Positions 1 through 62,943 of a stretch of 62,943 nt of DNA are shown here, piece after piece. Source of the stretch: an uncultured Mucispirillum sp. (lineage in GTDB: Bacteria; Chrysiogenota; Deferribacteres; Deferribacterales; Mucispirillaceae); the NCBI GenBank assembly GCA_944324495.1, contig CALUWN010000011.1:1-62943 (forward strand), given 5' to 3'. Below the pieces are notes generated by a model. It searched no databases and was not told where the DNA came from. It worked only from the letters and a program-made list of their open reading frames with translations. Both the position numbers and the translations under genes were made by a program. Within the stretch, counting starts at the first letter, position 1. Each line of letters begins with the position of its first letter.

Positions 1-11
1 TAATATTTTAC

Positions 12-31
12 TAACTTTCGCATTCGCTTAT
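12..31 (-). repeat. Degenerate copy of the GAGCGAATGCGAA repeat
   Basis: Read on the minus strand, positions 17-28 give AGCGAATGCGAA. This is an exact 12-base match to the core of the triplicated hairpin repeat at 33.3-33.7 kb. The flanks match only loosely, so this looks like a decayed or single-arm copy of the same family. The match is seen directly; its membership in the family is inference. Confidence 0.45.
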
Positions 32-65
32 AATGGCTTATGAGTATGTGAATAGTTTTCTTTTA

Positions 66-108
66 CTGCTTCACCCCTATTTTTTAATAAAAAATGGGGG
101 TGAAGCAG
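66..108. repeat. Long perfect hairpin shared in part with the window end
   Basis: CTGCTTCACCCC (66-77) pairs with GGGGTGAAGCAG (97-108). The stem continues through one T-G pair and an A/T stretch to a 3-base loop, about 20 base pairs in all. The left arm recurs at 62844-62855, so it is a dispersed element rather than a unique terminator. The right arm contains a GGGTGA that could be the ribosome binding site of the ComEC gene starting at 109, so folding could reduce its translation. That effect is inferred. Confidence 0.6.
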
Positions 109-1857
109 ATGTCGCTAACATTATTTACTTTAAAAAATAAAAATAATAATATATATTGCGGTATGAAATATTTTAATAAAATTCCAAAAACATATATATT
201 TATTTTACTTATTGCAGCAGCTGCTATTATTTACCCTTATTATCCACTTGTTTTTATAGGTATATCTGCTATAGCCCTTTTTATTACTGTTAAAAAGCCA
301 TTAAACCTACTGTTTATACTATTTTTCTTTATAATACATATCTCTTATAATTCATTTTTCATTGTGGTGGATGTGGTAGAATATGAAAAAATAAACAGCG
401 TACAATTTGGAAGCGGTAAAATTTATCTTGATAAAAGCTATAATGTAAACGAAGGCGATATGTTAGTTGGAAAATTTATAGTTGATAAAGAAAAATCTAA
501 ACCCTTTTTTAAACCAGTCTATAAAAATGTATCAAAAATTGCCGTTTATAAAGTACCTGTCATATCAAAAATTTTACAGTTTCGTAAAAATATATCTGAC
601 TATATATTCTTTTCTTCAGGTGGGAAAATAACAGTAGCTCAGGCATTAATCTTAGGTGATAAAACATTCATAAGTGATGATTTAAAAGATGCCTACACTA
701 TCTCAGGGCTTTTTCACCTGCTTTCTATGAGCGGAAGCCATGTGGCAATAGTAACAGCCATATTTTTAACAACTCTTTTATTTTTTCCTATAAAAATTAG
801 GTTTATATTTGCAAGTTTTGGTGCATTATTTCTAATATTACTTGGTGGGTTTAATATTACAGTTATAAGAGCATCTATTTTTGCATCCATTATAATGCTT
901 GCCTACGTTTTTGATATAAAAGTAAACTCTAAAAAGTTTATATTATTTATTGCAGGGCTTTTTCTACTTGTTTCACCACTTTCTATGCAGGATATTTCAT
1001 TTCTAATGTCATTTGGTGCTGTGTTTGGTATAATTTATTTAATGCAGGAAGGTTATGGTATTATAAAATCATCTATTCTTACAGGTGTTGCTGCCACATT
1101 AATAACTGCTCCACTTGCTTTATATGTTTTTGGCACTACAAACCATTTAAGTATATTATCAACTATAATAATTTCACCTGTAATATACCTGCATATTCTT
1201 TTTTCTATATTTGCTTTAATTGCCCCGAATTTAGCAACTGAGCCACTTTTAATTATAGAAAATTTATCAAACAATATGGTATATTTTTTAGCAGATACTA
1301 CATACTTTGCCTTTATTTTTAAAACTATTCCATTATGGCTTTTAATTATAACTATAGTCTTTGTTATAATCACACTACTTTTGCCAAATAAATTAAAATT
1401 TATATCTGCATTTTCTCTTTTAATAATATTCTACCCTGCAAAAATTCCATACGAATATAATTTCCTGTATTTATCCCCAAGAGATAAAGGGTTTATTATA
1501 TTTAAAAACGGCAGTAGAGAAATATTTTACCAAGGAAGCCAGTCTTCATTTAAGTATAAATTTATGCCAGTAGTTGCAAAATATGGTTATAAGACATTTC
1601 ATAAAGGGCAGATAAGAGTATTTGGTGGCAAAAATAATTTTATAAAAATAAAAAATATATCAAAAGATAACTTTACAAACCTGTGTTTAAATGAAAGAAA
1701 TAAGGATTGTAAATATTTTTATCACACCCGCTCAAACAGTATAAAAGAAAAAGATATAGATAATAAAACAATCCATATTATATGGAAAAATAAATTAAAA
1801 GATAAATCTATTATAGAACTTGAAAACTGTAAAAAAGATTACCTTATAAATGATTAA
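109..1857 (+). CDS. comEC: ComEC/Rec2-family DNA uptake channel protein
   Basis: An integral membrane protein of about 582 residues. It has an N-terminal membrane segment pair, a soluble stretch (roughly residues 70-180), then about eight further hydrophobic helices. The signature 'LLSMSGSHVAIV' corresponds to the ComEC competence-domain motif. Family members form the inner-membrane channel that passes single-stranded DNA during natural transformation. The protein ends with only about 110 soluble residues, so the C-terminal metallo-beta-lactamase-like domain of full-length (about 750 residue) ComEC is absent. ATG codons at 94, 109 and 163 are possible starts. I chose 109 because GGGTGA lies 5 bases upstream, although that site sits in a hairpin. 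It is convergent with lptG, with one base between the stop codons. No other competence gene is visible nearby. Confidence 0.8.
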   Translation: MSLTLFTLKNKNNNIYCGMKYFNKIPKTYIFILLIAAAAIIYPYYPLVFIGISAIALFITVKKPLNLLFILFFFIIHISYNSFFIVVDVVEYEKINSVQFGSGKIYLDKSYNVNEGDMLVGKFIVDKEKSKPFFKPVYKNVSKIAVYKVPVISKILQFRKNISDYIFFSSGGKITVAQALILGDKTFISDDLKDAYTISGLFHLLSMSGSHVAIVTAIFLTTLLFFPIKIRFIFASFGALFLILLGGFNITVIRASIFASIIMLAYVFDIKVNSKKFILFIAGLFLLVSPLSMQDISFLMSFGAVFGIIYLMQEGYGIIKSSILTGVAATLITAPLALYVFGTTNHLSILSTIIISPVIYLHILFSIFALIAPNLATEPLLIIENLSNNMVYFLADTTYFAFIFKTIPLWLLIITIVFVIITLLLPNKLKFISAFSLLIIFYPAKIPYEYNFLYLSPRDKGFIIFKNGSREIFYQGSQSSFKYKFMPVVAKYGYKTFHKGQIRVFGGKNNFIKIKNISKDNFTNLCLNERNKDCKYFYHTRSNSIKEKDIDNKTIHIIWKNKLKDKSIIELENCKKDYLIND

Positions 1858-1858
1858 T

Positions 1859-2962
1859 CTATTTTGCCCTGCTTCTAGAATATATTAAAAATACAGATAA
1901 TATTAAAAATAATATAAGTGGTCCAAAAGTAGCAGTAATTGGCGATAATGCGCCTTTATCACCTAAAGCCTTGCCAATAGTTTGAGAAATAATAAAAACA
2001 AGGGCAAAACTAAAAGTAATAGTGGCATTTTTCACAATGGAATAATTCCGTGAAAAGTCAATGGATATAGGAAACAAGAAAAGCACTAAAACTATAACAG
2101 ATAATGCAGAAGCAAGTTTATAATACAGGTTTATTTCGTAACTGGAGCTGTTTATACCTTTACTTTTACTTATCTGTATCATAGTATATAATTCTCGTGG
2201 AGTAAGTTCTTTAAGATTTGTTGTAGATAAACTTACCATTTGGTCCCATATACTTGTACCTTCCCTTAATACTCTTGAGTCAATATGTGTAATTTTAGGT
2301 GGGTTTGTGGAAATATTATGCACAGTAATATTATCTGCCACCCACTGCCCTTTATTTTCGCCATCTTCTTTTTTAGATATTACACCAATTTTTACGATAT
2401 TTCTTATAGAATTATTATCTAACATGTACTCTACAACATTATATACCTTTTTATCTGTAATAGAAACAAACCCAATATTTGTAATAACTTTATCATGTCC
2501 TACAAACCATGTATTATTAAAGCCAGTAACTATATTATTAGTTTTATAACCTTTAACTATACCTCTCCATACTTCCTTCTTTGTTTTGGCAACTGGTACA
2601 ACCTTGTATTCCATAACAATCATTACACCAGATATCAATATTCCTATTACTAAAAATGGAATAGATAGTTTAACTATTGAACCACCTATGGTTATATAAG
2701 CAAGCATTTCATTACTTCGCATAAGCATTAAAATAGTCATCATTACACTTAAAGCAATACTGATTGGTATAACCTTATTTATATCTAAAAGAGCGGCATA
2801 AAAGGTGAATATTATGAATTGAATAATTGTATAATCATAACCAGCTAGACTTCCTACTGCACCATAAGCAGCAGACAAGAACAACATCATTATAACCAAT
2901 AATAATGCAATAAAAATATTTTTCAAAAATAATTTAATAACATATAGGGAAATTGTGCTCAT
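1859..2962 (-). CDS. lptG: LPS export permease LptF/LptG family
   Basis: 367 residues of the YjgP/YjgQ family. There are three N-terminal membrane helices, a large periplasmic beta-jellyroll region (about residues 125-265) and three C-terminal helices. 'RSNEMLAYITIGGS' matches the conserved cytoplasmic loop that couples to the LptB ATPase (RSNE followed by a small-residue turn). LptF and LptG are the transmembrane half of the ABC exporter that extracts lipopolysaccharide from the inner membrane. No lptF, lptB or lptA is in the window, so whether this is F or G is uncertain; gene order cannot settle it. It lies 9 bases downstream of the PbgA-like gene, whose end supplies an AGGAAT ribosome site, so the two are probably cotranscribed. 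Confidence 0.85.
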   Translation of the reverse strand: MSTISLYVIKLFLKNIFIALLLVIMMLFLSAAYGAVGSLAGYDYTIIQFIIFTFYAALLDINKVIPISIALSVMMTILMLMRSNEMLAYITIGGSIVKLSIPFLVIGILISGVMIVMEYKVVPVAKTKKEVWRGIVKGYKTNNIVTGFNNTWFVGHDKVITNIGFVSITDKKVYNVVEYMLDNNSIRNIVKIGVISKKEDGENKGQWVADNITVHNISTNPPKITHIDSRVLREGTSIWDQMVSLSTTNLKELTPRELYTMIQISKSKGINSSSYEINLYYKLASALSVIVLVLFLFPISIDFSRNYSIVKNATITFSFALVFIISQTIGKALGDKGALSPITATFGPLILFLILSVFLIYSRSRAK

Positions 2963-2971
2963 TTTAATTAT

Positions 2972-4765
2972 TTAATTCCTATATTTTTTTAACTGCTCCA
3001 AGACTTGATGTATAATTTTACTATCAAAATCTTCATCTATAATATTGTAATTTAAATCTCTAATTTCTGGCAAGCCATATTTTTTCATTATAATATATTT
3101 ATTATTATATTTGATAGCATATTCTTCACCTTTAATGAAAATATATGGGCGAGTTGTATTATCTAATACATCATAGCCGATGGAATAATTATTAATAGGC
3201 GTTGGGCTGTTAAAAACATGTTTCATAATAGTTGGAACAATATCCATATGGGAAGTTTCATAATCATATGTATTAGCTTTTACATTAGGTATATGTATAA
3301 TAAATGGGACTTCCGTCTGGTATTTACTGTAATTACCAAAATGACCCCAATAATTTTTGCCTAAATCATTAAACTCTTCTGCATGGTCTCCTGTAATTAT
3401 TACGATTGTATCTTCAAGCAACCCTTTATCTTTTAAAGTGTCTAAAACTTTGCCAACCAAAATATCTGTATAACCTACTGAATTCTTATATAAATTAAAC
3501 AATATCTCTCGTTCATTATTTGAGGTATTTATGTAATTTTTACTTCTACTATAAGGAGTGAATTTTGGTGGATATACACTAGCATCAAAAGAATATGAGT
3601 GTGGTGTATCATAAAATAAAAAACCAAAAAAAGGTGTGTTTTTATCTATATTATTTAAAAATTCTGTAAATTCTTCTGTAATTTTCACATCTCTTTTATT
3701 TGGTGTTGGTGCTTCAGTATGAGTGCGTAAATTCTTAACCTTAGCAAAGATAGTTCTATCAAATTCTGGACTATTTAATGCGGAACTTGCAAAAATACCA
3801 AGTTGATAATTCTCTTTCTGAAACATATCCATTAAAACAGGTGTTGTGCCTGAATACAATGCAGCTTCCCAATAATTACCCGGAATACCATAAAATATCG
3901 AAAACAACCCATGGCGAGTTTGGTTAGCATTTGCATTATGATTTTTAAAATATAAGTTGTTTTTAGAAAAATTATAAATATTTGGAGTAATCTCTTCTGT
4001 CATAGAATCAAAACGCCATGATTCTATGACAATTAATACTACATTATATTTAGAAGCATTATCCCCTACTTGTGGAAACTGTAAAGGATACTTCATATCA
4101 TTTATTGCAACTTGTTCAATTTGTTTGCTTGCACTTTCTATGCCATATTTTGCTAATAAATCTTTTAATATAAGTGGATAAGATTGAGGTAATATATATG
4201 CAACTTTCATAATTGGCAGATAATTTTTATGGTGTGCATAAGCATGTATTCCATGGTACAATACAACCATAAATAAAAGAGTGAAAAAAGATATTGTGGC
4301 AGGGTATAACTTTTTACTAGAGAGCTTTAAAGAAAGAAAATATAAACCAATAATAACAGCCATAAGAAAAAGAACTATTATTACAAACTGTATATACATA
4401 ACTGTTGAAAAATTAAAAATTTCTTTTGAAGCAGGCCCTAAAAATAATTGTAACATAGAAAAGTTAATATTATATCTAAACTGTTTAAACACACTAATAT
4501 CAATTATAAAATATAAAAGTAATAGAAATGCTGGAAAAATATATACAATTGGTTTAATATATTTTGGGAGCCATATAAATATCATGCACCATATGAAAAT
4601 AAAAAATGCAAATTCAAATCCATGAGCATAGGAATAAAGAATACTATAAGATATACTTACTACTTCATCTGGTTTAATTATTATATAATAAAATAAAAAA
4701 ATCGTCCCATATAATAACGCAAGAAATACAGTGAAATATAAACCTGAGAATAGATTTTTTTTCAT
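2972..4765 (-). CDS. PbgA/YejM-like sulfatase-fold inner membrane protein
   Basis: 597 residues. Five predicted membrane helices lie in the first ~175 residues, followed by an alkaline-phosphatase/sulfatase-fold periplasmic domain. Motifs visible are 'IVIESWRFDS' (metal-binding Glu248), 'NANANQTRHGLFSIFYG' with the candidate nucleophile Thr283, and 'GDHAEEF'. The five-helix layout, the length and the 'GLF-x-x-FYG...YW' stretch resemble enterobacterial YejM/PbgA (LapC) more than lipoteichoic acid synthases. In Enterobacteria that protein senses periplasmic LPS and restrains LpxC proteolysis. The downstream lptG fits an LPS role, but a phosphoethanolamine or phosphoglycerol transferase remains possible. 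The start at 4765 is the ATG following GAGGTGAT; a TTG two codons earlier lies too close to that site. Confidence 0.7.
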   Translation of the reverse strand: MKKNLFSGLYFTVFLALLYGTIFLFYYIIIKPDEVVSISYSILYSYAHGFEFAFFIFIWCMIFIWLPKYIKPIVYIFPAFLLLLYFIIDISVFKQFRYNINFSMLQLFLGPASKEIFNFSTVMYIQFVIIVLFLMAVIIGLYFLSLKLSSKKLYPATISFFTLLFMVVLYHGIHAYAHHKNYLPIMKVAYILPQSYPLILKDLLAKYGIESASKQIEQVAINDMKYPLQFPQVGDNASKYNVVLIVIESWRFDSMTEEITPNIYNFSKNNLYFKNHNANANQTRHGLFSIFYGIPGNYWEAALYSGTTPVLMDMFQKENYQLGIFASSALNSPEFDRTIFAKVKNLRTHTEAPTPNKRDVKITEEFTEFLNNIDKNTPFFGFLFYDTPHSYSFDASVYPPKFTPYSRSKNYINTSNNEREILFNLYKNSVGYTDILVGKVLDTLKDKGLLEDTIVIITGDHAEEFNDLGKNYWGHFGNYSKYQTEVPFIIHIPNVKANTYDYETSHMDIVPTIMKHVFNSPTPINNYSIGYDVLDNTTRPYIFIKGEEYAIKYNNKYIIMKKYGLPEIRDLNYNIIDEDFDSKIIHQVLEQLKKYRN

Positions 4766-4910
4766 TATCAATCACCTCTATTTAAAGCTGATTGTATAAC
4801 ACACATAATATATAATAGCAATATAAATGATAATAGAATATATAATTATTACATAATCGTATAATAAATGATATACATATAATACATTCGCCAATATGAA
4901 GTCAAATAAA

Positions 4911-4935
4911 TTACGCCTGCATAAGCAGGCGTTTT
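4911..4935. terminator. Probable bidirectional terminator
   Basis: ACGCCTGC (4913-4920), loop ATAA and GCAGGCGT (4925-4932) form an eight-pair GC-rich hairpin, with TTTT on the plus side and AATTTATTT on the minus side. It lies just past the end of the small Pro/Gln-rich gene (minus strand), so termination of that gene is the likely role. Confidence 0.7.
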
Positions 4936-4944
4936 AAGGAAATT

Positions 4945-5388
4945 TTAATGAGCTGGTGTATAAGGCACCATTTGATTGTTATACTGGTTTGTTACAGCTG
5001 GTGATTGCATTGGAGCAGTAGCCTGTGGCTGCTGTACCTGTGGAGCAGTCTGCTGTGCTGGTGCTGCATTTACATTTTGGCTTTGAGCAGGTGTACCTTT
5101 TTGATAGAAGCCGTTTTTCTCTGCATATTTTCTCCAGTATCTGCATACCATTCCCTTATGTTCATAGCCTAATATACATTCATAATAATCTTCAAGATAA
5201 TCATCATAATCATCTCTTACATAAAAAGGAACTTCACTCATTGGTGGAGGCGGTGGCAGGCTCATAACAGTATAACCATTATATGGATTATACTGCGGTG
5301 TGCCATTATAGTAAAAATCAGCTCGTGCAAAGTTGTATGTTGCAAATAAAAGTGTAAATAGTATTAATAAAAATGTAACCTTTTTCAT
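4945..5388 (-). CDS. Small secreted Pro/Gln-rich hypothetical protein
   Basis: 147 residues with a clear signal peptide (MKK start, hydrophobic to about residue 20, cleavage near 'NFARA'). The mature part is rich in Tyr, Asp and Pro, contains two Cys in a 'YECILGYEHKGMVCRYW' stretch that could form a disulfide, and ends in a low-complexity Ala/Gln/Pro tail. I do not recognise a family. It is probably periplasmic or surface-exposed. It follows mgsA on the same strand, and its ribosome site AGGAG is partly inside a long inverted repeat (separate entry). A strong hairpin terminator follows it. Confidence 0.65.
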   Translation of the reverse strand: MKKVTFLLILFTLLFATYNFARADFYYNGTPQYNPYNGYTVMSLPPPPPMSEVPFYVRDDYDDYLEDYYECILGYEHKGMVCRYWRKYAEKNGFYQKGTPAQSQNVNAAPAQQTAPQVQQPQATAPMQSPAVTNQYNNQMVPYTPAH

Positions 5389-5396
5389 AAGTAACT

Positions 5397-5446
5397 CCTA
5401 ATAAAGTATTCCATCTGCTTCTTAAGACGGTTAATACTTTATTAGG
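5397..5446 (-). promoter_or_regulatory. Long hairpin overlapping a ribosome binding site
   Basis: CCTAATAAAGTATT (5397-5410) and AATACTTTATTAGG (5433-5446) are perfect 14-base arms around a 22-base loop. The stem can extend by four to five more pairs with a one-base bulge. In the minus-strand transcript the 3' arm runs into the AGGAG of the small Pro/Gln-rich gene, whose ATG is 9 bases beyond the arm. There is no U-run after it, so it resembles an RBS-masking structure more than an intrinsic terminator. Function is inferred. Confidence 0.55.
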
Positions 5447-5456
5447 TTACAAAAAA

Positions 5457-5912
5457 TTACACATTTCTATTAAGATAGTTGGTATAATCAATTGTGACTG
5501 GTTCGTAATCTTCTTCAAATAAGTGGGAAGATATTACAAAATCTGCTGTGGAACGTGTGCAGGCTATTACTACATTATAAACAGAGCAAAGCCTTTCCAA
5601 TGCTTTTATATCCACATCATGCGGCTGAGTTGTCATAGGGTCTATAAAAAATATTAAAATATCTACATGGCCACTGGCAATTAAAGCACCCATTTGCTGG
5701 TCACCACCTAATGGCCCTGATTTTAGTTTAATAATATCTGCTGCCTTATCTGGCTCTCTGCGTAAGAAGACTTCCTCCACTAAACGACCTGTGGTTCCTG
5801 TACAAATCAACTTGTGGTCTTGTAACCTTTTATAGTTAAATTCCACCCATTCTACCATATCTTTTTTCCTTGCATCGTGTGCTACAAGTCCAATAGATTT
5901 GAGTTTTTTCAT
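5457..5912 (-). CDS. mgsA: Methylglyoxal synthase
   Basis: 151 residues, the usual size. It converts dihydroxyacetone phosphate to methylglyoxal and phosphate, a bypass of lower glycolysis used under phosphate limitation or sugar-phosphate excess. Conserved family segments are present: 'LVAHDARKKDM' near the N-terminus (substrate-binding His and Asp), 'GTTGRLV' (phosphate-binding loop), 'SGPLGGDQQMGALI' with the catalytic Asp, and 'IDPMTTQPHDVDI' with the conserved His-Asp pair. An AGGAGAT site lies upstream of the ATG. It is cytoplasmic. The small secreted gene downstream may share its transcript through the hairpin at 5397-5446. Confidence 0.93.
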   Translation of the reverse strand: MKKLKSIGLVAHDARKKDMVEWVEFNYKRLQDHKLICTGTTGRLVEEVFLRREPDKAADIIKLKSGPLGGDQQMGALIASGHVDILIFFIDPMTTQPHDVDIKALERLCSVYNVVIACTRSTADFVISSHLFEEDYEPVTIDYTNYLNRNV

Positions 5913-6122
5913 AATTTCTAAAATCTCCTGTAATTTTTTAAGTTTGAAGTTATATACCTATTTTTATATAATTACAACAATTTATTTTTATAATTTTATC
6001 TAGTTTTATATAAGTTATTTATAATTTTGGATATAATTTTGTAAAATTATTGTAATAAATTATTTTATGATAGATAATTTTTCATATTTACTGCATATTA
6101 ATATATTACTTTGGGGTTAATT

Positions 6123-6776
6123 ATGGATAAAAATAAAGCTCTTAAAATATTTATGGTAAATTTTATAAACAGTCATGATGAAGATATATATGAAAACCTT
6201 AAAAATATTACAAAGATAAATATTATTGAAAATAAAAATATACTTTTTACAGAAGGACAGGAAGCAGAATATTTTTACTATATAATAGATGGTAATATAA
6301 AGCTTTCCAAAATAACTTTCCAAGGAAAAGAAACTATTATCCGCATTGTACATAACAATGAAATATTTGCCGAAGCCACATTATATGGCAGGAAAACTTA
6401 CCCAGTAAACGCAGCAGCTGTTAATAAAACTACTCTACTTGCAATAAGTATAAAGGGCTTTCAAGAGCTGTGCTCAAAAAATAACGCTTTTGTGCTAAAA
6501 CTATTTATAACCATGAGCCATCAGCTTAGATATTTAGTAGATATGATAAATGATTTATCATCAACAGATACTACAAACAGGCTTTTAAAATATTTATATT
6601 CTTTAAAAGAAAAAAAAGGAAGTTCCGTAATAAAACTTCCTATTCCAAAGCGTGATTTAGCTATGCTTTTAGGTGCTGCACCTGAAACTATATCACGCCT
6701 TTTTACAAAACTTCAAAATGACGGGCTTATTAAAATAAATGGTAAAGAAATCACTATCTTAGAAAAAGATAACTAG
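6123..6776 (+). CDS. Crp/Fnr-family transcriptional regulator (Dnr-like)
   Basis: 218 residues. The N-terminal cyclic-nucleotide-binding-like beta barrel covers about residues 20-120, followed by a dimerisation helix and a C-terminal winged helix ('KRDLAMLLGAAPETISRLFTKLQNDGLI'). The recognition helix 'PETISR' keeps the E-x-x-S-R pattern of FNR and DNR regulators, which read TTGAT-type half sites. The cluster-binding cysteines of FNR are missing, so it is not an oxygen-sensing iron-sulfur FNR. A heme/NO-sensing DNR or NnrR-type activator is more likely. Its place beside the cytochrome c, nitrite and nitrate reductase genes supports control of nitrogen-oxide respiration (inference). The start is ATG 6123 with GGGG 7 bases upstream rather than TTG 6111. 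Confidence 0.85.
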   Translation: MDKNKALKIFMVNFINSHDEDIYENLKNITKINIIENKNILFTEGQEAEYFYYIIDGNIKLSKITFQGKETIIRIVHNNEIFAEATLYGRKTYPVNAAAVNKTTLLAISIKGFQELCSKNNAFVLKLFITMSHQLRYLVDMINDLSSTDTTNRLLKYLYSLKEKKGSSVIKLPIPKRDLAMLLGAAPETISRLFTKLQNDGLIKINGKEITILEKDN

Positions 6777-6787
6777 TCTAATATATC

Positions 6788-7843
6788 CTACACACTACCA
6801 TAACTGTGAAGCCCTGCAAATAATAAATTTACACCTAAAAATGTAAATAAAGTCACTAAAAAACCTATTAAAGCAAGTGTTGCAGCAAACTCTTTTGACC
6901 ATTTATTAGAAAGCCTGCCATGAAGATATATGCCATAGACTATCCATGTAATAAATGTCCAAGTTTCTTTTGCATCCCACTGCCAAAATCTGCCCCAGGC
7001 AGTTTGAGCCCATATTGCACCAAAAACCATACCGCCTACTGTAAAGATTGCAAACCCTACAGCTATAAATTTATATATAATACTTTCTATTTTATCCTCT
7101 TCATAACCTATATCTTTAAAAACATTTTTAAGATTAAGCCCTTTCTGATAAAAAAATATGAAAAATGAAATAGCAAAAAATAAAAAGATTATAATCATAT
7201 TTGTAGTATTTGCCCTTTGCCCAAGTATAATATTGATTATTATAGTAATTACAGCAGCAGATACTATGCCTAATACTAAAGTATATACAATATATGAATA
7301 TCTTTTTTTACTATCTACTGTTTTTATTAAGTAAAGCATAGCAGCAATTGATGCAATTGTAAAACATACATAGGCTGTGAAGCTAAGAGAAACGTGAGCT
7401 AAAAGCCAGTTACTTTTAAGTGCTGGAACTAATAGATTTAAATTAGAAGGAACACTAATAGCATTAATAAATAATGATAATGAACCAGATATAGCAAATG
7501 CAAAAGCACCTAATGATTTATTTTTTGTTTTAAATTCTAATACAATATAAAAAGCTGCTAAAAGTAAAGCAAAAAACATTAATGATTCATATTTATTTGT
7601 AATAGGAATACTTTGAAATATGCCACCTTTAGTAATTTTATAAAACTCTACCCACCTGATTATAAAGGATATAAAATGCAGGATGAACCCTGTAACACCC
7701 ATAATGGTTGCAGCAAGACCAATTTTTTTATTTTTAAAAACAATGTAAAATATATATAATGCCATAGCAAGTAAGTAAAGCATACTTGACATAACAACCA
7801 TTTTACTTGATATAATAACAAGACTATTTATTGTCATATCCAT
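6788..7843 (-). CDS. ccsA: System II cytochrome c synthase subunit CcsA/ResC
   Basis: 351 residues, about eight membrane helices. The heme-handling WWD motif is present as 'WGRFWQWDAKETWTFITW' near residue 285, with conserved His residues in flanking helices ('LLAHVSLSF', 'YLHGRLS'). CcsA/ResC with ResB forms the system II machine that carries heme across the membrane and ligates it to CXXCH cysteines of secreted cytochromes. It overlaps resB by 20 bases, which implies translational coupling. The nearby octaheme reductase and tetraheme cytochrome are obvious clients. An octaheme reductase with a CXXCK site may need a specialised synthase; nothing in this sequence decides whether this protein serves it. 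Confidence 0.92.
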   Translation of the reverse strand: MDMTINSLVIISSKMVVMSSMLYLLAMALYIFYIVFKNKKIGLAATIMGVTGFILHFISFIIRWVEFYKITKGGIFQSIPITNKYESLMFFALLLAAFYIVLEFKTKNKSLGAFAFAISGSLSLFINAISVPSNLNLLVPALKSNWLLAHVSLSFTAYVCFTIASIAAMLYLIKTVDSKKRYSYIVYTLVLGIVSAAVITIIINIILGQRANTTNMIIIFLFFAISFFIFFYQKGLNLKNVFKDIGYEEDKIESIIYKFIAVGFAIFTVGGMVFGAIWAQTAWGRFWQWDAKETWTFITWIVYGIYLHGRLSNKWSKEFAATLALIGFLVTLFTFLGVNLLFAGLHSYGSV

Positions 7844-9152
7844 CTGTATTCTCCTTAATGAATTTATAAAATTTATCTGCTGGGTTTACTAGAGATAATT
7901 TGCGTTGAGCACGTACATTATACTTAAGCATTCCATTTTCTGCTATAAAAGAAATGGATGTATAGTTAAGAAAATAAATAAATAATACACCAAAACACAT
8001 TAGTATGCCACCTAAGTATATAATAGCTATACCCGGGTTATATTTTACCGCAATTGATGAATATTCCACACCTTTTAAATCTGTAAAATGAAAGGACATA
8101 TCTATAAAATCAATATAAGTAGGTTCTACTGCCTTTAAAAGCAGAAACCCCCTTGTAACTTCCTGTTTAAATTGGTTGTATACTACCAGTTCAATAGCAG
8201 GTATGGCTTCTTTTTTAGTCATATTATCTTCATTATACATTGTAGTAAACTTAGAAACTGCTATAACATAACTGCCTGCTTGATAGTATTTTCCATATTT
8301 TAATACTTCATCTTTTTTATAAGTGCCTGCTGTGTAAGTTAAATATATATCCATATTTTCATTGGGAGCAAGCCCATAATCTGCTTGATAAAAATTAATA
8401 TTATTTACATTTAATGGGCGGTTTACATCAATATAATCCTGCTTTAAAACTTTTCCATCTTTAGATACTGTTACATCACTTCTAAAAGCTGAAGCAGTGT
8501 ATGTGTTTTTATAATATTCTATACTAAATTTATCTAATGTTATATCAAACCCAAATGGTATAAACTCTCCATTTTTATCTTCTATACCACTTACTGTTTG
8601 TTTTTCAAATAAGGATATTACTCCTTTAAAACCGTATATATAATCTACTAAAGCTCCAAACAGTACAAGTAAAATTCCCAAGTGTGTTAATATAACACCA
8701 TACCTTCCGGGCTTATGATGCTCTGCCCTTACTACACTTGTTTCATCAGTTGCATCAATTTTCCAGCCTTCTTTATTAAAAAAAGTTATTAAATCACTGC
8801 CAGTAAGATTTGTACTAATTTCTGATTTTAAATCATCTTCTTTTAATAAAGAAAACCCCTTTTTTGCATATGGTATAAGCCTAATGGTGCATATTACAAG
8901 GCTTAAAGCAAATAATGCTAAAAGGATAATAAATAAAGGAGTAGTATAAATATCTATAAGACCTAAATTTGTGGCAAAATTTCTAAATTCATTTGTATTA
9001 GGGTTAAATATGAGAGAAATAAACGCATTATGCTTTAATTTTTCTACAGAGCTTTCTGAAAAAATGCTTCCTACCATAGATAAAAATAAAATAAGTAGAA
9101 TAACAATAAATGCAAACTTAGCAGAGCCTATTATATTAATAACTTTTTTCAA
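7824..9152 (-). CDS. resB: Cytochrome c biogenesis protein ResB (CcsB)
   Basis: 442 residues with the ResB layout: three N-terminal membrane helices ('FAFIVILLILFLSMVGSIF', a helix near residue 75, 'YGVILTHLGILLVLFGALV'), a periplasmic domain of about 200 residues, and a last helix near residue 385. ResB partners CcsA in system II, holding heme and the reduced apocytochrome. It is the first gene of the resB-ccsA operon. Upstream, 9175-9183 reads TGTAAACAT, which resembles one arm of the palindrome in the nitrite/nitrate reductase promoter region. Only one half site is recognisable, so shared control is weakly supported. Confidence 0.88.
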   Translation of the reverse strand: MKKVINIIGSAKFAFIVILLILFLSMVGSIFSESSVEKLKHNAFISLIFNPNTNEFRNFATNLGLIDIYTTPLFIILLALFALSLVICTIRLIPYAKKGFSLLKEDDLKSEISTNLTGSDLITFFNKEGWKIDATDETSVVRAEHHKPGRYGVILTHLGILLVLFGALVDYIYGFKGVISLFEKQTVSGIEDKNGEFIPFGFDITLDKFSIEYYKNTYTASAFRSDVTVSKDGKVLKQDYIDVNRPLNVNNINFYQADYGLAPNENMDIYLTYTAGTYKKDEVLKYGKYYQAGSYVIAVSKFTTMYNEDNMTKKEAIPAIELVVYNQFKQEVTRGFLLLKAVEPTYIDFIDMSFHFTDLKGVEYSSIAVKYNPGIAIIYLGGILMCFGVLFIYFLNYTSISFIAENGMLKYNVRAQRKLSLVNPADKFYKFIKENTDGYDNK

Positions 9153-9252
9153 ATTTTACCCCTTAAAACTAGAATGTAAACATTTTTATATGATTATGAG
9201 ATTAAAAAAAACTTAAAAAAAATGAGTATGCATTTTTTCTACACACTCATTT

Positions 9253-9286
9253 AAAAAAAGCTGTTTTGGCATTACACCAAAACAGC
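9253..9286 (-). terminator. Intrinsic terminator of the octaheme reductase gene
   Basis: GCTGTTTTGG (9260-9269) and CCAAAACAGC (9277-9286) are perfect ten-base arms with a seven-base loop. On the minus strand the stem is followed by seven T. It lies about 17 bases past the reductase stop codon. Confidence 0.88.
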
Positions 9287-9302
9287 CTGTATTTAAAATG
9301 TT

Positions 9303-11135
9303 TTATTGAGCTTTAGCTACTTTTGCTTTCATAGCTGCATCAACTAAATCATAGCCTTTCATAGACTCTGTAATAGAGTTAGTTAATGACTCTCTAGCAA
9401 GAGATGGGTTGTGGAAACCGTCAGAGTTTTCAGCAGTCCAGTATTCCCATAAAATATGTGCTCTTGTATGGTGGTTTCTAGCTTTGTCTAATGTAGCTTT
9501 ATCTACGCCCATACGTTCAGCAGCAGCAATAGCATCTATTAATTCAGCTAACCAGAATTCAGCTTTTCTCATTTTACCAGTAGTGTAAGTTTTGATAGAA
9601 TCAATAGAGTATTTAGCATCTTCTGCTGTCCAGTTTGTAGAAACTTTTACATACTCAGCATCTTTACCTTGCCAGTTAGCATGTTTATCAGCACCTGCAC
9701 CGTGGCAGTCTGAAGTTAAGCAAGTGTTTTGTAAAATGTATCTTGGTGATTGTACAAAGTGAGATGTGTATTGTAATTTACCATCTTTTTCTACAACATC
9801 CATGTGACATTGTACGCAGGATACACCAGCTTTATCGTGTACAGAGTTGTAATATGTTTCATATTCTGGGTGTTGACCTTTCCATAATTTTGCACCAGAG
9901 AATTTGTTTGTAAAGTCTACAAATTTAAGGTCTACAAAATAGTGGTCATATAATGCAAGTGCATTTTTAAGTGGGAAATGGTTTGTTCTTCTGTCATTAA
10001 AACCAATGTCAGCACCTGTAACTAAATCTTTACCTTTTGCACAGTTATATTCAACGTGACATTGTGCACATTGTAAAGAACGTCTTCTTGGGTCTTCTTT
10101 ATCTAAAATAGCTATTTTACGAGTAAAGCCTCTTTCACCCATATCAAGAACTTCAAATTTAACATGGTTAGGGTCTTGTTGGAAAAGGTTGTTTTTAGCA
10201 TATGTTTCTTCACTTGTCATAGCTTCTATTAAAGCGTCACGAACAATTCTTGGCTCAGCTGAGTGTGGGTCGTGGCAGAAGAAGCAGTTTAATGCATGGT
10301 TCATATTTTTAGCCATTTCAACTGCATTTGATTCCCTGCTCCAAGTAACGCCTTCCACATTATCACCAAGGTAAGCCCAGCCTAACATATGGTCCATAGT
10401 TTTACAGTTCATACAAACTGGGTTTACAGCTCTTGCTGTTTGTGGTAAATCTTGAAAATCAGGATTTTTCTCTTTTGCATCAAAAAGAACTTCCCATGCT
10501 TTACCAGATTGGAAAATATAGTTCCAGCCAGCTTTTGGTTGGAATTGGCCACCAAATGCTCTATCTACTGCAAATTGGTCAATAAGCATAAGAGCGTGAG
10601 AACGTGTTGCAGCATGCTCTTTTGTAAAGCCATAAGGAGACATTAATTTTTCCCAAGTTGGGTTTGGAGAACGGCCGTTTAAGTTAGATTTTTCAAAACG
10701 AGCTGGTCTGTGTTTGCCAACTTCTAAGAAAGAATGCATTTGTGTGTCATGGCACTGACCACAAGCTTCCCATTCCATATGAACAACAGGTCTGTTTTCT
10801 GGAAGTGGGCTTTCCATGTGTTCTGGTTTAATGTCGTGGCAGAAAGAGCAGTCCACATCTTTGTGAGCACCTCTTGTGTGAAGTTCACTTACTGTAGTGT
10901 GGCATTCAAAACATTTTTCTTTTTGCGTGTTGCCTTTTCTTTCGCCAATTTTTGAATTTGCAAGAGTAAAATCTGCCTTAGTAGCAGCCACTTGCCCTCT
11001 GTCAAAGCTTGCTTTAACAAATTCACCATTTGAATTTGACGATTGATTATTAGCAGATGTAGAATTACATGCAACAATGAAAACTAAACCTGCTGATATT
11101 AAAGCAAACATAACATACTTTAATACTTTATTCAT
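9303..11135 (-). CDS. Octaheme cytochrome c nitrite reductase, predicted lipoprotein
   Basis: 610 residues from the ATG that follows AGGAGG; the ATG at 11150 overlaps that site. It is a secreted multiheme enzyme reducing nitrite, and probably hydroxylamine, to ammonium with six electrons. Heme sites run in order: CXXCH at Cys75, 96 and 125; CMNCK at 241 (the lysine-ligated catalytic heme typical of NrfA and ONR); CXXCH at 284, 356 and 440; and an unusual CX4CH at 472. Eight sites place it with octaheme reductases such as the Thioalkalivibrio enzyme rather than pentaheme NrfA. 'CAQCHVEYNC' carries the catalytic Tyr363 and a Cys two residues later, the arrangement that forms a Tyr-Cys crosslink in that enzyme. 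'FIVAC' at residues 20-23 is a good lipobox, suggesting a membrane anchor. No NrfH is nearby. Confidence 0.87.
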   Translation of the reverse strand: MNKVLKYVMFALISAGLVFIVACNSTSANNQSSNSNGEFVKASFDRGQVAATKADFTLANSKIGERKGNTQKEKCFECHTTVSELHTRGAHKDVDCSFCHDIKPEHMESPLPENRPVVHMEWEACGQCHDTQMHSFLEVGKHRPARFEKSNLNGRSPNPTWEKLMSPYGFTKEHAATRSHALMLIDQFAVDRAFGGQFQPKAGWNYIFQSGKAWEVLFDAKEKNPDFQDLPQTARAVNPVCMNCKTMDHMLGWAYLGDNVEGVTWSRESNAVEMAKNMNHALNCFFCHDPHSAEPRIVRDALIEAMTSEETYAKNNLFQQDPNHVKFEVLDMGERGFTRKIAILDKEDPRRRSLQCAQCHVEYNCAKGKDLVTGADIGFNDRRTNHFPLKNALALYDHYFVDLKFVDFTNKFSGAKLWKGQHPEYETYYNSVHDKAGVSCVQCHMDVVEKDGKLQYTSHFVQSPRYILQNTCLTSDCHGAGADKHANWQGKDAEYVKVSTNWTAEDAKYSIDSIKTYTTGKMRKAEFWLAELIDAIAAAERMGVDKATLDKARNHHTRAHILWEYWTAENSDGFHNPSLARESLTNSITESMKGYDLVDAAMKAKVAKAQ

Positions 11136-11205
11136 AAGTATCCTCCTCATAAAGATATCCTATGGTTATAACATACACACAATAAAGTAAATGTGTTGAA
11201 AAAGT

Positions 11206-11225
11206 TGTAAAGATTTATCTTTACA
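11206..11225. promoter_or_regulatory. Palindromic operator candidate between nitrite and nitrate reductase genes
   Basis: TGTAAAGAT (11206-11214), TT, ATCTTTACA (11217-11225) is a perfect 9-2-9 palindrome. It is centred about 80 bases from the octaheme reductase start and 100 bases from the napM start, in their shared divergent region. The size suits a dimeric helix-turn-helix regulator. It is not the classic FNR site (TTGAT-N4-ATCAA). The Crp/Fnr-family protein encoded at 6123 is the nearest candidate to bind it, by inference only. Confidence 0.5.
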
Positions 11226-11314
11226 TAATTTTTCTACACAATACAAACTTAACAACACTTTTTCATTATATTATGATATATTACAGCTGTAAGCAAAATA
11301 ATATGGAGGTATTT

Positions 11315-11722
11315 ATGAAAAGAAATACTTTATTTTTAACTTTACTATTTTTAATGGTTTGCTCTGTAGCTATGGCACAAACTGGTGCTACACCTCACCC
11401 TGTTGAAATGCAAGGTAAAGATTGTGCAGTATGCCATGCTCCAGGTAGCACTGAAGAAATTACTGCTGACCCTGCAGCATATACAGAATGGTCAAACTCA
11501 CTTCATGGTTTAAATAATGTTAGTTGTCTTACTTGTCATGGTGATGAATCAACTTTCAAAGCTGATTCTGATATAAACACTTGTTTATCATGCCACCCAC
11601 AAGAAGCTACTGTAATTAATGCAAAAGTTGATGCTGGCAGTAACGGTCTTGTTTGCACAAGCTGCCACTCTGTTCACAATTTTACAGCTGCACCACAAAA
11701 AACTAAAGTGCACAGCAAATAA
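11315..11722 (+). CDS. napM: Tetraheme c-type cytochrome NapM
   Basis: 135 residues with a signal peptide ending near 'SVAMA' (residue 20). Four CXXCH sites follow at Cys37, 71, 90 and 114, with further His residues able to act as distal heme ligands. A tetraheme cytochrome directly before napA matches NapM of the napCMADGH arrangement known in Desulfovibrio, where it passes electrons to NapA in place of the diheme NapB. Here napB and napC are both absent, so how quinol electrons reach NapM is open; NapGH or a reductase elsewhere could do it. The start is ATG 11315 with GGAGG 5 bases upstream. It is the first gene of the nap cluster, 18 bases before napA. Confidence 0.82.
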   Translation: MKRNTLFLTLLFLMVCSVAMAQTGATPHPVEMQGKDCAVCHAPGSTEEITADPAAYTEWSNSLHGLNNVSCLTCHGDESTFKADSDINTCLSCHPQEATVINAKVDAGSNGLVCTSCHSVHNFTAAPQKTKVHSK

Positions 11723-11740
11723 TAGTTTGAGGTTACGAAT

Positions 11741-14215
11741 ATGGATATATCAAGAAGAAATTTAATAAAATCTACTTTGGCTGCAAGTGCAGCAGCTGCT
11801 GCTGGTTTAAGCCTCGGATGTAAAAAGAAAGAAGCAGCTCCTACTACAGCTGCTACAGAAACTCCTGCTGCAACTACTACAGCAGCATCAGCAAGCACAG
11901 TTGCTGTTGATAAATGGGTAAAAGGCGTATGTAGGATGTGCGGTACAGGCTGTTCTATTTATGTTGGTGTAAAAGACGGCAAAATGGTTGCTATTAAAGG
12001 TAACGTTGATTCTAAAACTAACACAAAAGGCTTCTTATGTATTAAAGGTATGAATATATGGAAAGTAGCTTATCACCCAGACAGGCTTACTACTCCACTT
12101 ATTAGGAAAAATGGTAAATTAGAACCTGCTACTTGGGACGAAGCACTTACTTTAATTGAAACAAAATTTAAAGAATTCCATAAAAAATACGGTTATGATT
12201 CTGTAGCTTACTATGGCTCTGGTCAATGTACTACTGAAGAAAGCTACACTTTCAATAAAATTTGGAAAGGTGGTTTTGGTTCTAACATGATGGACGGTAA
12301 CCCAAGACTTTGTATGGCTTCAGCTGTTGCTGGTTACCTTTCTTCTTTTGGTTCTGATGAACCTGCTGGTGCTTATGAAGATATTGAAAATGCTAAATGT
12401 ATTTTCATCACTGGTTCTAACACTTCAGAAGCTCACCCAATATTATTCAGAAGGATTTCTAGCTATAAAAGGCAAAATCCTGATGTAAAAATTATTGTTT
12501 GCGAACCAAGAAAAACACAAACTTCTAAAATTGCTGATTTATGGATGCCTTCTCTTCCGGGAACTGACTTAGCAATATTCAATGGTATGGCTAGAGAAAT
12601 CATTAAAAATGACTGGCATGATAAAGAATTTATCGCTCGCCATGCAAGATTTACTCAAGGTGATGGCACAGAAGCTTCTACTTTTGATGAATACATTAAA
12701 TTTATTGAAAAATACACTCCAGAATACGTGGAAAAAGTTACAGGCTGCCCAGCTGCAAGCGTTAAACAAGCTGCTGAATGGTTTGCAAAAAGCGGTGCTA
12801 CCCTTTCATTATGGTGCATGGGCTTAAACCAAAGGTCAAATGGTGTATGGGCTAATAACCTTATCCACAACTTACACGTAATTACTGGTAACATTGGTAA
12901 ACCGGGAGCTGATCCATTCTCACTTACAGGGCAACCTAATGCCTGCGGTGGCGTAAGGGAAACTGGCTCACTTGCTCACCTTTTACCAGGTTGCAGACCT
13001 GTTGCTGTTGAACCATGGAGAAAATATGTAGAAAGCTACTGGAAAGTTGCAGAACATTCTATTAACCCATCAAAAGCAATTAATCCAAAACCGGGTTTTC
13101 CTGCTGTTAAACTTTTCTCCAGCTTAGGTGGTGAAAATGAAGCTGATAAACCAGTAAAAGCAATATTAATATCTACTACAAACCCAGCACAAACTCTTCC
13201 TAACTTAAATAAATTTGTGCCAAATATTAAAAACGCTTTTACAGTTGTTATTGATATATTCCCTACAAGGACAGCTCAACTTGCATCAGTTGTACTTCCT
13301 GCATCATTTTTATATGAAAAAGGTGGTGTATATGGCTGTTCTGAAAGAAGAAGTTTCTTAACACAAAAAGCTATTGAACCACTTGAAGGCACAAAAGCTG
13401 ACCTTTGGATTGCCTGCCAAATAGCAAAACGTATGGGTCTTGAAAAATTTATTGCTTGGAGCAATGAAGAAGATATTGTAAAAATGGCTGAAATGGCATG
13501 GAATGACTACATTGGATGTACTGCTAATACTGAAAAAACTTTAGCAGGTGCTACTTATAAAAGATTAATGGAATCTACTACTGGTGTACAATGGCCTTGC
13601 CCATCTGAAGACCATCCGGGAACATATAAAAGATATGTTAGAGGAATGGACCCTGTATTTGATGACCCTAAAAAATATGGTTATGAAATACCAGAAGATG
13701 CTGATATGTTCTTCTATGGCAGAAAGGACGGTAAAATTAATGTATTTATGCGTGATGCTGAACCTAAAGCCAGTGAAAAAATATCTAAAGAATACCCATT
13801 CTTAATGACTACTGGCCGTGTTATTGAACAATGGCACACTGGTACTATGACTATGCGTATACCAGAAACTGCTGCTGCTCACCCTAATTCTTACATTGAA
13901 ATTCATGTAAATGATGCTAAAAAATTAGGGCTTTCTCAAGGTGATATGGTTAAAGTAGAAAGCGTTCGTGGTGAAAACGTACTTCCTGTTAGGGTTGTAA
14001 ATATGACATTAGAAGGTGTATGTTTTGTACCAATGCACGACCAAAAAGGTGCTCGTATGGTAAACTTTATATGTAATGATGTGGTAGATGCTACTTCTGG
14101 CGAGCCAGATTATAAAGTATCTGCTGTTAAAATTACTAAAGTGAGCGGACCTCAAAAAGTTGATGATAAATTTGTTGTAACTAAATCAGAGCTGGATAGC
14201 CCAACATTTAGTTAA
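11741..14215 (+). CDS. napA: Periplasmic nitrate reductase catalytic subunit NapA
   Basis: 824 residues. It reduces nitrate to nitrite in the periplasm at a molybdenum bis-MGD centre. The Tat signal 'SRRNLIK' is followed by an Ala-rich hydrophobic stretch. One [4Fe-4S] cluster is held by Cys64, 67, 71 and 100. 'NPRLCMASAV' supplies the Mo-coordinating Cys191, which separates NapA from formate dehydrogenases (selenocysteine or Cys in a different context) and from Asp-ligated NarG. The C-terminal molybdopterin dinucleotide-binding domain carries 'TTGRVIEQWHTGTMT'. Cys27 at the end of the signal ('LSLGCKKK') could be lipidated, although the lipobox is poor. The mature N-terminus has a Thr/Ala/Pro linker of about 25 residues. 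A hairpin terminator separates it from napD. Confidence 0.93.
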   Translation: MDISRRNLIKSTLAASAAAAAGLSLGCKKKEAAPTTAATETPAATTTAASASTVAVDKWVKGVCRMCGTGCSIYVGVKDGKMVAIKGNVDSKTNTKGFLCIKGMNIWKVAYHPDRLTTPLIRKNGKLEPATWDEALTLIETKFKEFHKKYGYDSVAYYGSGQCTTEESYTFNKIWKGGFGSNMMDGNPRLCMASAVAGYLSSFGSDEPAGAYEDIENAKCIFITGSNTSEAHPILFRRISSYKRQNPDVKIIVCEPRKTQTSKIADLWMPSLPGTDLAIFNGMAREIIKNDWHDKEFIARHARFTQGDGTEASTFDEYIKFIEKYTPEYVEKVTGCPAASVKQAAEWFAKSGATLSLWCMGLNQRSNGVWANNLIHNLHVITGNIGKPGADPFSLTGQPNACGGVRETGSLAHLLPGCRPVAVEPWRKYVESYWKVAEHSINPSKAINPKPGFPAVKLFSSLGGENEADKPVKAILISTTNPAQTLPNLNKFVPNIKNAFTVVIDIFPTRTAQLASVVLPASFLYEKGGVYGCSERRSFLTQKAIEPLEGTKADLWIACQIAKRMGLEKFIAWSNEEDIVKMAEMAWNDYIGCTANTEKTLAGATYKRLMESTTGVQWPCPSEDHPGTYKRYVRGMDPVFDDPKKYGYEIPEDADMFFYGRKDGKINVFMRDAEPKASEKISKEYPFLMTTGRVIEQWHTGTMTMRIPETAAAHPNSYIEIHVNDAKKLGLSQGDMVKVESVRGENVLPVRVVNMTLEGVCFVPMHDQKGARMVNFICNDVVDATSGEPDYKVSAVKITKVSGPQKVDDKFVVTKSELDSPTFS

Positions 14216-14236
14216 AAGATACACTCCCATATTATG

Positions 14237-14271
14237 TTTGGTCTGCTTTTTAGCAGACCAAATTATTTTTT
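14237..14271 (+). terminator. Terminator or attenuator between napA and napD
   Basis: TTTGGTCTGCT (14237-14247) and AGCAGACCAAA (14252-14262) are perfect eleven-base arms with a TTTT loop, followed by TTATTTTTT. It is a strong intrinsic terminator shape inside an otherwise continuous nap cluster. Partial readthrough would give much less of the chaperone and iron-sulfur proteins than of NapM and NapA. Confidence 0.8.
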
Positions 14272-14280
14272 AGGTGATAT

Positions 14281-14592
14281 ATGATTATTGCAGCAAGCAT
14301 ATTATACTTTCAAGAAGACCATTATGATGATTTAATAAAACTTATAAACCAACATAAAAATATTGAAATAACAAACGAAGATAAAGAAAACGGCAAAATG
14401 GTTGTAACCATTGAAGCAGAAAATAATAAAGATATTGAAGATTTGGAAGAAATTTTTCACAATTGTGATTTTATTATAGATTTTACTCACCATGCTTTTT
14501 ATTTTGGTGATGAGGTTGAAAAAGCTGAAACTACAGGTATTATACCAGACTTTGACATAAAAAAACCTTTTACTAAAAAGAAAATATTATGA
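14281..14592 (+). CDS. napD: NapD-family chaperone for nitrate reductase maturation
   Basis: 103 residues with the short ferredoxin-like layout of NapD, which binds the Tat signal of NapA and delays its export until the cofactor is loaded. 'MIIAASILYF' forms the first strand and 'GKMVVTIEAENNKDIEDLEEIF' the middle strand and helix. Sequence signatures are weak in this family; position between napA and napG and length are the main support. The AGGTGAT ribosome site follows the terminator. Its stop overlaps the napG start by four bases (ATGA). The final 15 residues are lysine-rich and longer than in typical NapD. Confidence 0.75.
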   Translation: MIIAASILYFQEDHYDDLIKLINQHKNIEITNEDKENGKMVVTIEAENNKDIEDLEEIFHNCDFIIDFTHHAFYFGDEVEKAETTGIIPDFDIKKPFTKKKIL

Positions 14593-15215
14593 GCATATTT
14601 GACAATATAAAAAACGCACTAAACAGTTTTCCTGTTAAAAGTACATATAAAATTAACCGTATGCGTCCGCCCGGCTCTGTGGATGATGATTTATTCATGA
14701 AGCTCTGCATTAGGTGTGCAAGATGTGTGGAAGCCTGCCCCTATAGAGTTTTAAGGCGTTCATCTGCCACAAAAAATGCAGAAATTGGTACTCCTTATAT
14801 TTATGCTGATGTGGCAGGGTGCCAGCTTTGTATGAAATGTACAAGTGTATGCCCAACTGGAGCAATAGACAGCTCTACAGTTGAAATGCAGCAGGTTTCA
14901 ATTGGCGTTGCACGCATTAATGAAGATACCTGTATGAACCACTTGTATGCAAAAGTGGAATCTGGGGAGTTAGAACCAACAGGCAATATGGCTCTTTGCA
15001 ATTCATGCCTTAATACCTGCCCCTTAAAAGATGATGCTATATATCTTAAAGACGGTATTATACCAACTATTACAGAAAAATGTACAGGCTGTGGGCTTTG
15101 TGTGGAACGCTGCCCTATAAAACCTATTAAGGCAATATATATTATACCAAAAAATATGCCTGATGCAGAAACTGCTGGGTATTATAACTATCTTAAACGA
15201 ATAGGAAAACAATAA
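14589..15215 (+). CDS. napG: NapG-like protein with four [4Fe-4S] clusters and no Tat signal
   Basis: 208 residues. Four clusters of cysteines are visible: 'CIRCARCVEACP', 'CQLCMKCTSVCP', 'CNSCLNTCP' with an upstream Cys, and 'CTGCGLCVERCP'. 'MRPPGSVDDDLF' just before the first cluster is the usual entry motif of NapG. NapG with the membrane protein NapH forms a quinol-linked electron input for nitrate reduction. Classical NapG carries a Tat signal and works in the periplasm. Here the N-terminus lacks twin arginine and a hydrophobic stretch, and the ATGA overlap with napD fixes the start, so this version is predicted to be cytoplasmic unless carried by a partner. Confidence 0.82.
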   Translation: MSIFDNIKNALNSFPVKSTYKINRMRPPGSVDDDLFMKLCIRCARCVEACPYRVLRRSSATKNAEIGTPYIYADVAGCQLCMKCTSVCPTGAIDSSTVEMQQVSIGVARINEDTCMNHLYAKVESGELEPTGNMALCNSCLNTCPLKDDAIYLKDGIIPTITEKCTGCGLCVERCPIKPIKAIYIIPKNMPDAETAGYYNYLKRIGKQ

Positions 15216-15216
15216 T

Positions 15217-16011
15217 ATGCAAAAATTTAGAAAAGTCATACAGTTTATATTCTTAGCACCGCTTTTTATTGTGCCTATACTTAATCTTTTAGAGATTTAT
15301 TTTATGAAAGGCACATATATTTCTTTAGATGTGGGCGGTCTTTCTATTTCTGACCCTGTTTCTGTTTTGCAGGCACTATTTTTATCTCATCACGTTGCAC
15401 CGATTATGCTTGTATCTGTTGCAGTACCTGCTTTAATAGTAATATTTTTTGGCAGAGTATGGTGCAGCTGGGCTTGCCCATATTACTTAATGCTTGATGG
15501 CTTTGAAGCATTACGTAAAAAATTAAAACTTAAAAGCTTAAAAAAACCGTATAAAAAAGATATTCATATAAAAGCAAACATATCAAGGCTTGGAATATTA
15601 ATACTTGGGCTTATATTTGTAGGTATTATTGGTGTACCACTTCTTTATTTAATTTCGCCACCTTCTATTATGAGCTCTCAAAGCGTATTATTAATAAAAT
15701 ATGCCTATGTAACAGCTGAATTTATACTGCTTCCTATTCTTATAATAATTGAATTTTTCTTTGGTTATAGAATATGGTGTAGATATGTATGCCCAACTGG
15801 TACTTGTTTAAGTTTAATGCAGACGAAGTTTTCTATGCACGTTGAGTATTCTGGTAAATGCTCAAACTGCAACCAATGTATAAGAGTTTGCCCTATGATG
15901 CTTGACCCTAAAACAGAGAGTTTATCTTCTGCCTGCAATAACTGTGGCGAATGTATATCAGCCTGCCCTGATAATAAAAAAGAAAAAACTCTCTATTTTA
16001 AATCTCATTAA
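15217..16011 (+). CDS. napH: NapH-type membrane iron-sulfur protein
   Basis: 264 residues with four membrane helices (around residues 10-30, 60-80, 120-145 and 165-185). Two cysteine motifs typical of the NapH/RdxA/CcoG group follow helices 2 and 4 ('VWCSWACPYY' and 'IWCRYVCPTG'). Two [4Fe-4S] motifs lie near the C-terminus ('CSNCNQCIRVCP' and 'CNNCGECISACP'). NapH is thought to oxidise menaquinol and hand electrons to NapG. It begins one base after the napG stop and is the last gene of the cluster, convergent with putP nine bases away. Confidence 0.88.
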   Translation: MQKFRKVIQFIFLAPLFIVPILNLLEIYFMKGTYISLDVGGLSISDPVSVLQALFLSHHVAPIMLVSVAVPALIVIFFGRVWCSWACPYYLMLDGFEALRKKLKLKSLKKPYKKDIHIKANISRLGILILGLIFVGIIGVPLLYLISPPSIMSSQSVLLIKYAYVTAEFILLPILIIIEFFFGYRIWCRYVCPTGTCLSLMQTKFSMHVEYSGKCSNCNQCIRVCPMMLDPKTESLSSACNNCGECISACPDNKKEKTLYFKSH

Positions 16012-16020
16012 AATAATTAA

Positions 16021-17532
16021 TTATGCACAGCAGTTGTTATCGCCGTCTTTACTAGGCGGTGTATAACCTGCTTTTAAATAGCCCTGCACTCTTTCGTATT
16101 CTTCATCAATTTCTTTATCTGTATTTGGTTTTACAGCATTGATTATAAGCATAACTATTAAGTTAGCTAAAAAGCCCGGAACAATTTCATACATATATTT
16201 ATTAAGCCCTGTAAAATACCATACAAGCATAACTATTGTGCCAACAACCATACCTGCAAGGGCAGAATACCATGTAGTTTTCCTAGAATAAAGTGCCATT
16301 AATACTAAAGGACCAAAAGCAGCACCAAAGCCACCCCATGCAAATTTTACAAGGTTAAATATATTGCTTGATTTATCAAAAGAAAGCACTAATGCCACAA
16401 GTGAGATAATAAGCACAAAAAGACGGCTTACAAATAATAACTCCCTGCCTGATGCTTTAGGTTTTATAATATTTGCATAAATATCTTCAGTTAATGTGGA
16501 AGAACACACTAAAAGCTGAGATGATATGGTAGACATAATAGCAGCAAGTATGGCAGCAAGCAGCACACCAATAAAGTAAGGAGATACAAAGTCTGCTATC
16601 ATATATATTAAAACTTTTTCTTCATCGCCACTTGGTAATTCTGCATATAATGGGATACCTAAAAGACCTATTACAACAGCACCAACTAGTGAAATAACAA
16701 CCCATACCATAGCGATAGTAATAGAGCGTGGCAGAAGTTTTATACTTTTTACACTCATAAACCTAACTAATATATGAGGCTGACCAAAATAACCAAGCCC
16801 CCATGCAACACTAGATATAATGGATACTAAAGCAAATATTCCAACCCCTTGTGGTATTGGGTTAAAAATATTTTCTTTTGAAGCAAAAGCTTTACTCATA
16901 GTATCAGGGTCAATATTGCTGTAAGCTATAAAAGGAAGCACAACTATTGCAAAAATCATAAGCAGTGCTTGAAAAAGGTCTGTCCAGCAAACTGCTAAAA
17001 AGCCGCCTAAAAGTGTATAAAATATCATAACAGCCATACCTATAACTACAGCTGTAGTATAATCAATATTAAACATAGATTCAAAAAGTTTACCAGCACC
17101 CACAAGCCCAGAAGCTGCATAAACTGTAAAAAATAATAATGTAATAATTGATGATATTAAACGAAGTGAATTTGTAGGGTCTTTAAATCTTTTGCCTAAA
17201 AATGAAGATAATGTCATAGAGCCAGTTTCCCCAGTATAAAGCCTAAGGCGGGCCGATACAAATACCCAGTTTAAAAACGTACCTGCAATTAAACCAACAG
17301 CTATCCAAATTTCACTCATACCAGCAAGATAAATAGCACCGGGAAGCCCCATTAAAAGCCATCCACTCATGTCACTTGCCTGAGCTGATAAAGCTGTAAC
17401 CCAGCTACCCATGCTTCTGCCACCTAAAAGATAATCTTCTATTTTTTTTGATTTAAAATAGAAATGTATCCCCATAAATATAAGTATAAGAAAATACAGC
17501 ACAAAAGTAGCATAAGTCATGTAATTATTCAT
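16021..17532 (-). CDS. putP: Sodium/proline symporter PutP
   Basis: 503 residues, about 13 membrane helices, sodium:solute symporter family (LeuT fold). The N-terminal stretch 'YLLGGRSMGSWVTALSAQASDMSGWLLMGLPG' is the PutP signature, with conserved Asp and Ser residues for sodium and substrate. PutP imports proline for nutrition or osmoprotection. The C-terminus ends in 'NNCCA', a Cys pair not usual in the family. A GAGG site lies upstream of the ATG. No proline dehydrogenase gene accompanies it. It is convergent with napH without a visible terminator between them. Confidence 0.9.
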   Translation of the reverse strand: MNNYMTYATFVLYFLILIFMGIHFYFKSKKIEDYLLGGRSMGSWVTALSAQASDMSGWLLMGLPGAIYLAGMSEIWIAVGLIAGTFLNWVFVSARLRLYTGETGSMTLSSFLGKRFKDPTNSLRLISSIITLLFFTVYAASGLVGAGKLFESMFNIDYTTAVVIGMAVMIFYTLLGGFLAVCWTDLFQALLMIFAIVVLPFIAYSNIDPDTMSKAFASKENIFNPIPQGVGIFALVSIISSVAWGLGYFGQPHILVRFMSVKSIKLLPRSITIAMVWVVISLVGAVVIGLLGIPLYAELPSGDEEKVLIYMIADFVSPYFIGVLLAAILAAIMSTISSQLLVCSSTLTEDIYANIIKPKASGRELLFVSRLFVLIISLVALVLSFDKSSNIFNLVKFAWGGFGAAFGPLVLMALYSRKTTWYSALAGMVVGTIVMLVWYFTGLNKYMYEIVPGFLANLIVMLIINAVKPNTDKEIDEEYERVQGYLKAGYTPPSKDGDNNCCA

Positions 17533-17688
17533 TTATTGCCTCATCAAATATTAATCAAGTTTTGATAATACCATAAATAAAATGTATATGTAAATTATTT
17601 TTTTAAATTTTATGTTTTTATATTGTAAAATAGATTATTTTATAAGAAAAGTTGTAAGTTATAATTTAAAATACTTAATTTAAAAACC

Positions 17689-17724
17689 TACCCATAAGCA
17701 GTATAATTTAACTACCTATGGGTA
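17689..17724 (-). terminator. Weak hairpin after the secreted hypothetical gene
   Basis: TACCCATA (17689-17696) pairs with TATGGGTA (17717-17724) around a 20-base loop. On the minus strand it is followed by GGTTTTTAAA. It is a possible terminator for the gene ending at 17743. Confidence 0.35.
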
Positions 17725-17742
17725 TTGAATGTAGTAATTATA

Positions 17743-18333
17743 TTATTCTGACGAACCATTTTGAATTAGTTCTATATAACCATCACTTCGTTTATTAAGA
17801 TAATAGCTTACTTCCACTTGATTATCTAATGTAATTGCAAATACATATGTATTACCTTTTTTCACTATTATTATATCATTAGATTGGTTTGCTTTTATAG
17901 TAGCTGGAGTGTCTGGTAATTTTGCTTTTTCTGGTATCTCATACCCAGTATCACTTAACATGATTCTTTTTATAGTATTACTATATGCTTCTTGGAATGT
18001 TTTTTCATTTAATATATATAGTTGATCATGATACTCAGAGCCATTAGGAATTGTATAATCATAATAATAGCATTCTCTCCAAGATTTATTATTACAAAAT
18101 TCTGGTTCTGATTTTATAAATTTTGACTGAGTATTTTTATTCCACATATGAAAATAGTCTATACTTTCTTCTAAAGCTGATATAATTTGTTGATTAGTTA
18201 ATGGTCCTTCATATTTTGCGTTTACATATTCATATGGCGGAACTTCGTATTTAGTAATATCACCATAACCTAAAGCATGCACAATGTTTACAGATAACAT
18301 TAAAATAAGAAATACATAGATTACTTTTTTCAT
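17743..18333 (-). CDS. Secreted hypothetical protein
   Basis: 196 residues with a signal peptide of about 20 residues (cleavage after 'NIVHA'). The mature part has paired Cys in 'FCNNKSWRECYYYDY', so a disulfide is possible, and a C-terminal half with beta-strand character ('TYVFAITLDNQVEVSYYLN'). I do not recognise a family. It stands alone between putP and the metallophosphoesterase, with its own upstream gap of about 85 bases. Periplasmic location is the only reasonable prediction. Confidence 0.6.
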   Translation of the reverse strand: MKKVIYVFLILMLSVNIVHALGYGDITKYEVPPYEYVNAKYEGPLTNQQIISALEESIDYFHMWNKNTQSKFIKSEPEFCNNKSWRECYYYDYTIPNGSEYHDQLYILNEKTFQEAYSNTIKRIMLSDTGYEIPEKAKLPDTPATIKANQSNDIIIVKKGNTYVFAITLDNQVEVSYYLNKRSDGYIELIQNGSSE

Positions 18334-18417
18334 AAACTTCTCCCTTTAAATAGTTTTAATTTATTATTTATTCTAGTTTAGATTTTTTATTTTTTAATGT
18401 CAATTAAAATAATTATA

Positions 18418-19377
18418 CTAAAAATAGACCCAAACTAATTCTGCCTTATTAAATATACGTGGCATTATGGGGTTAAAACTTAAGCCCCTTGATACAATTA
18501 AATTTTTACCATTATCAATATTATATAACCCACCTGCATATTTTGGAAATAAGCCTTGGTTTGGAGCATAAAGTCCGTTTAATATAAATGGAATATTTAC
18601 CTGCCCGCCATGAGTATGCCCTGATAAAATATATTCATATGGCAGTTTACTATAGCTTTCCACAAATTCTGGTCTGTGGGTTAATAACACTTTATGGCTG
18701 TTTTCTATTTTTTTAATATCTGCGTTTTCAACTATAATATTTTTAAGCCATAATATATTTTCATAACCATTTATATTATTAATCTTTTTTAAAATATTAT
18801 CATATGTTAAGAAATTATTATAAAGATAATCTTTCACCCATTTATCCTGCCAGTTTTCTTCATAATCCTTTTTTATAAACCTGCCAAGATTATCATATTT
18901 TATAACATATGGGTCGCATATACCAGAAATGAGTATATTTTCATCTTTAATATTGATTAAAAATGAGGGGCTTAAATTATCTAAAACTACTATATTATAT
19001 TTTTTTACTAAATCTTTAAATTCTACTACCCTGTTACTCCAAAACTCATGGTTTCCTGTAACATAAAACTTTGGAATATTACTAAAGGGTGATTCGCTTA
19101 GTGTTTTTAATAATAATTCTGCACCGTAAACATCTTCTTCATCATCAATAATATCTCCACCTAACAGTATTATATCAGGTGTATTATTTATTAATTTATT
19201 TACAAGGCTTTCATAATATAAGGTAGCAGAATGATAATCTGTAATTAAGGCCACTTTTATATTACCTTTTCCAAAAGAATAAGTTTTTTCCACTAACGGA
19301 GCATAAAGGGCAAAAAATAATAAAATAATAAAGACAGTAAGAGCAGTAATTAATATAAATTTTTTATATTTTTTCAT
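18418..19377 (-). CDS. Membrane-anchored calcineurin-like metallophosphoesterase
   Basis: 319 residues. One N-terminal membrane helix (about residues 6-28) precedes a metallophosphoesterase domain. All five metal motifs are visible: 'DYHS', 'GGDIIDD', 'TGNHEFW', 'THRPEF' and 'GHTHGGQ'. This resembles the YkuE/YaeI group, proposed to act on lipid- or nucleotide-linked phosphates at the outer face of the membrane. It overlaps the acetyltransferase gene by 14 bases, so it is the last member of the RND pump operon that begins at 24214. The true substrate cannot be deduced. Confidence 0.85.
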   Translation of the reverse strand: MKKYKKFILITALTVFIILLFFALYAPLVEKTYSFGKGNIKVALITDYHSATLYYESLVNKLINNTPDIILLGGDIIDDEEDVYGAELLLKTLSESPFSNIPKFYVTGNHEFWSNRVVEFKDLVKKYNIVVLDNLSPSFLINIKDENILISGICDPYVIKYDNLGRFIKKDYEENWQDKWVKDYLYNNFLTYDNILKKINNINGYENILWLKNIIVENADIKKIENSHKVLLTHRPEFVESYSKLPYEYILSGHTHGGQVNIPFILNGLYAPNQGLFPKYAGGLYNIDNGKNLIVSRGLSFNPIMPRIFNKAELVWVYF

Positions 19378-19906
19378 ATTCTTCTTTTGTTATGCTGTAG
19401 ACATTATGGGGCATATCCATATTATAGTAATGTTTTATAATAGTATCTTTTAATGTCATACCATTTTTTATGGCTACTTTTATACTTGGTGCGTTATTAG
19501 TGCGTATTATAGCATAAACTTCATCAGCACAAAGCACATTAAAAGCATAGTTTCTACAGGCTTTTGCACTTTCTATAGCATACCCTTTATGCCAGTATTC
19601 TTTTTTTAAAAGATAGCCTGTTTCATAAACTAGATTTTCTTTATATTCTTGATAAGTTATACCACACTGACCTATAAACTTACCATTACTTTTTAATATT
19701 ACAGCCCAAAGCCCAAAACCATACTTATTATATCTTTCTATCTGCTTATTATACCAAGAGATTACTTCTTCTTTAGAAAAGCCATGCTCATAAGCATACA
19801 TTACTTTTTCATCCTGCAATAGTAAACTTAAATCATCCATATCACATTCATTAAGTTTGCGAAGGTATAATCTTTCTGTTTCAATAATTATATTATTCAT
19901 ACTCAA
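19364..19906 (-). CDS. GNAT-family N-acetyltransferase (RimJ/RimL type)
   Basis: 180 residues. It begins with 'IIIETERLYLRKLNECDMDDL', the usual start of RimJ/RimL-like acetyltransferases. 'ETGYLLKKEYWHKGYAIESAKACRNYAF' is the acetyl-CoA binding region (motif A, Gln/Arg-x-x-Gly-x-Gly/Ala equivalent 'HKGYA'). The C-terminal strand 'NAPSIKVAIKNGMT' is also conserved. Substrate could be a ribosomal protein N-terminus, an antibiotic or another amine. It overlaps the upstream pump gene and the downstream phosphoesterase by 14 bases each, so all three are translated together. Confidence 0.85.
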   Translation of the reverse strand: MSMNNIIIETERLYLRKLNECDMDDLSLLLQDEKVMYAYEHGFSKEEVISWYNKQIERYNKYGFGLWAVILKSNGKFIGQCGITYQEYKENLVYETGYLLKKEYWHKGYAIESAKACRNYAFNVLCADEVYAIIRTNNAPSIKVAIKNGMTLKDTIIKHYYNMDMPHNVYSITKEEYEKI

Positions 19907-22900
19907 TTATTTCCTCACTCCCTTGTACTTTGCCTAAAAATAATGAAAGTAATGCAGGTATTAAAAATAATGTAAATATAGTAGATAACGCCATACCACC
20001 AAGTATTACACTACCCATACCACGATAAAGCTCACTGCCAGCTCCGGGAGCTAATACAAGGGGCAGCATACCAAAAAGTGATGTGGCTGTACTCATAAAT
20101 ATAGGGCGGATACGAGTTTGTAGTGCATAGCTTATAGCAACCTTACCACTCATACCATATTTTATATTATTTAATGTTTGGTATACAATTAATATTGGGT
20201 TATTAACAACTGAGCCTATAAGCATAATAAACCCAAGCATAGTAATTACATCTAATGACTGGGTGGCAATAAATTTATTTACAAAATCAAGCCCAATAAA
20301 CCCGCCAGTTGCTGCAAGCGGTACAGAAAAAAGAATTATTAAAGGGTATAAGAAATTATTAAGTAATGCTGCCATTAATAAATATGTAATTAATACTGCC
20401 AGTAAAAAATTACCAGATAGTGCGTTTTTAGCTTCTTCTAATTTAGATGATGCACCACTTGTATATATGGTGATGCCTTCAAGCAGTCCTTCTTCCCGCA
20501 TTGGTTTTATTACTTTTTCATCCATTTTTTCCTGAAGCTGTTCTAACACCATGCCTTTTGGTATGGTAATTATAAATAAAAACGACCTTTGATAGTTATA
20601 TCTTCTAATACGTTCTATACCCATTATTTCATTACTTTCAGAAAGGCTTGAAAGTGGTACAGGAAGCCCAGAATTAGAGTTTACAAGTATAGAATACACA
20701 TCCTGCGGGTTTTCAAATTTACGTGCCTCTCCTTGCAGCATAATATCAATTGTGCCAACAGTTGGGTCTTTAAACTCGCCTATTTTTCTACCGTCAAGGT
20801 ATACATCCACAGAAATACCAAGCTCAGTTGCTGTTACTCCTGCTGATTTTAAGGCTTCCCTGCGTGGTGAAATCTGCACTTCTGGGTACACTGGGTTTGA
20901 TGTAGGGTTTAGCCTAAGCTGAACTTCCGGCATTTCTTCCATTATTCTTTCTTGGATTAATTTAACTGTATTAATAAGGCTTTCGTATTCCATAGAGCCT
21001 GCCACATTCATTAAAAATGTATTTGATGAACCCCTGCCAATATTAAAAAGCGGCACTTGAGAAGTAGAAGCTGTAATACCTGGGATTTTAGCAGCAACTG
21101 ATGCCATTAATGGCTGTAACTCTGCCGCCCTTGCTTCATCTTTACTGGTTGCTCTCATTGCCACATATGTGGAGCTTGCAATATATACATAATTTTCTAT
21201 CTGAGGGTATCCGTCCTTTTCTGATTCCATATAAGGCTGTAGCTCTCTGTATATAAAATCGCCCATAGCTTTTCTTTCGTTATATGAAATACCGGGCGGT
21301 GGTGAAAAACGTGATTCCATCATATTTTTATTACCCAGTGGCAGATAATCCATTTTAGGCATTAATAAATACGCAATCAGTATAGAAGCAGCAGTAACCC
21401 CCACAATAAACACTATTTTTACAATAAATGATGAGTTTATTTTATTTGATAATAACGCAATATATTTTACAAAAAAATTACCAGTATTAACAAGCATCTT
21501 ATCTATGCTTATACTTTTTATTTTGGCTTTTAATTCTGGTTTTAATATTTGTTTTTTTATTTTTATTTTATCTTTTATTTTTTCTTTTAATTTATTTTTT
21601 ACACTTTTTTCTTCTATATTTTCATTTTTTCTATTTTTATTAAAGAATATATTTGCAAGTACAGGAATAACAGCAATAGCTGTAACAAGGCTTAAACCAA
21701 CAGCAGCACTAACAGCTATGGCTATATCACCAAAAAGCTGCCCTGCTTCTTCTTTTATAAATACTACAGGTAAAAATACTGCAATAGTTGTTAATGTGGA
21801 AGCAAGCACTGCTCCCCACACTTCTTTTGTAGCTTGAATGGAAGCAAGGTATGATGATTTTCCCATACGGATATGCCTATCAATATTTTCTAATACTACA
21901 ATAGAGTTATCTATAAGCATACCTACAGAAAAGGCAATACCTGCTAAACTTATTACATTTAATGTTCTACCCAATAAATGCATTATTAAAAATGTGCCTA
22001 CAATACACACTGGAATTGTAACAGCAATAATCAATGTGGCTTTAATGCTTCTTAAAAATACTAAAAGTACAATAACAGCTAAAAGACCACCTACTATAAT
22101 ATTTGATTTTACTAAGTCTATAGCCTGTAATATATAGTTTTTCTGGTCTGCTATTTTTACAAACTTTAATCCGTTGTTTTTTAATATGCCATTATTTAAG
22201 TTTTCTACTACCTTATCAACATCATTTGTTAAATCAAGTACGTTTGCTCCTGCCTGAGCTACAATACCCACACTTAAAGCATTAGTATTGCCATAGCTTA
22301 CAATAGTATTACGCTTTGAAAAACCATAGTCCACATAGGCAATATCACCAAGTGTTATACGTGAGTTATCGCCAGATATAACTACAATATCCCTTATATC
22401 CTGCGGTGTTTTTGCTTCTGCTGTTGTGCGAAACCTGTAATCTTTTGCACCAAAATCAATATTACCTGCTGAAATATTTACATTTTCTTGGTTTAATGCA
22501 GTGATGATAGATGATAAAGTAATGTTATATGCACTGAGCCTGTATGGGTCTACTTCTATTTGCATCTGCCTAGCTCTACCACCCCAGTAGCTAACATCTG
22601 CCACACCATTAATCCTGTCAAAATATGGCTTAATGGTTTCTTCAAAAAAACTTAAATATTCATCTATAGAACGCCTGTTTGTATCATCAGTTAAAAGCAT
22701 TAAATCAACTACAGAAACAGCATCAGTATTTGCTGCCCTGATAGTTGGCTGGTTCATATTTTCAGGGTATCCGCTTACTTCATTTAGTTTATTTGATACT
22801 AAAAGCATAGCATCGTTTACTGGTACATCAATATCAAACATTAATGTAATATAAGCAGAACTTTCCCTGGCAGAACTTTCGCAGTCTATTAAGCCGGGAA

Positions 22901-23114
22901 TTGTTTTTAATACCCGCTCCTGCCTGTCTATAATCTCTTTTTCTACTTCATAAGGGGAAGCACCACGCCAGTAAGTGCTAACTGATATTTGAGGGTATTC
23001 AATACTTGGTATAAGACGGTATGGCATATTTAAAAACGCCTGCACGCCAAATATCACTAAAAAGCATATCCCCACCAATACTTTAACTGGGTTTTCTACT
23101 GCAAATTTAATCAT
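19893..23114 (-). CDS. RND efflux transporter (HAE1 family), copy A
   Basis: 1073 residues with the RND layout of twelve membrane helices and two large periplasmic loops. In helix 4 'GMLIDNSIVVLENID' carries the proton-relay Asp, with Asn where AcrB has a second Asp. 'VVNNPILIVYQTLN' replaces the AcrB helix-10 lysine region, as in other non-AcrB HAE1 pumps. A lysine-rich insertion of about 50 residues (around residues 495-545) occupies the central cytoplasmic loop; copy B has a shorter one. It pumps amphiphilic compounds from the periplasm with the adaptor encoded 14 bases upstream and an outer-membrane channel that is not in the window. It is clearly paralogous to copy B. Confidence 0.92.
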   Translation of the reverse strand: MIKFAVENPVKVLVGICFLVIFGVQAFLNMPYRLIPSIEYPQISVSTYWRGASPYEVEKEIIDRQERVLKTIPGLIDCESSARESSAYITLMFDIDVPVNDAMLLVSNKLNEVSGYPENMNQPTIRAANTDAVSVVDLMLLTDDTNRRSIDEYLSFFEETIKPYFDRINGVADVSYWGGRARQMQIEVDPYRLSAYNITLSSIITALNQENVNISAGNIDFGAKDYRFRTTAEAKTPQDIRDIVVISGDNSRITLGDIAYVDYGFSKRNTIVSYGNTNALSVGIVAQAGANVLDLTNDVDKVVENLNNGILKNNGLKFVKIADQKNYILQAIDLVKSNIIVGGLLAVIVLLVFLRSIKATLIIAVTIPVCIVGTFLIMHLLGRTLNVISLAGIAFSVGMLIDNSIVVLENIDRHIRMGKSSYLASIQATKEVWGAVLASTLTTIAVFLPVVFIKEEAGQLFGDIAIAVSAAVGLSLVTAIAVIPVLANIFFNKNRKNENIEEKSVKNKLKEKIKDKIKIKKQILKPELKAKIKSISIDKMLVNTGNFFVKYIALLSNKINSSFIVKIVFIVGVTAASILIAYLLMPKMDYLPLGNKNMMESRFSPPPGISYNERKAMGDFIYRELQPYMESEKDGYPQIENYVYIASSTYVAMRATSKDEARAAELQPLMASVAAKIPGITASTSQVPLFNIGRGSSNTFLMNVAGSMEYESLINTVKLIQERIMEEMPEVQLRLNPTSNPVYPEVQISPRREALKSAGVTATELGISVDVYLDGRKIGEFKDPTVGTIDIMLQGEARKFENPQDVYSILVNSNSGLPVPLSSLSESNEIMGIERIRRYNYQRSFLFIITIPKGMVLEQLQEKMDEKVIKPMREEGLLEGITIYTSGASSKLEEAKNALSGNFLLAVLITYLLMAALLNNFLYPLIILFSVPLAATGGFIGLDFVNKFIATQSLDVITMLGFIMLIGSVVNNPILIVYQTLNNIKYGMSGKVAISYALQTRIRPIFMSTATSLFGMLPLVLAPGAGSELYRGMGSVILGGMALSTIFTLFLIPALLSLFLGKVQGSEEIIEYE

Positions 23115-23128
23115 ATATATCTTATACC

Positions 23129-24214
23129 TTAGCCTATTTTAGATGTTATTTTTATTTTTACGCCGTTGTTTACCACATTATTACCATCAAGTACTACGCT
23201 GTCATCTTTTTTCAATGTGCCTTCTGTTATAGAGCTGACTGCTAAATAACCGCCGTTATAGCCTATTACTTTAACTGGCACAAATCGTACTCTATTATCT
23301 TCTACAACTTTAAATACGCCTTTTACATTGTTACGCTCAACTAAGGCATCTCGCGGAATTAAAAGTGAGTTGATTTTTGCACCAGAGGGTATTAAGGCTG
23401 TTGTTAATATACCCTCTTTTAAATCTGGGTCCTGTCCTAAATCTATCCTTGTTAAAAATAATCGTGTGGCTGGGTCGCCTTTTGAGTTGATTGATAATAC
23501 TTTACCTGTATATTCTTTTCTGCTTGTGCGAACTACTACCTGCTGACCTGCTTTCACATACGCTAATACGCTTTCTGGAATATAGACTTTTGCTTCATAA
23601 GTTAATGTGGCTACTCCTGCTACTTTGCCGCCTGTGGTTACCCATTCGCCTACTTCCACATCTTTACTTATTACTACACCTTTTAAGGGGGATTTTATAA
23701 GCATTTTATCTTTTTCTACTTCCAAACGTTTTTGACTTGATAATGCTGATGTATAAGATGACTGGGCATTAGTATATGTAGTTAATGAGTCTTGATATGA
23801 CTGCTGGGAGATTGACTGCTGTTTATATAAATTTTTACTTCTGTTAAAATCTCGTAACGCTTTATCTAAATTGGCTTTGGCTTGCTGGGTGCTGGCTTTG
23901 GCACTATCTACACTAAAGGATAATAAGCTGTCATCAAGTTTGGCTAAGGGCTGGCCTATTTCTACTGCATCACCCTCCTGCACATATACCTGCAACACTT
24001 TGCCTGCACTTTCTGCTGCCACTTCTGAGCTTTCACTAAAATAGGCTGAACCTGTTATCATCATTGTTGGTGATGTCATACCTTCGGATACTTTTTCCAC
24101 CGTTACAAGTACAACACGTTCTTTAACACCTGCATTATTACTTTGTTTATTTTGGGCAAATACTATTAATGGGATGATTAATACTAAACATATTGGGAGC
24201 AACTTTTTATACAT
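23129..24214 (-). CDS. RND periplasmic adaptor protein, copy A
   Basis: 361 residues. It is a membrane-fusion protein of the HlyD/AcrA type: signal sequence, a split biotinyl-lipoyl domain ('AAESAGKVLQVYVQEGDAVEIGQPLAKL' and 'LIKSPLKGVVISKDVEVGEWV'), a coiled-coil hairpin between them (about residues 105-165), then a beta barrel. It bridges the pump to an outer-membrane channel. The mature protein is identical to copy B from 'AQNKQ' to the end; only the signal sequences differ (MYKKLLPICL here). The start has an AAGGTG site. It is the first gene of the operon continuing through pump A, acetyltransferase and phosphoesterase. Confidence 0.93.
   Translation of the reverse strand: MYKKLLPICLVLIIPLIVFAQNKQSNNAGVKERVVLVTVEKVSEGMTSPTMMITGSAYFSESSEVAAESAGKVLQVYVQEGDAVEIGQPLAKLDDSLLSFSVDSAKASTQQAKANLDKALRDFNRSKNLYKQQSISQQSYQDSLTTYTNAQSSYTSALSSQKRLEVEKDKMLIKSPLKGVVISKDVEVGEWVTTGGKVAGVATLTYEAKVYIPESVLAYVKAGQQVVVRTSRKEYTGKVLSINSKGDPATRLFLTRIDLGQDPDLKEGILTTALIPSGAKINSLLIPRDALVERNNVKGVFKVVEDNRVRFVPVKVIGYNGGYLAVSSITEGTLKKDDSVVLDGNNVVNNGVKIKITSKIG
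23130..24186. repeat. 1057-bp near-identical duplication, unit 1
   Basis: This block matches 27525-28581 at a constant offset of 4395 bases with only four mismatches that I could find (for example G at 23168 versus A at 27563). Identity begins at the second base of the stop codon and ends inside the signal peptide region. The flanking pump genes are clearly diverged. The pattern fits recent gene conversion or recent replacement of one adaptor copy by the other. Confidence 0.95.
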
Positions 24215-24350
24215 AAGTACACCTTGAAATATAATATCCCTTTAATAATACTAAAAAATTATTAAAAAGAAAACAAAAAAATTTACTAAGGTGATGTTTA
24301 TGTTAAAAATTTATATAATTAATATACAATTTATGTAATAGTACAGCTTT

Positions 24351-27300
24351 TTAATCGTCAATATACCCTTCTGGTAAGTGGTCGTTTCCTTCTACTTTTT
24401 CTAAAAAGAATGAAAGTAGAGCAGGTATTATAAACATAGTAAATACTGTTGAAAGGGCAAGCCCGCCTAATATTACACTACCCATACCCCGATAAAGTTC
24501 GCTGCCGGCACCGGGAGCTACCACAAGTGGCAGCATACCAAAAAGTGATGTGGCTGTACTCATACTAATTGGGCGAATACGCGTTTTTAAAGAAAGCCTT
24601 ACGGCTGCTTTTCCATTCATCCCCAGTTTTATATAGTTTAATGCCTGATACACAAGCAATATTGGGTTATTTACAACTGTTCCCACAAGCATAATAAACC
24701 CAAGCATTGTAATAATATCTAAAGGCTGTTCTGCAATAAATAGGTCTGTTAATGCAAGCCCTATAAACCCACCTGTTGCTGCAAGTGGTACAGAAAAAAG
24801 TATTATTAAAGGGTATAAGAAATTATTAAGTAAAGCTGCCATTAAAAAATATGTAATAATAACGGCTAATATAAAGTTGCCAGATAATGCGTTTTTAGCA
24901 CTTTCCAATTTTGATGAAGCACCACTTGTAGTATAAATTATACCTTTTAACAGCCCTTCTTCTTTCATAGGGTTGATTACTTTATTCATAATCATATCAT
25001 TTAATTCTTCAAGCACCATACCTTTTTGTAATGTTATTTTAAATTCAAAAGCACGTTGAGAATTATATCTTCTAATACGTTCCACACCCATTACTTCTTT
25101 TGCTTCTACAAGATTTGAAATAGGCACAGCAAGCCCAGTTTTAGAATTAACAACAAACTCTTTTACTTCTGACGGGTTAGAATTAAAGTTACCAGTTTCA
25201 CGCTCTTCATAAGGTCCACGGAGAGAAATATCTATGGTACCAATTTCAGGGTCTTTAAATTCACCAACTTTTCTGCCGTCAAGATATACATCTATTGCTA
25301 TACCCACTTCTTCTGTGGAAAGCCCAGATGCTAGTATTGCTTCCCTATCAGGATAAAGCTGAACTTCAGGGTAAACTGGTGTGGCAGAAGGGCTTATCTG
25401 CATCTGCACATCTGGCATCTCTTGATAAATGCGTGCTTGAATAAGCTGTACAGTATTTATTAAAGCATCATAGCTCATATTACCAGAAATATTTAATTTA
25501 TATTCATTACCTTGTCCGCCGCCAACTTTAAAAAGTGGTGATTGTGAAGTAGAGCCACGAATACCTGGTATTTGGTTTACTATGCTTTGAAGTAATGGTT
25601 TATAATCTCCTGCACGCTGTTCATCTGTACTTGTTAAAAATACACGCACATTTGAGCCGCCTGCAAAACCATATGTTTTTATTTGTGGGTATCCATCTAA
25701 GTCCTGCTCCATATAAGGACGCAGCTTTTCATAAAAATAGTTACCTATATTTCTTCTTTCTGATAATGATATACCTGGTGGCACTGTTAATCTTGTTTCT
25801 ATCATATTTTTATTACCCAGTGGCAGGTAGTCCATTTTAGGCATTAATAAATATGCACTAATCAGTGATGAAGCGGTAAGCCCTATAATAACAATTAACC
25901 TTGTACTTACTTTAGAATTAATTTTATCTGAAAGATTAACTGTAAAATCTACAACAACTGAGCCAATATCACCTATTTTTTCATTAAATTTATGTACTTT
26001 TTCCTGTATATTTTTATTGCCTTTAAATTTCATTTTATCAGTTTTTTCATAGATTACTTTTGTGGCAACAGGAATAACTAGAACTGATGCTATTAAACTT
26101 AACCCAACTGATGAGCTTACTGCTATTGCAATATCGCCAAAAAGCTGGCCTGCTTCTTCTTTAATAAATGCAACAGGCAAAAATACGGCAATAGTTGTTA
26201 AGGTGGAAGCAAGTATTGCTCCCCATACTTCCCGCACAGCGTCATAAGCTGCCTGTACTGCCTTTTTACCCATTTTCATATGCCTGTCAATATTTTCAAG
26301 CACCACAATAGAGTTATCTACAAGCATACCTACAGAAAAGGCAATACCTGCCAAACTTATTACGTTTAATGTTCTGCCAAAAGCATCCATTATAAAAAAT
26401 GTACCAATAATACTAATAGGAATAGTAGTTGCAATAACTATTGTAGAACGAATACTTCTTAAAAATACTAAAAGTACTATTATTGCTAATAAACCACCAT
26501 CAATAATATTTGATTTTACTAAGCTTACAGCATTTAAAATATAACTACGCTGGTCTGCAAGCCATATAAACTCTAACCCGTTATCTTTTAATACTGTATT
26601 ATTTAAGTTATTAATAACTGCTTCTAAATCGTTTGTTAAATCTAAAATATTATAGCCTGCCTGAGCGATTACACCAATATTCATTGCATTTTTATTATTA
26701 TACCTAACAAATGCATCTTTTTTCTCATAGCCATAGTCTACATTTGCCACATCGCCTAAAGTAAGCCTATTATTATCACCACTAATAATAACTATATTTG
26801 CAATATCTTCTGGCGTCTGCCCCTCACCCATAGTTCTAAAGCGGTAATCTTTAGCACCATAAGACCTAGTACCTGCTGAAACATCTAAATTTTCTTTATC
26901 AATAGCATTAATAATAGTTGAAAGGTTTATATTATATGCACCCATTTTATATGGGTCTACAGTAATCTGAATTTGTTTAGACCTGCCACCCCAGTACCAT
27001 AAATCAGCCACACCCTGCACGCGTTCAATATATGGTTTGATTACTTCTTCAAAATAGCTTAAATATTCATCTACATTTCTTGGGTTATCATCTGTAGTTG
27101 TAAGCATAAGCTCAATGGAAGCAAAAGAATCACTGTCTGCTGAACGGATAGTAGGTTTATCCATATCATCAGGATAGCCACGAACTTCATCAAGCTTATT
27201 TGAAACAAGTAAGATTGCATCATCCACATTAACAGATAAATCAAATGTAAGTTTTACATTACACCTGCCCTCCATAGCAACGCTTTCAAACTCTGTTAAA

Positions 27301-27521
27301 CCGGGGATACTTTTTAAAACTCGCTCCTGCCTGTCTATAATCTCTTTTTCCATATCATATGGAGAAGCACCAGTCCATGTAGTTCTAATTGTTATCTGAG
27401 GGTATTCTATATTTGGAATAAGACGATATGGCATATTGAATGCTGCCTGCACGCCAAATAATACTACGAAAAATATACCAACTAATACTTTTACAGGGTT
27501 TTCTAAAGCATACTTTATCAT
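24351..27521 (-). CDS. RND efflux transporter (HAE1 family), copy B
   Basis: 1056 residues with the same architecture as copy A: twelve helices, two periplasmic loops, 'GMLVDNSIVVLENID' in helix 4 and 'VVNNPILLVYQALN' in helix 10. Similarity to copy A is high in the membrane helices and lower in the substrate-facing periplasmic loops, so the two pumps probably differ in substrate range. The cytoplasmic linker is shorter and less lysine-rich. It starts 3 bases after the adaptor B stop codon, so the pair is one operon. About 135 bases separate its end from the start of adaptor A, enough for a separate promoter for the second operon. Confidence 0.92.
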   Translation of the reverse strand: MIKYALENPVKVLVGIFFVVLFGVQAAFNMPYRLIPNIEYPQITIRTTWTGASPYDMEKEIIDRQERVLKSIPGLTEFESVAMEGRCNVKLTFDLSVNVDDAILLVSNKLDEVRGYPDDMDKPTIRSADSDSFASIELMLTTTDDNPRNVDEYLSYFEEVIKPYIERVQGVADLWYWGGRSKQIQITVDPYKMGAYNINLSTIINAIDKENLDVSAGTRSYGAKDYRFRTMGEGQTPEDIANIVIISGDNNRLTLGDVANVDYGYEKKDAFVRYNNKNAMNIGVIAQAGYNILDLTNDLEAVINNLNNTVLKDNGLEFIWLADQRSYILNAVSLVKSNIIDGGLLAIIVLLVFLRSIRSTIVIATTIPISIIGTFFIMDAFGRTLNVISLAGIAFSVGMLVDNSIVVLENIDRHMKMGKKAVQAAYDAVREVWGAILASTLTTIAVFLPVAFIKEEAGQLFGDIAIAVSSSVGLSLIASVLVIPVATKVIYEKTDKMKFKGNKNIQEKVHKFNEKIGDIGSVVVDFTVNLSDKINSKVSTRLIVIIGLTASSLISAYLLMPKMDYLPLGNKNMIETRLTVPPGISLSERRNIGNYFYEKLRPYMEQDLDGYPQIKTYGFAGGSNVRVFLTSTDEQRAGDYKPLLQSIVNQIPGIRGSTSQSPLFKVGGGQGNEYKLNISGNMSYDALINTVQLIQARIYQEMPDVQMQISPSATPVYPEVQLYPDREAILASGLSTEEVGIAIDVYLDGRKVGEFKDPEIGTIDISLRGPYEERETGNFNSNPSEVKEFVVNSKTGLAVPISNLVEAKEVMGVERIRRYNSQRAFEFKITLQKGMVLEELNDMIMNKVINPMKEEGLLKGIIYTTSGASSKLESAKNALSGNFILAVIITYFLMAALLNNFLYPLIILFSVPLAATGGFIGLALTDLFIAEQPLDIITMLGFIMLVGTVVNNPILLVYQALNYIKLGMNGKAAVRLSLKTRIRPISMSTATSLFGMLPLVVAPGAGSELYRGMGSVILGGLALSTVFTMFIIPALLSFFLEKVEGNDHLPEGYIDD

Positions 27522-27523
27522 AT

Positions 27524-28606
27524 CTAGCCTATTTTAGATGTTATTTTTATTTTTACGCCGTTATTTACCACATTATTACCATCAAGTACTACGCTGTCAT
27601 CTTTTTTCAATGTGCCTTCTGTTATAGAGCTGACTGCTAAATAACCGCCGTTATAGCCTATTACTTTAACTGGCACAAATCGTACTCTATTATCTTCTAC
27701 AACTTTAAATACGCCTTTTACATTGTTACGCTCAACTAAGGCATCTCGCGGAATTAAAAGTGAGTTGATTTTTGCACCAGAGGGTATTAAGGCTGTTGTT
27801 AATATACCCTCTTTTAAATCTGGGTCCTGTCCTAAATCTATCCTTGTTAAAAATAATCGTGTGGCTGGGTCGCCTTTTGAGTTGATTGATAATACTTTAC
27901 CTGTATATTCTTTTCTGCTTGTGCGAACTACTACCTGCTGACCTGCTTTCACATACGCTAATACGCTTTCTGGAATATAGACTTTTGCTTCATAAGTTAA
28001 TGTGGCTACTCCTGCTACTTTGCCGCCTGTGGTTACCCATTCGCCTACTTCCACATCTTTACTTATTACTACACCTTTTAAGGGGGATTTTATAAGCATT
28101 TTATCTTTTTCTACTTCCAAACGTTTTTGACTTGATAATGCTGATGTATAAGATGACTGGGCATTAGTATATGTAGTTAATGAGTCTTGATATGACTGCT
28201 GGGAGATTGACTGCTGTTTATATAAATTTTTACTTCTGTTAAAATCTCGTAACGCTTTATCTAAATTGGCTTTGGCTTGCTGGGTGCTGGCTTTGGCACT
28301 ATCTACACTAAAGGATAATAAGCTGTCATCAAGTTTGGCTAAGGGCTGGCCTATTTCTACTGCATCACCCTCCTGCACATATACCTGCAACACTTTGCCT
28401 GCACTTTCTGCTGCCACTTCTGAGCTTTCACTAAAATAGGCTGAACCTGTTATCATCATTGTTGGCGATGTCATACCTTCGGATACTTTTTCCACCGTTA
28501 CAAGTACAACGCGTTCTTTAACACCTGCATTATTACTTTGTTTATTTTGGGCTAATACTATTAATGGGATGATTAATACTATTATTAAAAAAATATATTT
28601 TTTCAT
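27524..28606 (-). CDS. RND periplasmic adaptor protein, copy B
   Basis: 360 residues with the same domains as copy A: lipoyl halves, coiled-coil hairpin and beta barrel. Its mature sequence is identical to copy A, while the signal peptide differs (MKKYIFLIIV here). The start is ATG 28606 with GGGGG 4 bases upstream; the TTG at 28621 is upstream of that site. Because one identical adaptor serves two diverged pumps, either adaptor could in principle assemble with either pump. The stop codon is TAG here and TAA in copy A, marking the edge of the homogenised block. Confidence 0.93.
   Translation of the reverse strand: MKKYIFLIIVLIIPLIVLAQNKQSNNAGVKERVVLVTVEKVSEGMTSPTMMITGSAYFSESSEVAAESAGKVLQVYVQEGDAVEIGQPLAKLDDSLLSFSVDSAKASTQQAKANLDKALRDFNRSKNLYKQQSISQQSYQDSLTTYTNAQSSYTSALSSQKRLEVEKDKMLIKSPLKGVVISKDVEVGEWVTTGGKVAGVATLTYEAKVYIPESVLAYVKAGQQVVVRTSRKEYTGKVLSINSKGDPATRLFLTRIDLGQDPDLKEGILTTALIPSGAKINSLLIPRDALVERNNVKGVFKVVEDNRVRFVPVKVIGYNGGYLAVSSITEGTLKKDDSVVLDGNNVVNNGVKIKITSKIG
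27525..28581. repeat. 1057-bp near-identical duplication, unit 2
   Basis: This is the partner of 23130-24186, in the same orientation, with four mismatches seen by direct comparison. The two direct repeats flank the 3.2-kb pump B gene. Recombination between them would delete or duplicate pump B together with one adaptor. Confidence 0.95.
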
Positions 28607-28765
28607 TTTGCATGCCCCCAAAATAAAACATATAATATTGATAGATTAATGTAATTTATAAAAGTTCACTATTTTTTTAATGTGTTCATCTATTATTAGT
28701 ATCTAAATAACATAAATTGGTTACAAATAAAATTAAAATTTTAAATAATTTTCATAACAACCTGA

Positions 28766-30832
28766 TTATTTTAAAGCTCGCATAGAATTAAGCAGTGCCA
28801 GTAATGCAACACCAACATCCCCAAACACTGCTTCCCACATAGAAGCGATACCAAAAAGCCCAAGGATAATAAATAATGCTTTAATAGATAAAGCAAATAT
28901 TACATTCTGCCATATTATAGTTTTTGTACGTTTTGCAACTTTTACAGCTTGAGCTATTTTCATTAAGCTGTCGTTCATAATAACCACATCGGCTGTTTCA
29001 ATAGCTGCATCGCTTCCTGCTGCACCCATAGAAATACCCACATCTGCTAAAGCTAATACTGGAGCATCGTTTATACCGTCACCCACAAAAACTGTACTGC
29101 CGCTGCCTTTATATTTATCTGAAAACTCTTTAAATTTTTCTGCCTTTTCACTTGGTAAAAGGTCATGATAATATTCTTTTATATTTGTATTTTTTAATAT
29201 GGTTTCTGTGGCATATTTATTATCACCTGTTAAAACTGTAAGGTTTTTAATACCCATATTATTAAGCTCTTTTATGGCTTCTACTGTATCATCTTTTAAT
29301 TCATCACTTATTATAATATAGCCTGCATATTCTTTATCTATTACAATATGAGCCACACTTCCTAAAATATTGCATACTTCTTTATTATGCTTAATTTCTG
29401 CAAAGTGAAGCAGGCTGTCGTTACCTATCATAATCTCTTTATCTTCAATAGAAACCCTTATACCCCTGCCACTGATTTCTTCATAGTCTTTTAATTGAAA
29501 ATCTGATACACCAGCAAAATCTACAATTGATTTTGCAATAGGGTGGTTAGACCTGCTTTCTGCCATAGCAGCATACTTTATAATTTCTTCTTTAGAATAG
29601 CGCCCTGCTGGCACAATATCTGTTACTTTAAACACACCTTTTGTTAAAGTGCCTGTTTTATCAAAAGCAATAGCTGAAACATTGGATAATGCTTCTAAAT
29701 AGTTTGCACCTTTTACAAGTATTCCTTTTTTAGAAGCGCCCCCAATACCACCAAAATAACCAAGTGGCACGCTAATAATTAATGCACAAGGGCAGGAAAC
29801 AACTAATGCAACTAAGGCACGGTAAAGCCACTCATTAAAACTTCCCATATTTAAAAGTGGAGGCACAACTGCTATTAATAATGCAATTAAAAATACAATT
29901 GGCGTATAATAACCTGCAAATTTCGTAATAAAATTTTCAGTTTTAGCTTTATTTGCTGCAGCATTTTCTACCATATCTAATATTTTAGAAGCAGAGCTTT
30001 CTGCAAATGATTTTTCCACCTGAATTTTAATAATACCTGTTAAATTTACCATACCAGAAAGTACGCTGTCGCCTGCTTCTGCCCCACGGGGAACTGCTTC
30101 ACCAGTTAATGCTCTTGTATCAAGGGTAGTTTTGCCCTCTATTATTTTACCATCAAGGGCTATTTTCTCCCCAGCTTTTACAAGTATTACTTCACCAACA
30201 GATATATTTTCTGGGTGTAAGGTTATCTCTTTATTATCACGCAGCACAACTGCATAATCTGGGCGTATTTCTAAAAGAGATTTTATGGAACGCCTGCTTT
30301 TATGTACTGCAAAGTCTTGAAAAAATTCACCAGCTCTGTAAAATATCATAACACCAACAGCTTCTTCATAGCTTTTAATACCCCATGCTGCCATAGTTGC
30401 AAATGTCATTAAAAAGTTTTCATCAAATATTTTACCACGTATAATATTTTTAACTGATTTTATAATAACATCTTTACCTGCTGTAAAATAAACTAATAAA
30501 AGCATGGCAAAACCAGAATAAGAATATGGAAAAGTAGTAACATTATGAAGTAGATATATTCCAACTCCAAAAGCGATTAATAAAACAAATAAAAGTATAA
30601 GTTCATTTTTTACATTAAACTCTGATTCTACTTTTTTCTCGTTTATAACCACATCTTTTTCTATTTTTTTAATCTCTTTTTGTACTTTTGATATATTATC
30701 TGTATCAATAAACAGCGTTTTTGTGGCAAAAACAACTTTCGCATCTTTTACACAGCTTAAATTTTTAATGCCTTCCTCTATTTTTGCTGCACACATTGGG
30801 CAGTCAAGATTATCTATAGTATATTTTTTCAT
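28766..30832 (-). CDS. Zn/Cd/Pb-type P1B heavy-metal exporting ATPase
   Basis: 688 residues. One N-terminal heavy-metal-associated domain has 'CPMC' (Cys11, Cys14). The 'SCPCAL' membrane motif (Cys347, Cys349) marks a soft-metal transporter. 'DKTGTLTKG' holds the phosphorylated Asp391, 'SRSNHPIAKS' gives the His-Pro nucleotide site, and 'GDGINDAPVLALADVGISMG' is the hinge. 'CPCALIISVP' and the overall length suit the ZntA/CadA group, which exports Zn(II), Cd(II) or Pb(II); copper pumps usually differ in the last helices. It lies three bases after the ArsR-family gene with a GAGGTGAT ribosome site, so it is the regulated partner of that repressor. Confidence 0.92.
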   Translation of the reverse strand: MKKYTIDNLDCPMCAAKIEEGIKNLSCVKDAKVVFATKTLFIDTDNISKVQKEIKKIEKDVVINEKKVESEFNVKNELILLFVLLIAFGVGIYLLHNVTTFPYSYSGFAMLLLVYFTAGKDVIIKSVKNIIRGKIFDENFLMTFATMAAWGIKSYEEAVGVMIFYRAGEFFQDFAVHKSRRSIKSLLEIRPDYAVVLRDNKEITLHPENISVGEVILVKAGEKIALDGKIIEGKTTLDTRALTGEAVPRGAEAGDSVLSGMVNLTGIIKIQVEKSFAESSASKILDMVENAAANKAKTENFITKFAGYYTPIVFLIALLIAVVPPLLNMGSFNEWLYRALVALVVSCPCALIISVPLGYFGGIGGASKKGILVKGANYLEALSNVSAIAFDKTGTLTKGVFKVTDIVPAGRYSKEEIIKYAAMAESRSNHPIAKSIVDFAGVSDFQLKDYEEISGRGIRVSIEDKEIMIGNDSLLHFAEIKHNKEVCNILGSVAHIVIDKEYAGYIIISDELKDDTVEAIKELNNMGIKNLTVLTGDNKYATETILKNTNIKEYYHDLLPSEKAEKFKEFSDKYKGSGSTVFVGDGINDAPVLALADVGISMGAAGSDAAIETADVVIMNDSLMKIAQAVKVAKRTKTIIWQNVIFALSIKALFIILGLFGIASMWEAVFGDVGVALLALLNSMRALK

Positions 30833-30835
30833 AAA

Positions 30836-31183
30836 TCACCTCTTTTCATTAATATGCTCTAAACCCATAAGTAGAACGCCAGTTATATGGTCATCATCAA
30901 GGCTGTAATATACATTTTTGCCTTCCTGCCTTGATTTAACAATACCAGTCTGCCTTAAAAACCTAAGCTGTTGTGATACTGTGGACTGCTTTAAAGATAG
31001 TGCCGCACATATATCATAGACGCATAACTCCACTTCTTTTAATGCAAATAATATTTTTATCCTTGTTGTATCAGCAAAAACTTTATAAAAAAGCTCTAAA
31101 GATACTATTGAATATTCTGAAGGCAGGCTTTCTTTTGCTGTATTAACTGCTTCTGCATCAATTATTTTACCTTCGTCACTCAT
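30836..31183 (-). CDS. ArsR/SmtB-family metal-responsive repressor
   Basis: 115 residues from the ATG that follows GGAG; the ATG at 31195 overlaps that site. It is a winged-helix dimer with 'ELCVYDICAALSLKQSTVSQQLRFLRQTGIVKSRQEGKNVYYSL'. The helix-3 segment 'ELCVYDI' retains one Cys of the ELCVCDL metal box of CadC/ArsR; its second Cys is Tyr. A C-terminal His-rich stretch ('DDHITGVLLMGLEHINEKR') could be the alpha-5 zinc site of SmtB/CzrA-like sensors. Family members release DNA when bound to metal. It probably controls its own promoter and the downstream P-type ATPase from the palindrome at 31215-31234. Confidence 0.9.
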   Translation of the reverse strand: MSDEGKIIDAEAVNTAKESLPSEYSIVSLELFYKVFADTTRIKILFALKEVELCVYDICAALSLKQSTVSQQLRFLRQTGIVKSRQEGKNVYYSLDDDHITGVLLMGLEHINEKR

Positions 31184-31214
31184 AACATACTCCATTTCAT
31201 AACATCAATTCATC

Positions 31215-31234
31215 ATATCATTACATGATGATAT
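31215..31234. promoter_or_regulatory. Palindromic operator candidate for the ArsR-family repressor
   Basis: ATATCAT (31215-31221), six bases, ATGATAT (31228-31234) is a perfect 7-6-7 palindrome. It lies 32 bases upstream of the repressor start and 56 bases upstream of the response regulator start, in their divergent gap. Position and size fit the imperfect inverted repeats bound by SmtB/ArsR dimers. If correct, metal could also influence the two-component genes on the other side. Confidence 0.5.
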
Positions 31235-31289
31235 ATAAATCTAAAAGTAATACTTGTCAAGTAGAAAAAAAAATAGTATATATTATATT

Positions 31290-31985
31290 ATGAGTGATAA
31301 AATTAATATACTAATAATTGAAGACGAAATCAAAGTTGCAGAAACAATTAAGTCTTATTTGGAAAAAGAGGGCTTTAGTGCTTCTTTTGCTATTTTAGGC
31401 TCTGCTGCTGTAAACATTTTAAATGAGAAAACATTTAACTTGATTATTCTTGACCTTATGTTGCCAGATATGTCTGGTGAAGAAATATGCAAAATGGTTA
31501 GAAGAACAAGCGATGTACCTATTATTGTTTTAACGGCAAAAAGCAGTGAGGACTCTAAGGTGAACGTATTAAATACTGGTGCTGATGATTATCTTATTAA
31601 GCCAGTTTCCCCTAGAGAGCTTGTGGCAAGAGTAAAAGCAGTATTACGCCGTGCAGGGCTTTTTAGTGAGAATAGTGCCATGCATTATAATGACGGGCTT
31701 TCCATTGACTTTAACTCTAGGACAGTTAAGAAAAATGATGTGGAAATCACCCTTACTCCAAATGAGTATAAACTGCTGAAATTTTTAGCTCAGAACGCTG
31801 GCAGATATTTCTCTCGGGAGGATTTAATAGAAGGAGCAATAGGTGCTAAGTATGACGGCTATGATAGAGCAGTTGATTCTCACATTAAAAATCTGCGTCA
31901 AAAAATTGAGGATAACCCTAAAACACCTAAATATATTGTTACACAATACGGTGTTGGTTACAAGTTTGCTGGGACAAAAATATGA
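31290..31985 (+). CDS. OmpR-family response regulator
   Basis: 231 residues. The receiver domain (1-115) has the acidic pair 'IEDE', the phosphorylation site 'IILDLMLPD' (Asp55) and the conserved Lys in 'YLIKPVSP'. A C-terminal winged helix (about 135-230) has 'LTPNEYKLLKFLAQNAGRYFSREDL'. It is a DNA-binding output protein for the kinase that follows, with a four-base overlap (ATGA). I use ATG 31290; a TTG at 31254 in the same frame would add twelve non-conserved residues. The pair is divergent from the metal repressor and ATPase, which hints at a role in metal or envelope stress, but the signal is unknown. Confidence 0.9.
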   Translation: MSDKINILIIEDEIKVAETIKSYLEKEGFSASFAILGSAAVNILNEKTFNLIILDLMLPDMSGEEICKMVRRTSDVPIIVLTAKSSEDSKVNVLNTGADDYLIKPVSPRELVARVKAVLRRAGLFSENSAMHYNDGLSIDFNSRTVKKNDVEITLTPNEYKLLKFLAQNAGRYFSREDLIEGAIGAKYDGYDRAVDSHIKNLRQKIEDNPKTPKYIVTQYGVGYKFAGTKI

Positions 31986-33322
31986 AATTAAGCATTAAAA
32001 AGCAGTTTCTTTTGCTTTTTCTGCTTGTGATTATTGTATCATTAACTTTGCTCTCCTTTTTATTAAGAACAACGATTGATAGTTGTTTTTACGATTATAA
32101 ATGGGCAGAGCAAAGTAAGATATTTGATTTAATTGTTTCCCGCCTTGAAACTTATTATGCTGAGCATAATTCATGGGAAGGCTTTAATGGGAACGAGCTT
32201 GCAAAACTTGCCATGAAAGAAGGTTGTTATTTTACGTTAACAGATAATGAGGGCAACCTTATATGGACTTCAGAACATATTATTGATAACCAAAACACAA
32301 ACTATCAAATAGATAAATATTTCAGAAATATATATACAGTAAATTACCTTAACCAAATGAGAGGAAAAGTATATATTGGGCAGTTTACGGAAAAAATATA
32401 TACGCCTAACGATTTAAAATTCCAAGAGCAAGTTTTTTCATACATTTTAATATCTTTGCTTATTGCTCTGCTTTTATCACTGCCTTTTATTATGATACTT
32501 TCTTCAAGGCTTTCAACACCTATTTTATATTTACAAAAAGCAGCAGAAAATATGATAAAAGGTGATTTACACACAGAAATTCGTGCTCCTTCATCATCCT
32601 ATGAGATTATAAAACTTTCTGCCTCTATTGATAGATTAAGGAAATCTTTAGCTCAGCAGGAAGATTTAAGAAAACAACTCTCATCAAATATATCTCATGA
32701 ACTTAGAACGCCGCTTAATGTATTACAAAACCAGTTAGAAGCAATAATAGACGGTATATTTGAACCAACTCCAGAAAGATTAGACGGTATATTACAGGAA
32801 GTAATACGCCTTACAAGTTTAGTAGCAGAGCTTGAAAATATTTCAGCAATAGAATCAAGTGATTTTATACCAGAAATAAAAGATGTTAAACTTGCCCATG
32901 TGGTAGAAAATGTTTGCACCACTTTTGAAGCGGCATTTCAAAGAAAACATATTGCTCTTCATATGCAGATAAAAAAAGGCATCATCGTTAAAGCTCAGGA
33001 AGATAAACTAAAACAGCTTGTAATAAATATTATATCTAATGCTTTAAAATATACTGATAAGGGAAAAGTAACAGTAAAAACTTATATGTATAATAATGAC
33101 CATGCAGTTTTTGAAGTTAGTGATACTGGTGTTGGGCTAACAGAAGAAGATAAAGAAAAAATCTTTGAAAGGTTTTACAGGGTAGAAAAATCAAGAAATA
33201 GAAATACAGGTGGAGCAGGGCTTGGGCTTTCCATTGTAAAAAACATTGCCAATGCACACGGCTGGGTAATAGAAGTAGAAAGCGACGGAAAAACTGGCAC
33301 TACTTTTAGAGTGCATTTTTAG
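31982..33322 (+). CDS. Sensor histidine kinase
   Basis: 446 residues. There are two membrane helices (about 8-28 and 152-174), a periplasmic sensor of about 120 residues, and a HAMP linker (about 175-228). The phosphoacceptor region is 'NISHELRTPLNVL' (His239), and the ATPase domain has an N box ('LVINIISNALKYT'), 'VSDTGVGL' and 'GGAGLGLSIVKNI'. All catalytic motifs look intact. It phosphorylates the response regulator encoded just upstream. The periplasmic domain has one Cys and no clear metal-binding cluster, so the neighbouring metal exporter does not by itself prove metal sensing. Confidence 0.9.
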   Translation: MKLSIKKQFLLLFLLVIIVSLTLLSFLLRTTIDSCFYDYKWAEQSKIFDLIVSRLETYYAEHNSWEGFNGNELAKLAMKEGCYFTLTDNEGNLIWTSEHIIDNQNTNYQIDKYFRNIYTVNYLNQMRGKVYIGQFTEKIYTPNDLKFQEQVFSYILISLLIALLLSLPFIMILSSRLSTPILYLQKAAENMIKGDLHTEIRAPSSSYEIIKLSASIDRLRKSLAQQEDLRKQLSSNISHELRTPLNVLQNQLEAIIDGIFEPTPERLDGILQEVIRLTSLVAELENISAIESSDFIPEIKDVKLAHVVENVCTTFEAAFQRKHIALHMQIKKGIIVKAQEDKLKQLVINIISNALKYTDKGKVTVKTYMYNNDHAVFEVSDTGVGLTEEDKEKIFERFYRVEKSRNRNTGGAGLGLSIVKNIANAHGWVIEVESDGKTGTTFRVHF

Positions 33323-33335
33323 TAGAATATAGGCT

Positions 33336-33459
33336 TGGTTGAAAATACTCTAAACTGATATTTTCAACAGAAACTTTTCATACTGAGCAGAATGCGAAGT
33401 ATCTATTGTAGCTCTCATATTTTAAAGTTCTTTCGCTTATGCTCAAGAAGACATAGTAG
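33336..33459 (+). repeat. Hairpin repeat copy 1
   Basis: The unit has two parts. First, a perfect small hairpin with GTTGAAAATA (33338-33347) and TATTTTCAAC (33359-33368). Second, a longer imperfect hairpin in which CTGAGCAGAATGCGAAG pairs loosely with the later CTTTCGCTTATGCTCAAG, about 50 bases downstream. Both arms carry the same core (GAGC, a short gap, GCGAA) in opposite orientation, as in paired REP elements. The first hairpin could also end transcription of the kinase gene, but no T-run follows. Confidence 0.85.
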
Positions 33460-33495
33460 TGTTATAATAATCTATAAGAATATTGTAATACTATG

Positions 33496-33617
33496 TGGTT
33501 GAAAATACTCTAAACTAATATTTTCAACAGCAACTTTTCATACTGAGCGAATGCGAAGTATCTTTATGGCTCTTATATTTTAAAGTTCTTTCGCTTAACG
33601 CTCAAGAAGACATAGTA
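33496..33617 (+). repeat. Hairpin repeat copy 2
   Basis: This is nearly the same as copy 1 from the GTTGAAAATA hairpin (33498-33528) through the second hairpin, ending in CATAGTA. The core here is the regular form GAGCGAATGCGAAG, and the opposite arm reads CTTTCGCTTAACGCTCAAG. Differences from copy 1 are single bases and a short indel. Both arms keep pairing potential, so structure appears conserved. Confidence 0.85.
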
Positions 33618-33706
33618 CAGAAACTTTTCATACTGAGCAGAATGCGAAGTATCTTTTATAGCTCTTATATTTTAAAGTTCTTTCGCTTAACGCTCAAGAA
33701 GACATG
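33618..33706 (+). repeat. Hairpin repeat copy 3, lacking the first hairpin
   Basis: It begins at CAGAAACTTTTCATACTGAG, directly after copy 2, and ends in CAAGAAGACATG beside the GIY-YIG gene. The GTTGAAAATA hairpin is missing, so the second hairpin is a separable module. Confidence 0.82.
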
Positions 33707-33707
33707 T

Positions 33708-34070
33708 CTAGGAAGTAATAAAGTCATACAAATCAAGCCAGTTAGGGTTTATAGAATTTACCAGCGAGTTTTTAAAGGCTCTCTTTTTCTTTTTAATATA
33801 CTTCTCTCTTTCTAATGCATGATTTATTTCCTGATATATTTCAAAATATACAAGCTTATTACAATTATACTTATATGTAAAACTTTCTACATACTTTTCT
33901 TTATGCTGATGTATTCTTTTAATTAGATTGCTTGTAATCTCTGTATACAGCACACTATTAGTATAGTTTGTAACCATATAAATATAGTATTGATTACCAG
34001 TTCCTGCAATTTGTTTATCTGATAATTTAACTGAACTAAAATCTACTTTCATATAATTATTATAGTTCAT
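33708..34070 (-). CDS. GIY-YIG nuclease-domain protein with altered YIG motif
   Basis: 120 residues. The single domain starts at 'QYYIYMVTNYTNSVLYTEIT', where family members normally read a Tyr-x-Gly in the second half; here Glu44 replaces that Gly. The catalytic Arg ('LIKRIHQHK', Arg52) and the metal-binding Glu region ('EINHALEREKYIKKKKRA') are retained, so activity may be reduced rather than lost. About 25 extra residues precede the domain. Small GIY-YIG proteins like this are widespread, are often misnamed UvrC-like, and have no settled function. It sits between htrA and the hairpin repeats, its 3' end touching repeat copy 3. No good ribosome site is seen; ATG 34052 is an alternative start. 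Confidence 0.8.
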   Translation of the reverse strand: MNYNNYMKVDFSSVKLSDKQIAGTGNQYYIYMVTNYTNSVLYTEITSNLIKRIHQHKEKYVESFTYKYNCNKLVYFEIYQEINHALEREKYIKKKKRAFKNSLVNSINPNWLDLYDFITS

Positions 34071-34123
34071 AAGGAAGCCATAAAAATGACTTCCCTGTAT
34101 TTTAAATTAATATTATAGATATA

Positions 34124-35479
34124 TTACTTATTAAAAGCTATAAACCTTGAGCCACTGCGGGAAAGGATTTTAAAGGCTATTAAATCGCCTTTTTTCACTT
34201 TATCATAAGCTGCATAAAATTCGTTAGGGTTATTAATAGATTTTCTATTTACCCAAACTATTACATCACCCTGCCTAAGCCCTGCTGAATAAGCATTTGA
34301 TTTCGTATCAATATCTGTAATTACTACACCGCCTGTTACTCCAAGGCTAGAAGCATCATCACGGCTTAAATCAGTAACAGTAATATCGCCTTTAGGTTTT
34401 TTTGGTGATTTATTGCTGTAATTTCCTGCAACTTGACCTTCCACTGGTCTTTCACCTAAAGTTACAGTAATATTTTGCTGTTTAGAGTCCCTTATAACAG
34501 TAAGTACAACTTTATCATTTGGGCTTTTTGAGCCTATTATACCAACTAAAGTTCTTGAATCAGTTGCTTTTTTGCCGTCTACTGCTATTACTATATCGCC
34601 TGCTTTAAGCCCTGCTTTATCACCCGGCTCACCTTTTGAAACATCTGCTATTAATACACCTTTTGTATCATTAAGCCCAAAAGATTTTGCAAGTTTTTCA
34701 TCAAGTGGCTGCAAGGTAACACCTATCCATCCTCTAGTTACTTTACCTTGTTTTAATTTTGGGATAATATTTTTAAGCATATTTACAGGTACAGCAAACC
34801 CAAGCCCTTGGGCAGATTGAATAATAGCTGTATTAATACCTATTACTTCGCCATCCATATTTATAAGTGGGCCGCCAGAGTTACCCGGGTTAATTGATAC
34901 ATCTGTTTGTATAAAATTATCATACGGGCCATCACCTAAAACCCTGCCTTTAGCTGATAATATACCTGCTGTAACAGTACCACCAAGGCCAAGGGGGTTA
35001 CCAATAGCAACTACCCAGTCACCAATTTCTGCCTTATCTGAATCACCTAATAATATAGGTGTAATTGATGCACCCAATGTATCAATTTTTAAAAGTGCTA
35101 AATCTGTTAAAGGGTCTGTGCCTACTATTGTAGCTTTAAACTCCCTTTCATCTTGAAGTTTTACGATTATTTCTTCTGCACCTTCAATAACGTGGTTATT
35201 TGTAACAATATAACCGTTCATATCAATAATAAACCCAGAGCCTAATGCTGAAGATTTAAATTTTTGACCGCCACCATTACCATAGGGGTTACCACCGAAA
35301 AAACCACCAAAAAAATCATCAAAAAAAGGATCTATCTGACGTGTAACAGTTTTTGTTGTACTAATATTTACAACGCTTGGAGCTGCTTTTTTTACAACTG
35401 GTGCAAAACTTTCAGGCACTGCATAAGCATTAATAGCTAATGCTGCCATAAATACTACTAATAGAAATAATTTTTTCAT
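34124..35479 (-). CDS. htrA: Periplasmic serine protease HtrA/DegP family
   Basis: 451 residues with a signal peptide (to about residue 20), a trypsin-like domain and two PDZ domains (about 255-345 and 365-450). The catalytic triad is visible as His96 ('VTNNHVIEG'), Asp126 ('DPLTDLALL') and Ser201 ('NPGNSGGP'). A Gly/Phe/Asn-rich loop near residues 50-72 corresponds to the regulatory LA loop. DegP proteins degrade or refold misfolded envelope proteins. It is the last gene after rpoE, rseA and rseB, with a GGAGGA ribosome site 4 bases past its neighbour region, so it is probably a direct member of the sigma-E operon, as mucD is in Pseudomonas. Confidence 0.94.
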   Translation of the reverse strand: MKKLFLLVVFMAALAINAYAVPESFAPVVKKAAPSVVNISTTKTVTRQIDPFFDDFFGGFFGGNPYGNGGGQKFKSSALGSGFIIDMNGYIVTNNHVIEGAEEIIVKLQDEREFKATIVGTDPLTDLALLKIDTLGASITPILLGDSDKAEIGDWVVAIGNPLGLGGTVTAGILSAKGRVLGDGPYDNFIQTDVSINPGNSGGPLINMDGEVIGINTAIIQSAQGLGFAVPVNMLKNIIPKLKQGKVTRGWIGVTLQPLDEKLAKSFGLNDTKGVLIADVSKGEPGDKAGLKAGDIVIAVDGKKATDSRTLVGIIGSKSPNDKVVLTVIRDSKQQNITVTLGERPVEGQVAGNYSNKSPKKPKGDITVTDLSRDDASSLGVTGGVVITDIDTKSNAYSAGLRQGDVIVWVNRKSINNPNEFYAAYDKVKKGDLIAFKILSRSGSRFIAFNK

Positions 35480-35508
35480 TAAATCAATTTCCTCCTGATA
35501 ATATATTT

Positions 35509-36342
35509 CTATTTACTATAAATCTCTGATGTTAGTATATGACCTTGAGAAGCAATATCAACTATATTTTGTTTATTTTTGTGTATTATATTCACAATCT
35601 CTTCCATAAACCCAAAAGATACAGTGCCATATACTGTATATTCAGTATCATCTATCACCCTTGAAAATAAATAATTTCCGTAAACTATTTTACTAACTGG
35701 TGCTGCATTACTCATAGCAGGTTTTATAAATACTGAAAATCTATTAACTCCGTCTTGAAATGCTAAATCTATAGCGTTGCCATTAAATACTGTTGTGTGG
35801 AAATGGCTAAAGCCTTTATAAAATTCTGGTGTATCCCAAAACTTATATTTTGCATCAATATCTCCACGTTTGCCTTTTTTATGACCGCCCCTTTTAAGGT
35901 GTTCTTTATACTGGTAGCCATGCATCGCCCCTTCTTTGTAGTCAAAACCACTAAAAGCAAACATTAAAGTATCTGTAGTATCAAATACTTCAAGTTTAAC
36001 AATATGCTCTTTTTCATCAAGCCATAAAATTGATTTAAACCTGTCCTTATTTTTAGGTGTGATTACATACTGGGAAATATTGAAGCCAAAATATGAGATA
36101 TTATCTGACTTAACTACATTATAATACTGCTCGGGTATTCTATCTACAGAAAAATAACCCCGTAAAAGTTGACGGGAAATAGAGCCCATTATAGAATTAT
36201 CGTTTCTATAATCATCCTGTAAATTAATATATACTTCGTATTTATCTTGATTTAAAAATTTAAATACTACTGACTTCTGCCCTGCATATACTGGTAAATG
36301 CAAGGCAAAAATCAAAGCAATTGTAATCAGAAATTGTTTCAT
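35509..36342 (-). CDS. rseB: MucB/RseB-like periplasmic regulator of the anti-sigma factor
   Basis: 277 residues with a signal peptide (cleavage near 'PVYA', residue 20). Overall similarity to RseB is low, but the order of features fits: an N-terminal lipoprotein-localisation-like fold with 'ILWLDEKEHIVKLEVFDTTDTLMFAFSGFDY' (compare the WMD-x-E-T-x-L-P-M-R-V-D-L strand of E. coli RseB), then a small C-terminal domain beginning 'DTPEFYKGFSHFHTTVF' and ending 'VYGTVSFGFMEEIVNIIH'. RseB binds RseA and shields it from protease until envelope stress. Its start overlaps the anti-sigma gene by four bases. Gene order rpoE-rseA-rseB-htrA is the strongest support. Confidence 0.75.
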   Translation of the reverse strand: MKQFLITIALIFALHLPVYAGQKSVVFKFLNQDKYEVYINLQDDYRNDNSIMGSISRQLLRGYFSVDRIPEQYYNVVKSDNISYFGFNISQYVITPKNKDRFKSILWLDEKEHIVKLEVFDTTDTLMFAFSGFDYKEGAMHGYQYKEHLKRGGHKKGKRGDIDAKYKFWDTPEFYKGFSHFHTTVFNGNAIDLAFQDGVNRFSVFIKPAMSNAAPVSKIVYGNYLFSRVIDDTEYTVYGTVSFGFMEEIVNIIHKNKQNIVDIASQGHILTSEIYSK

Positions 36343-36872
36343 TTTTCAAAATTCACCGAAATAACCGATGCTTGAGCCAGTGGCCCAGAATATGAATTTG
36401 CATAATGTTCCAATACATAGTCTTCATATTTATCGTGAACTTGTGTGGCAACTTCTACTGATACTGGTTTAGATTTTTCAAAATAAGTAACTGTAGCACC
36501 AACAACAAGCAATATTGCAGCAGCTAAGGCTGATAAGTATATAAGCTTTCCTGCTACTATTTTTGAAATTTTAGTAACTTTAGAGTATTTTTTATTTTTT
36601 ACCACTTCAAGCTGTTCTTTTTTACCATACTTGTTATTAAAAGCTATGCCTGCCATGATTTTCTTAGAAAAATCAACTTCTTCTTTTTGAGCATATGACA
36701 CTTTTACCATATCTTTTATTTTATATATATTTGCAATAGCATTTTTACATTTACTACATTCTGATAAATGAGTAGAAACTGCATCAAACTCTTTAGGAGT
36801 AAGCTCATTATCTACATATGAATATAAAAGAGGTTGAATATTTAAACATGTATCTTTCACTTTGCTTTCCAT
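36339..36872 (-). CDS. rseA: Zinc-finger anti-sigma factor (RseA-like role)
   Basis: 177 residues. The N-terminal cytoplasmic anti-sigma domain has the ZAS motif H-x3-C-x2-C (His35, Cys39, Cys42 in 'HLSECSKCK'). One membrane helix (about 108-130, 'LIYLSALAAAILLVVGATV') is followed by a short periplasmic tail of about 45 residues that could contact RseB. It would hold the sigma factor at the membrane until regulated proteolysis. Unlike E. coli RseA, it belongs to the zinc-binding ChrR/RsrA-like class. It starts one base after the sigma factor stop codon. Confidence 0.88.
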   Translation of the reverse strand: MESKVKDTCLNIQPLLYSYVDNELTPKEFDAVSTHLSECSKCKNAIANIYKIKDMVKVSYAQKEEVDFSKKIMAGIAFNNKYGKKEQLEVVKNKKYSKVTKISKIVAGKLIYLSALAAAILLVVGATVTYFEKSKPVSVEVATQVHDKYEDYVLEHYANSYSGPLAQASVISVNFEK

Positions 36873-36873
36873 A

Positions 36874-37455
36874 TTACTTTGCCTCCATAACTACTTCGTC
36901 TGTTAAACCCTGCTTAATAAGCCTTTCTTTTACAATCTGCCTAGCATTAAAAAGCCTGCTTCTAACTGTTCCAAGTGGAATTTTAAGCATTTCAGCAATT
37001 TCTTCATAGCTTAAATCTTCCACTTCCCTTAATATTACTACTGTTCTAAGCCTTTCAGGTAATGCATCCACAAAAAAACGCACATATTTTCTAAGTTCAT
37101 CTTTTATAATAAAATCTTCAGGACATTCACCAGTTGTAAGGCTTTCAAAATAGTCAACATCATCATCTTCATCTTCCACATCAACCATTCTTTTATCCCT
37201 TTCATAATGGTTTAATGAAAGGTTTACAGCAATACGTTTAAGCCAAGAATAAAAATGCTCTCTATCCTGCAGAGTATCAAGTTTTTCATAGGCTTTTAAA
37301 AAAGCATCTTGGCAAATATCTTCAGCGTATTCTTTATTTTTTACAATATTTAAAGCAGTATAAAAAATCTGAGATTGATATTTTAATATCAACATTTCAA
37401 AGGCTCCGTTATCCCCACCAAGAACCCTTTCAATCACCTGTTTATCATTCATCAT
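36874..37455 (-). CDS. rpoE: ECF sigma factor, RpoE-like
   Basis: 193 residues. Region 2 ('ALNIVKNKEYAEDICQDAFLKAYEKL...FYSWLKRIAVNLSLNHYE') recognises the -10 element, and region 4 ('LPERLRTVVILREVEDLSYEEIAEMLKIPLGTVRSRLFNARQIV') the -35 element. An acidic linker (about 85-105) joins them. It belongs to the RpoE/SigW-like ECF groups. GAGGGA lies upstream; ATG 37455 and 37452 are both possible, and 37452 has better spacing. It heads the envelope stress operon, and the promoter-like pair at 37476-37499 suggests that it activates itself. Confidence 0.93.
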   Translation of the reverse strand: MMNDKQVIERVLGGDNGAFEMLILKYQSQIFYTALNIVKNKEYAEDICQDAFLKAYEKLDTLQDREHFYSWLKRIAVNLSLNHYERDKRMVDVEDEDDDVDYFESLTTGECPEDFIIKDELRKYVRFFVDALPERLRTVVILREVEDLSYEEIAEMLKIPLGTVRSRLFNARQIVKERLIKQGLTDEVVMEAK

Positions 37456-37864
37456 TATCCCTCATTATTAGGTAAGACATACAAGTTATGGTTTTGTTCA
37501 AAATAATTTTTTATTTTTTATTAATGGCATTTAGCACCAAAATATATAAATATAATTTTTCTAAAAATTTATATATCACTACATATTAATTATTGCAATA
37601 GTAATACTTAAATACAACATATTATTTATTTGTAGATTATACTTTATATATAAGAGTAAAATATCTTAAATATTTATATATTTTAACTGCTAATGCAAAC
37701 TAAATTTATACACATCATAAACAAAAAAATAAAATATTAATAATATTAATAATACTGCACTTTTACTAATTATGTAAAAAATCAATTATTTTTTATAAAA
37801 TTAATGACATTTATATTAGCTTGTGATATAAAAGAGCATAATATAAAATTTAATAGGTGTTATA
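37456..37864. other. Long AT-rich divergent gap between rpoE and purF
   Basis: 409 bases without a credible gene. The part nearest rpoE holds an ECF-type promoter candidate. The rest is extremely AT-rich, with short A/T tracts and small imperfect inverted repeats, and ends with AGGTGT before purF. I looked for a purine riboswitch core or a PurR-type site and found neither. Confidence 0.7.
37476..37499 (-). promoter_or_regulatory. ECF-type promoter candidate for the rpoE operon
   Basis: On the minus strand GAAC (37499-37496) is followed after 17 bases by GTC (37478-37476). Spacing and bases fit autoregulated ECF promoters (GAAC near -35, GTC near -10). Transcription would start about 15 bases before the sigma factor start codon, a short leader holding the GAGGGA site. 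Confidence 0.5.
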
Positions 37865-39250
37865 ATGACTGATGCTCTTGATAAATTTCACGATGAATGT
37901 GCCATAGCTGGTGTTTATGGTAACCATGAGGCAGCAAAACTTGTATACCTTTGCTTATATGCTCTGCAGCATAGAGGTCAGCAGGGGACAGGTATTGCAG
38001 CTTATGACGGTGAGCATATCCACAGCGAAAAACGTGAAGGACTTGTTGCTGATGTATATACAAAAAAACGTTTAAAAAAATTAACTGGCAAAATTGCTAT
38101 AGGCCATAACAGATACCCAACTGACGGTATTTTTTCTGCTAGGAACTTACAGCCTGTAATAGCAGAACTGCCTATTGGTGACTGTGCCCTTGCTTATAAT
38201 GGTAACCTTGTAAATGCTTTTAAAATAAGAAAACAGCTTATTAAAGAAGGCTCAATTTTCTCTACAGGTACTGATTCTGAAACAATTATGCATTTACTTG
38301 CTAAAAGATTAAAAAATGAAGATTTAGTTACTGCCCTTTCAAATGTTATGAAAGAAATCACTGGCTCATACTCTATGGTATTTATGGCAGATAATAAATT
38401 AATCGCTATGCGTGACCCTTATGGCCTTCGCCCGCTTGCTATGGGTATGATGAAAGACGGCTATGTTTTTGTTAGTGAAACTGTTGCTCTTGATTTAATA
38501 GATGCCCACTTTATTAGAGAAGTAGAGCCTGGGGAAATGGTTATTGTGGATGCAACTGGTGTGAAATCAGTTTTCCCTAACGGCAAAAACGAGCACCCTG
38601 CCCCTTGTGTATTTGAACATGTGTATTTTGCACGGCCTGATTCATTTATGTTTGGCCAATCTGTTTATGAAGTGAGAAAAAGTTTTGGCAGGATGCTTGC
38701 AAAAGAATGCCCAGTTGAAGCTGATATTGTAATACCTGTGCCAGATTCTGGTATTACTGCTACAATAGGCTATTCTGAAGAAAGTAAAATACCTTTTGAA
38801 ATGGGTATTATTAGAAACCACTATGTTGGCAGAACTTTTATTGAGCCATCACAAAATATTCGTGATTTTGGTGTTAAAGTTAAATTAAACCCTGTAAAAA
38901 ATTTAATAAAAGATAAAAGAGTTGTGGTAATTGATGACTCTATTGTGCGTGGCACAACAAGTAAAAAAATAGTAAAACTTCTGCGTGATGCTGGAGCAAA
39001 AGAAATACATATGAGAATATCTGCTCCCCCTACAAGTTATCCTTGTTACTACGGTATTGATACACCTACTAAAAAAGAGCTTATATCAAATACCCATACT
39101 GAAGAAGAAATCAGAAAATTTATAGGGGCTGATTCTTTAGGATATATTTCTTTAGAAGGAATGCAGAGCGTATTGAAAGACCATAACTTTTGCTTTGCCT
39201 GCTTTACTGGTAAATACCCTATTGACCCAACTGATTTAATAGAGGATTAA
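37865..39250 (+). CDS. purF: Amidophosphoribosyltransferase
   Basis: 461 residues. It catalyses the first committed step of purine synthesis, making phosphoribosylamine from PRPP and glutamine. The N-terminal glutaminase begins at Cys12 after a propeptide ('DKFHDECAIAGVYG'). The PRPP loop is 'VVVIDDSIVRGTTSKKI'. Cysteines at 'PAPCVFEH', 'SYPCYYG' and 'FCFACFTG' match the four [4Fe-4S] ligands of the Bacillus-type oxygen-sensitive enzyme, unlike the cluster-free E. coli form. This suits an anaerobe. An AGGTGT site precedes it. It is followed nine bases later by an outer-membrane protein gene. Confidence 0.96.
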   Translation: MTDALDKFHDECAIAGVYGNHEAAKLVYLCLYALQHRGQQGTGIAAYDGEHIHSEKREGLVADVYTKKRLKKLTGKIAIGHNRYPTDGIFSARNLQPVIAELPIGDCALAYNGNLVNAFKIRKQLIKEGSIFSTGTDSETIMHLLAKRLKNEDLVTALSNVMKEITGSYSMVFMADNKLIAMRDPYGLRPLAMGMMKDGYVFVSETVALDLIDAHFIREVEPGEMVIVDATGVKSVFPNGKNEHPAPCVFEHVYFARPDSFMFGQSVYEVRKSFGRMLAKECPVEADIVIPVPDSGITATIGYSEESKIPFEMGIIRNHYVGRTFIEPSQNIRDFGVKVKLNPVKNLIKDKRVVVIDDSIVRGTTSKKIVKLLRDAGAKEIHMRISAPPTSYPCYYGIDTPTKKELISNTHTEEEIRKFIGADSLGYISLEGMQSVLKDHNFCFACFTGKYPIDPTDLIED

Positions 39251-39259
39251 TTAAATTTA

Positions 39260-39916
39260 ATGAAAAAAATACTACTTTTAATACTACTATTATCATTTAC
39301 TGCTAATTTATCCTATGCTGATGATAGGACAGATAAGCCATATAACATAGGGTATGCAAAACGCTACGGTATGGTTGGGCTGTATGGCCATTTATCTGAC
39401 TATATTAAAGATGACTGGGGTGATTTATACCCCGGCGGTGGTGGTTTTGTATATTATAATATATTAAATGATTTTTGGGGCAATTTTTCTATTGGTTTTA
39501 ATGCTGATTATGTAGGTGGTGATTTTACTACTTCAAAGGGTATTAAAGGCACAGCACATATGGCTCCGCTTTCTTTAAATGTTGCTTATATGACATCATC
39601 TAATGTGGTAAATGCTTGGGCTGGTGTTGGCTTTTCATATAACTTTGCTACATTTGATATATCAGCTGGCACTTATAATAATACTGCCTATGGGGCTCAA
39701 GGCAAGCAATATGCCCAGTTAATAGGTGTAGATGCTTTTGCAGGGCTTGAATATCTTTTTACTAAAGACGGCAGATGGGGTGCATTTTTTGAATTTAGGT
39801 ATACTTATTCTCAAATACCAGAAATAAAATTAAATGTTTCTGGCATTGGTGCTTTTTCTGATAAGCTGGATACTCAAAGGTTTAAATATACAGTTGGTTT
39901 TTCATACCATTTTTAA
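39260..39916 (+). CDS. Predicted outer-membrane beta-barrel protein
   Basis: 218 residues with a signal peptide (cleavage near 'NLSYA', residue 20). The mature part alternates hydrophobic and polar residues over many short strands rich in Gly, Tyr and Phe, and ends in 'FKYTVGFSYHF'. A C-terminal Phe is the usual BAM recognition signal. The size suits an eight- or ten-stranded barrel of the OmpW/opacity type, but no specific family is recognised. It sits nine bases after purF and nine bases before the HdeD-like gene, so the three probably share a transcript; a functional link to purine synthesis is not apparent. Confidence 0.7.
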   Translation: MKKILLLILLLSFTANLSYADDRTDKPYNIGYAKRYGMVGLYGHLSDYIKDDWGDLYPGGGGFVYYNILNDFWGNFSIGFNADYVGGDFTTSKGIKGTAHMAPLSLNVAYMTSSNVVNAWAGVGFSYNFATFDISAGTYNNTAYGAQGKQYAQLIGVDAFAGLEYLFTKDGRWGAFFEFRYTYSQIPEIKLNVSGIGAFSDKLDTQRFKYTVGFSYHF

Positions 39917-39925
39917 GGTGAAACT

Positions 39926-40447
39926 ATGAATATGTTTAGTTATTTTTCTGCAATAATATTTTCTATTCTCATAATTATTTTTGGTGGTATAATTATAGCA
40001 AACCCTGATGGCACTATGGCAGCTTTTGCTGTATTTATCAGCATAGTAATGATTATTACAGGAATATTTAATATTATGCTTTTCCGTTCTATGAAAGAAT
40101 TTAAAGGCTCAATCTATTACTTAATAGAGGGTGCTCTTTCTATTATTATTGCTGTTTTACTTTTAAGCAGTGCAGAAGCATTGAAAAACTTTGTACCACT
40201 GCTTGTGGGCTTTTGGATAGCTTTAAAATCTGCTACAGCAATAATTACAGCAATTGAATTTAAAAAAAGCAATAATCCTAACTACAAACCTATTTTAACA
40301 GGTGGTATTATTGGCTTACTTTTAGCCTTATTAATTGCAGCATTTCCAAAAATTGTATCAGTTTATATTAGCCTGATTTTAGGTATAGCTTTTATTGCAG
40401 CAGGTGCATTTATTATATTTTTTGCATATAGAATGCGTAAATACTAA
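39926..40447 (+). CDS. DUF308/HdeD-like small membrane protein
   Basis: 173 residues arranged as six hydrophobic helices in pairs separated by short polar turns. The repeats 'FGGIIIANPDGTMAAFAVFISIVMIITGIFNI' and 'GLLLALLIAAFPKIVSVYISLILGIAFIAAGAFII' show the internal duplication of the HdeD/DUF308 family. HdeD of E. coli contributes to acid resistance at high cell density; function in other bacteria is not settled. It ends the purF transcript and is followed by a strong hairpin terminator. Confidence 0.8.
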   Translation: MNMFSYFSAIIFSILIIIFGGIIIANPDGTMAAFAVFISIVMIITGIFNIMLFRSMKEFKGSIYYLIEGALSIIIAVLLLSSAEALKNFVPLLVGFWIALKSATAIITAIEFKKSNNPNYKPILTGGIIGLLLALLIAAFPKIVSVYISLILGIAFIAAGAFIIFFAYRMRKY

Positions 40448-40454
40448 TAGATTA

Positions 40455-40481
40455 AGTGGGTATAAAAGCCCACTATTTTTT
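40455..40481 (+). terminator. Intrinsic terminator of the purF operon
   Basis: AGTGGG (40455-40460) and CCCACT (40469-40474) form a stem with an eight-base loop, followed by ATTTTTT. The end of metF lies against it on the other strand, so it may serve both directions, although the minus side lacks a clear T-run. Confidence 0.8.
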
Positions 40482-41331
40482 ATAAAAAATGAAGTTTATC
40501 TAATATCTTTTTAGTAGCAGTGGAACGGTTTAATGTGTAAAAATGAAGCCCTGCTGTATCCTTTGCCACTAAATCTTCACATTGAGTAACAGCATAATCA
40601 ATACCTATTTTTGCCACATCTTCTTCGCTTTTGCCTTCCATACTTTTTATTAATTCACTAGGTATATGGCTTGAGCACATAACCTGAAACCTTTCTATTT
40701 GAGAATAGTTTATAATAGGCATAATACCTGCAACAATAGGCACATTAATGCCTGCTTTTTCGCAGCGTTCTCTAAACCTGTAAAAATATTCGTTATTGAA
40801 AAAAAGCTGTGTAATAATAAATGATGCACCCTTATCTACTTTATATTTAAGCATTTCAATATCTTTTTCAAAGTTTTCTGATTCTGGGTGTTTTTCAGGA
40901 TAACCTGCCACACCTATGCAAAATTTATTTCTTGATGATATATATTCCACTAAATCTGAAGCATATTTAAAATCACCTGCAGGAGCATTACTTTCTTTTG
41001 GTAAATCACCACGTAAAGCAAGCACATTTTCAATACCAGCATCTTCTAATTTATCAAGTATATCATCAAGAGTTGCTTTATTAAAGCCAACACAAGTAAT
41101 ATGCATCATAGTTTCATAACTACAGGTATCTTTAATATATTTTATCCAGTCAAAAGTTTTATCAGCAGTTGAGCCGCCAGCACCAAATGTAACAGAAGAA
41201 AAATCAGCGTGTTCTTCCTGTAAAGAATCTATTGTATCAAAAAGCACTTTTTCAATAGCTAGAGTTTTAGGTGGAAAAAACTCAAAAGAAATAGAAGGCT
41301 TTCTAGTGCTTAATATATTTGAAATACTCAT
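40480..41331 (-). CDS. metF: 5,10-methylenetetrahydrofolate reductase
   Basis: 283 residues, a flavin-dependent TIM barrel. It reduces methylene-THF to methyl-THF for methionine synthesis. 'SFEFFPPKT' at the N-terminus carries the catalytic Glu. 'SVTFGAGGS', 'HITCVGFN' and 'NVLALRGDLP' (FAD-binding) are family signatures, and 'ITQLFFNNEYF' and 'GIMPI' are also conserved. Length matches bacterial MetF. It is a single gene on the minus strand with its own upstream gap; no methionine riboswitch core was recognised there. Confidence 0.95.
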   Translation of the reverse strand: MSISNILSTRKPSISFEFFPPKTLAIEKVLFDTIDSLQEEHADFSSVTFGAGGSTADKTFDWIKYIKDTCSYETMMHITCVGFNKATLDDILDKLEDAGIENVLALRGDLPKESNAPAGDFKYASDLVEYISSRNKFCIGVAGYPEKHPESENFEKDIEMLKYKVDKGASFIITQLFFNNEYFYRFRERCEKAGINVPIVAGIMPIINYSQIERFQVMCSSHIPSELIKSMEGKSEEDVAKIGIDYAVTQCEDLVAKDTAGLHFYTLNRSTATKKILDKLHFL

Positions 41332-41418
41332 TAATATAATGCTCCATAAATAAAAAATTTCTGTAATATTGCACTAAAAATATAAATTTGTAAATAGAAA
41401 ATAATGTAAAATTAAAAT

Positions 41419-41772
41419 TTATTGGCAACTTGTTAAATTTTTAGAAAGTATTAGTTTACCACCTTGTGTTATTTCTAAATTATTATCTCTTGTTATCATA
41501 TATGTAGTATCATTATTTATAAACTCATAATATAAAAAATTATAATTTCTTTTAGAAATAACAGATTTTCCAGTTAATGTAATAAAATCACCTGTTTTTT
41601 TATTAAGCCCAATATATACCATTTTATCACAGGATAACTCACCTTCTTCACACAGATTAATAAGTTTTATCCATAAATCATCAGTTTCAAATGTACATTG
41701 TTCAGCTAATTTCATATCTGCAAAGGCAAAAACAGGAAATGCTAAAAATATTATAGTAATTATTTTTTTCAT
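41419..41772 (-). CDS. Small secreted hypothetical protein
   Basis: 117 residues from the ATG following AGGTGAT, since the in-frame GTG at 41781 overlaps that site. The signal peptide ends near 'VFAFA'. The mature part has four Cys ('EQCTFE', 'NLCEEGELSCDKM', 'LTSCQ'), probably two disulfides, and short beta strands ('YIGLNKKTGDFITLTG', 'FLYYEFINNDTTYMIT'). No family recognised. The start lies at the very end of the TPR gene, so the two are translationally coupled in one accessory operon. Confidence 0.6.
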   Translation of the reverse strand: MKKIITIIFLAFPVFAFADMKLAEQCTFETDDLWIKLINLCEEGELSCDKMVYIGLNKKTGDFITLTGKSVISKRNYNFLYYEFINNDTTYMITRDNNLEITQGGKLILSKNLTSCQ

Positions 41773-41773
41773 A

Positions 41774-42433
41774 TTAATCACCTAAAATCAAATTTAATAA
41801 TAGTTTTATTATAAAAAGTAAGAATAATATTTCCAAGATATAAAAAAATATTTTCTTTTTTTTCAAAGTAGAGATTTGTTTTCTAATTTCTAAGCAGTCA
41901 TTAACAGATTTTGCTTTTTGATAATAATCTGCAGCTATATCGTATTTGCCTGATTTCTCATTACAAATACCAAGGGTTAAATATAAAGTGTACTTATCAT
42001 CATAATCATCATTTAATTTATCTAAATATGTTAATGCTTTTTTATATTCTTTAATAGATTCATAATATAGCCCTGCTGAAAAATTTAAGTCTACATCATC
42101 TGGGTATAATTCAAGCCCTTTTTCAATAAATTCCTGTGCTTTTTCCTTATAACCTAAACTTCCAGCACTCCAAAAAGAATAATAATATATCCAGCTTTCA
42201 TTCTTTCCGAGATTTATTGCTTTTTCAAAATTATCTAGTGCTTTTTCATACTTTTCAAGCTCATAAAGGTTAAGCCCTGCTTCAGAATATACCCAGCCGT
42301 CATTTCTGCCAAGCTTTATTACTTTTTCTATACATTTATATGCTTTACTATATTTCTTTTGCTCTCTATATAAAATTGCCTGATTGCTTTCTGAAGCAAT
42401 TATTTCAGCATTATTATCTGCCTGCTTATCCAT
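41774..42433 (-). CDS. Tetratricopeptide repeat protein with C-terminal membrane anchor
   Basis: 219 residues. About five TPR units run from residue 12 to 175, each with the W/L-G-Y-A-Y-A-F-A-P type pattern (for example 'SEAGLNLYELEKYEKALDNFEKAI'). A lysine cluster and one hydrophobic helix (about 193-217) end the protein, giving a tail-anchored form with repeats in the cytoplasm. TPRs mediate protein contacts; the partner is unknown. It is on the same strand as the neighbouring WG-repeat and secreted genes, making a run of small accessory genes. Confidence 0.8.
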   Translation of the reverse strand: MDKQADNNAEIIASESNQAILYREQKKYSKAYKCIEKVIKLGRNDGWVYSEAGLNLYELEKYEKALDNFEKAINLGKNESWIYYYSFWSAGSLGYKEKAQEFIEKGLELYPDDVDLNFSAGLYYESIKEYKKALTYLDKLNDDYDDKYTLYLTLGICNEKSGKYDIAADYYQKAKSVNDCLEIRKQISTLKKKKIFFYILEILFLLFIIKLLLNLILGD

Positions 42434-42461
42434 ATTATTTTCCTATATTTTAGTAATGAAG

Positions 42462-42794
42462 TTACTTAATTTTATTTCCTTTTTTATCAATATAAAACCA
42501 GTCATCACTAATCCATTTATGATATTCCCCATTAGAGTTTTTCACTGTCTTATTATATCCTTTATATGTTACTTTTGCTTTTCCATTTTCAAAGGGGTAG
42601 CCAAAAGCATACTGAGGCTTTATTATCACTTTCCCAAAGCTGTCAATATAGCCTATTTTACCACTACTATCTATTATTCTTGATGTGCCCTCACTTACAT
42701 AATCATTACCGTTATCATAAATATATGGTTTATAGGGATGATAACAACCAAAAGTAATAACACATAAAAATATAATTAAAAATGTTTTCTTCAT
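42462..42794 (-). CDS. WG-repeat lipoprotein
   Basis: 110 residues. The signal peptide ends in 'ITFGCYHP', a usable lipobox with the lipid Cys near residue 17. The mature part has one clear WG-type repeat ('GKIGYIDSFGKVIIKPQYAFGYPFENGKAKVTY') and a partial one at the end ('DDWFYIDKKGNKIK'). WG repeats are beta-rich modules common in surface and cell-to-cell interaction proteins of unclear function. With only one and a half repeats it may be a truncated relative of longer members, or a compact binding lipoprotein. Confidence 0.7.
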   Translation of the reverse strand: MKKTFLIIFLCVITFGCYHPYKPYIYDNGNDYVSEGTSRIIDSSGKIGYIDSFGKVIIKPQYAFGYPFENGKAKVTYKGYNKTVKNSNGEYHKWISDDWFYIDKKGNKIK

Positions 42795-42800
42795 ACTTTA

Positions 42801-43718
42801 TTATTTTAATAAATTTTCAATTTCTTCTCTATTTAACCCTTTTACACATATATATCTTGCATCTATAAAGCCATATTTTTCTTTTGGCAGTCTGTTTATA
42901 AATTCTTGATAATTAATCTGCCCTAGGTTTTCATAGCTTGATTCATCTTCTGGGTTACCATTAATTACAACAAGATTAATAATCCATTCTGCTATATTAT
43001 CATCTGTAACCATATCTTGGTTTTCAGATTCAACTGATGGGTTAAAAGGCAAAATAGTTGGCACAGTTTCTGTTATGGCATAGATACCTATAATAGTACC
43101 CTCATCATTTTCATAAAATTTTTGGCGTGCTTCATAAGCATTTATATACTGCAGACCTGTTACAAATGTGCTGAATTTTTCAACTACATTTTCAGCATTT
43201 ATTATAACATTTTCTAATAAATCAACATTTATTGTAACTTTTCTATGTATTCCTTGAAATTCAAAATAAGCATCATTATTACTAGATTTTAAAAGCTTGC
43301 TGTAAACTGCTGCTAATTCATGCTTGATATTTTCTTTATAAGGATATGTTTGTAGATTATTAATGGTATAACTTTCGTTATCATCTGTAATGGTTTCAGT
43401 GCACCCTAGAAAACTGCATAATTTTTTTATATAATCAAATGCTGCTAAATAATCATCAACACTTGAAAAGGATAGTATTCTTACTTCATAGGTTTTTGTA
43501 TTATTATCATAGGAAAGCTCAAAACCTCTGGCACTTTTTTTCTCAATACCAAGTAATATACATTCAAAACTACTAAGCTTTTCTTTTAAAAATTCCTCAT
43601 ATTCTGCATCATCTTTTTTTATCACATATTGAGAAAAATTTTGCCCAATATGTAATGCCTGCTTTACTGTTATACTGCCTACATTATGAATATCATTAAT
43701 AAAAAAATATACACTCAT
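42801..43718 (-). CDS. Hypothetical cytoplasmic protein resembling DUF4299
   Basis: 305 residues, no signal peptide or membrane segment. The beginning 'MSVYFFINDIHNVGSITVKQALHIG' and the length recall DUF4299 proteins, but this is from memory and only moderately convincing. Alternating helix and strand with no catalytic motif is visible. DUF4299 has no known function and is scattered among host-associated bacteria, which would fit lateral transfer. It lies between a cyclophilin-like lipoprotein gene and a WG-repeat lipoprotein gene, all on the minus strand with gaps under 20 bases. Confidence 0.5.
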   Translation of the reverse strand: MSVYFFINDIHNVGSITVKQALHIGQNFSQYVIKKDDAEYEEFLKEKLSSFECILLGIEKKSARGFELSYDNNTKTYEVRILSFSSVDDYLAAFDYIKKLCSFLGCTETITDDNESYTINNLQTYPYKENIKHELAAVYSKLLKSSNNDAYFEFQGIHRKVTINVDLLENVIINAENVVEKFSTFVTGLQYINAYEARQKFYENDEGTIIGIYAITETVPTILPFNPSVESENQDMVTDDNIAEWIINLVVINGNPEDESSYENLGQINYQEFINRLPKEKYGFIDARYICVKGLNREEIENLLK

Positions 43719-43735
43719 ATTATCTCTACTAATAT

Positions 43736-44206
43736 CTACTTTATATATACTTTCATACTATTTCCTGCTTTTGATAAAATATTATATATTTCACTGCTGC
43801 TAAGCCCTGTTATTTTTCCAAGCCTTGTATAGCTCCATGAATTACTGCCATACATTATAACCATATACCTGCCCTGATATAATAAAATATCACCAGATGA
43901 GGCATTTATGCTTTCATCATTTTTAGTAAGATTTTGTGGAAGGCTTCCCACCTTTTCAAAACCACCATAGTTTTCCATATTTATGGTGATAGCTCCGTTT
44001 TTTAATATTTCTTTTAATTCTTTTGCTGCCACGCTACTTGCAAACTCACAGGCAATCTCTTGATTATCCACCATTAAATAAAACATACCACCCTCAAAAT
44101 CTAAACTGTTACCCATATTGTTATTTGCAAAATTGTCATTAATATTTTCTGCATTACAGCCTGCAGAGCATAAAAGTAAAAATAAAAATGTTAATATTTT
44201 TTTCAT
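43736..44206 (-). CDS. Cyclophilin-like fold lipoprotein
   Basis: 156 residues. The signal peptide ends in 'LLCSAGCNAE' with a good lipobox. The mature domain follows the bacterial cyclophilin-like pattern: 'MFYLMVDNQEIACEFASSVAAKELKEIL', 'ITINMENYGGFEKVGSLPQNL', 'ASSGDILLYQGRYMVIMYGSNSWSYTRLGKITG'. Such domains (PF18050-type) resemble cyclophilins in fold but usually lack the isomerase Arg. The ligand is unknown. It is the promoter-proximal gene of the minus-strand accessory run and divergent from the metalloprotease gene. Confidence 0.75.
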   Translation of the reverse strand: MKKILTFLFLLLCSAGCNAENINDNFANNNMGNSLDFEGGMFYLMVDNQEIACEFASSVAAKELKEILKNGAITINMENYGGFEKVGSLPQNLTKNDESINASSGDILLYQGRYMVIMYGSNSWSYTRLGKITGLSSSEIYNILSKAGNSMKVYIK

Positions 44207-44316
44207 ACAAATTTCCTATAAATTAATGGTATATTAAATAGACTGTAATTTCAAGAAAATTTTATTGCTTGATTCTATTATATTTTAATACTATACTATT
44301 AAAAAGTAGGTTATTT

Positions 44317-45873
44317 ATGAAAAAATTAGTATTTATATCATGTATAGCATTATCTCTTTTTGGCTGTGGTGCAGATTTATCTATTGAACAAACCACTAAT
44401 AATGGGGGAAATTCCAGCAGTAATAACAGCAGTATTCAAACATCCACTGAAGGTGTAATAGATATTTCTTCTGGCAGTGTAGTATCTAATAACCCTGCAC
44501 CAGAAAATGCTTTACTTTATACCATTTCAAGCCATATACCACAAAGCCCTACTTATGACAGCATAACCGTTGATTATTCTTTAACTGGCTCATATAACTC
44601 AACTAATAACATATCTATGAAAGAAAATATAGCAAATATGAATAATAATATAAAAGATAAAAATAGAGATAATGACAGTATGCGTCATATTATAAAACAG
44701 CAGATAGATTTTAATAAAAAAGCAAAAGAAAATAATTATAAACCTATTTCTGAAAATAATACCATAAACTATAAAACAGTGCCTAATAATATTCAAATAA
44801 ACACAAAATGGCAAAATGTATATGTTATAAACGAACCTGCAACGCAAATACAAACTGCAACTAGTGCCACATGTATTGATATATCTAATAACGTTTATTT
44901 TTTTATAGATGATAGGGTAGATAGAAGCCAAATAGATACAACTCGTCTAAATGATATAAAAACAGAATTTGAGAAGGGATATTTATTGGTCCATGAAAAA
45001 TGTGGCAGTGAAGCAGATATTGATAATAATGGTAAAATAATCTTTTTATTTACACCAATAGGTGGTAACGTTTTAGGCTTTTTCTATACTGCTGATAAAT
45101 ACTCTAATAATTTTACAATACAAAGCGGTATTTATTCCAATGAAGCAGAGATAATGTATATTAATTCAGAATTTTTACAAAAAACAGTTGATTTTCAAGC
45201 AAATAAAAGGCTTTTAATTTCAACATTAATCCATGAATTTCACCATATGGCTTTATTTGATGTTCGCTTAAGGCAGGGTTTTGAACCATTTATGGATTAT
45301 TATATTAATGAGGGTCTATCTACACTTACTGCATATTATACAGGTTATGCTGATGTAATGCGTGATTATGTTTTAAATATGTTTGCATATGAAATGGATG
45401 TACCACTTGTAAATAATACACAAAATTTAAGCTATGGATATTCATATCTTTTTATGCGTTATTTTTACTATAGGTTTGGTGAAGCAGGGCTTAAAAAATT
45501 AATTAATTCACCATATACAGATTACAGAGCCTACGAAGCAGGAAGCAGTATGGCTTTTAATGATTTATATAAAGACTTTTTAAAAATGGTGCTTGTAACA
45601 GGCAGAAACGTAACAACTGATACCCGCTATAGTGTAGATGAGTTTAATAATAAAGAAGGCAGTGCAGAATATGAAAAAAGCTATATTTCACTTGCAGAAA
45701 TGATGGATATATTTATAGCTACTCCACCTTTTGATGAAACATTTACCACAACTCATGGGTATGACGCAAAAAATGTCCCACCTTATACTTTTCAGTATAA
45801 AAAATGGCTTTCTATGCCTGAAAATATTACACTAAAAGGTACTAATACTACTACATTTTATACGCTGTTTTAA
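44317..45873 (+). CDS. Lipoprotein zinc metalloprotease (M30 hyicolysin-like)
   Basis: 518 residues from ATG 44317. The lipoprotein signal ends in 'LSLFGCGAD' (Cys17). A Ser/Asn/Thr-rich stretch of about 70 residues follows, then a domain with 'STLIHEFHHMALF' near residue 305, the zinc-binding HEXXH, and 'INEGLSTLTAYYTGY' about 25 residues later, supplying the third ligand Glu as in gluzincins. The HE-x-x-H...EGLS pattern resembles the M30 hyicolysin family. It is likely an outer-membrane or surface lipoprotein protease; targets could be host or mucus proteins, or the cell's own envelope proteins. An in-frame TTG upstream would precede the signal peptide by 16 residues and is unlikely. Confidence 0.75.
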   Translation: MKKLVFISCIALSLFGCGADLSIEQTTNNGGNSSSNNSSIQTSTEGVIDISSGSVVSNNPAPENALLYTISSHIPQSPTYDSITVDYSLTGSYNSTNNISMKENIANMNNNIKDKNRDNDSMRHIIKQQIDFNKKAKENNYKPISENNTINYKTVPNNIQINTKWQNVYVINEPATQIQTATSATCIDISNNVYFFIDDRVDRSQIDTTRLNDIKTEFEKGYLLVHEKCGSEADIDNNGKIIFLFTPIGGNVLGFFYTADKYSNNFTIQSGIYSNEAEIMYINSEFLQKTVDFQANKRLLISTLIHEFHHMALFDVRLRQGFEPFMDYYINEGLSTLTAYYTGYADVMRDYVLNMFAYEMDVPLVNNTQNLSYGYSYLFMRYFYYRFGEAGLKKLINSPYTDYRAYEAGSSMAFNDLYKDFLKMVLVTGRNVTTDTRYSVDEFNNKEGSAEYEKSYISLAEMMDIFIATPPFDETFTTTHGYDAKNVPPYTFQYKKWLSMPENITLKGTNTTTFYTLF

Positions 45874-46008
45874 AGATTTCGCCTAAACATTACATTTACT
45901 CTATTTTTATATTATTTCCTACTGATTAAGTATGATATGGAATTTAAGGACAGAAAAAGGTTGCTAAAAATATAGATTTTTAGGAAATTTTAAGCATAAA
46001 AACCCTTG

Positions 46009-46029
46009 CATATTACAATCTGTAATATG
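46009..46029. repeat. Perfect 9-3-9 palindrome in an intergenic region
   Basis: CATATTACA (46009-46017), ATC, TGTAATATG (46021-46029) is an isolated perfect inverted repeat in the 254-base gap between two converging genes. It lacks a T-run, so it is not an obvious terminator. It could be an operator or the first stem of a small RNA. Confidence 0.5.
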
Positions 46030-46058
46030 GGAAAAGAAAACTGGGGATTATAAGTGGA

Positions 46059-46080
46059 CTGCCTTAAAGAAATAAGGCAG
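46059..46080. terminator. Hairpin between the converging metalloprotease and dksA genes
   Basis: CTGCCTTA (46059-46066) and TAAGGCAG (46073-46080) form an eight-pair stem with a six-base loop. No T-run follows on the plus strand. It may be a weak terminator or part of a structured RNA together with the palindrome upstream. Confidence 0.4.
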
Positions 46081-46090
46081 CCTTATATAT

Positions 46091-46115
46091 TCAAAAGGGG
46101 AAAAATAAGCCCCTT
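46091..46115 (-). terminator. Probable terminator of the tkt-rlmB-rlmH-dksA operon
   Basis: AAGGGG (46095-46100) and CCCCTT (46110-46115) form a GC-rich stem with a nine-base loop. Read on the minus strand it is followed by TTTT-type bases. It lies about 13 bases past the dksA stop codon. Confidence 0.5.
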
Positions 46116-46127
46116 AAAAAAGACTTC

Positions 46128-46493
46128 TTACATTTTGATTAAGCCTTTTTGCTCCAGTTCGTTTTTGCATTCAGTGCAGTACCTTGCAAACGGCACATAC
46201 TCAAGCCTTTTTGGGCTTATTTCGTCTTCACATTCAATGCAGACACCGTATGTATCGTTTTCAATACGCTGTAATGCTTGATCAACAAGTCTTAGTTTAA
46301 GAGCATCAGTTTCAACTCTGCCAAGCATAATATTTTTGTTATAAATATTATAAGCCTCATCGGCAGTATCTTGAATACCGTCAGAGCCAAGCTCCAACGC
46401 TTCGTTATACTTGCTGTTAAGAGTTTCAATTAACTCTTTTTTCATAGCAAGAAGTTTCTCACGGAAATGCTCTTTAGTCGCCTTATCCATCAT
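46128..46493 (-). CDS. dksA: DksA/TraR-family C4 zinc-finger protein
   Basis: 121 residues. A long N-terminal coiled coil with 'SDGIQDTADEAYNIYNK' at its tip is followed by a four-cysteine zinc finger ('CIECEDEISPKRLEYVPFARYCTEC'). DksA binds the RNA polymerase secondary channel and, with ppGpp, tunes stress and rRNA transcription. The coiled-coil tip keeps acidic residues in 'DTADEA', near the Asp-Asp-x-Ala pattern needed for activity. It ends a four-gene operon and follows rlmH by six bases with GGAG before ATG-ATG. Confidence 0.88.
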   Translation of the reverse strand: MMDKATKEHFREKLLAMKKELIETLNSKYNEALELGSDGIQDTADEAYNIYNKNIMLGRVETDALKLRLVDQALQRIENDTYGVCIECEDEISPKRLEYVPFARYCTECKNELEQKGLIKM

Positions 46494-46499
46494 ATGCTC

Positions 46500-46928
46500 C
46501 TACTTGTGATAGGGATGCCCAGTAATTATGGTTACTGCCCTGTATATCTGTTCTGCCATTACCATAAGGCTTAGCTTATAGGAAAATGTCATATCAGAAA
46601 GTGACAAAAACTCGGTTGCAGCACTACGTGCTTGAAGTGATAACCCAGTTGCTTCACCTATTACAAAAGTTATATTTTTTGAAAGGCTGCGTTTTACTTT
46701 AAACCACTCCGCAAACCCTTCACTTGTGTACTTTTTACCACCTGCATCCATTGCTATAATTATTTCTGCAGTGTTTTGTTTATTTAATTTTTCAAAATAC
46801 TTTCCGCCCTCACCTAATTCTGCTAATTCCAGTTTAAAATATGGTGTAAGCCGTTTTTGGTATTCCTTTATAAAATCTAGTACTTCCTTATCCTTAACTT
46901 TTCCTTCAACAGCAAGTTTAACAACCAT
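46500..46928 (-). CDS. rlmH: 23S rRNA pseudouridine-1915 N3-methyltransferase RlmH
   Basis: 142 residues of the SPOUT family. It methylates pseudouridine 1915 of helix 69 in assembled ribosomes. The knot motif 'ITFVIGEATGLS' corresponds to the usual F-x-I-G-G-A-x-G SAM-binding loop. The ending 'MAEQIYRAVTIITGHPYHK' is the highly conserved C-terminus (E-Q-x-Y-R-A...H-P-Y-H). Length is about ten residues shorter than E. coli, mostly at the N-terminus. It starts three bases after the rlmB stop codon. Confidence 0.94.
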   Translation of the reverse strand: MVVKLAVEGKVKDKEVLDFIKEYQKRLTPYFKLELAELGEGGKYFEKLNKQNTAEIIIAMDAGGKKYTSEGFAEWFKVKRSLSKNITFVIGEATGLSLQARSAATEFLSLSDMTFSYKLSLMVMAEQIYRAVTIITGHPYHK

Positions 46929-46931
46929 ATA

Positions 46932-47618
46932 TTACCTGCTGAAAAGCTGATAAAGGATAACAGCACAGCTCATAGATGCATTCAGCGAATCAATATCTGA
47001 TAACATATTGATTTTTAGTTTATAATCAGCACGTTCCAAAATACTTTCTCTAATACCTCTGCCCTCTGAGCCTATTATAACACCAAGTGGAAATTTTACA
47101 ATAGATGATGTTTCTTTTAAATTAACATCACCATTAATATCAGCAGCAGCAATTTTAAAACCAATTTGCTTAAATTCATCAATTGCCTGCCCTAAATTTA
47201 CCACTTGGCAAATATTTGTATAAAATAAAGCACCTGCACTGGCTTTAAAAACAGCAGGGCTTACTTGTGCCTGGTCATGCCTTGGGATAATTATATTTCT
47301 TATTCCAAAACAATGGCAGGCCCTAATTATTGCCCCAAAATTATGAGGGTCTTGTATCTTATCTAAAAATACAACACCTTCCGTATTTTTACTTGATTTT
47401 AGCATATCTTTTAATTCAACATACTCAAAATCATCTACTTCACAAACAACCCCTTGAGTTTCAGTTCCGTATTTTTCTTCAAAAGCACGCCTGCCTAAAA
47501 CTTCAAAAGGAACGTTTATATTATCAAAATGGATGCTTGCACCCTGCCTAACAATTATCTTTTTTGCCTTACCGCATTTTTTTGCTTCAATTACTGGGTT
47601 TCTGCCTGATATAATCAA
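46932..47618 (-). CDS. rlmB: 23S rRNA 2'-O-ribose methyltransferase RlmB (TrmH family)
   Basis: 228 residues. It has an N-terminal substrate-binding domain starting 'MIISGRNPVIEA' (the RlmB/SpoU start) and a SPOUT domain with 'FLDKIQDPHNFGAIIRACHCFGI' (motif 1, catalytic Arg and Asn), 'PLGVIIGSEGRGI' (motif 2) and 'INMLSDIDSLNASMSCAVILYQL' (motif 3). Most likely it methylates G2251 of 23S rRNA. A TrmH-like tRNA target is possible but less likely given the N-terminal domain. It lies one base after tkt and just before rlmH, forming a translation-linked operon. Confidence 0.9.
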   Translation of the reverse strand: MIISGRNPVIEAKKCGKAKKIIVRQGASIHFDNINVPFEVLGRRAFEEKYGTETQGVVCEVDDFEYVELKDMLKSSKNTEGVVFLDKIQDPHNFGAIIRACHCFGIRNIIIPRHDQAQVSPAVFKASAGALFYTNICQVVNLGQAIDEFKQIGFKIAAADINGDVNLKETSSIVKFPLGVIIGSEGRGIRESILERADYKLKINMLSDIDSLNASMSCAVILYQLFSR

Positions 47619-47619
47619 T

Positions 47620-49545
47620 TTATTTACCCAGTTCTTTTAATATTTTATCTGCTACTTTTGCAGGGCTTAAGCCAAGCATATCATAAACTTCATCAGCATT
47701 ACCAGATACTGGAAATTCTTCCACACCATAAGGGGTAATGTTTAACATTTGTTTCTTTCTTAAAGACATATTTGCAAGGGTAGAAAAAAGCCCAGTAGAT
47801 GAAATATGGTCTTCATAAGTAAATATATTTTTATAACCTGCTATGCTTGTAAAAGCATTATCAGATAAATAAGCAGGAGTAGGCACGTTTATTACTGCTA
47901 ACTCTATGCCTTTTTCTTTTAATATTTCATACACTCGGCAGGCTCTATATAATGTAGCACCATATGCTAAAATTGCACCGTCTTTACCCTGCCTGATAGT
48001 GCTTACTTCGCCATATTTAAACTCATAGTTTTCATCAAAAAACACAGAGCCGTCTTCTTTTGTAATAACAGGCACTTTAGACCTGCCCATAGCCACATGG
48101 AAATTGCCACTTTCTTTTGCCACATACCTAATAACAGTATCTACTTCATTAGGGTCTGCAGGGCATATTATATTAAAGCCAAAAATATTTCTTAAAAGCC
48201 CAATGTAATCAACACACATATGAGTTTTACCGTCTTCACCAACATCAACACCTACGTGAGTTGTTACAACTTTTAAATTAGATGAGTTTATTTCGTTAAG
48301 CCTGTGCTGGTTATAAACTTCATCTACACCAAACATACCAAAATCTGCAAAAAAGCTGATAACTCCATTAACAGAAGCTGCCCCTGCACATACTGCTGTA
48401 TGGTGCTCTGCTATACCACTTTGGAAAAAGTTTTCTGGATAGTTTTTCTCTACACCGTTTGTTTTTACAGAGCCTGCTAAGTCACAGTCAAAAACAATAA
48501 TATCTGTCTGACCTTCTGCTTTGTTTAGCTTAACAAGGTCTAATAAAGCAGCACCAAATGCACTTCTATTATCAGTTTTCACATCTGCTGCATACATTAT
48601 CCTTTTTCCTGTTGCAATATTTGCCCTTGGGTTTTCTGCTTTTATGTGAGGAGCTGCCCACATAAAACCTTTTCTCATTTCTTTATAATAGTCAAGCTTT
48701 GGTTCAAGTTGTAGTTCTTCCATAGCTTTATAGTATTGCTCTTCTGAAAGTGGTGCACCGTGGAATGATGATACGTGTTCCATAAAAGAAACCCCTGAGC
48801 CCATTTTAGTATTTGCAATAATACAAACAGGTTTTGGGCATGATTTTGCTTTTAATAATGCACCTGTAATATCTTTATAGTCATGGCCGTCAATACTAAT
48901 AACTTCCCAGCCATCTGATTTATAGCTTTCTGCAATATCCATAGCTGGCATAACTTGTGATATATCACCAGAAATTTGTAAACAGTTATAGTCAACAATA
49001 ACAGTAATATTTGAAAGGTTATATTTTGAAGCAAAACGTCTGGCTTCTGTAATCTGCCCTTTTTCGTGTTCGCCATCGCCCATGAAAACAAATACATCAA
49101 ACTCATGACCAGAAACCCTGCCAGCAACTGCCATACCGCAGGCTGCTGATAAGCCTTGACCTAAGTTACCAGTAGTCCATTCCACACCGGGAATAGAGCG
49201 TTCAATATGCCCTTCGTACATACTGCCTGCTTTTCTAAAATAAGCAATATATTCTTCCTGTGGTAATATACCAATACGTGCAAGGCTTGAATAAACTGCA
49301 GGTGATATGTGGCCGTGAGATACTATTATTCTATCACGAGATAAATCGTTAATATTAAATTTATTTATATTAGCAATATGATAAACAGTAAGCAACGCAT
49401 CTATTGTAGACATAGAACCACCCGGGTGTCCGCTTGCTGCTAAAGTTGTCATGGTTAAAATATCACCACGGCAAATACGTGCTTCGCTTTTTAATTTTTC
49501 ATAATCAATATTAGCAATTCTACTTGAGAATTCTTGAAAATTCAT
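47620..49545 (-). CDS. tkt: Transketolase
   Basis: 641 residues in one chain, covering the TPP-binding, pyrimidine and C-terminal domains. The TPP motif is 'GDGEHEKGQITEARRFASKY' followed by 'VDYN' (the GDG...N pattern). 'AASGHPGGSMSTIDALL' and 'SHGHISPAVYSSL' are conserved active-site segments. 'FFQSGIAEHHTAVCAGAASV' holds the catalytic Glu. The sequence resembles the shorter archaeal/Clostridium-type transketolases fused into one chain more than the E. coli form. It moves two-carbon units in the non-oxidative pentose phosphate pathway. It is the first gene of the operon; its upstream gap is shared with the MATE leader on the other strand. Confidence 0.93.
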   Translation of the reverse strand: MNFQEFSSRIANIDYEKLKSEARICRGDILTMTTLAASGHPGGSMSTIDALLTVYHIANINKFNINDLSRDRIIVSHGHISPAVYSSLARIGILPQEEYIAYFRKAGSMYEGHIERSIPGVEWTTGNLGQGLSAACGMAVAGRVSGHEFDVFVFMGDGEHEKGQITEARRFASKYNLSNITVIVDYNCLQISGDISQVMPAMDIAESYKSDGWEVISIDGHDYKDITGALLKAKSCPKPVCIIANTKMGSGVSFMEHVSSFHGAPLSEEQYYKAMEELQLEPKLDYYKEMRKGFMWAAPHIKAENPRANIATGKRIMYAADVKTDNRSAFGAALLDLVKLNKAEGQTDIIVFDCDLAGSVKTNGVEKNYPENFFQSGIAEHHTAVCAGAASVNGVISFFADFGMFGVDEVYNQHRLNEINSSNLKVVTTHVGVDVGEDGKTHMCVDYIGLLRNIFGFNIICPADPNEVDTVIRYVAKESGNFHVAMGRSKVPVITKEDGSVFFDENYEFKYGEVSTIRQGKDGAILAYGATLYRACRVYEILKEKGIELAVINVPTPAYLSDNAFTSIAGYKNIFTYEDHISSTGLFSTLANMSLRKKQMLNITPYGVEEFPVSGNADEVYDMLGLSPAKVADKILKELGK

Positions 49546-49669
49546 ATTATTTCCCTATACAATTTTCTTACATTGGCAGTTTTAAAAATAACTACTTGAA
49601 TGGAAGATAACCATATAAAACAATTATGTCAATAAAAAAAGCATACTTTTTTAATTTTATTTTTTTAAT

Positions 49670-49698
49670 TTGACTTTCATATTATTTTATATTATAGT
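49670..49698 (+). promoter_or_regulatory. Sigma-70 promoter for the MATE transporter pair
   Basis: TTGACT (49670-49675), a 17-base spacer and TATAGT (49693-49698) give a near-consensus vegetative promoter. Transcription would begin near 49705, leaving a leader of about 210 bases before the first MATE gene. Confidence 0.7.
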
Positions 49699-49717
49699 GA
49701 CATCGTAGGTGTCTATT

Positions 49718-49798
49718 ATGAATTTATATCCACAAGACTCATATTATTCAAAACTTTCTTTTGATAGGTTTTTTATTAAACCACCACTTTGTATCTGA
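49718..49798 (+). CDS. Possible 26-residue leader peptide
   Basis: An ATG with AGGTG seven bases upstream opens 26 codons ending in TGA: MNLYPQDSYYSKL, then a stretch with two Phe, two Pro, Leu, Cys and Ile. It starts about 13 bases after the predicted transcription start and ends 116 bases before the MATE gene. Position and size suit a regulatory leader peptide whose translation alters folding of the downstream RNA. There is no homology I can name, and a chance ORF is possible. Confidence 0.4.
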   Translation: MNLYPQDSYYSKLSFDRFFIKPPLCI

Positions 49799-49851
49799 CA
49801 ATATCTTTATATCTTATTTTAAGCTGAAATTTTAAATGTTAATTTTATTAA

Positions 49852-49888
49852 AGGCTAAAATTACGCCCTTAGTGCGTCTATTTTGCCT
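49852..49888 (+). promoter_or_regulatory. Hairpin in the MATE leader
   Basis: AGGC, AAAAT and ACGC on the left pair with GCGT, ATTTT and GCCT on the right, with one- or two-base bulges and a short loop. It ends 26 bases before the first MATE start codon. A-rich rather than T-rich sequence follows, so it is not a simple terminator. Confidence 0.45.
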
Positions 49889-49914
49889 AAAAAACATATT
49901 ATTAGTGAATTACT

Positions 49915-51255
49915 ATGGAATCAAAACAATCAAACATTGTAACTTTAAATGAAACGAAACTTTTTTATAAGTTTGCTGTGCCTAATATATTAAGCCTTGT
50001 GCTGCTTTCTTCTGCTGGTATTGTAGATGCCATATTTATTGGCAGATATGTAGATGAAATAAGTTTGGCAGCAGTAAACACTGCAAACCCTGTATATAGT
50101 TTTATATGGGGCTTATCTATGATGATAATGATAGGTGGAGCTGTTGCTGCAGGCAAATATTTTGGAGAAAAAAATATAAAAGCAGCTAATGAAGTTTTTA
50201 CAAACTCTATTATTGCTGTGTTTTTGGTATCAGTTGTATTATCTGTACTTATATTTTTATTTGCAGATAATATTATAAGACTTATTGGTGGAAGTGAAAA
50301 AACTACCCCTATTGCTGTTACCTATTTACAAACTATATTACCATTTATAGTTTTTACAACCATAGGTTATGGGTTATCTGTTTTTGCAAGAGTTGACGGA
50401 TTTCCTATGCTTGCTTCACTTGCATTAATAATGGGTGCATTAACTAATATTATATTAGATGCCATATTTATTGCAGTATTAAAGATGGGTGTTGCTGGTG
50501 CAGCCTATGCTACAGGTATTTCTTTTATTGTAAGCTTTTTAATACTTTTTATCCACTTTGCAAGGAAAAAAGGAAATTTAAGAATTACACTTCAACTGCG
50601 TAATTTCAGCCATATTATTAAAACAAGCTACAACGGATTATCAGAATTTTTAAATGAAATATCTGTCGGTATTACTATGGCACTATTTAATATAATAATG
50701 ATGAAATATGCTCAGGAAGAAGGGGTGGCAGCTTTTACAGCCATAAACTATATTATGTGGCTTGGTAATATGGTAAACTACGGTGCTGCTGATACTTTAA
50801 ACCCGCTTATTTCTACAAATTACGGGGCAGGAAAATTTGACCGCATAAAAAACATATTAAAAACTGGTGCTTTTTTCACACTGTTAAATGGGTTTGGAAT
50901 ATTTTTAACAATACTGTTTTTCAGCCATGAGCTTACTTCTTTATTTATTAAAGATACATCATCTAATGCTTATAATATATCTATTGCATTTATGAGCTAT
51001 GTAAAATGGGCGTTCTTTTTAAGCGGTATTAATATGGTGCTTTCATCATACTTTACTGCAATGCTTAGGCCAAAAGAATCGGCAGTGATAGCTTCCCTGC
51101 GTTCATTAATTATGCCCTATTTTATGCTTTTACTGCTTCCAAAACTACTGGAAATCAAAGGTGTATATTTAACCATACCAGTTAGTGAAATTGTTACTTT
51201 TATTACAGCTTTAACATTATTTGTTTTAAGCTCCAAATTTTTATTAAAAAGGTGA
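49915..51255 (+). CDS. MATE-family multidrug/sodium antiporter, first of pair
   Basis: 446 residues with twelve membrane helices in two six-helix bundles, which show the internal pseudo-symmetry of MATE proteins. It exports organic cations or drugs in exchange for Na+ or H+. Family residues near the start ('LFYKFAVPNILSLVLLSSAGIVDAIFIGRYV') and the repeat in the second half are visible. It belongs with NorM/DinF-like bacterial MATEs of the MepA type. The downstream gene starts four bases after its stop codon and encodes a related protein, so the two are cotranscribed behind the promoter and leader described above. Confidence 0.9.
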   Translation: MESKQSNIVTLNETKLFYKFAVPNILSLVLLSSAGIVDAIFIGRYVDEISLAAVNTANPVYSFIWGLSMMIMIGGAVAAGKYFGEKNIKAANEVFTNSIIAVFLVSVVLSVLIFLFADNIIRLIGGSEKTTPIAVTYLQTILPFIVFTTIGYGLSVFARVDGFPMLASLALIMGALTNIILDAIFIAVLKMGVAGAAYATGISFIVSFLILFIHFARKKGNLRITLQLRNFSHIIKTSYNGLSEFLNEISVGITMALFNIIMMKYAQEEGVAAFTAINYIMWLGNMVNYGAADTLNPLISTNYGAGKFDRIKNILKTGAFFTLLNGFGIFLTILFFSHELTSLFIKDTSSNAYNISIAFMSYVKWAFFLSGINMVLSSYFTAMLRPKESAVIASLRSLIMPYFMLLLLPKLLEIKGVYLTIPVSEIVTFITALTLFVLSSKFLLKR

Positions 51256-51259
51256 TATT

Positions 51260-52648
51260 ATGATAAAAAATAATGATTTAGAAATTGCTTCAGGCAATAT
51301 ATATAAAACTTTCTTTAAATTCAGCCTGCCTAATATGGTAGGGCTTATGGCTATGAGCTCCGTTGCATTAGTTGATGCTTATTTTGTAAGCCAGTATGTA
51401 AGCCCTGTGGCTTTTGCTGCTGTTAATATTATTATGCCACTTATTACAATAGTTTTCGGTATTGCTATTATGTTTACTATTGGGGCTGCTGTTCTTGTAG
51501 GGACATATCTTGGTGAAAATAAAATTGTAAAAGCTAGAGCCGTTTTTACAAAAGTGATGATAACTATTTCATCTATATCACTTTTCTTTTCTGTAGTGTG
51601 TTATTTTTTCAGTTATGATGTGGCAAGGCTTTTGCACGCTAATGATGAAATAATGGTGTATGCAAAACCATATCTTGAAATGGTAGCTTTATTTTTCTTA
51701 TTTCAAGCTTTAGAATATTCATTATCTGTTATGATTAGAACAGATGGTAACCCATATCTTGCTTCTATTGCAGTACTTTCAGGGGCTTTATTAAATTTTA
51801 TATTAGACTATATATTTATTGTAAAAATGAATATGGGTATTGAAGGGGCTGCCCTTGGTACAGGCTTATCTTTTATGGTTTCAACTTGTATGCTGCTTTT
51901 TCATTTTATATTAAAAAAAGGCAATCTAAAACTAACGAAATATATAGGCAAATGGAAAGAAATATTTTTTGCAGCATATAATGGCTCTTCAGAGCTTTTT
52001 AGTGAAGCATCTGTTGCTATTATTGCATATCTTTTTAATAAAATAATGGTAGAAAGCCTTGGCACATATGGTGTGGAAGCGTTTGCTGTGATAAATATCT
52101 CCCTGTGGGCTGTTAATATGCTCTGCTATGCTATTGGGGATTCTTTAGTGCCACTGCTTTCCATAAACTATGGGGCAGGTTATTATGACCGTATTAAAAA
52201 AATATTAACTCTTTCAAGAATTTCAGTACTATTTATTGGTGGATTAGCATTTTTATTATTTACATTTATTCCAGAAATAATAGTATCATTATTATTAGAT
52301 AAAAAAAATAAAGAAGCATTTGAAATTGCTCTTGTATTTGCAGATTATACAAAATATGCATTTTTATTCCTTGGGCTGAATATCGTATTTAGTTCATCAT
52401 TTACAGCTATACAAAAACCGTTTCATTCAATAGTTGTTGCTGCCTTACGAGGCTTAATTTTACCTGTAATTTGTATATACTTTCTGCCTTTTATTTTAAA
52501 TGAAACAGGGCTATATATGGCAATATCTGTGGCAGAATTTACAACTATAATACTGGCATATTATTTATGGAAAAATACAAAAGTTATAAGGGATATTAAT
52601 ACTAATCTTGTAAATTATAAGCAAGTGTGCTACTATGAAGAAAAATAA
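51260..52648 (+). CDS. MATE-family multidrug/sodium antiporter, second of pair
   Basis: 462 residues, twelve membrane helices, clearly paralogous to the preceding gene ('FFKFSLPNMVGLMAMSSVALVDAYFVSQYV' matches the same region). Most MATE proteins work alone, so a tandem pair could mean heterodimer-like cooperation or divergence of substrate after duplication. The extra C-terminal tail of about 25 residues ('KNTKVIRDINTNLVNYKQVCYYEEK') is cytoplasmic and not seen in the first protein. glgA starts 17 bases later with a strong GGAGG, so readthrough is plausible. Confidence 0.9.
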   Translation: MIKNNDLEIASGNIYKTFFKFSLPNMVGLMAMSSVALVDAYFVSQYVSPVAFAAVNIIMPLITIVFGIAIMFTIGAAVLVGTYLGENKIVKARAVFTKVMITISSISLFFSVVCYFFSYDVARLLHANDEIMVYAKPYLEMVALFFLFQALEYSLSVMIRTDGNPYLASIAVLSGALLNFILDYIFIVKMNMGIEGAALGTGLSFMVSTCMLLFHFILKKGNLKLTKYIGKWKEIFFAAYNGSSELFSEASVAIIAYLFNKIMVESLGTYGVEAFAVINISLWAVNMLCYAIGDSLVPLLSINYGAGYYDRIKKILTLSRISVLFIGGLAFLLFTFIPEIIVSLLLDKKNKEAFEIALVFADYTKYAFLFLGLNIVFSSSFTAIQKPFHSIVVAALRGLILPVICIYFLPFILNETGLYMAISVAEFTTIILAYYLWKNTKVIRDINTNLVNYKQVCYYEEK

Positions 52649-52665
52649 TATGTTCGGAGGGGTAA

Positions 52666-54126
52666 ATGAGCAAGATAAAAGTATTGTTTGTTGCAAGCGA
52701 AATAGCACCATATGCTAAAACTGGTGGTTTGGCAGATGTATCTTCTGCTCTTCCTATTGCATTAAAAGAAAAAGGTATTGATGTTATATCTGTTATGCCT
52801 TTATACTCTAAAGTTAATAGAGAAAAATATAAACTTAAAAAAGTAATGGATTCTGCCTGCTGCCATATGGGTAACTGCGAAGAATGGTACAGTGTTTACC
52901 ATACCACAGAACCTTTTGGCAACGACGTATATTTCATAGAGTTTAACAAATATTTTGACAGGCCCGGTATTTATCACGACAGCGGCGGCGAATATGGTGA
53001 TAATCCATACAGGTACGCATTTTTCTGCCGTGCTGCTATGCAGCTTGCAAAAGATTTAGAATTTCAGCCAGATATAATACACACTAACGACTGGCAGACT
53101 GCCTTTATCCCATACTATATAAAATGTGGTGAAGATGCTTTCTTTTGGGGCACTCGCTCTGTGATTACAATACATAATATTGGCTATCAAGGTAATTTTG
53201 ATACTTCTGTATTAGATTATGCAAAAATTTATCCTAATGATTTTAATGCTGGTGCATTTGAATCTTTTGGAAGGCTTAATATCTTAAAAGGTGGGCTTGC
53301 TTTTGCTGATAAAATTACAACAGTAAGCCCAACTTACGCTAGAGAGATAATGGGCCCTATTGGCTCATGTGGGCTTCATGACTTACTTAGAAGCCGTTCA
53401 GCTGATTTATGTGGTATATTAAACGGTATTGATACAAATGTTTGGAACCCAGAAGTAGATACTTTAATTCCAAAACAGTATAACATAAAAACATATAAAG
53501 CAGGTAAAAAAGCAAATAAAAAAGCACTGCAAAAAATGTTTGACTTAAATGACGCTCCAAATGTGCCACTTTTTGCATTTATTGGGCGTTTTGCTTCCCA
53601 AAAAGGCTTAGGGCTTTTAGCTGGTGCTGTGGAACGTGCTGTAAACTCTATGGTATGCCAAGTGGTAATTTTAGGCTCAGGAGATGAAGATGCTCAATGG
53701 TATTTTGGCGGGCTTCCTGCAAGATATTCGGGCAGAATTGGTGCATATATTGGTTATGATGAGCCACGCTCCCATTTAATTGAAGCAGGGGCTGATTTCT
53801 TCCTTATGCCTTCATTATATGAGCCATGCGGCTTAAACCAGTTATACAGCCAAGTATATGGCACCCTTCCTGTAGTTAGGGCAACTGGCGGGCTTGATGA
53901 TACTATTGAACAGTATGATGAATATAACGGCACAGGTACAGGCTTTAAGTTTTATGATATTGACCCACACGCTTTATATAACACTATGGGCTGGGCAGTA
54001 TCCACTTATTTTGACAGACCAAAACATATGGAAAATATGATAAAACAAGCTATGAAAAAAGATTATTCTTGGTCAGTTTCTGCAGAACTTTATATTGGTA
54101 TATATAAAGAACTCTGTGCAAAATAA
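52666..54126 (+). CDS. glgA: Glycogen synthase (ADP-glucose type)
   Basis: 486 residues, GT5 family. It transfers glucose from ADP-glucose to growing alpha-1,4-glucan. 'YAKTGGLADVSSALP' at the N-terminus is the ADP-glucose-binding KTGGL motif. 'IHTNDWQTAFIPYY' and 'ITIHNIGYQGNFD' are conserved. The C-terminal 'PSLYEPCGLNQLYSQVYGTLPVVRATGGLDDTI' includes the catalytic Glu and the EPCGL loop. A GGAGG site precedes the ATG. No other glycogen genes are here. A hairpin terminator follows it. Confidence 0.96.
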   Translation: MSKIKVLFVASEIAPYAKTGGLADVSSALPIALKEKGIDVISVMPLYSKVNREKYKLKKVMDSACCHMGNCEEWYSVYHTTEPFGNDVYFIEFNKYFDRPGIYHDSGGEYGDNPYRYAFFCRAAMQLAKDLEFQPDIIHTNDWQTAFIPYYIKCGEDAFFWGTRSVITIHNIGYQGNFDTSVLDYAKIYPNDFNAGAFESFGRLNILKGGLAFADKITTVSPTYAREIMGPIGSCGLHDLLRSRSADLCGILNGIDTNVWNPEVDTLIPKQYNIKTYKAGKKANKKALQKMFDLNDAPNVPLFAFIGRFASQKGLGLLAGAVERAVNSMVCQVVILGSGDEDAQWYFGGLPARYSGRIGAYIGYDEPRSHLIEAGADFFLMPSLYEPCGLNQLYSQVYGTLPVVRATGGLDDTIEQYDEYNGTGTGFKFYDIDPHALYNTMGWAVSTYFDRPKHMENMIKQAMKKDYSWSVSAELYIGIYKELCAK

Positions 54127-54134
54127 ATTTTATT

Positions 54135-54161
54135 TTTTGGGGCGTTATGCCCCAAAATTTA
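54135..54161 (+). terminator. Intrinsic terminator after glgA
   Basis: TTTTGGGGC (54135-54143) and GCCCCAAAA (54149-54157) are perfect nine-base arms with a five-base loop, followed by TTTAT. It is symmetrical in A/T and could act in both directions. Confidence 0.8.
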
Positions 54162-54191
54162 TGATTATGATAGTATTACTTTGGAGTAGAT

Positions 54192-56549
54192 ATGCTATTT
54201 AAAAGCAACGGTAAATTTATAGATAATGTTACAGATAGTTTTAACAGGTTTGGGCTGCAGACAAAACTTTCTGAAAAAGGCTCATCCAAAAACACTCAGA
54301 AATTTGAAATGTATGACAGCATACATGATTCTGCCTATGTGGCAGTAGCTGTTGAAAAGCCTGTTGGCAAAATGGCTGCAAAAGAATGGAATAATATTAT
54401 TGAAAATGATTTACTGCCTACTTTAGTTAATGAAAATAATATATCATCCTCCCCAGCTTCAGCGTTAATTGTGCCTTCAAAAGATATTGATGTTGTAGAA
54501 AAAATGCTTATTGATAAAGGGTTTTCACCATCTATCTATCAACTTTTCCCCGGCTATGTGGTAGCAGGTATTAATAAAAAAGATACTGCAAAACTTATTA
54601 ATGACTATATGGCAAAAAAAGATGCTGAAAAAGTACAGGAAAAAAAGGAAGAAATTAAAGAAGAAGTCAAAAATGAAGATATACCTTTAAAAAAAGAGCC
54701 TGTTAAAAAAGAAGATAATAAAACAGATATTGAAAAGAAAAAGGCAGATACATTAAACTCACTTTCAAATATAGAAAATAAAAAACCAAATAAAGTAGAA
54801 AACAAAAAGAAAGCAGAACTAGATAATACACCAAATATTAAACCAAAAACAAATTCATCCTTAGCTAAAAAGCTGGCTGCTGCTGCCCTTTTAGGAACTG
54901 CTATTGGTGCAGGAGCTGTTGCTGCTCCAGAAATTAGGTCACAAATTAATGATTATTTAACACCAAAAGAAGAAAAAATAGAAAAAGAAGTGTTGGAAAA
55001 AGCAGCTGAAAAATATTTTGACGGAATAAAAAATGGGTTTAGTGAAGATGATGAACTTTTAAAAATAATATCAGAAAACCCAAATTTAGCTCAAGAATAT
55101 ATTAATGAGCTTGCAAATACTCCAGTGCAGACATCTGCTTTAAAAAACAGTGCAGCAAGTGAAGATTTACTGAGAGAAAAAGCAAATTCTGATAATGAAT
55201 CAATTAGGGCAGCAGTTGCTCAAAACCCTAATACTCCAGAAGATGTGCTTGAAAAATTATATAAAGATAAATCTAATAACGTATTAAAAGCACTGGCTAA
55301 AAACCCGTCCATTACTCCAGAAATGATGGATAACCTTAGTAACTATACAGGGCTTCACAGCGATATGATGGAAAACCCTGCCCTAACCCCTGAATTAATG
55401 CGAAAAATTACAGCAGGCAAAAATAGAGACTGCGAATTTAATAAAAAATATATGTCAAACCCTTGTATCAGCACTGAAGAACTTTTATATAATTTGAATA
55501 ACCCAGATGAATGTGTGCGTGAAGGTATTGCATTAAACCCTAATGCACCAGCAGAAGCAATAGAAAAATTATCCAAAGATAATAACCCTATTGTAAAAAA
55601 CGCTGCATTTAAACATAAAAATATGCCTGTAGAAAAACTGAACTCTCTTTTTCCTGAAAACTGGGTGCCAGAATATAATGATACAATAAAAGAATCAGAG
55701 CGAGTAGCAGCTTTGGAAAACCCAAATATCAGCCCAGAAATACGTAAAAAAGCAGTATTTATGGACCCTAAAAAATATGGAAAAGCTGTAGCTGCTAATA
55801 AATCTGTAAGCCCAGAATTAATTAATAGAATGAAAAATATGGCTCAAGGTAAAAAGGGCGTAAATATGCTTTTGTATAAGGCAAAAAATATAAAAAATGA
55901 CCCAAAACAGTTATCAAATATTAAAGAGCAAATGGATAAAAATAATGAAACCATTGATAAGCCTGTTAGAAGGTTAATGAATAAGCAGTTTGTTGAAAAT
56001 GTTTATGACCCTTATGAATTAATAGAAGATATGCGAAGGCTGCCTTCTAAAAATAAAAAATTTAACTTGAAAAAAAATAATAAAGACACTATGACTACAG
56101 ATAATAGTGCAAATGGTGGTGTTAATAATGGTAGAAATGGTGCTGTAGAAAATATTACTCCGCAGACTGATGCACCCTCATCTATTTTAGATAAAAACGG
56201 TAACGCACCAGATAGATTTGCTGCTATGCCGCTGCCACCACTTGAAAAAGGTGCAGTTTCATATAACCCTGATGCTGAAAAGCAGGCGTTAAAAACTGCT
56301 GATGATATAATTGATAGTATTATGAGCGACAGCCTGCCTGATATTGAAAAATCTATTCAATCTGGCAATTATATTAAAAATAACGGCACCACCAGCAATA
56401 ATGCAGGCGGAAATAATAATGGTGGCTTAGGTGGTGGTGGATTATCAAGCTATGGAAAAAGCATAAACCCTAATGCCATAAGCGAAAATGATAAAAAAAT
56501 TTATGAAAAAGCCTGTAGAAAGATTGACCAATTGCATAAGATGTTCTAA
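54192..56549 (+). CDS. Large hypothetical protein with LRV-like repeats and hydrophobic segment
   Basis: 785 residues, no signal peptide. A globular N-terminal domain (1-135) is followed by a highly charged Lys/Glu linker (140-222), then a hydrophobic Ala/Gly-rich segment (224-246) that could be a membrane helix. Residues 290-545 contain degenerate helical repeats of the leucine-rich-repeat-variant type, with recurrent 'NPN-x-[ST]PE-x-[LM]-x-x-L' (for example 'AVAQNPNTPEDVLEKLYKDK' and 'GIALNPNAPAEAIEKLSKDN'). The tail is Asn/Gly-rich and disordered, ending in a short helix. Proteins with LRV repeats are thought to bind protein or nucleic acid partners. I cannot assign a function. A partner gene follows 26 bases later. 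Confidence 0.7.
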   Translation: MLFKSNGKFIDNVTDSFNRFGLQTKLSEKGSSKNTQKFEMYDSIHDSAYVAVAVEKPVGKMAAKEWNNIIENDLLPTLVNENNISSSPASALIVPSKDIDVVEKMLIDKGFSPSIYQLFPGYVVAGINKKDTAKLINDYMAKKDAEKVQEKKEEIKEEVKNEDIPLKKEPVKKEDNKTDIEKKKADTLNSLSNIENKKPNKVENKKKAELDNTPNIKPKTNSSLAKKLAAAALLGTAIGAGAVAAPEIRSQINDYLTPKEEKIEKEVLEKAAEKYFDGIKNGFSEDDELLKIISENPNLAQEYINELANTPVQTSALKNSAASEDLLREKANSDNESIRAAVAQNPNTPEDVLEKLYKDKSNNVLKALAKNPSITPEMMDNLSNYTGLHSDMMENPALTPELMRKITAGKNRDCEFNKKYMSNPCISTEELLYNLNNPDECVREGIALNPNAPAEAIEKLSKDNNPIVKNAAFKHKNMPVEKLNSLFPENWVPEYNDTIKESERVAALENPNISPEIRKKAVFMDPKKYGKAVAANKSVSPELINRMKNMAQGKKGVNMLLYKAKNIKNDPKQLSNIKEQMDKNNETIDKPVRRLMNKQFVENVYDPYELIEDMRRLPSKNKKFNLKKNNKDTMTTDNSANGGVNNGRNGAVENITPQTDAPSSILDKNGNAPDRFAAMPLPPLEKGAVSYNPDAEKQALKTADDIIDSIMSDSLPDIEKSIQSGNYIKNNGTTSNNAGGNNNGGLGGGGLSSYGKSINPNAISENDKKIYEKACRKIDQLHKMF

Positions 56550-56575
56550 TATATCTTGTGGGTAAGGATATATAA

Positions 56576-57136
56576 ATGGAAAATAAAGAAGTAGATACAA
56601 AACATGACTTTATAAAGACTATAGCTTCCACCATGCGTTATATGGGGCTTAAAATCCTTTTAAGTGGAGTAGATTACTCTTCACCACTGCCGCTCATTGT
56701 GGCAGTTTATCCTGATAAAGAAAAATATTATTTAATTGAGCCCATAAGCCTTGAATGTTTTGGTGAAGAAAGCCCAAGATTATATAAAGATGATGAGCAT
56801 AAAGATGTACGCAGGTACTGCCGTGAACTTTTTAAAGATGACCATGAAAAAGCTGCTGTTTTAGCTACTGTATTATGTGATATGTCTGCAGGGGTTGAAA
56901 TGTTTACATATAAACTTGTAGGCACACATGAGCTTATTTCCATGGCAAAATATGCCTGCCTTGCTGTACCTTGCAATTTAGAAGATAAAACCTGTGAAGC
57001 CCTGCATTATTTAAAGCTGGAGCATAGAACATTAAATGTGTTAGATAAATTTACTTTAGTATTAATAGATAAAGCACAAACTGTAAAACTGCCAGAAATA
57101 AAAAAGTTTATTAAGTTTATACTTAATAATAGATAA
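56576..57136 (+). CDS. Hypothetical cytoplasmic protein, partner of the LRV-like gene
   Basis: 186 residues, mixed alpha/beta and soluble. 'PLPLIVAVYPDKEKYYLIEPI' and 'LVGTHELISMAKYACLAVPCNLEDK' look like beta-alpha units. There are six Cys but no metal-binding spacing. Not recognised. It lies 26 bases after the LRV-like gene with a GGTAAGGA-type site, so it is cotranscribed with it and may act with it. The following gene is on the other strand. Confidence 0.6.
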   Translation: MENKEVDTKHDFIKTIASTMRYMGLKILLSGVDYSSPLPLIVAVYPDKEKYYLIEPISLECFGEESPRLYKDDEHKDVRRYCRELFKDDHEKAAVLATVLCDMSAGVEMFTYKLVGTHELISMAKYACLAVPCNLEDKTCEALHYLKLEHRTLNVLDKFTLVLIDKAQTVKLPEIKKFIKFILNNR

Positions 57137-57218
57137 GCTATTAAATTTGAATTTTTCATACCATTTATTAAAGGTGATAGGAAAGATTATAAATAAAAAC
57201 AAAAATTTTTTCATATAT

Positions 57219-58985
57219 TTAAAATGCTTCCGGCTTTTCTGCCATATATGCTTTTTCATCCATTGAGTGGAACTTTTTCAATTCTTCTGCTAAATATATT
57301 TTTGCCTGAGATTTTAAGCTTTCATCATTCATAATCAAATGTATATAGTTTTGCCCAACAGGAGAAACCCAGCTATCCACCGTTAATATTTTGCTGTCAA
57401 GGCTGTTTACTGCCTTTGCTGCTGCCTGCCATAAAATACGTTTTTTACTGTTAATATCAGTAACAGATGAAAGTGATTCAGCTTTCACAATGGATTCTAA
57501 GGCAGTACGCACCATATTATTTTTTAATAATAATTTAGCATTTAATAAAGCATCCTGCTCCGTAGAGCCATTACCTACTGAGTTATTTTTTGGAAGATTT
57601 TTTCTATTTGCCACCCAGTTTGGTATTTTTGATGCCATTAAATCTTCAATATCTTTTACCTTTGGCTCATTTGGGTTTGATGCTTCATCTGGGTCTTTAA
57701 TATTTGGGTTATGCTCTGCAAATTTTACATTAGGAGTATTTGCAACTGGCTTTACATCAGGTACTGATAAATTACCACCTGAAAAAGAAATCTGCGGTAT
57801 ATTTACCTGCTTTGGCTCTGCTACTTCTTTAACATCTTGAATATGCACTTCTGCCACATTATCCATTTCTACTTTATCAATATTTAAGTTATTTGGTGCA
57901 TATACCCCTGCAACCATAGCAGCAATAGGGGCACACACTCTATCCTTATTATATTCTGGCTTTTCCACAGTTGAATTGGCAGCTGCTGCTATAAATGAAG
58001 CTGAAATATTTGTACCATACTGGGTATCTGGTGAAAAGAAGTTTACAACACCAAGGCTGTCTACTGCCATTGTGCCTATATGGATATTCTTAGTTAAATC
58101 ATATATTCTAATATAGTTTAAACCGCTGAAAGCTGCAAAATTTGCACCATCGCTTTTTATAATTGTGCCATTTGCTCCGTCAAGAGATAGTACTTCCCTC
58201 ATTACAGGGTAATCATATACCTTAAACCCGTAATCTGTCATCACTTGTAATCTGCTTGAATAAGTTTCTATAAATGCTGATAATATTTTACCATTTAATA
58301 ATTTTTCAGATACAGCATCATCTTTTGAAATATAATATAACCCTTTTGGTGATACGGCTAAAAATTTTCCTGTTTTTTCATCGTATATAATAGAGGAAAT
58401 AGAAAAATCAACTGATAAATTTTTTTGCAGTTTACCAGCAAATGACCATACAGAGATTTTACCATTTCTTTCAAATACAAATAATGAATTTGTTTCAGTA
58501 TCTGGGTATAATGCACTTACTCCACCAGAAAATTCTTTAGAAAAAAGCTTTGTAAGCCCTTCTTTTTTAAACTGGTATAGTGCAACTGTTAAACCGTCGC
58601 TTGCTGCAACAAATTCACCCATATCAGACTGGCTTATAACATATACACTTCTAATAAAATCATCAAAACTTTTTACCAGTTTCCCATCCTGCAGATTATA
58701 AACAAAAAGCCCTTTACCACCAAGTAAAGCATATGCTGAAATATATTCTGATACTGCAAAAGTTCTAATATCTTCAGGTATGGAAATACTTTCAAAAGGG
58801 CTGCAGCTGCGTAAATCTATGGGTATAAGTTTTTTATTATTATTCACATCAGCTAGTAATACTAACTTTGCTTCTAAAGATATAAACTCACCACCCATTA
58901 TTCTTGAAGCAGCATTAGGCGTAGAAAATGGTGTAATTAATAATAAAAAGCTAGCCGTTATTTTGAATATATTTTTCAAAAACAT
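57219..58985 (-). CDS. Secreted beta-propeller-like hypothetical protein
   Basis: 588 residues with a signal peptide (cleavage near 'STPNAA', about residue 25). Residues 30-330 show repeated strand patterns of the quinoprotein/WD40-like propeller type ('SVYVISQSDMGEFVAASDGLTVALYQF', 'GVSALYPDTETNSLFVFERNGKISVWSF'). A Pro/Asn/Val-rich linker (about 370-460) and a helical C-terminal domain of about 130 residues follow. It probably works in the periplasm or on the cell surface. It overlaps the YqiA-like gene by 35 bases and belongs to the minus-strand operon starting at larB. Confidence 0.65.
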   Translation of the reverse strand: MFLKNIFKITASFLLLITPFSTPNAASRIMGGEFISLEAKLVLLADVNNNKKLIPIDLRSCSPFESISIPEDIRTFAVSEYISAYALLGGKGLFVYNLQDGKLVKSFDDFIRSVYVISQSDMGEFVAASDGLTVALYQFKKEGLTKLFSKEFSGGVSALYPDTETNSLFVFERNGKISVWSFAGKLQKNLSVDFSISSIIYDEKTGKFLAVSPKGLYYISKDDAVSEKLLNGKILSAFIETYSSRLQVMTDYGFKVYDYPVMREVLSLDGANGTIIKSDGANFAAFSGLNYIRIYDLTKNIHIGTMAVDSLGVVNFFSPDTQYGTNISASFIAAAANSTVEKPEYNKDRVCAPIAAMVAGVYAPNNLNIDKVEMDNVAEVHIQDVKEVAEPKQVNIPQISFSGGNLSVPDVKPVANTPNVKFAEHNPNIKDPDEASNPNEPKVKDIEDLMASKIPNWVANRKNLPKNNSVGNGSTEQDALLNAKLLLKNNMVRTALESIVKAESLSSVTDINSKKRILWQAAAKAVNSLDSKILTVDSWVSPVGQNYIHLIMNDESLKSQAKIYLAEELKKFHSMDEKAYMAEKPEAF

Positions 58986-59499
58986 CTTTAAACCCTATAA
59001 ATTGGTGGTCAAAAGCAATACTTTTATCAAATTTTTTATATTCTTTTACACCCTTATAAAAATAAGGCTTTGTTAAAACATCATGGTTTATAAGGCTGTC
59101 ATCTGTAACCCATACAGATGTTTTATCAGCTTCATAGTGTTCATAAGCATATAAAGATAATTTTTGCGCCATAACAACTGCATTTACATCAATATTATCA
59201 GTAACTTTTGGTATTATAACTATAGGGACAAGGGCTGGGTTTAAAAGTATAACATTACATTTTGCACGAGATGCCACATATAATGAAAAAAGCCCGCCTA
59301 ATGAGCTTCCCACAATACAAACTTCTTCTTTTGATGATGATATTTCATCACATAAACTGTCAAATAAATCAGATATTTCTTCTGCTGATAAATTAAAATC
59401 AGGGACAGATACATTATCATGCCCTAAAATCTGCCTCATAGCATTGGCTTTTTCCGCCATTGGTGAGCTTTTATAACCATGAAAATAATAATACTTCAT
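58951..59499 (-). CDS. YqiA/UPF0227-like alpha/beta hydrolase
   Basis: 182 residues. 'MKYYYFHGYKSSP' holds the oxyanion-hole stretch typical of this family, 'VGSSLGGLFSLYVA' the nucleophile Ser, and 'NPALVP' follows the next strand. The Asp and the last His ('IAFDHQFIGFK') complete the triad. YqiA acts as an esterase on short acyl substrates in E. coli; the physiological substrate is unknown. It lies 7 bases after the amidohydrolase gene, inside the larB operon. Confidence 0.85.
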   Translation of the reverse strand: MKYYYFHGYKSSPMAEKANAMRQILGHDNVSVPDFNLSAEEISDLFDSLCDEISSSKEEVCIVGSSLGGLFSLYVASRAKCNVILLNPALVPIVIIPKVTDNIDVNAVVMAQKLSLYAYEHYEADKTSVWVTDDSLINHDVLTKPYFYKGVKEYKKFDKSIAFDHQFIGFKDVFEKYIQNNG

Positions 59500-59506
59500 A
59501 TTCTTC

Positions 59507-60733
59507 CTATCTTGATAATTTTAATAGTGCATCATGCAGCACTAAAGCACCCTTTTCTATATCTTCATCTAAAATTGTTTCATTTGCATGGTGGCTGATG
59601 CCACTTACATTTCGTACAAATATCATACCGCACTCTGTAATTTCTGCCATATTCATAGTATCATGGCCTGCCCCACTAATTGTATGAATATAAGGGATTT
59701 TTAATTCTTTACATGAAAGCTCTATGGTATCTGTAACAATATTATTTAAAGCACACGGCTTTTCAGAGCTAAGCAGCTCAATTTCAGATGAGGCTTTATA
59801 ACGCAGAGCAATTTTTGAAGATTCAGACCTAATAAGCCCAAAAAGTTCTTCAATAGTTTTTGCGTGTATGCCCCTAATATCCACATACATTACAGCAGTA
59901 CCCGGCACTACATTCATAGCATTAGGGTATATATCAATTTTTCCAACTGTTGCTATTGCCTGCCTTTCATCATAGGCAAGAGAAATATTGCGGATAGCAA
60001 GTATAAGCTCACTTGCAATAACTAAAGCATCCTTTCTATCCCTCATAGCTGTAGAGCCAGAATGGGCAGCTTCCCCAAAAATAGTAACACGCACACGCAG
60101 TGGTGCTGCAATACCGTCTACAACCGCAACAGGTACATTAGCATTAGTTAATGTTTTACTTTGGTCAATGTGAAGCTCAAGGAAATATTTATACCTGTCC
60201 TTTTCCACCACACTTTTATTTATATAATAAAAATTATAGCCTGCATCTTTCATAGCCTGCACAAGTGATATGCCTTCGTTATCTTTACTTTGCTCCCACT
60301 GTACAAAATTTTCCAGCTTTCCTGCTATAATTTTTGAACCCATGGTAGAATGACCAAACCTACTTGATTCTTCTGCTTGGAAAACAATTAGTTCTAATGG
60401 GTGGCTGATTTTTTCTTTTTTCTCTTTAATTGTTTTTATGGCCGCAAGGCTTGAAATAACGCCAAGTGTACCGTCATACCTGCCGCCGTCTGGTACTGTA
60501 TCTATATGAGAGCCTGTGGCTACAATTTGGTTATGGCTGCCGTTATTATAAAGAGCAAATATATTACCAAAAGTATCTTCCCTATACTCTAGACCTATTT
60601 TGTCAATAAGATGTTTTAAAAACTCACGGGCTTTCATATCATTTTCAGAAAAAGCAAGCCTGTTTTGACCGTGTATTGTGCCACCAATGGATGAAATTTT
60701 ATCTAACTGTTCAAAAATCCACGATGTATTCAT
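59507..60733 (-). CDS. M20-family amidohydrolase (allantoate/N-carbamoyl amino acid type)
   Basis: 408 residues with a dinuclear zinc site: 'GSHIDTVPDGGRYDG' (His and bridging Asp), 'QAEESSRFG' (catalytic Glu pair), 'LELHIDQSKTL' and the late 'SGAGHDTMN'. It belongs to the hydantoinase/carbamoylase group, which includes AllC (allantoate amidohydrolase), beta-ureidopropionase and N-carbamoyl-L-amino acid hydrolases. Which substrate is used cannot be read from sequence; no allantoinase or dihydropyrimidinase gene is present. A dimerisation domain is inserted at about 215-330. Three bases separate it from larB, so it is translated from the same mRNA. Confidence 0.87.
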   Translation of the reverse strand: MNTSWIFEQLDKISSIGGTIHGQNRLAFSENDMKAREFLKHLIDKIGLEYREDTFGNIFALYNNGSHNQIVATGSHIDTVPDGGRYDGTLGVISSLAAIKTIKEKKEKISHPLELIVFQAEESSRFGHSTMGSKIIAGKLENFVQWEQSKDNEGISLVQAMKDAGYNFYYINKSVVEKDRYKYFLELHIDQSKTLTNANVPVAVVDGIAAPLRVRVTIFGEAAHSGSTAMRDRKDALVIASELILAIRNISLAYDERQAIATVGKIDIYPNAMNVVPGTAVMYVDIRGIHAKTIEELFGLIRSESSKIALRYKASSEIELLSSEKPCALNNIVTDTIELSCKELKIPYIHTISGAGHDTMNMAEITECGMIFVRNVSGISHHANETILDEDIEKGALVLHDALLKLSR

Positions 60734-60736
60734 ATG

Positions 60737-61414
60737 TTACTTTTTACCCTCTGCCAGTTTATTTATAAGATGAGCTTGATTTGCTGCACCAAAACCATTA
60801 TCAATATTTACTACGCTTACTCCAGAAGCACAGGAATTAAGCATAGCAAGCAGTGCTGCAATACCCCCAAGGTTTGCTCCATAACCAACCGATGTTGGTA
60901 CTGCTATTACAGGAACTGATACAAGCCCTGCTATAACAGAAGGAAGTGCGCCTTCCATACCAGCAACTGCTATAATGCAGTTAGATGAACGCAGTATATC
61001 CACATTATCTAAAAGCCTGTGTATGCCTGCAACACCTACATCATAAAGCCTTACTGCCTTACTGCCATAACATTCAAGAATTACGGCTGCTTCTTCTGCC
61101 ACAAAAATATCAGATGTGCCTGCTGTTGCAATACAAACTTGGCCTATTAATTCTTTTTTTTCCTGCTCATATAATATGATAGATGCTTCCTTTATATATT
61201 TTGCACCACTAACTTGTGAAAGAACGTAATCTGCCATTTCCTGCGATGCTCTAGTGCATACAGCAGTATTGCCATTATTAATAATTCTTTTAAATATTTC
61301 TGCGGTTTGCTCAGGTGTTTTTCCTGCCCCAAATATTACTTCTGGATAGCCTTGACGAGATTTCCTGTCATGGTCTATTTTTGCAAACCCTATATCTTCA
61401 TAACCTTTATTCAT
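60737..61414 (-). CDS. larB: Nickel-pincer cofactor biosynthesis protein LarB
   Basis: 225 residues. 'RQGYPEVIFGAGKTPEQTAEI' at the N-terminus and the PurE-like core ('VATAGTSDIFVAEEAAVILE', 'IIAVAGMEGALPSVIAGLVSVPVIAVPTSVGYG') match LarB, which carboxylates and hydrolyses nicotinic acid adenine dinucleotide in the first step of nickel-pincer nucleotide synthesis. It is not PurE itself, which lacks the N-terminal extension. LarC and LarE, needed for the later steps, are not in this window, and neither is lactate racemase LarA. It heads the operon with the amidohydrolase. Confidence 0.9.
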   Translation of the reverse strand: MNKGYEDIGFAKIDHDRKSRQGYPEVIFGAGKTPEQTAEIFKRIINNGNTAVCTRASQEMADYVLSQVSGAKYIKEASIILYEQEKKELIGQVCIATAGTSDIFVAEEAAVILECYGSKAVRLYDVGVAGIHRLLDNVDILRSSNCIIAVAGMEGALPSVIAGLVSVPVIAVPTSVGYGANLGGIAALLAMLNSCASGVSVVNIDNGFGAANQAHLINKLAEGKK

Positions 61415-61553
61415 ACTATATATTTATATTGTATTACTTAAAAAGGCAACGAATAATTATAGAAAATTTTATTTATATTTTCTTTTTATATAAATTTTAC
61501 ATAAATATTACTTTTCAATTTTATAAATTTATGCAATAATGATTTGAAAACAT

Positions 61554-62810
61554 ATGGAGTATATTATTTCTAGTATGGAACAACAGGAAAAGAAAACAGC
61601 AACTATCTTAGTAGTTGATGATGACCCTGTTATTAGAGGGCTTATTAAATCAGTCTTTTTAAATAAAGATTTTAATGTGGTGGAAGCTGACAGCGGAGAA
61701 ATGGCTTTAGAAATACTGCCTGATGTTATGCCTGATATTATTCTGCTTGATATTATTATGGGCGGAATGGATGGCTTTGAAGTCTTAACCCATATTAGAA
61801 GTAATGAAAAGCTTAAATATATTCGTATTATTCTTCTTTCTTCAAAAAGCGATATTAATGAACGTTTAAAAGGCTATGGCCTTGGTACAGATGATTATAT
61901 GATTAAGCCTTTTGTAGGTAATGAGTTACTTGCAAAAGTTAATGTGTTTACAAGGTTAAAACATAGTGAAGAGCAAAACGTATCCTTGGCTGAACTTGTA
62001 GACAGCGAAATCAAAAAACGTTTAGAGCAGCAAAAATATATACAAAACCAAGAACGCCTTATTTCTATGAGTGATATGATTATATCTATTGCCCACTACT
62101 GGAGGCAACCACTTAATGCTCTTGGTATTACAGTACAGGATATTTATGATGCTTATATCCATGATGAGCTTTCAGAAAGCTATCTTAAAGCCAGTGTAGA
62201 CAAGTCTATGAGGCACATTGATTTTATGTCTAATATTATAGATTCTTTCCAAAGCATAATAGATGCTGAAAATGATAATGTACTTGAAACAATACATATT
62301 CCAGCACTTTTGCGTGAAGCATTGATAACTATTAAAGATATACTTGATTTATCTAATGTTACATGCACCATTAACGGTGTTGATTATTTAAAATATGCTG
62401 ATATTACTACTATTGATTTAATTATAGACTCAGAGCCTGCAGCTTTAAGGCAGATTGTAACAAAAATAGTTATTACTGCAAACCACCTTATTCAAGCACA
62501 CCAAAAAATGTGTATAGATGAAAATTTTAAAGGCTGTATTAAAATAAAACTATACACTACAAATAACAACATTATTATACAAGTAAGCCATAACGGCGTA
62601 CAGCTTACAGATAATGAAATCACCCACTTTTTTGAGCCATACTATGCACTTGGCGAAAACAGGTTTAGCAGTGAAGGGCTTGGGCTTTTCTTTACTAAAA
62701 TGCTTGTAGAGCAGCATATTAATGGTAAACTGTTTATTAAAAAAGATGGGGAGCTTAGTATTTTCCAACTGGAACTTCCTTACTCCCCCCCCCCACATAG
62801 TTTTCTTTGA
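61554..62810 (+). CDS. Response regulator fused to a degenerate histidine kinase
   Basis: 418 residues. The receiver domain (13-135) has 'VVDDDP', phospho-acceptor Asp66 ('IILLDIIMGG') and Lys118 ('MIKPF'). A coiled region leads to an H-box 'IISIAHYWRQPLNAL' (His181) of the AHQWRQPLN class. The ATPase region (about 285-410) is eroded: the N-box appears as 'IVTKIVITANHL' and the usual Asp of the D-x-G motif is His in 'VSHNGVQL', while 'EGLGLFFTKMLVEQH' remains. Kinase activity is doubtful; phosphatase or phosphotransfer use is possible. There are no membrane segments. A second in-frame ATG at 61575 is an alternative start. The gene ends in a run of ten C (separate entry). Confidence 0.82.
   Translation: MEYIISSMEQQEKKTATILVVDDDPVIRGLIKSVFLNKDFNVVEADSGEMALEILPDVMPDIILLDIIMGGMDGFEVLTHIRSNEKLKYIRIILLSSKSDINERLKGYGLGTDDYMIKPFVGNELLAKVNVFTRLKHSEEQNVSLAELVDSEIKKRLEQQKYIQNQERLISMSDMIISIAHYWRQPLNALGITVQDIYDAYIHDELSESYLKASVDKSMRHIDFMSNIIDSFQSIIDAENDNVLETIHIPALLREALITIKDILDLSNVTCTINGVDYLKYADITTIDLIIDSEPAALRQIVTKIVITANHLIQAHQKMCIDENFKGCIKIKLYTTNNNIIIQVSHNGVQLTDNEITHFFEPYYALGENRFSSEGLGLFFTKMLVEQHINGKLFIKKDGELSIFQLELPYSPPPHSFL
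62785..62794 (+). repeat. Homopolymer of ten C at the end of the signalling gene
   Basis: A run of ten C in very AT-rich DNA lies inside the last codons of the hybrid regulator gene. Loss or gain of one C would change the final residues (Ser-Pro-Pro-Pro-His-Ser-Phe-Leu as read) to other short tails, all ending within about ten codons. Such tracts are typical slippage sites. Confidence 0.85.
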
Positions 62811-62943
62811 TTAGAATATTTTTACAGCTAAATTATATTTTATCTGCTTCACCCCAATTTTTTTTCGCAACACCTTATGTCACCTTGATACTGAGCCATT
62901 AGGCAAAAAATCTTAAATATAATAAATACAAACACTCATAATA
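62811..62943. other. Window end with repeat fragments
   Basis: No gene start is visible. CTGCTTCACCCC (62844-62855) repeats the left arm of the hairpin at 66-77. Positions 62887-62914 (ATACTGAGC, then AGGCAAAAAATCTT) resemble a decayed copy of the hairpin repeat core at 33.3-33.7 kb. Confidence 0.45.

Follow-up and report, generated by a model that had tools for sequence, protein, structure and literature searches.

Two adaptor-pump gene pairs of the window

The window, by which we mean the whole stretch of 62,943 nucleotides that was analysed, belongs to the genome of an uncultured Mucispirillum (G000). It carries two gene pairs, A and B, each composed of an RND periplasmic adaptor and an AcrB-family pump. 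The features on which the analysis rests are the following:

19893..23114, minus strand: pump A, AcrB-family RND transporter of 1073 aa (Pfam ACR_tran, 619 bits; A clade, 100/100)
23129..24214, minus strand: adaptor A gene, coding for a 361-aa RND periplasmic adaptor (membrane fusion protein); lies directly upstream of pump A and matches Pfam HlyD families above cut-off
23130..24186, minus strand: homogenised tract of adaptor A, 1057 bp, from the ungapped comparison with 27525-28581
24155..24214, minus strand: signal peptide A, MYKKLLPICLVLIIPLIVFA; 5' part locus-specific and not homogenised, cleavage site predicted from the sequence
24351..27521, minus strand: pump B, AcrB-family RND transporter of 1056 aa (Pfam ACR_tran, 622 bits; B clade, 100/100)
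27524..28606 (from ATG), minus strand: adaptor B gene, RND periplasmic adaptor of 360 aa, directly upstream of pump B; TIGR01730 RND_mfp
27525..28581, minus strand: homogenised tract of adaptor B, partner of 23130-24186 in the ungapped comparison
28550..28606, minus strand: signal peptide B, MKKYIFLIIVLIIPLIVLA; 5' part locus-specific and not homogenised, cleavage site predicted from the sequence
28766..30832, minus strand: heavy-metal P-type ATPase gene that precedes adaptor B; locus-B syntenic marker, outside the conversion; TIGR01525/TIGR01512 above cut-off
30836..31195, minus strand: ArsR/SmtB-family regulator, upstream of the ATPase; locus-B syntenic marker; NF033788 above cut-off

The first-pass annotation of this DNA had reported a 1057-bp match, broken by four mismatches, between the two adaptor genes, which encode the same mature protein. 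Ungapped comparison at an offset of 4395 confirmed this and placed the mismatches at 23168, 24071, 24116 and 24158. Three of the four are synonymous and the substitution at 24158 (Phe/Leu) is confined to the signal peptide, so that the mature adaptors are identical proteins (dS 0.013, dN 0). The sharp ends of the identity, which had also been described, were found as stated: at one edge the identity ends inside the stop codon (TAA/TAG), at the other inside the signal peptide, and the flanks past both edges are unmatched in the same register. The homogenised stretch thus comprises the mature part plus a few signal-peptide codons, and it occurs in the genome in these two copies, with no other close copy. 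Chance likeness of the adaptors was rejected as an explanation, since their dS within the genome is 0.013 against approximately 1 for the adjoining pumps.

The adaptor encoded with the pump scored 188 bits with TIGR01730 (RND_mfp; cut-off 94.9), and both pumps are full-length AcrB-family transporters, in which PF00873 covers residues 1-1037 and 1-1058. The pumps had been called merely paralogous, a description that fits their identity of approximately 62% in protein and 69% in DNA (dS 1.04, dN 0.28); the best blocks between them reach 71-78% DNA identity.

A plasmid search with the whole region gave no matches, and promoter and terminator scans performed no better than shuffles. Positions 33336-33705 hold a cluster of direct repeats of 51-73 nt, in two or three copies each, which are 65-98% alike and adjoin a small gene with a GIY-YIG domain (ORF 33708-34070); the cluster is possibly a small mobile or repeat element.

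Phylogeny and genomic context of adaptors and pumps

The best matches of the adaptor were contigs of Mucispirillum, a gut genus of the phylum Deferribacterota. Ten genomes of the genus, mostly metagenome bins, were compared (the window genome G000 and G001-G009), together with five from two other genera of the family. Each of these two genera has one such adaptor-pump pair, with 47-50% identity in the adaptor and 52-63% in the pump.

In the pump protein tree the A and B pumps form two clades, each supported at 100/100, and these two group apart from the single pump of the sister genus (G011) with a support of 100/98. This places one duplication in the Mucispirillum stem, before all sampled species and after the split from G011. 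The tree of the mature adaptor gene has another shape. Pairing was scored in the five species with two full copies (G000, G003, G004, G006 and G007), and in every one of them the two adaptors of a genome are closest to each other (bootstrap 98-100). A single clade of locus-A adaptors was rejected by the AU test (p-AU 2.9e-20, and 1.2e-9 when the mosaic genome G001 was left out), with a constraint that took in all locus-A rows, G002_A and G005_A included. Separate trees in related genomes were the check that the first-pass annotation had proposed for gene conversion, and their outcome, adaptors clustering by genome and pumps by locus, is the one it had predicted.

Synonymous distances agree with the trees. 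Adaptor dS is 0.009-0.049 within a genome and 0.5-1.2 between the five two-copy species, whereas pump A and pump B of one genome are separated by a dS of 0.9-1.2. As in concerted evolution, paralogues within a genome are closer than orthologues between species, and pump tree, synteny and clustering of the leaders by locus all indicate a duplication older than the species. Read in this way, the sequences require no fewer than five independent rounds of homogenisation, one per tip lineage. In G009 the contigs of locus A and locus B have different signal peptides, and both break shortly after these within one and the same adaptor sequence, which is what two near-identical copies should give.

The two loci lie in tandem, B then A, in G000 and G006, and G001 is consistent with the same order. 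They are 56 kb apart in G003, on two contigs in G004 and 1.47 Mb apart in G007, a genome assembled in one contig, whose two mature adaptors still share 99.3% identity despite this separation. Locus B adjoins the heavy-metal P-type ATPase and the ArsR regulator throughout the genus wherever its surroundings are visible, locus A adjoins a sulfatase-family gene in the second clade, and both loci keep their synteny within clades. This constancy argues against fresh duplications in each species. A suggestion that pump B might be lost or amplified through the direct repeats was not borne out: neither event was seen, and in G003, G004 and G007 the loci are far apart. The one genome in which pump B was not found is G005, which is 57% complete. 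The 3' end of pump A overlaps a GNAT acetyltransferase gene (19364-19906), and the two remain neighbours in several genomes of both clades (L033, L035, L037, L041 and L044), though the locus has moved.

The edges of the tract were also followed between genomes. The N-terminus of the mature adaptor is variable and differs from genome to genome (for instance QNKQSNNAGVKE, QTKQSGSQAQKE, QKQPSGISSSKE); within a genome it is the same at both loci. The leaders behave in the opposite way in the second clade (G002, G003, G004 and G007), on which the clustering by locus rests, the leaders of the first clade being too diverged to tell: they are 76-95% identical for the same locus in different genomes and 59-60% between the two loci of one genome. 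The change in similarity at the tract edges is sharp, with a partial tract in G001. Tracts that end where similarity ends fit recombination between imperfect repeats.

A sliding-window search for conversion tracts within the pumps found none, barring a marginal patch in G007. In windows of 150 nt the excess identity of the pumps within a genome was at most 0.06 outside this patch, compared with a mean excess of 0.11-0.20 for the adaptors. The G007 pumps (L038, L039) are slightly too alike at aligned positions 1200-1440, where the excess reaches 0.10, and this perhaps marks a small conversion tract inside the pumps.

Positions fixed differently in pumps A and B were counted by domain, with borders set by alignment to the domains of AcrB. 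Such positions make up 79 of 390 in the porter region, 20 of 373 in the membrane part (p 4e-10 against the porter region) and 24 of 176 in the docking domains. The docking domains therefore carry slightly fewer of them than the porter region (p 0.06), which is suggestive of the adaptor-facing parts of the pumps having stayed alike.

Two genomes that depart from the common pattern

G001 differs from the other genomes in the origin of its pump B, which has 99% DNA identity to pump B of G000 (dS 0.03), while its pump A is nearer to that of G006 (dS 0.30) than to that of G000 (dS 0.51). The G000-like stretch takes in the last approximately 425 bases of adaptor B, which are 98% identical to G000 and 89% to the genome's own adaptor A. 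The preceding 280 bases are still homogenised, with 99% identity between A and B and 81% to G000. As judged by these identities, a foreign pump B and the 3' part of adaptor B would have been imported together, this part awaiting homogenisation. Such an import means that recombination between lineages breaks the uniformity of the adaptors, and that the stretch has so far gone unrepaired; caution is due, since the sequence comes from a short contig of a metagenome bin. Segments that are G000-like (97-99%) or G006-like (93-97%) also form a patchwork within pump A and around pump B of this genome (L041 for locus A, L040 for locus B). It is a sign of either frequent recombination between Mucispirillum lineages or mixing in the bin.

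In G002 adaptor A is the one full adaptor copy that was found. What is left of adaptor B is an open frame at L043:2588-2866, before an intact pump B, and consists of a B-type signal peptide region (94% identical to G003 B), a few residues and a C-terminal piece. This piece is closer to the genome's own adaptor A (86%) than to G003 (79%), which indicates that adaptor B of G002 was probably homogenised at an earlier time, then deleted and left to drift. The deletion was seen in one genome, 86% complete. In this pump B 1055 of 1056 residues were matched, with no stops, and its distances to G003 (dN 0.023, dS 0.40) are similar to those between G004 and G003 (0.018 and 0.35), so that it is as constrained as elsewhere. 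The simplest reading is that adaptor A would serve pump B in trans, as AcrA does with AcrD; the genome gives support to this reading, short of proof. A second pump without an adaptor gene of its own thus occurs in G002 only, by deletion, and in the window both pumps have one.

Proposed origin and maintenance of the common adaptor sequence

The following course of events accounts for these results. One adaptor-pump operon was duplicated in the Mucispirillum ancestor, giving locus A and locus B, and the pumps then diverged, most in the periplasmic porter region. The mature-adaptor part of both genes was repeatedly homogenised, at least once per species lineage and with the loci either adjacent or 1.47 Mb apart, very probably by gene conversion and presumably through RecA-type recombination between the copies. 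The tracts end at the locus-specific signal peptide or leader on one side, and on the other at the diverged pump gene past the stop codon. The likeliest reason for the persistence of the process would be that both pumps draw on a common adaptor, tracking one sequence while they specialise in cargo.

Gene conversion of the adaptor had been offered in the first-pass annotation as the better explanation, and trees, dS and synteny now strongly support it; that conversion recurred and was confined to the adaptor seems to us very probable. Recent tandem duplication of the whole operon, followed by rapid divergence of the pumps only, would suit the adjacent operons of the window and of G006. The phylogeny of the pumps and their dS refute it: the A and B clades predate all sampled species of the genus, and a dS of approximately 1 is synonymous divergence beyond what selection on the protein alone would produce, which leaves this explanation with practically no probability. 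Nor are the pumps as similar as the adaptors, being approximately 62% identical next to identical mature adaptors. A species-specific replacement or duplication of the adaptor, recent and independent in each species, would also give pairing within genomes by sequence alone, with no conversion between resident copies. Within each clade, however, both adaptors keep a constant position in front of their respective pumps, each with its locus-specific leader; a new copy placed in frame behind the old leader, in species after species, would in effect be gene conversion, and as a separate process we consider it very unlikely. The near-identity might also be produced in assembly, if the assembler placed a single adaptor twice or filled both places with a consensus. 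Short-read contigs do break at the adaptor repeat in G001 and G009, and a consensus could partly account for the 903 bp of exact identity within the window. Breaks of this kind are nevertheless what two real near-identical copies yield, and in every genome the copies have differences and distinct flanks. The two copies of the window have four differences and differing flanks, and G007, in one contig, agrees, with seven differences between the mature copies; in G004 there are eleven, on two contigs. A collapsed or duplicated adaptor, which had been a concern from the start, is accordingly highly improbable.

The more serious alternative concerns the cause of the conversion. Under neutral concerted evolution the adaptors would simply never have fallen below the similarity needed to recombine, as the pumps did, and no advantage of a common adaptor would be needed. 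In line with this, the tracts stop where similarity stops and recombination between lineages is frequent in the region. Extra amino-acid constraint between paired adaptors was not significant (p 0.36), with 2 nonsynonymous and 26 synonymous changes within genomes versus about 16 and 85 between G003 and G004. Homogeneity was nonetheless held in every informative genome, even at 1.47 Mb, while the pumps reached a dS of approximately 1, and pump B of G002 persists under constraint after the loss of adaptor B, which suggests real sharing. Neutral concerted evolution remains a plausible, if not the favoured, explanation.

Two observations bear on a shared adaptor, namely the identical mature adaptors of the window and the retention of pump B without adaptor B in G002. 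Functional sharing of one adaptor by both pumps, as suggested by these sequences, is in our judgement fairly likely. Selection for one adaptor serving two pumps, which the first-pass annotation had put forward next to gene conversion, gained indirect support from the recurrence in every informative genome and from pump B of G002; as the cause of the homogenisation it has about an even chance. The same balanced judgement applies to conversion as a device of co-adaptation, which would keep the adaptor single for one common pool and leave the transporters free to specialise.

Known systems provide parallels for the separate parts of this arrangement. The EF-Tu genes tufA and tufB are likewise two near-identical copies kept alike in each species by conversion, also when distant (PMC6053082; PMC5485169); conversion between the Salmonella tuf genes was measured with copies 762 kb apart (PMC5485169), compared with 1.47 Mb here. 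Unlike in tuf, the duplicated unit is a two-gene operon in which homogenisation affects one gene and the other stands at a dS of approximately 1, and the homogenised part omits the start of the signal peptide. In enterobacteria AcrA is common to AcrB and AcrD (PMC6975555, PMC8446912). The divergence of pumps A and B (approximately 62% identity) resembles that of AcrB and AcrD, which are approximately 66% identical (PMC5556075). Pump B of G002 is, like AcrD, without a full adaptor of its own, but otherwise each pump here usually has an adaptor gene to itself, and conversion holds the two genes alike. Periplasmic-domain swaps in AcrB-type pumps place substrate specificity in those domains (PMC8277102); given the differences in the porter region, pumps A and B probably differ in cargo, with the adaptor kept common.

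A survey of 682 prokaryote species (Wang and Chen 2018) found concerted evolution in 26 genes, and neither of its tables includes an RND adaptor (PMC6053082). Our searches for literature on gene conversion with RND adaptors, or on efflux pumps or membrane fusion proteins in concerted evolution, which covered few subscription journals, returned nothing on this case. The parts are thus known singly, as tuf-like conversion and as AcrA sharing; we found no report of their combination, which does not amount to a new type of system. Recurrent concerted evolution of prokaryote protein genes is rare. If the proposed course of events is true, it acted genus-wide on a single subunit of a duplicated complex as the binding partner of that subunit diverged, separating a common adaptor from a specialising pump. 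The genus would offer a natural, testable case for asking if sharing a partner brings selection for gene conversion, with G002 as a ready natural deletion. It also calls for caution, because conversion of adaptors between operons can make RND-adaptor trees or substrate predictions misleading.

In composition the two operons resemble RND tripartite efflux systems of the HAE type, with an AcrB-family transporter, an RND_mfp adaptor and TolC-type channels encoded at other places: the genome has four open frames that match OEP (PF02321) above cut-off, all outside these operons. The pumps score below the NCBIfam subfamily cut-offs for RND permeases. At the positions of the AcrB proton relay (D407/D408/K940), pumps A and B, as well as the single pumps of the related genera, have D-N-N, that is, Asn in place of Asp408 and Lys940. 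This replacement marks them as members of the AcrB family without being AcrB equivalogs, and as read from these residues the proton relay of both pumps is unlike that of AcrB.

Follow-up and report, generated by a model that had tools for sequence, protein, structure and literature searches.

In the REP/RAYT systems (GTAG REPs and REPINs), short hairpins are dispersed over the genome, occur as inverted pairs, and flank the gene of an enzyme, the RAYT, which is a tyrosine transposase of the IS200/IS605 kind. A paper published in Nature Communications in 2025 reportedly describes the Ssn proteins as site-specific single-strand nucleases of the GIY-YIG type, and the Neisseria member, SsnA, is said to act on a repeated sequence, NTS, and to modulate transformation. 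The residues of the GIY-YIG motif with catalytic roles are a Tyr, the YIG sequence, an Arg, a Glu, and an Asn.

The CGTC-tagged REPs carry a CGTC or TGTC tag and stems of 8–9 bp, which almost always begin with AT, and are mostly arranged as head-to-head (HH) dimers; dRS3 of Neisseria is CGTC-1 (PMC3733652). According to this survey, these REPs have no associated transposase genes and apparently no dedicated transposase (Di Nocera 2013, PMC3733652), and the term “GIY-YIG” is absent from its text. A literature search that reached few of the subscription papers found no report linking GIY-YIG proteins to REP-like or dRS3 repeats; PMC9465073, whose passages were checked for such a link, was irrelevant.

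The window, which is the whole stretch of 62,943 nucleotides analyzed, is contig 11 of a 2.43-Mb genome. Between the genes for a histidine kinase (31982–33322, + strand) and an HtrA-like protease (34124–35479, − strand), both names being our reading of the translations, it contains a repeat tract (33367–33705) and a small nuclease gene (Table 1). As described in an earlier note on this DNA, the tract is composed of three direct tandem units (33367–33455, 33526–33613, and 33617–33705) with a GAGC..GCGAA core in both arms. The units agree pairwise at 81, 85, and 86 positions of a 91-column alignment. Each unit contains two inverted mini-hairpins with 22–23 bp between them, each with the GAGC..GCGAA interior. 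Arm 1 is on the + strand (TTCATACTGAGC..GCGAAGTATC, stem ATAC/GTAT) and arm 2 on the − strand (GTCTTCTTGAGC..GCGAAAGAAC, TGTC tag, stem TTCTT/AAGAA), and the tags face outwards, which is the HH order. Read as the “imperfect hairpin” of the earlier note, the whole unit was not unusually stable in DNA folding (z scores of −0.5, −0.4, and −1.8), and one long hairpin per unit was no better than shuffled sequences in two of the three units and marginal in the third. The unit is better read as two inverted mini-hairpins than as a single hairpin.

Table 1. Features of the repeat tract, the nuclease gene, and the distant repeat copy in the window.
Feature	Position	Strand	Evidence
Extra hairpin GTTGAAAATA..TATTTTCAAC before unit 1	33338..33368	+	repeat family D3
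Unit 1, arm 1 mini-hairpin (GAGC..GCGAA core, stem ATAC/GTAT)	33377..33403	+	consensus scan, unit alignment
Unit 1, arm 2 mini-hairpin (TGTC tag, stem TTCTT/AAGAA)	33427..33452	-	consensus scan, unit alignment
Unit 2, arm 1	33537..33562	+	consensus scan, unit alignment
Unit 2, arm 2	33585..33611	-	consensus scan, unit alignment
Unit 3, arm 1	33627..33653	+	consensus scan, unit alignment
Unit 3, arm 2	33677..33703	-	consensus scan, unit alignment
Small GIY-YIG nuclease gene (120 aa, with Glu as residue 44 instead of the YIG glycine)	33708..34070	-	ORF, PF01541, alignment, predicted fold
Decayed dispersed copy near contig end	62885..62912	+	4 mismatches to consensus

The extra hairpin located before unit 1 has a second copy before unit 2 (33498–33528) and is absent before unit 3. 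A tolerant scan of the window, which allowed up to 5 mismatches to the consensus, returned the six arms, the decayed copy near the contig end, and two further matches that are at chance level, with 8 shuffled windows yielding 0–2 matches each. Of the two dispersed decayed copies proposed before, the one near the end of the contig was therefore recovered and the motif at 17–28, at the contig edge, was not. A separate hairpin, GGAAGCC..ACTTCC (34073–34094), is located between the end of htrA and the start of the nuclease gene and is perhaps the htrA terminator.

The repeats of the window are downstream of genes and between convergent neighbors, a position that fits ordinary terminators or RNA-stabilizing hairpins. 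The coincidence with terminators that the earlier note had named as one result speaking against its proposal was not seen, since the three units contain no terminator-like site. The Rfam scan gave no family above the cut-off (the sole match, to a plant microRNA model, was below its own), so that terminators and known RNA families were rejected as the identity of the repeats. With the unremarkable folding energy of the units and with the gene tagged at either end at 39 of 77 related loci (see below), it is very improbable that these repeats are only terminators or RNA-stabilizing elements.

Comparison with the CGTC REPs reveals stems that begin with AT and HH dimers with the tags outside as common features; the arm order is HH in all three units. 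The stems of the GAG class, in contrast, are shorter than 8–9 bp: those of the window have 4–5 bp and an interior loop instead of 8–9 bp and a loop of 4–5 nt. The GTC tag at one end is partly shared: it is TGTC in arm 2 of the window units but degenerate in arm 1, which has TTTC in place of the usual tag; the further copies inspected in this genome possess TGTC.

The window protein is assigned to the GIY-YIG family by Pfam (PF01541, E = 3.8e-12), and the third repeat copy indeed touches its gene, with 4 bp between the tag of arm 2 (starting at 33703) and the stop codon. The best PDB matches of the predicted fold were UPF0213 (1zg2, E = 5.6e-3, also matched by sequence), then Slx1, and the N-terminal domain of UvrC, and we know of no repeat partner for these three. 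NCBIfam, PADLOC, and PHROGs provided no informative name. Homing endonuclease models did not match the window protein, the product of a stand-alone intergenic open reading frame, and the best match of its homologue from the congener G007, to TIGR01453, reached 17.8 bits at a cut-off of 56.

Another relative is the gonococcal homologue (38% identity, E = 5e-15), which sits among 16 GTCATTCCC..GGGAATC hairpins within 3.3 kb; this GIY-YIG gene among dRS3 repeats is presumably the Ssn/NTS pair. Both systems have a homologous, small, stand-alone GIY-YIG protein with a gene associated with repeated hairpins, which are of the GTCAT..ATC type at the gonococcal locus. They differ in that the window hairpins carry the GAGC..GCGAA interior on a short stem where the others have the dRS3 stem, and in that the window nuclease is without the YIG glycine. 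By homology, the window gene is placed with the putative Ssn family, with a catalytic motif that is not intact, and the partnership of nuclease and hairpin is probably of a kind already described in Ssn/NTS. With respect to the REP/RAYT systems, the dispersed short hairpins, the inverted pairs, and the enzyme gene flanked by them are shared, but the partner gene is a PF01541 gene and not a RAYT gene, and the tag is GTC.

In the window protein, Y31, Y42, R52, H56, E89, and N108 are retained, and the sequence is Y42-T-E44 where the relatives have Y-x-G. Residue 44 is Gly in 81 of 81 aligned other proteins, a figure skewed by the retrieval, in which one of two patterns demanded a G at this position. 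The catalytic motif is intact in the homologues of the two congeneric genomes G007 and G004. Departures from the family majority occurred at 14 sites only in the window protein and at 4 sites only in that of G007, and 79 of 80 outgroup members were nearer to the latter. The dN/dS ratio of the nuclease gene was 0.26 for the window and G007 versus 0.09 for G007 and G004 (Nei-Gojobori, with dS near saturation), while the corresponding comparisons of the neighboring kinase gave 0.12 and 0.08. In a maximum-likelihood tree of 81 proteins, the end branch of the window protein was 0.64, compared to a median of 0.28. The gene retains an open reading frame, and a sound fold is predicted for its product (mean pLDDT of 84). 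As supported by the lost glycine, the long branch, and the higher dN/dS ratio, the window copy is a fast-evolving remnant that is quite probably decaying, in agreement with the interpretation given to the Glu residue before. Recent relaxation is the simplest reading of this state; the protein may have lost its activity or may be a changed yet active enzyme. At three other loci (L123 and L137 of the 80 loci described next, and L071), an in-frame stop interrupts the part of the homologue that was matched, which indicates that decayed copies may exist elsewhere, too.

A profile from an alignment of 13 homologues was used to scan genome contigs, independently of the repeats, and gave at least 586 matching stretches, including at least 580 relatives. 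The best 80 of these at least 580 relatives were analyzed; according to their NCBI names they represent more than 20 phyla, with 11 loci lacking a phylum name. An inward-facing tag GTCATTC, GTCATCC, or GTCATTG, a set chosen after inspection of matches to a generic hairpin, was present within 160 bp of the gene in 106 of 157 flanks (three of the 160 being too short), compared with 3 of 146, 0 of 130, and 1 of 117 control windows at 1, 3, and 5 kb, respectively, or 4 of 393 in total. A tag facing away from the gene was found in 56 of the 157 flanks. Both flanks were complete at 77 loci; inward tags occurred on both sides of the gene at 39 of these, on a single side at 25, and on neither at 13. 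In the window, the repeats are on one side of the nuclease gene only. When tags up to 300 bp away were counted, the start of the tag was at a median of 73 bp from the gene on the upstream side (58 loci) and of 60 bp on the downstream side (60 loci).

Other measures of the repeats gave a similar distribution. The narrow motif GAGC N1-8 GCGAA occurred at 0.95 per kb within 100 bp of the gene versus 0.04–0.10 per kb beyond 300 bp, and at 13 of the 80 loci within 300 bp; the generic hairpin (GTCNTY, four pairs, ATC) occurred at 2.54 per kb within 100 bp versus about 0.03 per kb beyond 500 bp, and at 24 of the 80 loci within 300 bp. A motif-free search for 7-mers enriched beside the gene had TTGCGAG, TGCGAGG, GTCATTC, and their neighbors at the top. 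The stems covary: 12 of 18 distinct flank pairs, from 50 GAG-core copies near the gene at the 80 loci and at seven further loci picked by motif, form at least 4 bp, compared to a mean of 3.2 and a maximum of 8 with shuffled partners (1,000 shuffles). Strong and weak GIY-YIG relatives did not differ significantly (10 of 15 versus 2 of 7, p = 0.17). The proposal of the earlier note, in which a GIY-YIG nuclease takes the place of a RAYT as partner of a REP-like repeat, is supported by these flank tags and by the distribution of hairpin classes and the copy numbers given below, and the partnership of nuclease and hairpin is considered highly probable.

On plasmid p1 of Planktothrix agardhii (L239, 1492–1776), a GIY-YIG homologue with GTCAT hairpins has the gene of a type IIL restriction enzyme on one side and the DISARM gene drmA on the other.

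An association of this kind may also arise by hitchhiking, if intergenic spots rich in hairpins are prone to recombination and merely gather a promiscuous small gene. The hairpins are clustered, and the gene has been widely transferred, as judged from 33 changes of the host phylum on the nuclease tree, a figure without a shuffle comparison. The loci were sorted into the hairpin classes “GAG” (47 loci) and “CC” (23 loci), with labels defined after seeing the data and 10 unlabeled loci excluded, and mapped onto this tree, a quick maximum-likelihood tree of 81 proteins and 99 columns with many forks unresolved. The class required 3 changes on the 70 rows, compared to 19.5 on average and never fewer than 14 in 300 shuffles; an initial labeling by somewhat different criteria likewise required 3 changes. 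Both classes were found inside single phyla (7 GAG and 8 CC in Pseudomonadota, 5 and 5 in Bacteroidota). The class thus tracks the nuclease clade even within one phylum, as predicted for a specific recognition partner and not for hitchhiking, which also does not account for the preferred inward orientation of the tags (106 versus 56 of 157 flanks). Hitchhiking is accordingly improbable.

Fifty-nine relatives were scanned with two full-length patterns, GTCATTGCGAG..GCAATC and GTCATTCTGAG..AGAATC. Every genome that has a strong nuclease homologue (12 of 12) contained 5–74 copies, while any copy was present in 18 of the 47 others (Mann-Whitney p = 8e-7, in a test that ignores phylogeny). Many GTCATTGCGAG hairpins occurred without a strong homologue in G028 (91 copies, with a weak GIY-YIG match only) and in G039 and G040 (35 copies each, with no match); in these genomes, the gene may have been lost after the spread of the hairpins, or another partner may exist.

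In the genome of the window, the pattern CTGAGCN{1,9}GCGAAG had 13 matches, three in the window, nine of the type CTGAGCCTTTAGGCGAAG, several of them near contig ends, and one other, and the reversed control pattern had none. Among ten genomes of the genus, G007 contained 101 and G004 93 copies, and an intact homologue of the nuclease gene was found only in these two; the G004 match includes one in-frame stop upstream of the start, but its 114-aa reading frame is whole. Seven genomes without a detected gene had 1, 16, 15, 10, 2, 5, and 1 copies, with the gene's absence being uncertain because several of the assemblies are incomplete. A PF01541 search of the window's genome identified two genes, that of the window and a 616-aa open frame on contig 23, taken to be UvrC, so that most copies are dispersed and cannot be located beside a GIY-YIG gene. 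The expectation that repeats cluster at GIY-YIG genes thus held for the relatives, as seen from the flank tags and their control windows, but not for most copies within this genome: the link joins the repeat family to the gene and not each single copy to a gene.

Nine near-identical copies of GTCATTCTGAGCCTTTAGGCGAAGAATC exist in this genome, with the window positions 62846–62912 among the sites. Here, and at L040, L042, L045, L047, L058, L060, and L061 of G000, the copies are part of a longer repeated block, in which AAGGTGTT..ATGGGGGTGAAGCA or a similar sequence follows. Several of them are near contig ends, and this composite repeat may break the assembly. An inverted repeat at the start of the contig (63–108, TGCTTCACCCC..GGGGTGAAGCA) has an arm in common with the composite repeat.

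Single sites with and without the gene were compared next to the copy numbers. In G007 and G004, the nuclease gene adjoins a fliR-like gene; in G008, the counterpart of the upstream neighbor in G007 (84% identical) is separated from the fliR-like gene by a short intergenic region with no nuclease gene, and in the genome of the window the nuclease gene is located elsewhere and the fliR locus is without it. In another genus of the same order, two conserved genes have no hairpin between them in G019, a hairpin without the gene in G032, and a hairpin-gene-hairpins arrangement in G038, and in a further genus of that order the neighbors of the G026 gene match in G037, G039, and G042 without the gene (positions only). 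A hairpin-gene-hairpin block is present in two aligned Shinella records and absent from three others. These empty sites (G007/G008, Shinella, and G019/G032/G038) were not base-exact and had no target duplication, and they could have arisen through cassette loss just as well as through gain. Between G003 and G004, which are syntenic with about 85–95% identity depending on the block, a single hairpin site of G003 is represented in G004 by three tandem units of about 205 bp. The window's own locus yielded no clean empty site, with the DNA downstream of the histidine kinase gene varying among congeners, and for the Rhizobium plasmids no relative with both flanks but without the gene was among the matches listed.

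The locus is likely the remnant of a dedicated pair of an Ssn-like GIY-YIG nuclease and the short tagged hairpins recognized by it. The nuclease would be specific for sequence and structure and most likely act on a hairpin exposed as a single strand during replication, repair, or transformation, with a nick at or near the GTC tag; recognition, cutting, and the single-stranded substrate are what we infer from the association. Repair or recombination of the nicked ends would lead to hairpin pairs being copied, tandemly amplified, or lost, and a gene between two hairpins would at times be copied, amplified in tandem, or lost likewise. A pair with the tags outside and a short spacer, such as the three units of the window, would be the non-autonomous unit, and a hairpin pair with the nuclease gene as spacer the autonomous one. 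In the present genome, the nuclease lacks the YIG glycine and is evolving fast, and few copies are left. That the nuclease drives the mobility of the hairpins is a tentative suggestion, at slightly less than an even chance.

Alternatively, the partnership may exist without mobility. The nuclease would cut hairpins on incoming or exposed single-stranded DNA and thereby govern recombination or transformation, which is reportedly the role of SsnA/NTS in Neisseria, and the flanking copies would only autoregulate or mark the gene. The gonococcal homologue among dRS3 repeats fits this possibility, the dispersal of copies does not require the enzyme to have moved them, and neither a target duplication nor a base-exact insertion was seen at the compared sites. 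On the other hand, the copy number in the genus tracks the presence of the gene, tandem growth and the presence or absence of whole cassettes were observed, and the gene occupies different loci in congeners, so that a purely immobile partnership is possible but less likely than not.

Returning to the dedicated pair of nuclease and hairpins, it could be proposed, with reservation and as something not quite to be expected, that the CGTC-type REPs are the non-autonomous part of a mobile system with the GIY-YIG gene inside its own hairpin pair as the autonomous unit. Nuclease and hairpin class would have traveled together across most bacterial phyla, as a second, independent solution of the REP/RAYT kind.

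What moves the CGTC REPs, a widespread short bacterial repeat, was left open by the 2013 survey. The flank statistics and the match of class and clade name a candidate that can be tested with small proteins and oligonucleotides, and they supply a large stock of ready pairs for putative site-specific single-strand nucleases, to which the window adds a decaying member. The series of copy numbers in the genus, from 101 and 93 to 13 and to 16–1, suggests how such a system spreads and fades.
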